This document shows positions 1-34,691 of a stretch of 34,691 nt of DNA, piece by piece. Positions within the stretch are counted from its first letter, which is position 1. Every line of letters starts with the position of its first letter. This DNA is from Rhodothermales bacterium (lineage in GTDB: Bacteria > Bacteroidota > Rhodothermia > Rhodothermales > JABDKH01): contig JABDKH010000277.1 of the NCBI GenBank assembly GCA_013002345.1, forward strand, positions 1-34,691, read 5' to 3'. Position numbers and translations under genes: made by a program. Below the pieces are notes generated by a model, which worked only from the letters and a program-made list of their open reading frames with translations, made no database searches and was not told the origin of the DNA.

Positions 1-2009
1 GCGGCTTCTTGCGCTGGGTGGCCCGGGATCTGGACGCCCCGGTATTGATCCACATGCTCAGGTCTCGATTGATCTCCATCCGTGGATCAAAAGCGACGGC
101 ACAGGAACTTGCGGAGATCCTGCAGTCGAGACGGGCACGCAAGGGCAGGGAAGAGCACGTCGCGGCCTTTGAACGCGAGCGCGTGGCGGTACGGGACCGC
201 CTGAGAACCACTTCCCACACGACGGCGATCACGGATCGGCTCGAGCGGGTCGACCATCATGAGGCAGAGGTAAAAAGAATCCTGGACCTCGTGCCCGAAC
301 GTCATTCGACGGTCGCCGATCTGGCCGAAGCGACCATTCGCTTCCTGAAGACGTTCTTCCGAAGTGGCAGCGACACGGACGCGCGCGCGCTCGAGTCCAT
401 CCTGGATCGGCTGTACGCGCTTTCGGATATCGAATTGGATGGTCAGCCCGCAGAAGTTGCTGAGATGCTGGCAAGCCTGATGCGTCGTCACCGTGTGGGT
501 ATCTCGGCTGCGCAGGAGGGTCATCTATATGCGGTGCCGGTCTCGAGAGCAGGCTACTCGGGGCGACCCGTAACATTTGTCGTCGGCCTGGACGAAGGAA
601 TGTTTCCAGGTGGCGCGACCGAGGATCCTCTCATTCCCGATCACGATCGTCGTGAAATCTCGCCTGAACTGGGAGAGAATCAGAATCGGCCCGGAGAGAG
701 AGTCTGGCAGTTGCTGCGATTTCTCGGCTCGATCCCCGGCAAGGCGACGCTCGTTGCCAATCGCTTCGACCTGATCGACGGCCGAGAGCGATACGCGTCG
801 TCGGTTGTTGCGCAATGCCGGGAAGATCTCGACATGGAGAATCCACCCAGGTACGCGCCGTCATTCACGCTGCCGGAAGCCATGACCGAAAGCGAAATCT
901 GGATCGCCCAGCGAGATGTCGACCGTGTCGGCGAGGCGCTACTGCAGCGTTATCCACTCGTCGCGGCTGGAGCGGAAGCGCAACGTCATAGATTGTCGCC
1001 CGGGATCACGCGCTTCGACGGATACCTCGGTCAAGCACGGCCCGAACTGTCGCTCACGAACGGTGAGGTTCTGTCGGCGTCGCGACTCGAGCGAATCGCG
1101 TCGTGTCCCTACAGGTATTTCCTGAGCGACGTCCTCAGAGTGAGACCCCTTGACGATGCGGACGACGACGATCACCGATGGCTGAACCCCCGCGACTTCG
1201 GCAGCGTCGTTCACGAGATGCTGTGCGATTTCATGAAGCAGCACAAGGACCAGGGCGACCGTCCCGATCTCGAACGCGACCGGAATGACATGCACGCCCT
1301 CGTCGAATTGGCGGCATCGGAAGCGCGAAAACGAATCCCGCCGGAAACCGAATTGTCGTACCGGGCCGACGTCGGTCGTCTGAAGCGTACGATGGATGTT
1401 TTCCTCGCCGCCGACTCCGCGTCTGACTACGTGCAGGCGCTGGAGTTTGAGCTTCGCTTCGGCTATTCCGATGGATCGCCGCGATATCCGAGTCCAGTGG
1501 TGCTGGAACTTGGCGATGGCCTCAACATCTCGCTTCGTGGAAGCATCGACCGGGTGGATGTCACTCGAAATGGTTTTGTCATCTGGGATTACAAGACCGG
1601 CTCGGCGGCGCCCTTCTCGCGATCAGACCTGTTCGACGGTGAGAAGCTTCAGTGGGCGCTCTACGCGCTGGCATATCAGGAGTTGATCAATGGCCTGCCG
1701 ACTCACCTCGACGTGGACCGCTCCGGATACTTCTTTGTCAGTGAGCGGGAGAGTGGCAGACGAATTGCGCAGGCCGTTCCGGGCCGCGACGAGCTCGCTC
1801 GACGTCTCGGTCCGCTGCTTTCGATGGCCGAGCACGGTGCGTTCCTGCATTACCAACGCATTGACAAAAAGGTCTCTCCCTGTCGGTTCTGTGATTTCCG
1901 GACGGTTTGTGAGAAAGAACGCCGCGACCGGGATATGCTTGACGCGGCCATGGAATCGTCTGTACCGGGCGAAGTACTGAATGATCTGCAACAATGGCTG
2001 ACCCTGTAG
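1..2009 (+). CDS. AddB/RecB-like PD-(D/E)XK nuclease subunit (5' end missing)
   Basis: The reading frame is open to the left edge, so only the C-terminal ~668 residues of a protein that is normally about 900-1100 aa are present. Numbering from a TTG codon at base 9, residues 190-200 hold VGLDEGMFPG, typical of the inactive helicase half of AddB-type proteins. The nuclease domain shows H402, D514 in GSIDRVD and the D527-x-K529 pair in WDYKTG. C366 together with C625, C628 and C634 (Cx2Cx5C) form the four-cysteine iron-sulfur staple known in AddB. The family partners AddA to resect double-strand breaks in recombination repair. The next gene starts 16 nt before this stop, which implies coupled expression. 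Seen: motifs and overlap. Inferred: AddB rather than a RecB-like orphan, because an AddA-like partner follows directly. The symbol is withheld because the N-terminus is out of view. Confidence 0.88.
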   Translation, partial: GFLRWVARDLDAPVLIHMLRSRLISIRGSKATAQELAEILQSRRARKGREEHVAAFERERVAVRDRLRTTSHTTAITDRLERVDHHEAEVKRILDLVPERHSTVADLAEATIRFLKTFFRSGSDTDARALESILDRLYALSDIELDGQPAEVAEMLASLMRRHRVGISAAQEGHLYAVPVSRAGYSGRPVTFVVGLDEGMFPGGATEDPLIPDHDRREISPELGENQNRPGERVWQLLRFLGSIPGKATLVANRFDLIDGRERYASSVVAQCREDLDMENPPRYAPSFTLPEAMTESEIWIAQRDVDRVGEALLQRYPLVAAGAEAQRHRLSPGITRFDGYLGQARPELSLTNGEVLSASRLERIASCPYRYFLSDVLRVRPLDDADDDDHRWLNPRDFGSVVHEMLCDFMKQHKDQGDRPDLERDRNDMHALVELAASEARKRIPPETELSYRADVGRLKRTMDVFLAADSASDYVQALEFELRFGYSDGSPRYPSPVVLELGDGLNISLRGSIDRVDVTRNGFVIWDYKTGSAAPFSRSDLFDGEKLQWALYALAYQELINGLPTHLDVDRSGYFFVSERESGRRIAQAVPGRDELARRLGPLLSMAEHGAFLHYQRIDKKVSPCRFCDFRTVCEKERRDRDMLDAAMESSVPGEVLNDLQQWLTL

Positions 2010-5000
2010 ATACATCACAAATCGTCACCTGGCTGGACGAGCACGAGCTTCCGGATGCAGAGGAAAGGCGCATCATTGAGGAAGATCTCGACACGAACAT
2101 CGTGGTCGTAGCCAGTGCCGGTACGGGAAAGACAGAGTCGCTAATTCGACGGATGGTGGCCGGCGTGGTGGCCGGTAAGGTCAACGTCGATTCCCTGGTC
2201 GCGATTACCTTCACGCGGATGGCGGCGGGCGAAATGCGTGCACGGTTCGCCGAAAGGCTGCGAGACGCCGCGGAGACGAGCCCGGTCGCACGTGACGCGC
2301 TTCGAAGGATTGACCGCGCGTTCATCGGGACCATCCACGCGTTCTGCGCCCGCATGCTCAGGGAGCGACCACTGGACGTAGGCCTGAGGCCTGACTTCAC
2401 CGAAGTCGACGAACACGACGTCACCATACTGTGGCGACACTACTGGAACGAGGAGCTTCAGAGACTTTATGCTGACGGAGATCCTCGAATTGCCCAACTG
2501 TCCGAACTAGGCGTGGATGTTCGCGATCTGTATGACTTCTTTGTCACGCGGTCCGAGAACTCGGATCTCGCACTGGGCCCGGCGCGAAAAGAGGAGCCGG
2601 ACCTGTCCACGGCGCTCGATCAGGTACAGCAAGCCGTGGACGCGGTCATGGATTTACTCGGTGGAAAGATTCCTGACGACAGGGACACGTTCCTCGATCA
2701 GCTGGATCTCGCCAATCACATAAAGAGGCACCGCGGAGTCCATGGGCTTGCTGACCAGGCGGAGCTGTTGAAGGTGTACCGCAGGGGCCTGAAGGGCATC
2801 ACGCTGAAGCGCTGGCCTGACAAGAACGTGGCGAGCACGGTGAAGAACGAGATCGTGGCTGGTCTCGCCGAGCACGTCGTTGATCCGGCCCTGACGGAGT
2901 GGCGACAGTACGTCTACGGAATCATCGCGCCCTTGATGGACGATCTGGTCGGCCGCTTTGCAGCCCACCGCCGTGCTAACGGACTTGTCACCTTCCACGA
3001 TCTTCTGGTACTCTCTGCGAGGTTATTGAGGGACTCGTCCGGCGCACGCCGCTTCTTTCAGGGCAAGTTCGAAGCTTTCTTTGTTGATGAGTTTCAGGAT
3101 ACCGATCCGCTTCAGGCCGAGATCATTTCGTATCTCGTCGGTTCTGACACTGCCGAGACCGACTGGCGCAAGTTGCTGCCAATCCCAGGGCGTCTGTTTG
3201 TCGTGGGTGATGAGAAGCAGTCCATCTATCGTTTTCGCCGGGCGGACATCGAAGTGTTCCGGCAGGTGCGTGAACAGATTCTGGAGTCCGGCGGTCGGAC
3301 GGTCAGGCTTAAGTCCAGTTTTCGCTCTGAGAACTCGTTGTGCGAGTGGCTCAACGAAGCATTTGCGCCGCTCTTTGAAGCCCAGGACCCGCGATATCAG
3401 GCGTCGTACGACGCACTCCATGCAGCCCGCACGTCGACTTCCTCGGCCGATCGTGTATTCAAGATTACAACGGACAAGATTGGTAGGAACGACGAAGCTG
3501 CAATTGTGGCAAATGAGGCGGGCCGGATCGCAGACTTGATCGAGAGTGAAACCAGTGCATCGGAGGGCCGCGTTCCGACAAGAAACGCCGGGGCATTTAT
3601 GGTGCTCACGCGTCGTCGGAAATATCTGACGACATACGCCGCGGCACTGGAGGCGCGCGGGATTCCATACGACATTGTGGGCGGTGACTCCCTGGGGATG
3701 TCGGAGGAGTTGGCGGCGCTTGTGAATATGATGGAGGCGATTCGTCGTCCGGCAGACGAAGTTGCGATGCTCTCCTATTTGCGCGGACCGCTAGTCGGTC
3801 TTGGCGACGATGACCTGTATGCTTTTCGCGTGGCCGGAGGGAGATTCCGGAGCACCCGAGCCGTTCCGGATGGATTGCCGCCAGACGTTGAAACACCGCT
3901 TCGGGCAGCGTTCGATGCATTGAGCCGGGCTCGCGACGACCTCATGCAGTATCCGGTTGCCACGGCATTCGAACGAATCATGGATCGTGTCGGGCTGCTC
4001 GCATCTGCGGCAGCACGAGAAAGCGGTTCGACGCGGGTCGGAAACCTGTTGCGCGTCCTGTCACTGGTTCGAAAATGGGAATCAGACGGGATCACGTGGA
4101 GCGAAGTCGTCAACGAGCTCCGCGCGGTCATCTCCGACAGGTACTACCAGTACGAGCAGATGACGCTCGACGTCGGCAGGCAGGACGTCGTCAGGATCAT
4201 GAATCTCCATCAGGCGAAAGGGCTGGAGGCCGACGTCGTAATCCTTGCCGACGCCTACGAGTCGCACTCGCATTCAGTCTCCCAGCACGTTTCGCGCAGT
4301 GACGACGTGGACATGCTGTCGATGGTGGTATCGGTCAGCCGGTCCGGGAGCTGGGGCGAGGTGATTGCCGAGCCACTCGGATGGGATGAGGCGGTAGAGG
4401 ACGAAGAGCGGTATGAAGAAGCGGAGGGGCTCAGGCTGACATACGTTGCTGCCACAAGGGCCCGCGAACAACTGGTAGTCTGTCAGTATCCGTCGAGTGA
4501 CAAAGGTCCGTGGAGTCGTCTGTATCCCACACTCGCATCGGTCACCGAGGCGTCGGCGAAGCCTGGCAGCGGGAAACGCTTGCGTGCCGAATCCGTCGCA
4601 GATGTCACGGAGCATCTGGCCGGAATCAAGGCTCAATGGGACGCACTGTCGAAGCCAGGCTACACGATTCAGTCCGTCACGGGTCAGGATCCTGCGGAAT
4701 CGCTCGAGGACCTTGCTATCGGCGGACGTGGTGCCGACTACGGCACCCTTCTGCACGAGGTAGTCGAGGCGGCCATCAACGGCGTGCTGCCGGCCAACGA
4801 GAAGGCATACGTTGAATCGATCGCCGACTCATACAGTCTTCGTGCTCAGTCGAAACAGGTACTGAAGGAACTGCAAATGCTTCGTGATTCCGACCTGTGG
4901 CGAGAACTTATGGAGGCACCTGAAGTGTATTCCGAGGTCCCTTTCGCCTACCCGATTGACGGCGATTCGGCTAACATCATTCGCGGCACAATCGATCTCG

Positions 5001-5206
5001 TGTTCCGCAACGCCGCGGGGTGGAGAATCGTAGACTTCAAGACTCACCATACTCAAACTGAGAAGGATGTCGAGGCCCTGATGGCTCACTATGGCGATCA
5101 GCTAAAAAGTTACTCCGATGCATGGACCCACATCATCGGGGAAGAAGTGATCGATGCAGGGCTGTGGCTGAGCGAGCAGGGCAGGTTTGTCAGCATGATG
5201 TCGTAA
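1994..5206 (+). CDS. addA: AddA-like UvrD/Rep helicase-nuclease
   Basis: A 1070-aa superfamily 1A helicase with a C-terminal nuclease. Visible motifs in order: Walker A ASAGTGKT (residues 40-47), motif Ia TFTRMAAGEM, Walker B/motif II VDEFQDTDPLQ (~363), motif III GDEKQSIYRFRRAD (~405), motif IV-type LKSSFRS, motif V LHQAKGLEADVVIL (~735) and motif VI YVAATRAREQLVV (~815). The tail carries a RecB-type PD-(D/E)XK domain: GTLLHEVVE (~917), GTIDLVF (~998) and IVDFKTH (~1012). Length and order fit AddA (about 1000-1250 aa). The ATG at 1994 lies inside the end of the upstream AddB-like gene, giving a 16-nt overlap; no clear Shine-Dalgarno is visible, so coupling is likely. With its partner it should unwind and degrade DNA from double-strand ends and load recombinase. 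A general RecB-like helicase is the alternative, made unlikely by the neighbour. Confidence 0.92.
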   Translation: MADPVDTSQIVTWLDEHELPDAEERRIIEEDLDTNIVVVASAGTGKTESLIRRMVAGVVAGKVNVDSLVAITFTRMAAGEMRARFAERLRDAAETSPVARDALRRIDRAFIGTIHAFCARMLRERPLDVGLRPDFTEVDEHDVTILWRHYWNEELQRLYADGDPRIAQLSELGVDVRDLYDFFVTRSENSDLALGPARKEEPDLSTALDQVQQAVDAVMDLLGGKIPDDRDTFLDQLDLANHIKRHRGVHGLADQAELLKVYRRGLKGITLKRWPDKNVASTVKNEIVAGLAEHVVDPALTEWRQYVYGIIAPLMDDLVGRFAAHRRANGLVTFHDLLVLSARLLRDSSGARRFFQGKFEAFFVDEFQDTDPLQAEIISYLVGSDTAETDWRKLLPIPGRLFVVGDEKQSIYRFRRADIEVFRQVREQILESGGRTVRLKSSFRSENSLCEWLNEAFAPLFEAQDPRYQASYDALHAARTSTSSADRVFKITTDKIGRNDEAAIVANEAGRIADLIESETSASEGRVPTRNAGAFMVLTRRRKYLTTYAAALEARGIPYDIVGGDSLGMSEELAALVNMMEAIRRPADEVAMLSYLRGPLVGLGDDDLYAFRVAGGRFRSTRAVPDGLPPDVETPLRAAFDALSRARDDLMQYPVATAFERIMDRVGLLASAAARESGSTRVGNLLRVLSLVRKWESDGITWSEVVNELRAVISDRYYQYEQMTLDVGRQDVVRIMNLHQAKGLEADVVILADAYESHSHSVSQHVSRSDDVDMLSMVVSVSRSGSWGEVIAEPLGWDEAVEDEERYEEAEGLRLTYVAATRAREQLVVCQYPSSDKGPWSRLYPTLASVTEASAKPGSGKRLRAESVADVTEHLAGIKAQWDALSKPGYTIQSVTGQDPAESLEDLAIGGRGADYGTLLHEVVEAAINGVLPANEKAYVESIADSYSLRAQSKQVLKELQMLRDSDLWRELMEAPEVYSEVPFAYPIDGDSANIIRGTIDLVFRNAAGWRIVDFKTHHTQTEKDVEALMAHYGDQLKSYSDAWTHIIGEEVIDAGLWLSEQGRFVSMMS

Positions 5207-5260
5207 CTGCATCAGGCAGGGCACGTCAGCCAGTCCGCTACCGTCAACTCATTTAGTTTA

Positions 5261-6505
5261 ATGCTCAAGATTCTCCATCTAGCCGATGTGCACCTCGACA
5301 CGATCTTTGCCAGTCGATCGGCAACGGTTCGTCAGCGGCTGCGGGAGAGCATCCGCACCGCGCTCGTCCGCGCCATTGATCTTGCCATCGGCGAGCGGGT
5401 CGATGCGGTCCTCATCGCGGGTGATCTGTTTGACGGCGAGCTGCTCAGCTTCACATCTGAACGGCTGATCTTCGAGCAGATACATCGGCTCGTGGATGCT
5501 GGCATTCCGGGATTCTACGCAACCGGCAACCATGATCCGGCATCGATGCGCACCCGGGCAGCAGGCATGGAGTGGCCGGACGGCTTCCATGTGTTCCGCA
5601 CAGCAGAGCCCGAAGCCGTCCAGATCCGGTCGAAGACAGGCAATCCCGTCGGGTACGTGGTCGGCGCCGGTCACGAGACCGCTCGCGAGGAACAGAATCT
5701 GATCACCCGCTTTCCGACCTCGTCCGGTGCCACACCCTGGGTAGGCCTGGCTCATACAATCGTAACGTCCGCGGCATCAACGGAGCTTCATGACCGCTAC
5801 GCGCCGTGTGAGGTAGACGATCTGAGGAAACCCGGGTATGATTACTGGGCCCTGGGGCATGTGCATACGCGGCAGCAGGTCGATGACCAGGCGAACGCAT
5901 GGTATCCCGGCAACATTGTGGGGCGCAATCCAAGAGAGACGGGCCCCCGTGGTGCTATCGTGGCAAGGGTCGAGCGCGGAAAGCCGGCACTGACAGAGTT
6001 TGTGCCGCTGTCGCCGGTTGAGTGGTACCATCTCTCGCCGGAAGATCTGTCTTCCATCTCCAACGCTTCGGAACTCGAGACCCGTGTCCGCGACGAGTTC
6101 GAGGCCATCCGCCGACAGAGTGCGGCGGACGACTGGATTGTCGTGCTCGACATGCAGGGTCCATGCCCACTGGAGCCGGATCTGAGGGATACCGATCGGC
6201 GGGAAGAACTGGAGGAGCTGGTCGCCGACGCGCTTTCCGTAATGGCCGTGGAGATCAGGACCGAGAAGCTTGTGTCACCGATTGATATCAACGCGCATCG
6301 CGGCCAACCCCACCTGTTGGGAGAGACCCTGGCGCTGATCGACGAACTGCGAAGTGATCCGTCGGCGCTGCTGAAACTGGCGCCAGATCCGCCCGGCCGC
6401 GCCGTGGGGACGGAGCCGGAGCGCCTCCAGTACCTGAAAGAGCTTTTGACCGGCATTGAGGATGAGGCGGCCCGGCGGCTCCTGACCGATGGAGGCGTCA
6501 TTTGA
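5261..6505 (+). CDS. YhaO/SbcD-like DNA repair metallophosphoesterase
   Basis: A 414-aa calcineurin-type phosphoesterase of the Mre11/SbcD superfamily. The five metal-binding blocks are visible: D9-x-H11 in LADVHLD, GDLFDG (54-59), GNHD (89-92), H165 in GLAHTIV and GHVH (199-202). The protein is slightly longer than typical SbcD-type catalytic cores and has a C-terminal capping region. It should cut DNA ends or hairpins using two metal ions (Mn2+ in relatives), powered by an SMC-type ATPase partner. That partner is the next gene, whose ATG shares a base with this stop (TGATG). The 54-nt gap to the AddA-like gene has no terminator, so all four genes may form one transcript. Choice of YhaO over SbcD rests on the YhaN-like partner with membrane segments rather than a canonical SbcC. 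The ATG at 5261 lacks a Shine-Dalgarno but directly precedes the first beta strand. Confidence 0.87.
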   Translation: MLKILHLADVHLDTIFASRSATVRQRLRESIRTALVRAIDLAIGERVDAVLIAGDLFDGELLSFTSERLIFEQIHRLVDAGIPGFYATGNHDPASMRTRAAGMEWPDGFHVFRTAEPEAVQIRSKTGNPVGYVVGAGHETAREEQNLITRFPTSSGATPWVGLAHTIVTSAASTELHDRYAPCEVDDLRKPGYDYWALGHVHTRQQVDDQANAWYPGNIVGRNPRETGPRGAIVARVERGKPALTEFVPLSPVEWYHLSPEDLSSISNASELETRVRDEFEAIRRQSAADDWIVVLDMQGPCPLEPDLRDTDRREELEELVADALSVMAVEIRTEKLVSPIDINAHRGQPHLLGETLALIDELRSDPSALLKLAPDPPGRAVGTEPERLQYLKELLTGIEDEAARRLLTDGGVI

Positions 6506-9171
6506 TGCAGATTCGGAGCTGTGATATCGAGGGCTTCGGCCAGTTTGAGAAGTACTCCATCGACAACCTCGGCCATCCGCTGGTCGTGATTCTCGGCCCG
6601 AACGAAGCCGGGAAGTCGACGGTGTTCGAGTTCATGGCGACGATGTTGTACGGCTTCATTCCGGCGGATGCGCGCAAGCATCCGTATCGACCAGCGCAAG
6701 GCGGACGCATCGGCGGTACGATGGTGTTCCGATCCGGCAACTCGTTGTGTACCGTCGAACGTCATCTGAAAAGCACGCCGAAGGGCGTACTCTCGGTTGG
6801 TTCAGAGGGATTGTTTGGCACTCGTGAGTCCATTCGCAACCGTCCGTTGCGCATCACGGGCGATGTGTCAAGAGAGGTGTTCGAGGCAGTCTATGCGCTC
6901 TCCCTGCAGGATATGGTGCAGGTGTCGGGGCGGGCCTGGAACTCGATTCAGGATCGGTTGCTTGGTGGTCTTAACCTCGACACCCTCAGGATCAGCAGGG
7001 AGGTGATCGAGGAGATCGAGACCGAAGCCAGAAAGCTGTGGCGCTCGGATCGCCGCGGGAAGACCCGGGCGCAGGGTCTTCGTGATCAACTGCGCGAACT
7101 GCGCCGTGAGGCGCGCGAGGCTCGCGAACGAGATGCCACAATTCGAACGCTGAGCCGACAGGTCCTCCAGATCAGCCAGCAGATTCTTGAGACGGACGAG
7201 AAGGGACGCGAACTCAGGTCGACGAAAAATAGACTGGAGCGGCTGCTTCCTGTCAAGGCGCGCCTCGATCGCATCGAGCACCTTGCGGGCGTCGCCGGCA
7301 ATCTCGAAGAACTCAAGTGCATTCCGGCCGATCCGAAGAAACACCTCGAGGGCATCCAGCTCGCGCTACAGGACGTCGACGCCGAAGTGACCGCGCTTCA
7401 GGACGAGATTCGAACCCGGGAAGCGATGGCCAACTCCTTATCCGAAGCAGACATGCAGGTCGGTGCACTCGCACCGCAGATTCGTACGTGGCATTCGCGA
7501 CTGGCTCTGTTCACACAGCGCAGGCTTCAGGTCGACGAGATAGAGAGCAAGCTGAAGCGTCTCGCAGTGCGGCAGGACGAGGCTGTGGCACGCCTGGTGC
7601 CGGATCCCGGCACGACAGATATCGAACCCGCCGTTCGTGCGATCTCCATTCCGGATCTGCGGGAGGCACTGCGCCGATACGCAAGGTCGAGAGACGAGCT
7701 GGAACGCGTACGAGCCCGTCTCGAGGGTGTGGCCCTCCGGCCATCTACGGCATCAGGCCCGGTCTGGTGGGCCGTGTTAATTGTGGGGCTGATCATCGGG
7801 GTGGTCGGCGTCGTGCTGGGAGAGCCGGTCGTCTGGGGACCGGCCATCGCGGTCGCAGCCGTGGGAGCCGGTTTTGTCCTCCAGTCGTTGGCGAGTCCAA
7901 CCCAAAGCGTGGATGGTCACTCGCAGGCCGACGCAGCAGCTTCCGCAGCAGCGCAGCAGGCTCGCGGACTGGTACACAACATACTCGCTGACCTTCCTCT
8001 GGGGTCGGTCCGGAAATCAGATCCTGACGTCGAACTGGTTGGCGACATTCAGACACTGCAGTCCATACTCAATGAGATTGAAGCCGAGCAGGCGGCGGCC
8101 GATCTGCTGAAAACGAAATTGGCGGAGGAGACGCGAACGTTGTCGGAACTGCTCGTGACGGCCGGCATCGTCGCGGATGAAGTGCCCGAAGTGCAGATGG
8201 GGCGACTGTTCGACCGATTGCAAGAGATTGAGAGGCGCACGGTGGCCGCAGAGGAAGCCGAAAGGAGTCTGCCTCAACGACGCGAGAAGCTGGGCGAGCT
8301 GCTCTCGCGACAGGCGGATCTCAACCACAAGCAGACCGACCTGAAGGTGCGCCTCGCAGAGGTAGGTGGAGGAGACGTTCTGGCCGGGATTGAACGGGCG
8401 ACCAACAGGATGCGGGCCGCTGAGCGGGTCACTGCCATCCGGGAAGAACTGGAGATGGGCTATCCCGAACTGGTGTCCATCACGGCTGAGATCGACGAGG
8501 CGAAGGGCGAGCTACCGTCGATGCGTGACGATCAACCAGACGTGGATGCCGACCTCGAGGAGGTGTCCCGCGCACTGCAGCAGTACCACGCGGAGAAAGC
8601 GCGACAGCAGACGCGCATGAACTCCCTGCTCGAACAGAAGACGGTAGCTGATGTCGAGAGCGAAGTGTCAATGATAGAGGCGGAGTTTGAGCAGCTTCGA
8701 ACCGACAGGGACCGTCTCATGTTGTTGGCCGGGATCATCCGTAATGCCGATGCCCGGTTCCGCGACCGCCACCAACCCGATGTGATCCGACGTGCCTCCA
8801 CCATCGTGGGGCGCCTGACGAGCAAGCGCTACAGCAACATCGAGGTCAACGAAGAGGATGGCTCACTATCAATTCTGGAAGCGGACTCCGGCCGGCGAGT
8901 CCCGGTGGGCGAGCCGCTCAGCAGAGGCACGCTGGACCAGATCTACCTGTCGCTGCGCATCGGTCTCGCCGACCACCTGGACTCGAGCGGGGACCGTCTG
9001 CCGATGTTTCTTGACGAGGTGCTGGTCAACTGGGATGCGACACGCCGTCGGGCGGCCTGCGCGCTTCTATCTGAGCTGTCCGAATCCCGCCAGATCGTGT
9101 TCTTCACCTGTCACGAATGGCTTGCCGATGAGGTGGTGCATCTGGCCGACGCCCACATCGTGAGACTGTGA
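6505..9171 (+). CDS. YhaN/Rad50-like AAA ATPase with coiled coils and membrane segments
   Basis: An 888-aa SMC/Rad50-type ATPase. Walker A GPNEAGKST sits at residues 31-39 after the N-terminal strand IRSCDIEGFGQF. The C-terminal half-site has the ABC signature region LSRGTLDQIYLSLRI (~806) and Walker B PMFLDEVLVNWD (~833). Long charged, heptad-like helices (about 170-400 and 480-760) are predicted coiled coil. Two hydrophobic segments at about 418-462 (WWAVLIVGLIIGVVGVVLG, then a second) interrupt the coiled coil, as in Bacillus YhaN, and could hold the complex at the membrane. I chose the ATG at 6505, which overlaps the upstream stop by one base, over the in-frame TTG at 6502. The predicted role is to move or open DNA for the upstream phosphoesterase. 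The next gene is convergent, 3 nt beyond the stop, with no terminator between. Confidence 0.88.
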   Translation: MQIRSCDIEGFGQFEKYSIDNLGHPLVVILGPNEAGKSTVFEFMATMLYGFIPADARKHPYRPAQGGRIGGTMVFRSGNSLCTVERHLKSTPKGVLSVGSEGLFGTRESIRNRPLRITGDVSREVFEAVYALSLQDMVQVSGRAWNSIQDRLLGGLNLDTLRISREVIEEIETEARKLWRSDRRGKTRAQGLRDQLRELRREAREARERDATIRTLSRQVLQISQQILETDEKGRELRSTKNRLERLLPVKARLDRIEHLAGVAGNLEELKCIPADPKKHLEGIQLALQDVDAEVTALQDEIRTREAMANSLSEADMQVGALAPQIRTWHSRLALFTQRRLQVDEIESKLKRLAVRQDEAVARLVPDPGTTDIEPAVRAISIPDLREALRRYARSRDELERVRARLEGVALRPSTASGPVWWAVLIVGLIIGVVGVVLGEPVVWGPAIAVAAVGAGFVLQSLASPTQSVDGHSQADAAASAAAQQARGLVHNILADLPLGSVRKSDPDVELVGDIQTLQSILNEIEAEQAAADLLKTKLAEETRTLSELLVTAGIVADEVPEVQMGRLFDRLQEIERRTVAAEEAERSLPQRREKLGELLSRQADLNHKQTDLKVRLAEVGGGDVLAGIERATNRMRAAERVTAIREELEMGYPELVSITAEIDEAKGELPSMRDDQPDVDADLEEVSRALQQYHAEKARQQTRMNSLLEQKTVADVESEVSMIEAEFEQLRTDRDRLMLLAGIIRNADARFRDRHQPDVIRRASTIVGRLTSKRYSNIEVNEEDGSLSILEADSGRRVPVGEPLSRGTLDQIYLSLRIGLADHLDSSGDRLPMFLDEVLVNWDATRRRAACALLSELSESRQIVFFTCHEWLADEVVHLADAHIVRL

Positions 9172-9174
9172 TCG

Positions 9175-9525
9175 TCACTCGATCGCGGCGCTCCGTGCCG
9201 TGCACTCTTCGCAGGGACACATCGACCTGAGCCTCTCCCACGTGTAGATGCCGGTGTTGTGACCGTCGTCCCATGCAAGGCGCAGCGCATAGTTGCCGAC
9301 CGGCTCAAGCCTCAGATTCTCCCATCTCATCAAGCCAGGAAGCTGGAATATCTCGGGATCGGGGAGCCGACCCATGTTCTCGTGCCCCACGCACGTCGCG
9401 CACGGACAGGCTCGCCTCAATCCGTCAAGCGGAAAGACGGTTTCGTGGTCGTCGCTCCAGGTGATCGTCAGGTCCTGGGCTTCGGAATCGATGACGACAC
9501 GGCGGGCGGTCGGGTGTTGGCGCAT
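9175..9525 (-). CDS. DUF971 (GBBH-like N-domain) protein
   Basis: A 116-aa protein of the DUF971 family, related to the zinc-binding N-terminal domain of gamma-butyrobetaine hydroxylase. Visible family marks are WSDDHETVFPLDGLR near the N-terminus, the CPCATC cluster (C40, C42, C45), the LEPVGNYALRLAWDDGHNTGIY core with H89, and WERLR. Three cysteines plus the histidine match the known zinc ligands. A second CPCEEC cluster (C103, C105, C108) lies at the C-terminus, so two metal sites are possible. The family occurs alone or fused to scaffold and dioxygenase proteins; a role in Fe-S cluster handling has been proposed, but function is unproven. The start ATG has no strong Shine-Dalgarno. The gene is convergent with the Rad50-like gene, with stops only 3 nt apart. 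Confidence 0.85.
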   Translation of the reverse strand: MRQHPTARRVVIDSEAQDLTITWSDDHETVFPLDGLRRACPCATCVGHENMGRLPDPEIFQLPGLMRWENLRLEPVGNYALRLAWDDGHNTGIYTWERLRSMCPCEECTARSAAIE

Positions 9526-9768
9526 GCGGTGCTGCGAAATTACGGTTTGTGTTCAAGCTGATGCGGTCGTTCGAACATGACGTAACGACCCGGTACCTGA
9601 CCGGGACCGACCACAATAGTAGACACGACTGAAGGTGTTATTCGTTCCTTTTGAGGCTGAAACACGCGTTACGCATGCAGGTCGGCTCGTGGACTGCGAT
9701 TTGTAATGGGTGTACACAGGACTAACGCCGGGACTGCGATCAACGTGAATCAAAGAAAGGTGAACATC
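9526..9768. promoter_or_regulatory. Divergent intergenic region with dyad and direct repeats
   Basis: This 243-nt gap separates the DUF971 gene (leftward) and the lipoprotein gene (rightward), so it must hold both promoters. It contains a 17-bp inverted repeat at 9589-9605 (CCCGGT, 5-nt spacer, ACCGGG). It also has two exact copies of GGACTGCGAT at 9691-9700 and 9731-9740, exactly 40 bp apart, between the dyad and the lipoprotein start. I could not identify a convincing Bacteroidota -7/-33 promoter. No ORF with support lies inside. Confidence 0.45.
9756..9763 (+). promoter_or_regulatory. Shine-Dalgarno of lipoprotein gene
   Basis: A purine-rich AAAGGTGA-type sequence ends about 5-7 nt before the ATG at 9769. 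It decides the start: the longer in-frame ATG at 9706 has no such site and would put 21 polar residues before the signal peptide. Confidence 0.65.
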
Positions 9769-10299
9769 ATGCGCACTGCAATAACAAGTATACTGGGCGC
9801 GCTCGCGATGGTCCTCATGGTGGGCTGTGAATCAACGATAGTTGAGCAAGGGCCTCCTGGGCCGCGCGGGCTGGACGGACGGGACGGCAACGCAAACGTC
9901 TTCTCTCTGAACTTCGACTTCACGATGGCGGATGCCATCATCAACGGCAAGGTAGCGTCTGCTCAGTTTGACGTTCCCGGTATCACGCCGAGCGTCGTCG
10001 ACGAAGGAGCTGTTCTTGTGTTCTTTCGCGAGCAGGGGACATGGACTGCGCTGCCCTACACCTTCGGATTCGATAATCCTGACATCCAAGCTGTGGATTT
10101 CCTCGTGACGTTCGGATACGGATACGACGACGGCTTTCTGGAGGTCTTCTACGAGGCATCCGCAGAAGGCGTGAGTCTGGAAGACATGCCGGATCGGGAG
10201 ATGAAGGCGGTTGTGATCGACGGATTCCCCATGTCCAAGGCCGGCATCGACCTGACGGACTACGAGGCGGTCAAGGCCTTCTTGCACCTGGCTGACTAG
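9769..10299 (+). CDS. Small lipoprotein with collagen-like Gly-X-Y stretch
   Basis: A 176-aa predicted lipoprotein of unknown function. The N-terminus is a type II signal peptide: R2, a hydrophobic core of residues 4-18, and a lipobox-like LMVGC with C20 as lipidated cysteine. Immediately after the anchor, glycines at 28, 31, 34, 37 and 40 form five Gly-X-Y triplets (GPPGPRGLDGRDG), a short collagen-like stalk. The remaining ~130 residues look like a compact globular domain rich in aromatic and acidic residues. Similar small lipoproteins with a Gly-X-Y linker are common in Bacteroidota, without known function. A stem followed by TTTT about 45 nt downstream is a likely terminator, so the gene appears monocistronic. 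I see no enzyme motif. Confidence 0.75.
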   Translation: MRTAITSILGALAMVLMVGCESTIVEQGPPGPRGLDGRDGNANVFSLNFDFTMADAIINGKVASAQFDVPGITPSVVDEGAVLVFFREQGTWTALPYTFGFDNPDIQAVDFLVTFGYGYDDGFLEVFYEASAEGVSLEDMPDREMKAVVIDGFPMSKAGIDLTDYEAVKAFLHLAD

Positions 10300-10344
10300 T
10301 CTGACCGGAACTGAATAGTCGCTGGCCCCCCTTCAGCGACTTGC

Positions 10345-10392
10345 TGCGGCGCACTGGATTGTCTCTGACATGACGGTGCGCCGCACTCTTTT
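10345..10392 (+). terminator. Probable intrinsic terminator after the lipoprotein gene
   Basis: A perfect 10-bp stem, TGCGGCGCAC (10345-10354) with GTGCGCCGCA (10376-10385), encloses a 21-nt loop and is followed by CTCTTTT. The loop is large and the T-tract short, so this is moderate rather than strong. Confidence 0.55.
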
Positions 10393-10501
10393 GCCGCTAA
10401 ATTCGGCGCAGGGCAGAGGCTACGAGGTCCTTTCCCGTCGTTCCCGGCTCCCGAATGTCAATGCCCTCGAAATCGCCCTGCCTGGCGCTCACGCGCCCCT
10501 C

Positions 10502-10523
10502 CGGCATCTCAAATGCCGTTTTT
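10502..10523 (+). terminator. Terminator-like hairpin with T5 inside the leader
   Basis: Stem CGGCAT (10502-10507) and ATGCCG (10513-10518) with loop CTCAA, directly followed by TTTTT (10519-10523). It lies 80 nt before the small ORF and about 110 nt past the preceding terminator. It would end a short transcript there, as an attenuator or the 3' end of a small RNA. Confidence 0.5.
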
Positions 10524-10604
10524 CGACTGGTCTTCGGACCTATAGAAATACCTCGTCTCGCCGATAACACCATCAGTTGTCGCGCAGACCCAGACGAGAT
10601 AAGC

Positions 10605-10793
10605 ATGACCAACGAGAACTATGGCCACGAGAGTAGTACGCAACGTGGCAATTCACCGCACTTGCGCCGCTTTCTGTCGACCTTTTTCAGGACGGCTCTC
10701 GACGAATATCGAGAAGCGGGATGCCCGTTCGGAAAACACGTTGACGCCATGCTGATCTGGTTCGAGTACAACCAGAAGACGACCGACAACTAG
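10605..10793 (+). CDS. Unknown 62-aa protein
   Basis: A short ORF that I do not recognise. The product starts with a polar stretch (MTNENYGHESS), then a basic-aromatic helix-like segment (LRRFLSTFFRTALDEY), a single cysteine in AGCPFGKHVDAML and an aromatic tail WFEYNQKTTDN. It has no signal peptide or membrane segment. The frame is open back to 10455, but I chose the ATG at 10605 because the upstream part spans the hairpins. Support comes from context: it is the only sensible ORF between a structured leader and a strong intrinsic terminator 43 nt after its stop. Alternatives are a non-coding transcript or chance. Confidence 0.5.
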   Translation: MTNENYGHESSTQRGNSPHLRRFLSTFFRTALDEYREAGCPFGKHVDAMLIWFEYNQKTTDN

Positions 10794-10835
10794 TCAATCC
10801 GAATAGAGTCCACCTTGTGCTATGACGGGTGTTGT

Positions 10836-10874
10836 GAAGCCCCGGCCGATTGTTCGGTCGGGGCTTCTTTCTTT
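10836..10874 (+). terminator. Strong intrinsic terminator
   Basis: A near-perfect 14-bp stem: GAAGCCCCG (10836-10844) pairs with CGGGGCTTC (10859-10867). It continues through a G-T wobble and CCGA/TCGG to a 4-nt loop (10850-10853) and is followed by TTTCTTT. It sits 43 nt after the 62-aa ORF and faces the end of the convergent envelope operon; the T-tract exists only in the + orientation. Confidence 0.9.
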
Positions 10875-10906
10875 ACTCAGAATGGTGCCAGGGATTTGTT
10901 CGAAGC

Positions 10907-10929
10907 GGCTGGGCCGCGAATTCGCAGCC
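10907..10929. repeat. Inverted repeat with embedded 10-bp palindrome at operon end
   Basis: GGCTG (10907-10911) pairs with CAGCC (10925-10929), and between them lies the palindrome GCGAATTCGC (10916-10925). It is 26-48 nt past the last stop of the leftward operon (10955), where a 3' end would be expected, but has no T-tract on that strand. Confidence 0.4.
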
Positions 10930-10954
10930 ACGCTACTCGACGATCGCACCAGAC

Positions 10955-12193
10955 TCAGCGCGTGACAATGAGTTTTAGAACGTGCGACGTCCCGCTACTG
11001 GACGTTGTCCGCACGAAATAAACACCGCTGCCGAGTTCGTCGGTTGGAAGGATGTGAGTCCCGCCTGATTGAAGAGACAATCTGGCATATCGCCTCCGAC
11101 CAAGCACATCAAACACCTCGATCAGCAGAGCGACCGGATCGTCGGCCCGGAGAGTCAGCTGCCCTCCGGAATGCACCGGATTTGGGTACAGGGCGGTCTC
11201 TTGCGATCCGCGCCGGGGAACAGCCGGCACGTCAATCCCAACCGGGGAGGGTCGGGCCAGGCGTCCCATGACGGGCAGATGGTCGGACGTTGTGAAGACA
11301 TAAGCGGGGTCCGACAGCAACTCATTCAGCGGAGCCTGACTGCCTGACTTGAACACCGGAAAGACCTCGTTGGTAATCACGATGTGGTCGATAGGAGATC
11401 CACTCCGACATGAGTTGTCGTTGCCGCACCACGTGTTCGTGTTGTCGTCGTGAAATGTGCGGGTCACGGTTAGATAGCCGGCCTCATCGCTTACGAAGTT
11501 CGCGTACGGTGACGGAAGGCCGCCGCGGATGGATCCCTCAAGAAGATCGTTGTAGTCACCCAGGATGACTACAGGATCGTCAAAGAGACTGGAAAAATCG
11601 ATGTGATTTTTGAGATAGCCCGAGGCACGAACCCGTCTTTCGTAGGATGACTGGTCATCGAAGGCTTTCATGTGAATCGTAATGAAAGTGACCGTCATGG
11701 CGGTGTCGGGCAGACTGATCCTGGCCCGGAGAAGAAACGGAGGTCTGCCGGCGAAATCAGAATCGAATTGCGTCAGTATTTCCTGGACAGACAACGCGCT
11801 AACAATGTCGGACTTGAAGATGTAGCCCACTCGAAGACTGGAAGGCGTTGGCGCAAGACGCCCCTCGTATCCCGCTCCCACCTCGTTCACAAGATCGTTG
11901 AAGGCAGACTCATCGGCGATCTCCTGCACGGCCCACAGGTCGATCTGGGATTCGCGAATGATCGTCGCCGCATTCGTTAGCTGACGCGCCTCGTTGGACG
12001 GCCCGCCGCCGGTATTCCCGAACTGCTCAATGTTCCAGGTGGCGAACTCAAAAGCTGCTTCCGTGCCCTTGTCGGGTACCGTCTGAGCTGCGCTCGCGAT
12101 TGCGGTCGCAGTCGCCAGAAGAATCGTGATACACAGAATTACCAGCCGGGAGATGCGGCGCCGCTGGGGCAGATCGTGGGGCTGGCTACTCAA
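10955..12193 (-). CDS. T9SS-secreted endonuclease/exonuclease/phosphatase (EEP) enzyme
   Basis: A 412-aa exported hydrolase. Residues 1-36 are a signal peptide (RRRISR then a hydrophobic core). Residues 48-312 form an EEP (DNase I-like) domain: WNIEQF (53-58), WAVQE with E91, IHMKA (~173), GDYND (212-216), PIDH (267-270) and the catalytic SDHLP (303-307). A cysteine pair (C256, C262) may form a disulfide. The C-terminus (~333-412) is a T9SS type A sorting domain: ALYPNP, VFDVLGRRR, GSGVYFVR. Substrate cannot be told; the superfamily cuts DNA, RNA, phospholipids or inositol phosphates. The start is TTG at 12193: an in-frame TAA lies four codons upstream and no ATG or GTG precedes the signal peptide. 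It overlaps the upstream stop by 8 nt, so coupled translation is likely. Confidence 0.85.
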   Translation of the reverse strand: MSSQPHDLPQRRRISRLVILCITILLATATAIASAAQTVPDKGTEAAFEFATWNIEQFGNTGGGPSNEARQLTNAATIIRESQIDLWAVQEIADESAFNDLVNEVGAGYEGRLAPTPSSLRVGYIFKSDIVSALSVQEILTQFDSDFAGRPPFLLRARISLPDTAMTVTFITIHMKAFDDQSSYERRVRASGYLKNHIDFSSLFDDPVVILGDYNDLLEGSIRGGLPSPYANFVSDEAGYLTVTRTFHDDNTNTWCGNDNSCRSGSPIDHIVITNEVFPVFKSGSQAPLNELLSDPAYVFTTSDHLPVMGRLARPSPVGIDVPAVPRRGSQETALYPNPVHSGGQLTLRADDPVALLIEVFDVLGRRRYARLSLQSGGTHILPTDELGSGVYFVRTTSSSGTSHVLKLIVTR

Positions 12194-13457
12194 AATCTGT
12201 GTTTAGTCGAAATCTCGAAATGCGGTTGTTGCCGGTGTCCGCTACGTAGACAATTCGATCACCGTACGCGACACCCTCCGGGGAATTGAACTGGCGCGAG
12301 CCGCTGCCCGTTCCGCCGAACGAGACGACGACCGGTTTTGTACTGCGGGCCCCTGCCGGGGGAGCCACACCCTCAACGCCACCGGTCGTGAAAACAAACA
12401 AACTGTCCTTCGCCGCATCGACAACGAACCAGTACTGGGTGTTGTCGCCTGCAAACGCAACATCCGATGGTCGTTCAAACTTGAACTCCTCGTACAGAAA
12501 TCCGTCTCCGCGAGTCGTGTCGCCAACCACCTGCAGTTTTCGCGTGTCGGGCTCATATGAAATGCCGTCGGGGGTCACGACCGCGAGAATGGAAAGCACA
12601 TTGAACCGAAGCCGTTGTCCTGGATTGGCTTCCTGGACGACGACAAGGTTCTTGCTGTCCGCAAAGAAATCACGCTGCGGCGGTTGCACGAACGTCATGA
12701 CGTCCGCGGGATTCAGCGAACTCCGGAGACCGTCTCGAAGCGGATTCAAAGGCAGTGACTGCGTATTGATACCGTCGAACGTGAACTCCAGGACAGCGTT
12801 ATGCGGCAAGATGACACTTCGTTCGTTGTTGACCGGTCCACGCCGCGATACATAGATGTTGTTGTTGAACAGGATCGCGACGCCGGTGAATGCTACCCCC
12901 TCGTCGGTGTCGAGCGGGTCCGGAAGACTGAACTTTCGCGAGTCGTCGTCGAACGGGTGCCAGAGGCGGAGGTCCAGTCGGGGCAGCCCCGTCGTTACGC
13001 CCGCGTATCGCGCTACAACCGGCAAAGTCCACGTGCGTCCGTTCAGGAATGTGTCTCGCTTCGCGGTGACATACACGTTGAGCTTGCGGTCCTGGACTAC
13101 CGATGTGGCTCCTCCCGGTATGGAGATGAAGTTGGCGGGCCGCCCGGCTCGGTCGAGGACGTGCAGCCCTCTGCTGTCCGTCACATAGATCAACTCGTCG
13201 TATCCGAAATAGATATCGCTGGGTTCGACGAGCGGCATCCCGTCGCCGCCTGTCGAAAAGAACGGGACGAGCGCCACGTACTCCACCTCATTGAAGAGGC
13301 CCGGCTCCGATCTTCCGGCGTCGAAGATCTCTTCGGTCGTGTCATCTGATTTCGAGCCGAAGATCGCATCGCAACCTGCGAGTACAACAAGCGCAAGGGC
13401 AGCAGCCGCCACATAGCGGATCCGTCCATGTCTTGTCCGGCGTATCGTCATTGCCAT
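12186..13457 (-). CDS. NHL-type beta-propeller lipoprotein
   Basis: A 423-aa predicted lipoprotein. The signal peptide has arginines at 6, 7, 9, 12 and 14, a hydrophobic core at 16-27 and lipobox LAGC with C29. The body is built of repeated beta-propeller blades, seen as recurring phrases: PSDIYFGYDELIYVTDSRG, VQDRKLNVYVTA, RPSDVAFAG and the final NHL-like PEGVAYGDRIVYVADTGNN. Such propellers bind partners or ligands and are rarely enzymes. The ORF extends to a TTG at 13475, one base after the upstream stop, but I prefer the ATG at 13457. A GGAAGAA purine run (spaced a little wide) precedes it, and it puts the basic residues right before the hydrophobic core. It sits between the PorV-type gene and the EEP gene and overlaps the latter by 8 nt, suggesting a scaffold role in the same assembly. 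Confidence 0.8.
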   Translation of the reverse strand: MAMTIRRTRHGRIRYVAAAALALVVLAGCDAIFGSKSDDTTEEIFDAGRSEPGLFNEVEYVALVPFFSTGGDGMPLVEPSDIYFGYDELIYVTDSRGLHVLDRAGRPANFISIPGGATSVVQDRKLNVYVTAKRDTFLNGRTWTLPVVARYAGVTTGLPRLDLRLWHPFDDDSRKFSLPDPLDTDEGVAFTGVAILFNNNIYVSRRGPVNNERSVILPHNAVLEFTFDGINTQSLPLNPLRDGLRSSLNPADVMTFVQPPQRDFFADSKNLVVVQEANPGQRLRFNVLSILAVVTPDGISYEPDTRKLQVVGDTTRGDGFLYEEFKFERPSDVAFAGDNTQYWFVVDAAKDSLFVFTTGGVEGVAPPAGARSTKPVVVSFGGTGSGSRQFNSPEGVAYGDRIVYVADTGNNRISRFRLNTDFE

Positions 13458-13476
13458 GTCGTTGCGTTCTTCCAAC

Positions 13477-14499
13477 TCAAAGTGAAACGTTCAAGCCTAC
13501 ACGATGGACGGTGCCGAGTCTGGTTAGGCGACTGAATCCGTAGTCAAACCTGAGATCCCGTCCGAAATACGGGATGTTGATTCCGGCGCCAAAACTCGGA
13601 ATGTCATACTCCTCGATTCCGAACCGATATCCTGCGCGCAGCACCAGGATCTGATTCCAGATGTACTCGACGCCCACGTTCCAATTCTCAGCGTTGTCGT
13701 TCGGGTTATTCAACTGGGCCGAGACAATCAGGTCGTTCGCCTCCTGTCCGCGCAAAAGCTCATACGAAAAACCAAGGAGGAACGTCGTTGGCGGCGTGAT
13801 GCTATCGAATTTGTCCTCCACGACCGGCACGGGGCTGCCTATCACAACGCGATCGATTTCACCGGACGGTGTTCCGTCGAGACCAAAGTTCCGCACCGCC
13901 ACACCCATCGCGGCTCCCGTATTTCCAACCGCGTAATAGATGCCCAGATCAAAGAGCACCGTGCTGGTCGAAATACCGGCGCTACTCTCTCTGACATATT
14001 TGGCCGTGACGCCGTAACTGAACAGGTCGGTAAGGCTCTGTGAAAACGTCAGTCCGGCTGCCAGGTCACGGAACGTGAATGTCTCCCCGGTCCCGAAAGG
14101 CTGGAACTCGGTCGTCACATCCATCTCACCCGAACTCAACGTCTGTACGCTGGCACCGATGGCGAAATTGCTGCCCTTCGGTTTGAAAGTTGCCGCAAGA
14201 AACTCCATGTTCACATCGGTGAAATAGGCGGTGTGGCTCGCGCTCAACTGGAAGAACTCTGTCTTGGCCGCGAGGGCGGGGTTCCAGAACAGAGCCGACG
14301 CATCGCTCGCATTTGCTACCACCGTCTCGCCCATTGCCGCCGACCTGCCGTCGACAGCGATCTTCAAAAACTGGAAACCCGACGTTCCCGCACGGTCGCC
14401 GCCGAAGGACGGGAGTATCTGAGCAGTCGCGTCCGACACGCATATCGCCGCCAGCGCAAGGACGGCCACGATTGAGATATGTCTGGCTGGTCTCGTCAC
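13477..14499 (-). CDS. PorV/PorQ-family outer-membrane protein
   Basis: A 340-aa protein with signal peptide (residues 1-26, ending SDATAQ) and an outer-membrane beta-barrel of the PorV/PorQ (UPF0164) type related to FadL. Family marks include the N-terminal GTSGFQFLKIAVDGRSAAMG, the asparagine-proline in LFWNPAL, and later barrel strands such as NVGVEYIWNQILVLRAGY, GAGINIPYFGRDLRFDYGF and the terminal aromatic-poor strand HRVGLNVSL. PorV shuttles cargo from the T9SS translocon to the attachment complex; relatives elsewhere in genomes are lineage-specific. Encoded among three T9SS cargo genes, it may serve these proteins specifically. The start is GTG at 14499, sharing one base with the receptor stop (TAGTG). 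Confidence 0.85.
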   Translation of the reverse strand: MTRPARHISIVAVLALAAICVSDATAQILPSFGGDRAGTSGFQFLKIAVDGRSAAMGETVVANASDASALFWNPALAAKTEFFQLSASHTAYFTDVNMEFLAATFKPKGSNFAIGASVQTLSSGEMDVTTEFQPFGTGETFTFRDLAAGLTFSQSLTDLFSYGVTAKYVRESSAGISTSTVLFDLGIYYAVGNTGAAMGVAVRNFGLDGTPSGEIDRVVIGSPVPVVEDKFDSITPPTTFLLGFSYELLRGQEANDLIVSAQLNNPNDNAENWNVGVEYIWNQILVLRAGYRFGIEEYDIPSFGAGINIPYFGRDLRFDYGFSRLTRLGTVHRVGLNVSL

Positions 14500-17441
14500 T
14501 AGAATCGATATGAAAGCCCAAGCATCAGGTGACGCTGGGGAAGGAAGCGGGCGGGATTGAAGGGAGGAAGACCGCCGGAAGTGGGATCCTCGTATCTCGG
14601 ATCGCGGGTGCCTGCGCCGACATCGAACGACGGGTCATCTCTCAAGGCAGCAAAGTCTGTCGTCGACGGGTCAACATCCGGATAGGCTGTTCCCGTAACC
14701 GGATTGACAATGATCGAATTCTTCTGGTCAAAGAGATTTGTTACCTCAAGCGAGATCGTCAGGTCTCCGCCCCAGATATCTATCCTGCGCTGAAGGTTCA
14801 GATCGAACCAGAGCCACGGATCTCCAATCTCGGAGAACCGGTCGGCAGGATCCTGGCTTCGTTCGTAGATCGGTCTCCAGTCCTGCTCTCCCGTAAACGG
14901 ATTTACCTCGCGGCCCTTGAATTCGACCGGCGTATATCTCTGGCCGCTACGGAACGTGCCAGCCACGTACAGCTTCAGCCGATTCAGGCCAGGGATCCCG
15001 AACAGCGGCCGATCGCTGTCATGCGAAAACGTCGTGTTCACCTTCAAGTCGATCGGTCGATCCCACGCCAGAGGTGTCTCGAAGGTGTTGTCAATGTCAC
15101 CGCGCGCCAGAAACTGAGCGAGCGCATCGTTATTCGTCGAACTCAAACCGGTTGCTTTTGAGAATGACCCTGACACCTGCCCCTGAAACCACTTTCCGAT
15201 GCGCTTCAGATAGCTCGCCTCGATGCCGCGGACGCGCGCAAAATCACCGTTCACTCTGAATGCTCGCGTAGTCTCCCGTCCCGTCGGATCCTTGATGATC
15301 ACACTCTCGACCGTGATGAAGTCGAACTTGTCGCGCCAGAACGCTGCTACGTTCAACACATCGTTGCTCGAGAACTGATTGCGCAGCCCGAGCTCGTATG
15401 AGATGTCGACCTCGGGGTCAAGGTTGGGATTGCCGAGGTCCGCAAAGAAACTCCGATCCTGAAAGAACGGATCCAGTCCGGTGTAGACGAACGTTGGATG
15501 CGGGACTTTCGTCGAGTGTCCATAGTTGAAGAACAGGACTCTGTTCTCCTGGATGGGGAAGGAGACTCTGATCTTCGGGAGCAGTCGCAGTTTGTATCGA
15601 AGTCCGAACAGCTTGAACGTGTCGTTGCGGTAAGCTTCCCGGATACCGTCCAGGATGGGAGCGCGCTCATCGTCGATCAGGTCATCGACGTACTTGCCGG
15701 GCGCCCAGTATTCCAGTCGTGCTCCCGCGTTAGCGATCAGGCCCCGGTAGCGAATCTGGTGTGTGGCGAACAGTGCACCACGCCGCGGCTTTACCCTCCA
15801 GATATCGGAGCTTTCACCAAGACGATTCGTCTGCGTCGCACTTTCGTCGTCACCGATCGGTGCACCGACCCACGGTCGTATCACATCGATCCACTGGTAG
15901 TCGTTGAATTTGGCGTCGATGCCGGCGGTCGTTCGGTGGTTCTTGGAGACAGAAAAACGAGTGTACGTACCGTGCAGCGTGTACTCCTCCGCGAAGTGAT
16001 CGTGGAATCGTGTCGCTATTCCCCCGTTGTTTACTAGACCCGGACCGGGGAGCACAAACAGCGCATTGGGATTGACCGGTTGACCGTCTTCGCCGACGAA
16101 GATATTGGCCGGATATGTGACAATACTCTCGGGATCGAGCTCGGTATCAACACTCAGCGGCCTCCACGGTCGGCCGTTGGCGTCCGAACGAAGTTTCGTG
16201 AAAAGCCGGCTGACCTGGACGTCGTAGAACGACTGGTCGTTGAGTACGTGAGACCACTTTACATAGCCGATGATATTGTCGTGCGTATAGGTGTTCGCAT
16301 TATCCGGGTCCAGAACAAACGCGTACTGGAATCCAGGCGTTACGACGGCGTCGTTACCAGTGACCTGCAACATCCGGGTGTTCTGATTGACCGTTAGCGA
16401 TCGCTGGTAGGAGACCTGGATTCTTTTCCCCGGCAGAACATCGTATGAAAGCTTTGAGATGCCGCTCCAGCGATTGCCGGTACGAGGCATGAAGAAGTCG
16501 CCGTCGATCAATGACGATTGAACCTGATCCGGCGTGGCCGTCTGGCGCGTGAAGCCGTCTGAGATCTGAACCTGGCCCGAAAGGAAGAAACGAAGTTTGC
16601 CCTTGACGATCGGACCACTGACATTCAGTTCGTAGATGTCCTCCCCGAAGTTGGCGCGGCCATCGCTATTAAATCCGAGGCCATCTCTCTTGTGAGAGAA
16701 GTAGCCCGCAAAACGGTCGGAGCCGTCCTGCGTCTGTACAGAGACGACACCAGAAGTCACGTCTCCAAACTCAGCTCCCACGCCACCGGTCGTAACCTCG
16801 ATTTCACTGAACGCGTTGGATCCGATGTCCAGACCGAAGCCCGTCCCCGCCAGGGGGTCCTTTGCGGATACGCCATCGACCATGAACCCGGTTTCCTCCG
16901 CACGACCACCACGGATATACAGGCCTGTCGGGTCACGAATCACACCGACCTGGGTGGCGACTGCGGACTGTACGTCGCGAAGCGGCGCCACCTCCAGCTG
17001 TTCCTTCGTGATGGCGAACGTGCTCGTCGACTGCTCCACGTCGAGCAGGGGCCGCTCACCAATAATGACGATCTCATCCTCGGCCGATAGCACCGACTCG
17101 TTGAGCGTGGCATTGAGAACCGTTTCGGCTCCATCTCGAACCGCTATTCCTGTAAACAGCTTGGTCTCGAATCCGATGTAGGAAAACTTGATCGAATACT
17201 GTCCGCCCCGGACTGACGGAATCGTATAGCGACCCTGAAGATCCGTAGCAGCTCCTTTGGCCGACCCCACGACAATCACGTTCACGCCTATCAAAGACTC
17301 GCCCGATGTCTCATCCGTGACGGTTCCGCGGATACTGCCCTGCGCGACAGCTTCGAGCGGACCTGCCAGAGCCAACAGGGCCGCCAGCAGCATGAGCTGC
17401 CGTGTGGCTACCAGAAACCCGCTATGAATGGAGTGCATCAT
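14499..17441 (-). CDS. TonB-dependent receptor with carboxypeptidase-regulatory domain
   Basis: A 980-aa SusC/CirA-like outer-membrane transporter. A signal peptide (residues 1-34, ending LEAVAQG) is followed by a CarboxypepD_reg-like domain (~36-120: GSIRGTVTDETSGESLIGVN, then DLQGRYTIPSVRGGQYSIK). The plug (~130-245) carries GLYIRGGRAEETGFMVDGV and SAFSEIEV-type text with GAEFGDVTSGVVSVQT. The rest is a 22-strand-type barrel ending in LMLGLSYRF, whose terminal phenylalanine is the usual barrel assembly signal. It imports a ligand using TonB energy. No SusD lipoprotein gene is adjacent, so this is not a standard glycan locus. I chose ATG at 17441, overlapping the upstream TGA by 4 nt (ATGA); the frame runs 59 codons further, but that stretch is cysteine- and arginine-rich and lies over the neighbour's coding end. 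Confidence 0.9.
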   Translation of the reverse strand: MMHSIHSGFLVATRQLMLLAALLALAGPLEAVAQGSIRGTVTDETSGESLIGVNVIVVGSAKGAATDLQGRYTIPSVRGGQYSIKFSYIGFETKLFTGIAVRDGAETVLNATLNESVLSAEDEIVIIGERPLLDVEQSTSTFAITKEQLEVAPLRDVQSAVATQVGVIRDPTGLYIRGGRAEETGFMVDGVSAKDPLAGTGFGLDIGSNAFSEIEVTTGGVGAEFGDVTSGVVSVQTQDGSDRFAGYFSHKRDGLGFNSDGRANFGEDIYELNVSGPIVKGKLRFFLSGQVQISDGFTRQTATPDQVQSSLIDGDFFMPRTGNRWSGISKLSYDVLPGKRIQVSYQRSLTVNQNTRMLQVTGNDAVVTPGFQYAFVLDPDNANTYTHDNIIGYVKWSHVLNDQSFYDVQVSRLFTKLRSDANGRPWRPLSVDTELDPESIVTYPANIFVGEDGQPVNPNALFVLPGPGLVNNGGIATRFHDHFAEEYTLHGTYTRFSVSKNHRTTAGIDAKFNDYQWIDVIRPWVGAPIGDDESATQTNRLGESSDIWRVKPRRGALFATHQIRYRGLIANAGARLEYWAPGKYVDDLIDDERAPILDGIREAYRNDTFKLFGLRYKLRLLPKIRVSFPIQENRVLFFNYGHSTKVPHPTFVYTGLDPFFQDRSFFADLGNPNLDPEVDISYELGLRNQFSSNDVLNVAAFWRDKFDFITVESVIIKDPTGRETTRAFRVNGDFARVRGIEASYLKRIGKWFQGQVSGSFSKATGLSSTNNDALAQFLARGDIDNTFETPLAWDRPIDLKVNTTFSHDSDRPLFGIPGLNRLKLYVAGTFRSGQRYTPVEFKGREVNPFTGEQDWRPIYERSQDPADRFSEIGDPWLWFDLNLQRRIDIWGGDLTISLEVTNLFDQKNSIIVNPVTGTAYPDVDPSTTDFAALRDDPSFDVGAGTRDPRYEDPTSGGLPPFNPARFLPQRHLMLGLSYRF

Positions 17442-19069
17442 CTTCGGGGAAATCCGAGGCTTTCCAACATCAGCCGTATTGCCTGGGTTGGAGCATTGAC
17501 ATCGCCGTCCGCGCCCACAAGGTTCTGGGCACCCGACTGCTCGTTTACGAGTGGTAGCCCGAAGAGTCCGACTCGACGGTCGGCGCTGATCGAGGCAATC
17601 GTGGAGGACCCGAACCACGGGCCCTGCCGCCCGCCTACGCGCGTCACGTAAGAATATGTGCCGTCGGCCAGGGGAATGACGTTTGCTCCTTCGGCTTCGA
17701 ACGGCAGAGTGTTGAGGAAGAAGGCGCTGGATTTGAGGGCCGGAAGCTGCACCGACAGGCCCGGCACGACCGACGTCGGCGAAATTGGTGAGTTGACGCT
17801 CATTCTCAACGCGGGTCGCAGGGTGTCTGGAAACGACACAAGGCCTGACAGCGGCAGGAGCAATAGCGCCGGATTTCCAACGATATCCTCCGGATTCGCT
17901 GGAAGAGCTATCGGGCTGTGCACCATCATCTTGCCACCCTGTTCGAAGAAAAGGTCGGTCGCTCCTGCGACGAATGGAAGGTTGTCGCCAGCAATATTGC
18001 CGGTGGTACTCGTCGCGACCCAGTAAACATAATTGTAGTCGGCCAGCGCCTGCCTGAGTGTGGGATCGAGAGCCGGCGGAATCAGGCCCGAGCGTGGCGT
18101 ACCGCCTGCTGAACCGGAGACGAAGGGAGTCGAGATGTCCCAGTAATCGATAGCATAGCCTTCAGGCAGATAGTCGCGCAGCAGAGCAACGTGGAAGTTC
18201 TGAACAGTCTTGTACGAGGATTTCCGATAGTCGTTGACGTATAGAAGATCGCCGCGTGACTTCTTTACGTGCCACATGTGGGACTCTACGGCACTGGTTG
18301 TATCAGTCTTGTCGACGGATCGAATGTAAATCGTGTTGTCCTGGCCAAGCCGGAGCCCGGGTACATCCAGGCCACTGGCTCTGAACGATCGGCCGAAGAA
18401 CAGGCGAGCGGTCGTTTCGATCTGCCCGATGTCGGCCTTGTCCACGTCACCTACAAAGGTCACGAACTCGACGTCGGACGGCAGCGACACAAAGTTGAGG
18501 CTGTCGTTAAGACTGACGTCTATTCGATCAAGATTGGCCGGACCCTCCGGATCATCGGCAACCCATGCAAAAGAGAAGAGGGCGAAAGTTGTGTCGGGTG
18601 CAAGCTCGAACGTGCTGAAACGTATCGTGGGAGGTGCGTTGCGAATCGGGAATACGGTCCTGGCGGGAGTGGGATCGACGAGTCCCTCGTTGTCGATCGC
18701 ACGCGCTTCAAACACGACGTTGGCGAATTTCTCGCCCGGTGGTATGGGCAGGAGGATGAGTGTGTCGTTTGCAGTGGTCCCGGTCCACAGGTCATCCTTG
18801 GCCGGTGTCTCCCCGAACGCGAAGAATCGGAGATCGAAAGAGCTAACGAAGCCGTCCGGATCATCACCGGTCCACGAGACGACGACGGTGCTCGTAAGAC
18901 GTTCGCCGGACTCCAGATTGTCGACGAGCGAGGAGTCACGAACCGCCAGATCGGTTTCTGGCGGGAGGTTCTCCAGTCTCTCTCCGGCGATGTCGCTGTC
19001 ACAAGCGCCGATCAGACACATGAGTGCGACCGGGATTGCGATGCGGGACAGTGTCTTCAGTGTCTTCAT
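17438..19069 (-). CDS. Lipoprotein with Ig/FN3-like domains and amidotransferase-like C-terminus
   Basis: A 543-aa predicted lipoprotein of unknown function. The signal peptide ends in lipobox LIGAC with C23. Residues ~35-140 resemble an Ig/FN3-like module (VVVSWTGDDPDGFV, WTGTTANDTLIL, VFEARAIDNEGLVDPTPA); a second similar module follows (FAWVADDPEGPANLDRIDV). The C-terminal half (from DLLYVNDYRK) has alternating strands and helices with LADYNYVYWVA and FFEQGGKMMVHSP. These are typical of the class I glutamine-amidotransferase-like fold found in Bacteroidota surface proteins, but no Cys-His-Glu triad is evident, so it is likely non-catalytic. ATG at 19069 was chosen because it begins the signal peptide. 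Translation ends inside the TonB receptor start (4-nt overlap), so the two are probably made in fixed ratio, and this protein may replace SusD as the surface lid. Confidence 0.7.
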   Translation of the reverse strand: MKTLKTLSRIAIPVALMCLIGACDSDIAGERLENLPPETDLAVRDSSLVDNLESGERLTSTVVVSWTGDDPDGFVSSFDLRFFAFGETPAKDDLWTGTTANDTLILLPIPPGEKFANVVFEARAIDNEGLVDPTPARTVFPIRNAPPTIRFSTFELAPDTTFALFSFAWVADDPEGPANLDRIDVSLNDSLNFVSLPSDVEFVTFVGDVDKADIGQIETTARLFFGRSFRASGLDVPGLRLGQDNTIYIRSVDKTDTTSAVESHMWHVKKSRGDLLYVNDYRKSSYKTVQNFHVALLRDYLPEGYAIDYWDISTPFVSGSAGGTPRSGLIPPALDPTLRQALADYNYVYWVATSTTGNIAGDNLPFVAGATDLFFEQGGKMMVHSPIALPANPEDIVGNPALLLLPLSGLVSFPDTLRPALRMSVNSPISPTSVVPGLSVQLPALKSSAFFLNTLPFEAEGANVIPLADGTYSYVTRVGGRQGPWFGSSTIASISADRRVGLFGLPLVNEQSGAQNLVGADGDVNAPTQAIRLMLESLGFPRR

Positions 19070-19232
19070 TGCTCTACAGGACCGTGGGAGGGAGGCCCTT
19101 CGCATGGGCCCCCTCCTGGTCCGTATCCAGGTCATCCCGAGCCCGTCGGGACATCGATGGCCGGCTTCGGGCATAGGCCACGACCAGCACATCGACGTCT
19201 CGACCAGCAAGGTTTGACGAGGTCTTTCGACC
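19070..19232. repeat. Array of inverted repeats in an intercistronic gap
   Basis: Three 17-bp dyads follow one another: GGCCC/GGGCC at 19094-19110, CCTGG/CCAGG at 19115-19131 and TCCCGA/TCGGGA at 19135-19151. Their centres are 21 and 20 bp apart. A fourth, TGGCC/GGCCA, spans 19158-19180. A 9-bp direct repeat CGACCAGCA follows at 19181 and 19201. A GGTC-GAAA-GACC hairpin (- strand sense, 19221-19232) abuts the stop of the upstream gene. No T-tract is present, so these look like mRNA-stabilising or protein-binding structures rather than terminators. Confidence 0.45.
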
Positions 19233-21410
19233 CTATTTCAGCAACATCATGGAACGGTTGATGACGTTTCCTGCCGCCTCGAGGCGATAGAGATACACGC
19301 CGCTCGCAAGGTTGCGCGCATCGAACGACACCGTATGGGTGCCTGCCGCGACCTGGCCGTCCACGAGCGTAGCAACGTTCCTGCCCAGCATGTCGAATAC
19401 CTGGACGGAGACCACTGACGCTGCCGGTATGTTGTACTGAATCGTCGTTGAAGGGTTGAACGGGTTCGGGTAATTCTGGCCAAGCGCAAACTCGCCAGGC
19501 ACTTCGAATTCCTCGTTAGCGACGTTGATGCCACCGATGTCGAGCGAACTCTCCGGGACGAGCTTGTACTCGCCGAAGGAGAACCACCAGATACCCTGGA
19601 TAAACGCAACCGCGTCGTCGGGAGCGAAGGTGTCTCCAGCAAATGAGCTGCCGAATGCGTCGGATGCGTCGTCTGCATTGACAGCGTTCTCGGCCGTTCC
19701 GTCCGATGAGAACGTCCATTCGCCGAAGCTCTCAATGCTGACGATCGTGACGTTTTCGAACCTGAGCCGCATGCCTTCATGGGCCTCTGCAACACTCTCG
19801 TCGACCAGTGCGCTCGTCGGAACGGACTTGTAACCCGGAGGCACAGCCGTGCCTGTGACGGTCATCGTGATGTTACGGAGTCGCGTCACGTCGAAACGTT
19901 CTTCGATCTCCGCCTCCGTGATATTGATCACGTCGCCCTGCTTCAACGTCTGCACATTCGTGTCGCCATCGCGAAGGAGGATTCCACTCCAGGGCGCGAG
20001 TCCCTCGTCATCCTGAATCGCCCATAATCCTGACGAGTCAGGCTGGCTTACGACGGTCGCGGTTATGTTCATGGGCAACGTGAGCCCGGCAAACGGGCCA
20101 GCACCAGGACCACCGTCGGCGGTCTCCTGAACATGCGCAATCGTTGTGATTCCGCTGCCAAGCACGCGATAGCTGACATTGACCGGTTGCGACTCTGCCC
20201 CGAGGTTGTCCGTGGCGATTATCCAGTAGGTCACAAAATCGCCGTCGGCTGCTGGAGGTATCGTGAACTGGTAGACAGCCGCCTGCGTCTTGCCCGAGAG
20301 ACTGCCTTCAACCGACATCGTGTCAGGCACAGAGGACGTATAGTAGTAGAGCACGACCGACTCGAGGGTCCGCGTCGGATCCGGAGTTATGTCGGCGGTA
20401 ATGACGGCCGAGTCTTCCGTTCCTAACACGGTCTCCGGCTTGCTCGGATTGGACGCTATCGGCGGTGTCACCGTGATTTCGAGATCTTCCCTTTCCATCG
20501 GCGAGATTTTGATCAAGACGTCCGGGTCCGTACCGACGGCGAACGGATCAAAATCATCCATGAACATGAATCCCTGGATGTTGATTCCGGCACCCGGTGG
20601 CGGCGGCACGAAGTCGTCCTCGAACACTCTGAATTGCGTCGCATCCTGGGCTCCGTCTCTGTCGTTGCGGTATGCCAGCGACAGGTCTCTGATGTACACC
20701 TGCGTAACGCCTGCGTCAGAACTGAATGTCCAGTTCGGACGGTCTGAACTGATATCGCGTCTCTGGACGATGGCGTTCTCAATCCGTACGTACTGGCCTC
20801 GCAGATCCGCGAGATTGTCCCAGTTGGTCTGAATGCGATTGTCCTGACCCACGACTTTGTGCGTATCACCCGTCGTGATGACAACCGGGTCCAGGATCGA
20901 GGCCGGGAGGCCAAAATCCGTATATACGCCGAGTGCGGTGATGCTTACCGGCGCCACCTGCATGACCTCATCGAACGGGGCGACAACGCCGACGATCTCG
21001 ATGACATCACCCACGAGGAGGCTGAGCACTCCGTTCTCCTGCCAGGATCCATCTACAATCTGCAATCCCATTCCTGCGTTACCCTGAGTCACCGAGGCAG
21101 TGTCCCGGACGAAGAAATGAACCCTGCTTGGAAGACCCTCGCTGTTCGGGGTTGAAAGACCGGAGAGCGTCGGGTCGCTCATCACTACGGCGCGGACGCG
21201 TACGGTATCACGCAGCAGGTCGTTGAAGATGGCGTTCTCGATTCGGGGGTCGTCGAGCGTTACGCCGGCATCATTCAGTGCCTGAATCGAATCCGGGCTA
21301 ATAAAATTGATTTCACGAATCGTGACATCCGTGATCTGCGCACTAGCCCACGGCGCCACCATGGCACCGATCATGAGCATCGCAGCGAAAGCTGTAAATC
21401 GTCTTCTCAT
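19233..21410 (-). CDS. T9SS cargo protein with OB-fold-like modules
   Basis: A 725-aa secreted protein. Signal peptide: residues 1-25, ending PWASAQ. The N-terminal half has two beta-rich modules with OB-fold-like phrases (MGLQIVDGSW, SLLVGDVIEIVGVVAPFDE, LRGQYVRIENAIVQ). A middle Ig-like module follows (LESVVLYYYTSS, DGDFVTYWIIATDNLGAES). Then comes a third OB-like module (GLWAIQDDEG, LKQGDVINITEAEIEERFDV, HEGMRLRFENVTIV, WWFSFGEYKLVPES). The last ~85 residues are a T9SS type A domain: FALGQNYPNPFNPSTTIQY, VFDMLGRNV, ASGVYLYRLEA. OB-like modules of this style accompany secreted EEP nucleases such as ExeM, which fits the EEP gene at the end of the operon, but the role is inferred. Start ATG at 21410 has a strong AAGGAG Shine-Dalgarno 8 nt upstream; the frame reaches back to 21599 without support. 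Confidence 0.8.
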   Translation of the reverse strand: MRRRFTAFAAMLMIGAMVAPWASAQITDVTIREINFISPDSIQALNDAGVTLDDPRIENAIFNDLLRDTVRVRAVVMSDPTLSGLSTPNSEGLPSRVHFFVRDTASVTQGNAGMGLQIVDGSWQENGVLSLLVGDVIEIVGVVAPFDEVMQVAPVSITALGVYTDFGLPASILDPVVITTGDTHKVVGQDNRIQTNWDNLADLRGQYVRIENAIVQRRDISSDRPNWTFSSDAGVTQVYIRDLSLAYRNDRDGAQDATQFRVFEDDFVPPPPGAGINIQGFMFMDDFDPFAVGTDPDVLIKISPMEREDLEITVTPPIASNPSKPETVLGTEDSAVITADITPDPTRTLESVVLYYYTSSVPDTMSVEGSLSGKTQAAVYQFTIPPAADGDFVTYWIIATDNLGAESQPVNVSYRVLGSGITTIAHVQETADGGPGAGPFAGLTLPMNITATVVSQPDSSGLWAIQDDEGLAPWSGILLRDGDTNVQTLKQGDVINITEAEIEERFDVTRLRNITMTVTGTAVPPGYKSVPTSALVDESVAEAHEGMRLRFENVTIVSIESFGEWTFSSDGTAENAVNADDASDAFGSSFAGDTFAPDDAVAFIQGIWWFSFGEYKLVPESSLDIGGINVANEEFEVPGEFALGQNYPNPFNPSTTIQYNIPAASVVSVQVFDMLGRNVATLVDGQVAAGTHTVSFDARNLASGVYLYRLEAAGNVINRSMMLLK

Positions 21411-21424
21411 CGTGTTCTCCTTAC
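21411..21424 (-). promoter_or_regulatory. Strong Shine-Dalgarno of the OB-fold T9SS cargo gene
   Basis: On the - strand, TAAGGAGAACACG immediately precedes the ATG at 21410. It is the clearest ribosome binding site in the operon and fixes this start, suggesting independent, efficient initiation here, unlike the overlap-coupled genes downstream. Confidence 0.7.
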
Positions 21425-21448
21425 GGTTGGTTGATCTAGCAATTTCGT

Positions 21449-21464
21449 CCCGCTCCTGCGCGGG
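21449..21464. repeat. Intercistronic hairpin
   Basis: CCCGC (21449-21453) pairs with GCGGG (21460-21464) across a 6-nt loop, in the 74-nt gap between the first two genes of the envelope operon. No T-tract follows, so full termination is not expected. Confidence 0.35.
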
Positions 21465-21484
21465 TAAGATGCCCATGAAAATGG

Positions 21485-23683
21485 TTATTTTATGATCACG
21501 AATTTTCCTCTCTGCACGTCCCCTGAATCCCGGTTCTTTACCGTGTAAAGGTACAGCCCTCCGGAAATATTGAGGCTGTTGTCGGATAGAATGTCCCACG
21601 AATGCTCACCGCCGGGCAGCTGACGATTGTCGGCCGAGAAACTGTCGTACCATCTCACGTCGCCAGTGTACGTTTCCGAGTCGTGATCGAGTTCAGCAAC
21701 GACCTCTCCTGCCAACGTGTACACTCGGATTTCGGCTTTGTCCGGCAGGTTGTAGAAATTGATCTTGCGAGTCCGTGACGTGCCTCCATCCCATGCAGCC
21801 TGCACACGGTAGGGATTCGGATACACGCCTACCTTTCGATCCTCAGAAGTCGACGGGGGAGTGCCAGGGAAGACGCGTACCGCATTGGCCACGCGCGAAG
21901 ATTCGAACGAGGGAAGGCCGGCATCCGCATCCCCGCGATCAAAGGCCGTCACCGAGAACAGATACTGCCAACCGCCCAGCAGCCGATCGGCATCGAACCG
22001 GTACCAGTACTGTGTCGTGTCGTCCGGAAAGGTCACGGGCTCGGCCAGCGCCACCTCGGCGAATCCGTTGTTGAAGCCGGTGGCATTGCCCGGGGCATCG
22101 TACTGTGCGACCAGGGCCGCGGCATCGAGGATATTCCCTCCGAGATCGTCGCCCGGCTTGCTGCGATAGATCCTGTAGCCCTCGAAATCGAAGTCGCCGC
22201 TGACCGGATCCAGAGATCGCTCCGCCGCCCGATCCCAGTAGACGGATACGCGATTGGTCTGTCTCTGACCCTCACCGGATGGCTGTTCGAACGCGACGCG
22301 CACGTTCGGAGATCGAGGCGGCTCAGGGATCACGTAGCGGTCCAGAATGCCGTTCTCGTTTGCGTCTTCCTGCGGATCGAGCACTCCGTTAAAGTTGTTG
22401 TCTTCTCCGGCATACGTTCGGCGCGCCCAGTCAAGATTGCTGATGAGCAATCGGCGTGAATCTTCCGTGTCGATGGGCTTGCCCGAGTCACCCTGGAACT
22501 CATCCGGCTTGAGAGCGGCCGTCAGTGCGAAGGTCACCTGGAGCGTATCGCCGGAAAGCACGGTGGGGAACGGGCCGACCGGGGTCAGGCCGATCCAGTT
22601 TCCCTGCGACGTTTGCCCGTCCGTGCGAAGTCTGGTTCGCCAGAGGACGAGTTCGTTCAGATAGTCTTCTTCTGTCTCGAAGCTGGCGGGATTCGGGTAC
22701 GGGACTTTCATGCGTTGATACCGCGTGTCGTCCGCAGAGGGTCGCGAGAATTCCGCCGTTCCTCCACTGAACTGCCACCAGCGCAAATTAACGAACGGTG
22801 CAGCGTAGCCGTCGGCAACGTAGTCGGACGCGACATTGGGGTGGAAGAACCTGTTCTGCCCGGTTCGCGGGTCTCGCCACTCCGCACCGAGGAATGAAAT
22901 GGCGCCATAGGTATTGATCGTCTCTTCCGCGCCGCCCGCGTTGAACGCGTACGAGGCGTACAGGCTGTCAACCCATCCCAGTCCGTTTTTGTTGAAGTAC
23001 GCGCCTCCGGCATCATTCGACGTGTTTATGTTCCGGACAACGAGGTCGTGGTACATCCCCACGTAAACGCTGTCCCACGGCGCGTCACTGATGTTGACGA
23101 TGTCCATGTTGACTATGGCGAAATACTCCGTGAACGGGAAATTCCACGCATATGTCGTCATCTGGACTTTGGCCCCGAGCCTCCCCTGAACGTCCGGCAT
23201 TTCGATGAACGTCCCGGGCAGGACGGCGGCTGTATCGGCGAAGGATGCAATGAGGTCCTGGTGACTGACGGCACGGGCATTGAATGCGTCCTGCGTGGGC
23301 AGCGTAGATCGCTCGAGGATGGGCGTCAGCTGGGCGAATTCGTATCCGGTGCCTCCCGGCGTGTATCCGGTCGATGCCGTGATGGCGCCGGTCCGAACCG
23401 TTATGACCCCGTCGGATCGAATCGCGCCGATCCAGAGACCCGCCTCAAAGAGGTGTTCAACACCTGAGTCAAGGGGATATTCGAACGACGGGGGCCCGGT
23501 CGGGCTGTTGCGTACGTTGGCCTTGCCCACAAAACCGGCGTTCGTGACCGTCACACCGACGTTGCCGACGTCGATGAGTGCCTCCTCGAAAGGGACACCT
23601 TGAGCGAACCCCATCTCCGCAGAACAGAGAAGCATGAGGACCGCGAGCGTGAAATAGATGCCTCGGCGCATCGTCGGGGGCAT
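21485..23683 (-). CDS. Large T9SS cargo protein, first gene of the envelope operon
   Basis: A 732-aa exported protein. The signal peptide covers about residues 1-28 (ending MGFAQG). The body is beta-rich with no enzyme motif that I recognise. A short segment at 428-448 (EDNNFNGVLDPQEDANENG) reads like paired calcium loops with D/N at alternate positions and final glycines. An FN3-like segment (VSVYWDRAAERSLDP, DFEGYRIYRS, QYLFSVTAFDRGD) is followed by a C-terminal T9SS-type sorting domain from ~630: VGVYPNPYR, IRVYTLAGEVV, ISGGLYLYTVKNRDSG, GKFVIIK. Proteins of this layout are common in Rhodothermota near TonB receptors and PorV genes, function unknown. Either ATG 23683 or ATG 23671 could start it; neither has a clear Shine-Dalgarno. 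A dyad-rich leader precedes it. Confidence 0.8.
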   Translation of the reverse strand: MPPTMRRGIYFTLAVLMLLCSAEMGFAQGVPFEEALIDVGNVGVTVTNAGFVGKANVRNSPTGPPSFEYPLDSGVEHLFEAGLWIGAIRSDGVITVRTGAITASTGYTPGGTGYEFAQLTPILERSTLPTQDAFNARAVSHQDLIASFADTAAVLPGTFIEMPDVQGRLGAKVQMTTYAWNFPFTEYFAIVNMDIVNISDAPWDSVYVGMYHDLVVRNINTSNDAGGAYFNKNGLGWVDSLYASYAFNAGGAEETINTYGAISFLGAEWRDPRTGQNRFFHPNVASDYVADGYAAPFVNLRWWQFSGGTAEFSRPSADDTRYQRMKVPYPNPASFETEEDYLNELVLWRTRLRTDGQTSQGNWIGLTPVGPFPTVLSGDTLQVTFALTAALKPDEFQGDSGKPIDTEDSRRLLISNLDWARRTYAGEDNNFNGVLDPQEDANENGILDRYVIPEPPRSPNVRVAFEQPSGEGQRQTNRVSVYWDRAAERSLDPVSGDFDFEGYRIYRSKPGDDLGGNILDAAALVAQYDAPGNATGFNNGFAEVALAEPVTFPDDTTQYWYRFDADRLLGGWQYLFSVTAFDRGDADAGLPSFESSRVANAVRVFPGTPPSTSEDRKVGVYPNPYRVQAAWDGGTSRTRKINFYNLPDKAEIRVYTLAGEVVAELDHDSETYTGDVRWYDSFSADNRQLPGGEHSWDILSDNSLNISGGLYLYTVKNRDSGDVQRGKFVIIK

Positions 23684-23691
23684 ATGGGGCC

Positions 23692-23777
23692 GAGTCTACT
23701 GTTGCGAGGACGAGCGAAAATTGCGTCCGCGGAATACCGCGGTGATAAGCAATCGCAACATACTGAGACGAGGACTC
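23692..23777. promoter_or_regulatory. Nested inverted repeats in the leader of the envelope operon
   Basis: Four dyads surround almost one axis: GAGTC (23692-23696)/GACTC (23773-23777); TGTTGCGA (23700-23707)/TCGCAACA (23753-23760); ATTGC (23720-23724)/GCAAT (23749-23753); and CCGCGG (23727-23732)/CCGCGG (23737-23742) with a 4-nt AATA centre. The region lies 9-94 nt before the first operon start on the - strand, inside a 168-nt gap after the histidine kinase gene. It could be an operator, a leader RNA structure, or both. Confidence 0.5.
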
Positions 23778-23851
23778 AAGGTAAAGCCCCATCGCGGCCT
23801 ATGAGGCCCGCCGTTCTGCAAAGAATTGGCTAGGCAGAGCCCTCGCCCGGC

Positions 23852-26695
23852 CTACGAGGCGGTCTCGCCTTCGCTTCGCGATGCCATCGTACGTCGCTCT
23901 GCCTCGTCTACGAAGGGCCCGAGAACCCGCTCGAGTTCGGTGAGAAGCTTGGTCCGTACAAAGGGCTTTGAAACGTACCCATCGAATCCGGCCCCTACAA
24001 ACCTCTGCTCGTCGCCGGGAAGGGCGTACGCCGTTACGGCGATGATGGGCGTCCTCTCGTACTCAGGCAGCTTTCGTAGTACGGCAAGGACGTCAAGGCC
24101 CGACCACTCCTCATCGCCCAGATTAATATCGAGCAAGACGACGTCGAACCGCCTTTCCCACGTGCTGGCGAAGACCTCGTCGGCCGATTGCGCCACGGTC
24201 GATTCGAAGTGAGGCTCAAGAAAGAACCGGATCAGCTCGGTGGTCTCGACGCTGTCGTCAAGAACCAGGGCGTGTCGCACCCTGTCGGCCGGAGCTTCGT
24301 CACGTGCGGCCACAGCTGGCCGATCCGGGGCTCGCAATCGCGTCGCGGATCCGTTGGCGGATGAAGCCTGGGCGCCCGCGACGACCGGGAACCATATGGA
24401 GAACTCCGTTCCCTTGTTCTTCTCACTTTCGACGGATATCCGACCGCCGTGCATCTCGACAAGCTGCTTCGTGATGGCGAGGCCGAGGCCCGACCCTTCA
24501 TGAGATCGCCCTTCGCCGGTCGATTCCTGCTTGAACTCATCGAACAGGTGCGGGAGAAACTCGGAGCTGATGCCAACGCCCGTATCGCGAATCATCAGGT
24601 GTATGCGTGTCCGGTCCTCCCGCAGTTCGAGTTCGACATAACCTGTATCAGTGAACTTGAGCGCGTTGCCGACCAGATTGTTGATGATTCTGTGCAGGGA
24701 TGGGCGATCGATTTTGGCAGTCGGCAGATCAGTCGGGGGCGAGAAGCGCAACTCGAGCCCCTTGTCTGCGGCCATATCCCGAAGCATCTCGAGCGCGCTG
24801 TCTATCTCCGAGGCCAGATCGGTCTCCTCGAGATTCAGTTTCATCTCCTTGGCCTGGAGCCGCGAGAGGTCCAGTACGGAGTTGAGCGTCTCGAGAAGCC
24901 TATGTCCACCCTGTTCAATCCGCTCCGCAAATTGCCTCATGGTGTCAGGGACCATCTCCGTCAGCGCTTCGGAGTATCCGATCATGATCGTGAGCGGCGT
25001 CCTGATCTCGTGCGACATGTTTGCCAGGAACGACGATTTGAGCCTCGACAGTTCTTCGGCCTGAAGCTTTGACTCGATCAGGGCCTCCTCCTGCCGATGG
25101 CGCTCGAGCGTCGTCGAGACGACATTGGCCACTGCCTGGAGAAAATTGACGTCGTCGTCCGTGAAATCCCGTGCCGTGCGAGAATGAGCCGCGAGGACAC
25201 CCCAGGCCGCATCTTTTCCGTGGATGATGACCGTCGCGCCGCTGACTAGTCCGTGCTCATGCATTAGATCGGCGCCCTGGAATCTTCCCTCCTCATGCAC
25301 GTTCTCCATTACGACTGCGCGGTTGACGGAAAGGGTGTAGCCTACCTGCGTATCGTTTTCTGCGCTGACCCACGCCTTTCCAACTACTCCCTCGGGCCAT
25401 CCGAATCCGGCACGCACGAAAAAGGCGTTCTTGTCGTCCAGGAGTTCACAGATCGAGTTGTGGGAGACTTCCAGTGTCTCGGATACCTTCTGGACCGCGT
25501 CATCCATAACCTGTTGCACACTCGGACTCGACAGTGCGAGCTGACCCAGCGATGCGATGGCGGCCTGCTGCGTGGCGCGCATCCGCAGCTGTCGTTCGGT
25601 TTCACGGCGGCCGGTGATATCATCGGCGAGACATACAAACCCTTCCGGCTGGCCGTCGGCGTCGTACATCACGGCGCCCGAGAAGGAGGTGGGGAATTCA
25701 CGGCCGTCACGGGTTACAAACGTTGTTTCAATTCCCGATAGAGTCCCGCTGTCTGGCTCCGACGGATCGATGAAAGCAAACGGGAAGGTGGGAACGACCT
25801 TGTGTATGTGAGTCCCGGGCAGGTCGTGTTTCTCATATCCCAGGATCTTACAGGCCGCAGCGTTTGTCGTCTTGATCACACCTTGCGGATCCGTCACAAT
25901 CAGCATATCCACCATCGACGTGATGATGTTGTCGGTATACTCCTTTGCCTTTACGAGGGCCGCGCGGGAGGTGTTCAGTGAAGCCGCCATGGCATTGAGC
26001 GCCTCTGCGAGGGTCTGCAGTTCGTCACGGGACTCGACCACCAGCTGTTGATCGAATGACCCCTGCGAGATTTCCTCGGTGGCGCGAGTAAGCTGCGCCA
26101 ACGGGTCCGTGATCTTGAGAACGAGGACATAGGAGAGGAGCACTCCCAGCAGCGCGAAGAAAGCGCCTATTCCGATACTGATATTGCGCAGGAACTTGAT
26201 CTCACCGTTGATCCGGTGCAGGGAATAGCCGACTCGGAAGCCGCCATGGTAGTTGTCGCCGGCAATGACGGGTACGGTTACGTCCAGTATCTCTCCGCTC
26301 GACATGACGACGGGAGCTCGAGCGGCTGCCGCATTGAGGCTGATGTCATCCTTCAGAATGATCGATTGGAAACGGTTCTCCTGGGTTCCGTCCGACAGGA
26401 TCTTGCCCTGGCTGTCGAACGCATACACGTAGTCAATGTCGATCAATGACAGCAAGGGCGACAGGCGGTGGCGCAGGCCGTCCTCGTCGTGCAGCTGCAA
26501 TTCCTCCCACGCTGAAGCGCGCAGCACCGTCGCGATCGACCGGGCCTTTTCGTCCGCACGATTCGTCAACAATCGCTGCTGACTGAGAAAGTTGATCAGC
26601 GTCAGAGCGGTGGCCATGACCAGGAGCAGTACTCCACTGAACAGCATAAACTTGCCGCGGAGTCCACCCCATTTGTGATATCGAGTCGATTGCAT
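23852..26695 (-). CDS. Membrane hybrid sensor histidine kinase (HAMP-PAS-GAF-HK-REC)
   Basis: A 947-aa hybrid kinase. TM1 at ~16-37 and TM2 at ~172-194 flank a ~135-aa periplasmic sensor. HAMP follows (~195-248), then PAS (~255-370, with NAAACKILGYEKHDLPG) and GAF (~385-530). The HisKA H-box SHEIRTPL has the phospho-accepting H562. HATPase_c blocks are N (NNLVGNALKFTD, ~672), G1 (DTGVGIS, ~704) and G2 (GSGLGLAI, ~734). A linker leads to a receiver with acidic pair D813-D814, phosphoacceptor D856 in LLDINLGD, T888 and K910. No DNA-binding output is present, so a phosphotransfer partner must lie elsewhere or the receiver modulates the kinase itself. It is 168 nt upstream of, and co-directional with, the envelope operon, so it could respond to envelope cues; that link is inference. 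Confidence 0.9.
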   Translation of the reverse strand: MQSTRYHKWGGLRGKFMLFSGVLLLVMATALTLINFLSQQRLLTNRADEKARSIATVLRASAWEELQLHDEDGLRHRLSPLLSLIDIDYVYAFDSQGKILSDGTQENRFQSIILKDDISLNAAAARAPVVMSSGEILDVTVPVIAGDNYHGGFRVGYSLHRINGEIKFLRNISIGIGAFFALLGVLLSYVLVLKITDPLAQLTRATEEISQGSFDQQLVVESRDELQTLAEALNAMAASLNTSRAALVKAKEYTDNIITSMVDMLIVTDPQGVIKTTNAAACKILGYEKHDLPGTHIHKVVPTFPFAFIDPSEPDSGTLSGIETTFVTRDGREFPTSFSGAVMYDADGQPEGFVCLADDITGRRETERQLRMRATQQAAIASLGQLALSSPSVQQVMDDAVQKVSETLEVSHNSICELLDDKNAFFVRAGFGWPEGVVGKAWVSAENDTQVGYTLSVNRAVVMENVHEEGRFQGADLMHEHGLVSGATVIIHGKDAAWGVLAAHSRTARDFTDDDVNFLQAVANVVSTTLERHRQEEALIESKLQAEELSRLKSSFLANMSHEIRTPLTIMIGYSEALTEMVPDTMRQFAERIEQGGHRLLETLNSVLDLSRLQAKEMKLNLEETDLASEIDSALEMLRDMAADKGLELRFSPPTDLPTAKIDRPSLHRIINNLVGNALKFTDTGYVELELREDRTRIHLMIRDTGVGISSEFLPHLFDEFKQESTGEGRSHEGSGLGLAITKQLVEMHGGRISVESEKNKGTEFSIWFPVVAGAQASSANGSATRLRAPDRPAVAARDEAPADRVRHALVLDDSVETTELIRFFLEPHFESTVAQSADEVFASTWERRFDVVLLDINLGDEEWSGLDVLAVLRKLPEYERTPIIAVTAYALPGDEQRFVGAGFDGYVSKPFVRTKLLTELERVLGPFVDEAERRTMASRSEGETAS

Positions 26696-26895
26696 TGGCG
26701 TGGGTCGGCGTTTGGTCCTGGCGGGACGAACAGACTTTGCGAGGTTTCTTCATGAAAAAAATCGACAGGAGAGCCCTCTACTTAAGTCAAGTGCCGGTGA
26801 GCCGGTAGCCTTATCTTCCTTGTAACAAAATGACTTACGAGCAGCAGCCCCCGTCATGTGCTTGCTCGTACTGAATCGCAAATCCGGACATCGAC
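26696..26895. promoter_or_regulatory. Divergent intergenic region between kinase and methyltransferase
   Basis: A 200-nt gap from which the kinase (left) and the methyltransferase (right) are transcribed. A TTGACT hexamer on the - strand (26785-26790) is the only sigma70-like -35 candidate; no matching -10 is found at 16-18 nt. No ORF with support and no convincing operator was seen. Confidence 0.3.
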
Positions 26896-27636
26896 GTGCT
26901 CGCCTTTCGAAGACTCCTTCTCTTCCTGATCCTGTCAACGGGAGCCGCAGGATTCGGGTGCGGCCCGGAAGGGACTCCTGATCCTGCGAAACTGTACCAG
27001 TCTAGAACGCCGACCGATAGTCTTGGCACCGGTCGATTCTTCCTCGGTCGTGAAATTCCGAGAGTGCGTTCACACGCGGAGGTCGCGGAGTGGCTCAACC
27101 GACCGGGTCGTGACCAGGCCGAGTTCCCCGATCGCCTCGTGGCCGCGCTGGACCTGCGACCCGCCGACGTGGTGGCCGACATCGGCGCAGGGACAGGGTT
27201 TTACTCTTTCAGGATTGCTCAGCTCGTGCCGCATGGCAGGGTCCTCGCCACCGACATACAGCCTGAAATGCTCGACGAGCTTCGTCGCCGGGCGGTTGAG
27301 GAGGAAATCAGAAACGTGGAGGTTGTTCAAGGGGAGGAAGACGATCCGAATCTTCCGGTCAACTCGATCGACCTCGCTCTCATCGTCGGGTCATATCATG
27401 AATTCTTCTATCCATACGAGATGATGACCAGGGTCGTGGAATCGCTGGTACCCGGCGGTCGTGTGGTGCTCGTCGAGTATCGAGGGGAAGACGAGACCCT
27501 GCCCGTTGCCCCGATTCATCGCCTGACGGAGGAGCAAGCTCGCCAGGAAATGGAGTTCGCGGGCCTGCGATGGGTTCGAACAAAACGCGAACTGCCGCAG
27601 CAACATGTGCTGATTTTCGAGAAGCCGAGCTTATGA
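26896..27636 (+). CDS. Class I SAM-dependent methyltransferase with N-terminal export signal
   Basis: A 246-aa protein. Residues 1-22 look like a signal peptide or membrane anchor (R5-R6, LLLFLILSTGAAGFG) with C22 in a non-canonical lipobox context (GFGC). The mature part has the sub-family lead-in AEWLNRPGRDQAEFP and a Rossmann methyltransferase core: motif I VVADIGAGTGFYSF, motif II TDIQPEMLDEL, an acidic VQGEEDDPNLP, motif IV IDLALIVGSYHEF, then LVPGGRVVLVEY. The substrate is unknown. The GTG start at 26896 is the only plausible initiation codon: an in-frame TGA lies at 26872. Similar exported methyltransferases are annotated in several phyla, though the cofactor is cytosolic. It diverges from the hybrid kinase and is followed by a second kinase on the same strand. 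Confidence 0.8.
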   Translation: MLAFRRLLLFLILSTGAAGFGCGPEGTPDPAKLYQSRTPTDSLGTGRFFLGREIPRVRSHAEVAEWLNRPGRDQAEFPDRLVAALDLRPADVVADIGAGTGFYSFRIAQLVPHGRVLATDIQPEMLDELRRRAVEEEIRNVEVVQGEEDDPNLPVNSIDLALIVGSYHEFFYPYEMMTRVVESLVPGGRVVLVEYRGEDETLPVAPIHRLTEEQARQEMEFAGLRWVRTKRELPQQHVLIFEKPSL

Positions 27637-27647
27637 CCGCGACTCTC

Positions 27648-27677
27648 CGGCACTAATGCCGACCTGCGTGCTTTTTT
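27648..27677 (+). terminator. Possible weak terminator after the methyltransferase
   Basis: Stem CGGCA (27648-27652)/TGCCG (27657-27661) with loop CTAA, and T6 at 27672-27677. The 10-nt gap between stem and T-run is unusual; an alternative 4-bp GCAC/GTGC pairing would adjoin the T-run. Weak support. Confidence 0.35.
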
Positions 27678-27838
27678 GAGGGAATAGGGGCTTTTGTTCC
27701 GAATTCGTGCGCCGATACTGAGACCAGATTGATCATGTTCTGACGGTCCGGCACGCCAGTTGGCAGACGCTTCACGCTTTGGCGCGAAGTCCGACAAATG
27801 ACGCCTGCCGCCGTCTCCAACACCCATCCCAAAGTGCG

Positions 27839-29149
27839 ATGCAGCAGCAGCCGGATAGAGAGCAGATTAGTGGAGCCGTTTCGGCAGCCGAACTTCGAGA
27901 ACGAATTGTTCAGCTGGAGCGAGAAGTAGCGGAGCTTCGCAAGTCGAGAGATGAAGCTGAGCAGCTCAGCAACATGAAGTCGGCTGTTCTCACGAATCTT
28001 TCCCACGAGATTCGCACGCCACTGGCGGCGATTGTTGGCTTCGCGTCGATCCTCCAGGAAGAGCTCACAGATCGGCATCAGAAATTCCTGGACTTCATCG
28101 AGCGCAGCGGCAAGCGGCTGATGGACGCCCTGAACTCGATCCTCAACCTGTCAATGTTGGAGGAAGGGAACTACAGACTGCGATCCGAGGTGGTGGACGT
28201 CGTTCAACAGATCGAGGAAGAGATCTCCGGACTCAAGCGAACGGCTTCGGACAAACACCTTGAACTTCGAGTCCGGTACGCGACAGACGTGATTATGGCG
28301 ACGATCGATCGTACAGCCCTCGATCGCGTCGTGCACAATTTGCTCGAGAACGCAATTCGATTCACCGACACGGGTTCGGTGGAAATGGATGTGGTACCGA
28401 CCGGGACTTCGCTCGAGCTGAGAATCACGGATACGGGACATGGCGTGCGGCCAGAGTTCCAACCGCTGATGTTTGACGCATTTGCGCAGGAGGCAGACTC
28501 TGCCCACAGTTACGAAGGCGTCGGGCTGGGCCTGACCATAACGAAGCGGCTCGTAGACCTCATGGGAGGGACTATCGAGGTCGCAAGCGCCATCGGGAAA
28601 GGAAGCACGTTCACTGTGATGATCCCCGATGCCATTCAGTCGCCGACCGCAGCCGATACGGTAATCGGGAATTCCGAGGCTGAGGTCGTAGAGTCCGATG
28701 TAACGGATGCGGTTGCTGATCGTCGGGTGCCGAAAGTCACCACCCCCGACGTCACATCCGACGAGTCCGTCGCGAAGCCGAGCGTCATGGCGGTCGAGGA
28801 CAACCCCGACATGCTCATACTGCTGCAGCACCTTCTGAGCAGCCGCTGCGAGGTGTCGACGGCAAGCAACGGCCGGACCGCACTCGAACTCGCGCGCGCG
28901 AACAACTTCGACGCCATCCTGATGGACATCAATCTCGGCGAAGACGAGACGGGTGTCGACGTCATGCTCAAGATTCGAGAAATCGCCGGCTACCGCGAGA
29001 CACCGATTGTGGCAGTGACGGCATATGCTCTTCCGGGTGACCGCGAGCGATTCCTGCAGGCTGGATTCGACGGGTATATCGGCAAGCCCTTCACGAAGCA
29101 ACAGCTGTTCCGCATGATGGACCAGGTGCTCGCGAAATCGTCGGCCTGA
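27839..29149 (+). CDS. Soluble hybrid histidine kinase-receiver
   Basis: A 436-aa cytoplasmic hybrid kinase without membrane segments or a PAS/GAF sensor. Residues ~15-45 are a coiled coil (LRERIVQLEREVAELRKSRD). The H-box SHEIRTPL has H56, and HATPase_c shows NLLENAIRFTD (~168), DTGHGV (~198) and VGLGLTI (~228). A ~50-aa acidic linker leads to a receiver with E320-D321, phosphoacceptor D363 in LMDINLGED, T394 and K416. The receiver is strongly alike to that of the membrane hybrid kinase upstream: both have AVTAYALPGD and AGFDGY followed by KPF. Sensing must come through the coiled coil or a partner. I chose ATG 27839 over TTG 27779 because the extension is low-complexity and unsupported; no Shine-Dalgarno is visible for either. 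The stop abuts the glpD stop with no spacer. Confidence 0.87.
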   Translation: MQQQPDREQISGAVSAAELRERIVQLEREVAELRKSRDEAEQLSNMKSAVLTNLSHEIRTPLAAIVGFASILQEELTDRHQKFLDFIERSGKRLMDALNSILNLSMLEEGNYRLRSEVVDVVQQIEEEISGLKRTASDKHLELRVRYATDVIMATIDRTALDRVVHNLLENAIRFTDTGSVEMDVVPTGTSLELRITDTGHGVRPEFQPLMFDAFAQEADSAHSYEGVGLGLTITKRLVDLMGGTIEVASAIGKGSTFTVMIPDAIQSPTAADTVIGNSEAEVVESDVTDAVADRRVPKVTTPDVTSDESVAKPSVMAVEDNPDMLILLQHLLSSRCEVSTASNGRTALELARANNFDAILMDINLGEDETGVDVMLKIREIAGYRETPIVAVTAYALPGDRERFLQAGFDGYIGKPFTKQQLFRMMDQVLAKSSA

Positions 29150-30715
29150 TCACGCGGACATGATGTATCCGCGCGCCAGCATCGTATAATCTTTCACCTG
29201 ACGCTCGATCCACTTCTCGTCACGCCCGAGTTCCGCCGCCATGGTGCGGGCTACGAACGGGGCCGCGTCAATGCTCGCACGCGCATCGAGAAGCAGCGCA
29301 CGCAACCGGCGTGACAGCACGTCGTCTACCGTTCGCGCCATCTCGTACCGGGTAGCATATACGACCTCACCACGTAGATATGGAAGTCGTTCGTGGAGCG
29401 GCTCCATCCATTCGGTTTTCTCCCTGCAAACCTGATCGACAACGGTGGCGTCCGAGCCGTAGACGGCGAACCTCGATTCGTCGTCGGGTTGTTCCACCCA
29501 TCCATGCAGGCGCATCTCGCGCGTCACACAGAGTCGATCCTCCAGATGCGCAATGACGGCCGCGCGATCGACCGTTTCCTCCGCCATCCGGCGATACGTC
29601 GTCCACTTTCCACCTGTGATGGTAACGAGCCCCGAACGTGAAATGTGTACCGTGTGGTCGCGCGATATCTCAGCCGTACCCTCATCCTTCGACTGGCGCA
29701 CAAGCGGTCTGAGTCCGGCGAACATCGACAATACATCTTTCGGACCAGGATCCCGGGTCAGGTATCTGGCTGCATGGTGAAGTACGAACTCAAGCTCCTC
29801 CTGCAGCGGTCGTGGTTCGAGCGACGGCTCATCGACCGGAGTGTCCGTCGTCCCTATAACGACACGGCCGTGCCAGGGGATCGCAAAAAGTACTCGTCCG
29901 TCATCGGTCTCCGGGACCATGATTGCAGACTCACCCGGCATGAAGGATGAATCGACGACAATATGGATACCCTGGCTCGCCTGTACCATGGGTGAGGCAG
30001 TCGGATCATCCATCGTCCGAACGGTGTCCGTGAACACGCCTGTGGCGTTGATCACCACGCGCGCGTGGATTCGTTGCTCGACACCGGTCTCTTCGTCGAC
30101 AACAATGGCGCCGTCCACCAGATCGTTCGAATGTGTGAGGCCGGAGACGCGCATGTGGTTGACGACGGTCGCACCGAGATCCGCAGCTGTCGCAGCCAGG
30201 TTGATCGCCAATCGCGCGTCGTCGAATTGGCCGTCGTAGTAGATCACTCCACCTCGCAACCCGTCCGGCTCAATCGTCGGAAGACGCTCCAGTGTTTCCT
30301 CTCGGCTAAGATTGTGCGACGTCCCGAAGCCCTCCCGTCCTGCGAGCAGATCGTACAGCCGAAGGCCGATTCCGTAGAACGGTCCTTCCCACCAGTCATA
30401 CACCGGAACCACAAAGGGGAGATCGCGGACCAGGTGTGGTGCATTGCGCAAGAGTCGGCCGCGTTCCTTCAGCGCTTCCAGAACCAGCGTCACGTTGCCC
30501 TGCCGCAGGTAGCGCACGCCGCCGTGCACGAGTTTCGTGGACCGCCCCGATGTGCCCTTAGCGAAATCCGACATCTCCACCAGGAGAGTCCGATAACCCC
30601 TCGACGCCGCCTCGACAGCCACGCCCAGGCCTGTGGCTCCACCACCGACTACGAGCACATCCCAGCCGGCGTCCGTGGACATGATCCGCTCGATCATCTC
30701 ATCCCGATTCATCAT
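29150..30715 (-). CDS. glpD: Glycerol-3-phosphate dehydrogenase (FAD-dependent)
   Basis: A 521-aa flavoenzyme that oxidises glycerol 3-phosphate to dihydroxyacetone phosphate and passes electrons to quinone at the inner membrane. The N-terminal Rossmann motif [12 protein letters not shown] (GxGxxG at ~24-29) binds FAD. Other family marks are [52 protein letters not shown] and [16 protein letters not shown]. Length matches GlpD/GlpA-type enzymes (about 500-560 aa). The ATG at 30715 overlaps the glpK stop by 4 nt (ATGA); a second ATG follows directly at 30712. An AGGAG sequence lies about 11 nt upstream. It works after GlpK in glycerol catabolism. No glpF or glpR is in view. Confidence 0.93.
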
Positions 30716-32235
30716 GATCCTGGTTTCTCCTGGTTTGCCCACCCTCTCGAGCGGTCCACTGCATTGTGCCACCTTGCCATTCTTTCGGACGCTTCGCTTA
30801 CTGTGATACGCGGCTCATAAACACGATCGACGCTCCAGATGTCGTCGATTTCGTCAATCGAGTCCCAGTAACCGATGCCAAGTCCGGCAAGATAGGCTGC
30901 CCCGAGAGCGGTCGTCTCGGCGACCGTGGGCCTGACGATCGTCACCTGCGAGAGATCTGCCTGCATCTGCATCAGGAGGTCGTTTTGAGAAGCGCCCCCG
31001 TCAACCCGAAGCTCCGCGACAGAACTCGCGGATCCGGAATCCGCGTCCATGGCGGCCATCAGGTCGGCCGATTGGAAGGCAATCGACTCCAGCGCCGCCC
31101 GGGCGAGATGTGCGGAGGTTGTTCCTCGAGTCAAACCGGTGATGGTCCCGCGTGCATACGGATCCCAGTGCGGCGCTCCGAGGCCCGTGAAGGCGGGCAC
31201 GAGGTATGTGTCGTTGCTGTCTTCCACGCTGGCCGCCAGCGTCTCCACGTCTGACGCCGTGTCGATGATTCCCAGCCCGTCCCGTAGCCATTGAACCACC
31301 GCACCCCCGACAAACACGCTTCCCTCAAGGGCGAATTCTGCGGCGTCGTCAATACGCCATGCGGCTGTCGACAGGAGGTTGTTTCGAGAGGCAACAACCT
31401 CGCTCCCGGTATTCTTCAGCATGAAACAGCCGGTGCCGTAGGTGTTCTTCATCATGCCGGTCCGGTGGCACGCCTGACCGAACAGCGCGGCCTGCTGGTC
31501 GCCCGCGATTCCGGCGATTGGAACCGACGCCGCTATGGAGGGCGTTCTTGATTCCGCGACGACGCCGCTCGACGATACAATCTGTGGCAGGATGCTTTCG
31601 GGGATCTTCAGCGCCGCCAACAGGTCCACATCCCACGTCCCCGACCGAAGATCCATCAACAGGGTGCGGGAAGCATTGGACACGTCGGTGATGTGCTTCT
31701 CACCGTTCGTCAGATTCCATATGAGCCACGAATCGATCGTGCCAAAGGCGAGTCTGCCCCTGTCTGCCAGTTCCCGCGCTCCGTCAACATGTTCGAGGAG
31801 CCACATGATCTTCGTGCCCGAGAAGTACGGGTCCAGACGAAGGCCGGTGCGATCGCGAAACATGGCCTCGAGCCCGTCCGCTTTCAGGCGATCGCAGATG
31901 TCTGCGGTGCGCCGATCCTGCCAGACAATGGCGTTGTGAATCGGTGCACCGGTCTTGCGGTCCCAGACGACCGTCGTCTCACGCTGATTCGTGATCCCGA
32001 CAGCTGCCACATCACTCCACGCGATGCCTGCCTTTCGGATCGTGTCGTTGGCCACCGCCTCCTGGGATGCCCAGATCTCCGTGGCATCATGCTCAACCCA
32101 GCCGGGACGGGGAAAAATCTGTTCGAACTCCCTCTGCGCAAAGGCTGTCGGAGTCCCGCGATGATTGTACAGAACCGCGCGCGAACTCGTCGTCCCCTGA
32201 TCCAGGGCCATGATAAACGACATAGACTCAGCCAT
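30712..32235 (-). CDS. glpK: Glycerol kinase
   Basis: A 507-aa FGGY-family kinase that phosphorylates glycerol with ATP to glycerol 3-phosphate in the cytoplasm. The sequence follows bacterial GlpK end to end: [87 protein letters not shown], the FGGY-like [32 protein letters not shown] and [13 protein letters not shown]. Normal full length (E. coli 502 aa). ATG 32235 is used; ATG 32223 is an alternative that would remove four residues before the first strand. It is the first glp gene, 62 nt behind the cation exporter, and overlaps glpD by 4 nt. Confidence 0.96.
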
Positions 32236-32297
32236 ATTGGCCCGTGTTCGAGATTATGGAATGGAGAATAAGCACATTGGACGCTGGACGGTGACTT

Positions 32298-33200
32298 TTA
32301 CAGACAGTCTTCCGGTGATTCGCATCGCTCGAACTCGATTTCCAGGGTCGAATGCGAAATACCGAAGCGCGATTCAAGCATCAATTTGATGTCTGTTCTG
32401 ATCCGATCCATTTGCGGCGCTACCTCCTCGTCTATGACAACATGTGCCTCCAGAGCCGCCTGATGTTCGTCCATGCTCCACACGTGTACATGGTGCACGT
32501 CACGAACGAGCGCAATGCCCTCCATTTCGGCGACAACAGATTCGACATCAACATCCGGTGGAACGCTGTTCATCAGGATGTTGGTCGTGTCCCGCAGGAG
32601 GTGATAGACCTGATATAGTATGAATGCCGAGATAGCGATGGTCAGCAGGGGATCGATGAGCACAATATCGTAGGCCCACACCAGCACGCCGGCGATCACC
32701 ACGCCGACGGACGAAATCGCGTCAGTCACGATATGCAAGTAGGCGGAGCGCACATTGACGCTGTCTCTGGCGTCGCGGTGCAGCAGCAGGGCGGTGGCAA
32801 TGTTGGCCGCAAGTCCCACCGATGCAACGGCGAACATCAGTCCGCCCCGGATGGGCTGAGGGTCCGCTGCACGCTCAACCGCCTCCTTGATCAAGAAGAG
32901 AGAAATGAGGGCCAGAACAACCAGATTGAAAAACGCTGCGATGACCTCTATACGTTTGTACCCAAATGTTTTAGAAAGATTTGCTCCCTTTTTACTGTAG
33001 GTAATTGCGAAGTAGCTGGTCCCCAGTGAAGCGGTATCGCCGAAGTTGTGGAGAGCGTCCGACAGTAGCGCGATACTACCGGAAAGCAGTCCGCCGATCA
33101 CCTCGGCGATTGTAATGAGGAGATTCAACGCAACTGCTGCCAGCAGTCGTCGCTGCCGGTGCGGCGTGTCGCTCTCATCGTGTTGGCCGGACCTGTGCAT
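32298..33200 (-). CDS. CDF-family cation efflux transporter (zinc type)
   Basis: A 300-aa inner-membrane exporter with six predicted TM helices and a C-terminal cytoplasmic domain (~205-300). The transport site is two HxxxD pairs: H51-D55 in SDALHNFGD (TM2) and H156-D160 in YLHIVTDAISS (TM5). This 2His-2Asp arrangement is typical of zinc-selective members such as ZitB, CzcD and eukaryotic ZnTs. The N-terminus has three histidines (residues 2, 7, 14); no long His-rich loop is present between TM4 and TM5. The C-terminal domain has DVHHVHVWSMDEHQAALEAHVV, a metal-sensing dimer fold in relatives. It exchanges Zn2+ for protons. It lies upstream of glpK on the same strand and diverges from the PAS sensor gene. 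ATG at 33200 lacks a clear Shine-Dalgarno. Confidence 0.92.
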   Translation of the reverse strand: MHRSGQHDESDTPHRQRRLLAAVALNLLITIAEVIGGLLSGSIALLSDALHNFGDTASLGTSYFAITYSKKGANLSKTFGYKRIEVIAAFFNLVVLALISLFLIKEAVERAADPQPIRGGLMFAVASVGLAANIATALLLHRDARDSVNVRSAYLHIVTDAISSVGVVIAGVLVWAYDIVLIDPLLTIAISAFILYQVYHLLRDTTNILMNSVPPDVDVESVVAEMEGIALVRDVHHVHVWSMDEHQAALEAHVVIDEEVAPQMDRIRTDIKLMLESRFGISHSTLEIEFERCESPEDCL

Positions 33201-33358
33201 CGAAGGTATTCTGTTACGTATTTTCCGCTCCGGCCGATCAATCTAAGCGGATGTTTGATCGACACCCATGTGGCCGACGGACATCGTTCCTTGCGAGCCG
33301 TCTCGCGAATCCGCATTCGGCTCCGGAAGGACTCCCGAAAACCAATGTAGCAAGCACC
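33201..33358. promoter_or_regulatory. Divergent intergenic region between exporter and PAS sensor
   Basis: 158 nt between the exporter (left) and the PAS sensor (right). If the sensor starts at the upstream ATG (33251) the gap shrinks to 50 nt. I saw no convincing promoter hexamers, Zur-like dyad or terminator. Confidence 0.3.
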
Positions 33359-34691
33359 GTGCATTACGACGAAGTTCTGATCCTGTCATTCGCGTTGCGT
33401 CTCATCGCAGCAGGCTGGGCCGTTCGGCTCCTGTTGCGACAGGGTGACTGGCGTCTGGGATTCCTTGCCGGGACGATACTTCTCATGGCGGCACGGCCCG
33501 CGTTGACGTACACGTTGCACACGCATCCGCACACCTTCCAGATACCCGAACTGTTCGGTCTTGCGGTGAGCGTACTCGTATTTCCGGCCGTCTTTTTCGT
33601 TGATCGTATGTTGCGCCGGCATCGGGATGCGGTCGCTCAGCTGGGCTTGAGCCAGGAACACTATCGCGGACTCGTGGAAGACCAGGAGGAGCTCGTCTGT
33701 CAGTTCGATCCGGATGGTACGCTCACCTTCGTCAATCGAGCCTACGCCGAGTACTTTCATTCGAACGTGGATGATCTGACCGGCTCGAACTTTCTTGACC
33801 TGGTTCCGGAGTCCTCGCGTTCCGACGTCGTTCGGCACCTCCGAAGCTTCAGCACCGAGAAGCGGATGGCCACAGTCGTGCATCAGGTACTCGCGCCCGA
33901 AGGCCAAACGCGCTGGCAGGAATGGAAGGATCACGCGTACTTCGACGATGAGGGCCGGATCATACGATACCAGTCCATCGGTCGAGATATAACCGACCGC
34001 AAGCTGGCCGAGGATCTGCTCCGCCAGAGCGAAGAGCTCAATCGCCGCATTGTCGAGGCAATCCCTGGCGGGATCGTTCATGTGGGTCGCGACGGTCAGA
34101 TCCTCAGCGCCAACACCGAAGCCCAGAGGATACTCGGGATCAATTCGGATCAGATTGCCCGGGCGACGATCATGGACCTCGAGCCGTGGACGGTATATGA
34201 GAACGGGGTGACGTGCCCGAGAGAGGAGTTTCCGGCGGCGCGGTGTCTGGCAACTGCCGAACCCCAGAAACCCGTCACGTTGGGTACGCTTCGCCCGAGC
34301 GGTGAGATATCGTGGGCGATCTTTACGGCGGTTCCTGTTCTCGCCCCCGAGACCGGCGAACTGGACGGAGCGATACTCACTTTTCTTGATATTACGGGTC
34401 GCCGGCTTGCCGAAGATGCGCTCCGAAATAGCGAAGCGAACCATCGCGCAATGGTTCGGGCCGTGCCGGACCCCATGTTCCGTGTCTCAAAGGACGGGCT
34501 GTTCGTCGATTTCATCCCGGCCGACGGTTTTGAGCTCATTACGGGCCCGGAGAAATTTCTTGGACGTTCTCTGGAGCAAGTGCTGCCACAGCATATTGGC
34601 GAGAGGGCGCGCAAGACGATTTCGGACGCTTTGCGAACAAACGATGTGCGGAGTTTCGAATATGAGGCGGAGCTCAACGGACGCTTTCGAC
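33359..34691 (+). CDS. Membrane multi-PAS sensor protein (3' end missing)
   Basis: The frame runs out of the right edge after 444 codons, so the output domain (probably a histidine kinase or cyclase) is not visible. From the GTG at 33359 the protein begins with three hydrophobic helices (about 6-26, 31-53 and 60-82). Then come PAS 1 (~100-215: VCQFDPDGTLTFVNRAYAEYF, closing GRDITDRKLAEDLL), PAS 2 (~225-350: IVEAIPGGIVHVGRDGQILS, closing FLDITGRRLAEDAL) and PAS 3 (from ~360: AVPDPMFRVSKDGLFVDF). The repeated xDITxRxxAED junctions are standard PAS-PAC ends. An in-frame ATG at 33251 would add 36 mostly polar residues; I prefer GTG because it opens right at the first helix. A long antisense frame covers the same region but has no protein-like features. 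Confidence 0.8.
   Translation, partial: MHYDEVLILSFALRLIAAGWAVRLLLRQGDWRLGFLAGTILLMAARPALTYTLHTHPHTFQIPELFGLAVSVLVFPAVFFVDRMLRRHRDAVAQLGLSQEHYRGLVEDQEELVCQFDPDGTLTFVNRAYAEYFHSNVDDLTGSNFLDLVPESSRSDVVRHLRSFSTEKRMATVVHQVLAPEGQTRWQEWKDHAYFDDEGRIIRYQSIGRDITDRKLAEDLLRQSEELNRRIVEAIPGGIVHVGRDGQILSANTEAQRILGINSDQIARATIMDLEPWTVYENGVTCPREEFPAARCLATAEPQKPVTLGTLRPSGEISWAIFTAVPVLAPETGELDGAILTFLDITGRRLAEDALRNSEANHRAMVRAVPDPMFRVSKDGLFVDFIPADGFELITGPEKFLGRSLEQVLPQHIGERARKTISDALRTNDVRSFEYEAELNGRFR

Follow-up and report, generated by a model that had tools for sequence, protein, structure and literature searches.

The open reading frame at 10605–10793 (+) of the DNA analysed here, a 34,691-nucleotide window from a Rhodothermales bacterium, is by its sequence conservation a real gene for a 62-residue protein, and it is very likely that it forms a one-gene unit driven by a sigma-28 promoter. 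The small gene is best labelled a new member of the sigma-28 regulon. The predicted order of the unit is a sigma-28 promoter at 10541–10567, about 31 nt of untranslated RNA, the gene itself and an intrinsic terminator at 10836–10875. A first-pass annotation had described the same segment as a regulated small transcript with a structured RNA leader; the conserved promoter element was missed by it, and regulation is best explained by this sigma-28-type promoter.

The small gene and its boundaries

The 62-residue match spans 10605–10790 and is followed by a stop codon. Homologues with about 40% to 94% identity were found in other genomes: all five same-family genomes carry one (82–94% identity), and a homologue was found in 39 of 60 genomes at E ≤ 1 (own genome included) and in 30 of the 60 at E ≤ 1e-5. 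Loci L031–L034 were left out as copies of L002, L006, L004 and L005, respectively. A profile of the small protein matched 26 of 395 genomes sampled across the phylum, 25 of them belonging to the same order; the lone match outside the order is doubtful (E 8e-4, internal stop). Named records bearing a homologue are those of Rhodothermia, Rhodothermales and Bacteroidetes MAGs. Comparison of the two closest loci gave a dN of 0.042 and a dS of 1.67, and this low dN relative to dS indicates purifying selection on a protein-coding gene at 10605–10793. Much of one order shares the gene, and the selection on it is strong. The first-pass annotation was right to single out the 62-codon frame, and conservation in relatives, the lack of which it had named as counting against its reading, was found; its description of the frame as an orphan does not hold, since the gene is shared between families of the order.

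A longer in-frame ORF starting at 10455 (112 aa) was rejected as the start of the gene, because conservation of the protein begins at the methionine at 10605 and because the upstream in-frame ATGs are unstable among L003–L006: in these forward-strand same-family loci, L004 and L005 have such an ATG at other places and L003 and L006 have none.

The upstream neighbour (9772–10299, +) encodes a putative lipoprotein that contains a collagen-like GPPGPRGLDGRDG stretch and has no Pfam match; 15 of 30 loci, some of which are shortened by contig ends, have a homologue of it immediately before the small gene. About 45 nt past its stop at 10299 starts a stem (10345–10385) with 19-nt arms, 79% complementary and 3 nt apart, which folds at a z of −5.5 relative to shuffles and is followed by CTCTTTT. 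It is best read as the intrinsic terminator (10345–10392, +) of the lipoprotein gene. Both terminator-like stems of the first-pass annotation are present, and this one is above chance; the other, a hairpin at 10502–10518 followed by TTTTT, is no more than chance. A terminator scan of 9700–11600 found three candidates, two of them overlapping, versus 1.0 ± 1.0 expected by chance. At the 3′ end, what had been called a textbook terminator was borne out: the intrinsic terminator of the small gene (10836–10875, +) has a 14-bp stem at 10836–10867 followed by TTTCTTT (−28.8 kcal/mol), and a hairpin with a T-run stands 3′ of the stop codon in all six same-family loci, with differing sequences. Next to it is a convergent gene (10955–12193, −) for a predicted secreted endonuclease/exonuclease/phosphatase (PF03372, E 2e-11; a Por_Secre_tail match is just below the cut-off), and 14 of 30 loci, some again shortened by contig ends, have a homologue of this nuclease gene downstream. 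The idea of a self-contained regulated unit thus survives in that the small gene is bounded by a terminator and probably regulated, while the first stem belongs to the upstream gene. Elsewhere in the window, a GBBH-like_N domain (E 2e-25) was recognised in the 116-aa product of 9175–9525 (−).

The predicted promoter element and its link to FliA

Alignment of the same-family loci revealed only two invariant blocks upstream of the gene, CTATAG and GCCGAT, 14 nt apart. In the window they belong to a predicted sigma-28 (FliA/WhiG) promoter at 10541–10567 (+), composed of TATAG (10541–10545), N14 and GCCGATAA (10560–10567), which can also be read as TATA-N15-GCCGATAA. The flagellar sigma-28 consensus is given as TAAA at −35 and GCCGATAA at −10 in PMC8325347, and E. 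coli FliA sites, for example that of tar, as TAAA-N15-GCCGATAA in PMC4183435. The −10 box of the window is an exact match to the published box, and the 15-nt gap equals that of the E. coli sites. The −35 of the window, TATA, has one mismatch to TAAA, and many relatives have TTTA; the TATAG of the own-family sites is a weaker −35. Within the same-family loci the first seven letters of the −10 box are kept save for one change in L002, and the eighth varies. The RNA is predicted to start near 10574, 7 nt after the GCCGATA box, which would give a 5′ untranslated region of about 31 nt (10574–10604, +); predicted lengths in the six same-family loci are 25–34 nt.

To avoid circularity, the promoter matrix was trained solely on flagellin promoters of the order. 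The element was present at 14 of 30 flagellin loci examined and absent from the other 16, and the training set was picked from the 14: of thirteen candidates, L135 was dropped for its weak −35, which left 12 for the matrix, and L123 was excluded as a near-copy of L119. With p values taken from first-order Markov shuffles (100 each), this matrix detected the element within 150 nt upstream of the small gene at 27 of 30 loci (p ≤ 0.03). The three misses were L002 (p 0.12), L003 (p 0.09) and L030 (p 0.64), the last of which comes from G042, a genome without FliA. The window's own element scored 14.4 (p 0.02). A second site at 27692–27718 (+), TTTTG-N14-GCCGATAC, had the highest score in the window (14.7) and precedes an ORF for a hybrid histidine kinase (27779–29149).

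A FliA/WhiG-type sigma factor is encoded in this genome (TIGR02479, 200 bits; cut-off 189.6). Its 97%-complete assembly yielded neither FlhA nor flagellin, and the bacterium, although it has FliA, seems to lack flagella. Among 60 genomes, FlhA was found in 27 and flagellin likewise in 27. Genomes were counted as FliA-positive at 140 bits or more with TIGR02479, primary sigma factors reaching 137, except that G002 was counted on a 128-bit fragment at a contig end; there were 41 FliA-positive genomes on this count and 29 above the curated cut-off. In the co-occurrence table, compiled by hand for each genome, 28 genomes had both the small gene and FliA, 2 the gene only, 13 FliA only and 17 neither (Fisher p 5e-5); the corresponding numbers for FlhA were 20, 10, 7 and 23 (p 0.0016), both tests ignoring phylogeny. 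With the exception of G058, described below, the element follows FliA as well: G042, G048 and G409 have no FliA and keep the homologue, and the element is missing (p 0.62–0.93), while it is present in G378 and G382, both FliA-positive and outside the training set.

A strict pattern search gave 64 matches versus 36 in the reversed control for FliA-positive genomes, and 3 versus 22 for the remaining genomes, with the control imperfectly matched. Several of these 67 matches fall within ORFs or precede no recognisable feature, and probably arose by chance. This genome has five strict matches. One is that of the small gene; the others stand before a secreted-looking protein with no Pfam match, a DUF6588 protein, a sugar nucleotidyltransferase and an operon of STAS, HATPase and response-regulator-phosphatase genes. 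At least eight genomes (G000, G004, G022, G026, G032, G046, G052 and G058) have the element ahead of this STAS operon. On contig C141 of G000 (L110:3893–5962), STAS, HATPase and response-regulator/SpoIIE-phosphatase genes lie downstream of a sigma-28-like element, and the DUF6588 gene of this genome (G000, locus L038) has the element, as does a similar gene at locus L155 in G001 (matched by eye). Polymerase bearing the FliA/WhiG-type sigma factor would be expected to transcribe the small gene together with a small regulon, which here probably also includes the DUF6588 protein and the partner-switch operon for a STAS protein, a HATPase and a response-regulator phosphatase; the small gene would then be expressed when FliA is active.

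The product and alternative readings of the unit

Pfam and NCBIfam searches with 24 family members gave no meaningful match, and the protein is best labelled as a member of an undescribed small-protein family, without a match to any described one. Residues M1, Y35, P41, F42, G43, L50 and W52 are invariant across the family, in which a face, YxxAGxPFG-x5-MLxWFE, and a terminal -TTxN are conserved. The structure model (mean pLDDT 75.6, pTM 0.52) has helices at residues 18–37 and 46–57. Foldseek comparison of the model with the PDB found nothing of weight (best E 3.2), and a FliM fragment, the single PDB chain matched by the profile (E 1.6), was taken as a chance match. The C-terminal half also occurs in a second set of more distant proteins, some of which have an extended N-terminal part and likewise end in -TTxN. 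Second-copy proteins at L100, L101, L102, L105, L107 and L221–L223 have this half and this end in common with the family, but their longer N-terminal part looks coiled-coil-like by eye, and the promoter element is absent from most of these loci.

The protein is probably cytosolic and folded as a helical hairpin. On the two-helix model it may bind a partner protein through the conserved face and the -TTxN end, and could thereby regulate motility or surface behaviour, or serve there as a small adaptor. Although an anti-sigma function comes to mind first, we tentatively prefer the role of an adaptor or effector, because FlgM-like genes coexist with the small gene and homologues outlive FliA. The place of the gene in the sigma-28 regulon is much firmer than this role: gene conservation, the promoter element, its link to FliA and the terminator were shown computationally.

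That the small protein is instead an anti-sigma or feedback regulator, binding FliA and doing the work of FlgM, is unlikely. Such a regulator would agree with the FliA-type promoter, with a gene that tracks FliA better than flhA by the above tests (phylogeny ignored), with the Pfam FlgM model being found in just 2 of 60 genomes, and with the small helical protein of the model. However, FlgM-like proteins, some of them weak matches, are encoded near fliA (G002–G005) or near flagellin (G006 and G015) in genomes where the small gene is present too; FlgM models do not match the small protein, nor does the FlgM sequence profile match any of the 24 family members; homologues persist in the FliA-less G042, G048, G409 and G058; and 13 FliA-positive genomes are without the small gene.

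It is more improbable still that a different group-3 sigma factor, rather than FliA, recognises the element. The −35 does depart from TAAA, and five genomes of family f4 (G008, G040, G046, G357 and G382) have two FliA-like sigma factors each. In G058, no FliA match was found above the level of primary sigma factors, yet near-consensus elements are retained at the small gene (L015) and at the STAS operon (L225), possibly as a result of recent FliA loss or an assembly gap. But the same element precedes flagellin and, in G032, a fliS-like gene (named by eye), and it is gone where FliA is gone in G042, G048 and G409.

The least probable reading, and a very improbable one, is that of the first-pass annotation, in which an attenuator or other RNA leader, or a small RNA at 10393–10523, controls the ORF: the 216-nt leader before the ATG as a whole folds better than shuffles (z −2.49) and several hairpins exist, but an Rfam search of the window gave no match, sequence identity of same-family loci at −215 to −75 is 35–43% versus 73–82% in the ORF, and a scan of 9700–11600 found no sigma-70-type promoter. 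Covariation, which had been proposed as a check, was absent, RNAalifold giving 0 consensus pairs over 10505–10640 for the six sequences of the window and five same-family loci; the alignment begins at 10505, and 10393–10504, which lies outside it, is unconserved in sequence. The UUCG hairpin (GGTC-TTCG-GACC, 10529–10540) exists and adjoins the promoter element, and it is not conserved in the same-family loci. The 7-bp pairing CTCGTCT/AGACGAG, thought to hide the start region, also has its arms, extended to 10549–10558 and 10592–10601, but its region folds no better than chance (z −0.79), and neither this pairing nor the hairpins in the middle of the segment are conserved. One arm sits between the promoter boxes and so would not be transcribed, the predicted start near 10574 being downstream of this arm and of the supposed leader. 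The "structured leader" is not a unit, and the segment is very probably no RNA-leader switch.

Implications and comparison with known systems

A speculative RNA-switch reading is thus replaced by a testable sigma-28 gene, and the order gains a promoter model for its flagellar sigma factor. The sigma-28 reading also ties an undescribed small-protein family to FliA even without flagella, and the task of FliA in the absence of flagella becomes a testable question in this group. Our searches found no literature on sigma-28 in Salinibacter, or on sigma-28 together with a small protein in Bacteroidetes. More speculatively, and with low probability, FliA may have been retained after the loss of flagella in this lineage to direct a small new regulon, with the order-specific helical-hairpin protein as its core output, a small regulator that couples sigma-28 activity to a partner-switch pathway or to surface behaviour.

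The small protein resembles FlgM in being a small helical protein under a sigma-28-type promoter, but differs from it in having no profile match, in coexisting with FlgM-like genes and in persisting without FliA. The unit as a whole is similar to the sigma-28 class-3 genes of E. coli, such as fliC, flgMN and ycgR, as these are presented in PMC4183435 and PMC8325347: the −10 box and the 15-nt gap are identical, the unit is single and short, a FliA homologue is present in the genome, and the element precedes flagellin in relatives. It differs from the consensus sites in its −35, where TAAA is replaced by TATA(G) and, in many relatives, by TTTA(A/G), and from the E. coli case in that the product belongs to no described family and the genome is without FlhA and flagellin. 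In this last respect it is closer to WhiG of Streptomyces and Rubrobacter, for which PMC8325347 describes a flagellar-type sigma factor and promoter kept outside flagellar synthesis, and to sigma-28 of Chlamydia, described as having a flagellar-type sigma regulon without flagella. Unlike these systems as described, the present one belongs to a different phylum, and its element stands at a small-protein gene and at a STAS/HATPase/phosphatase operon.
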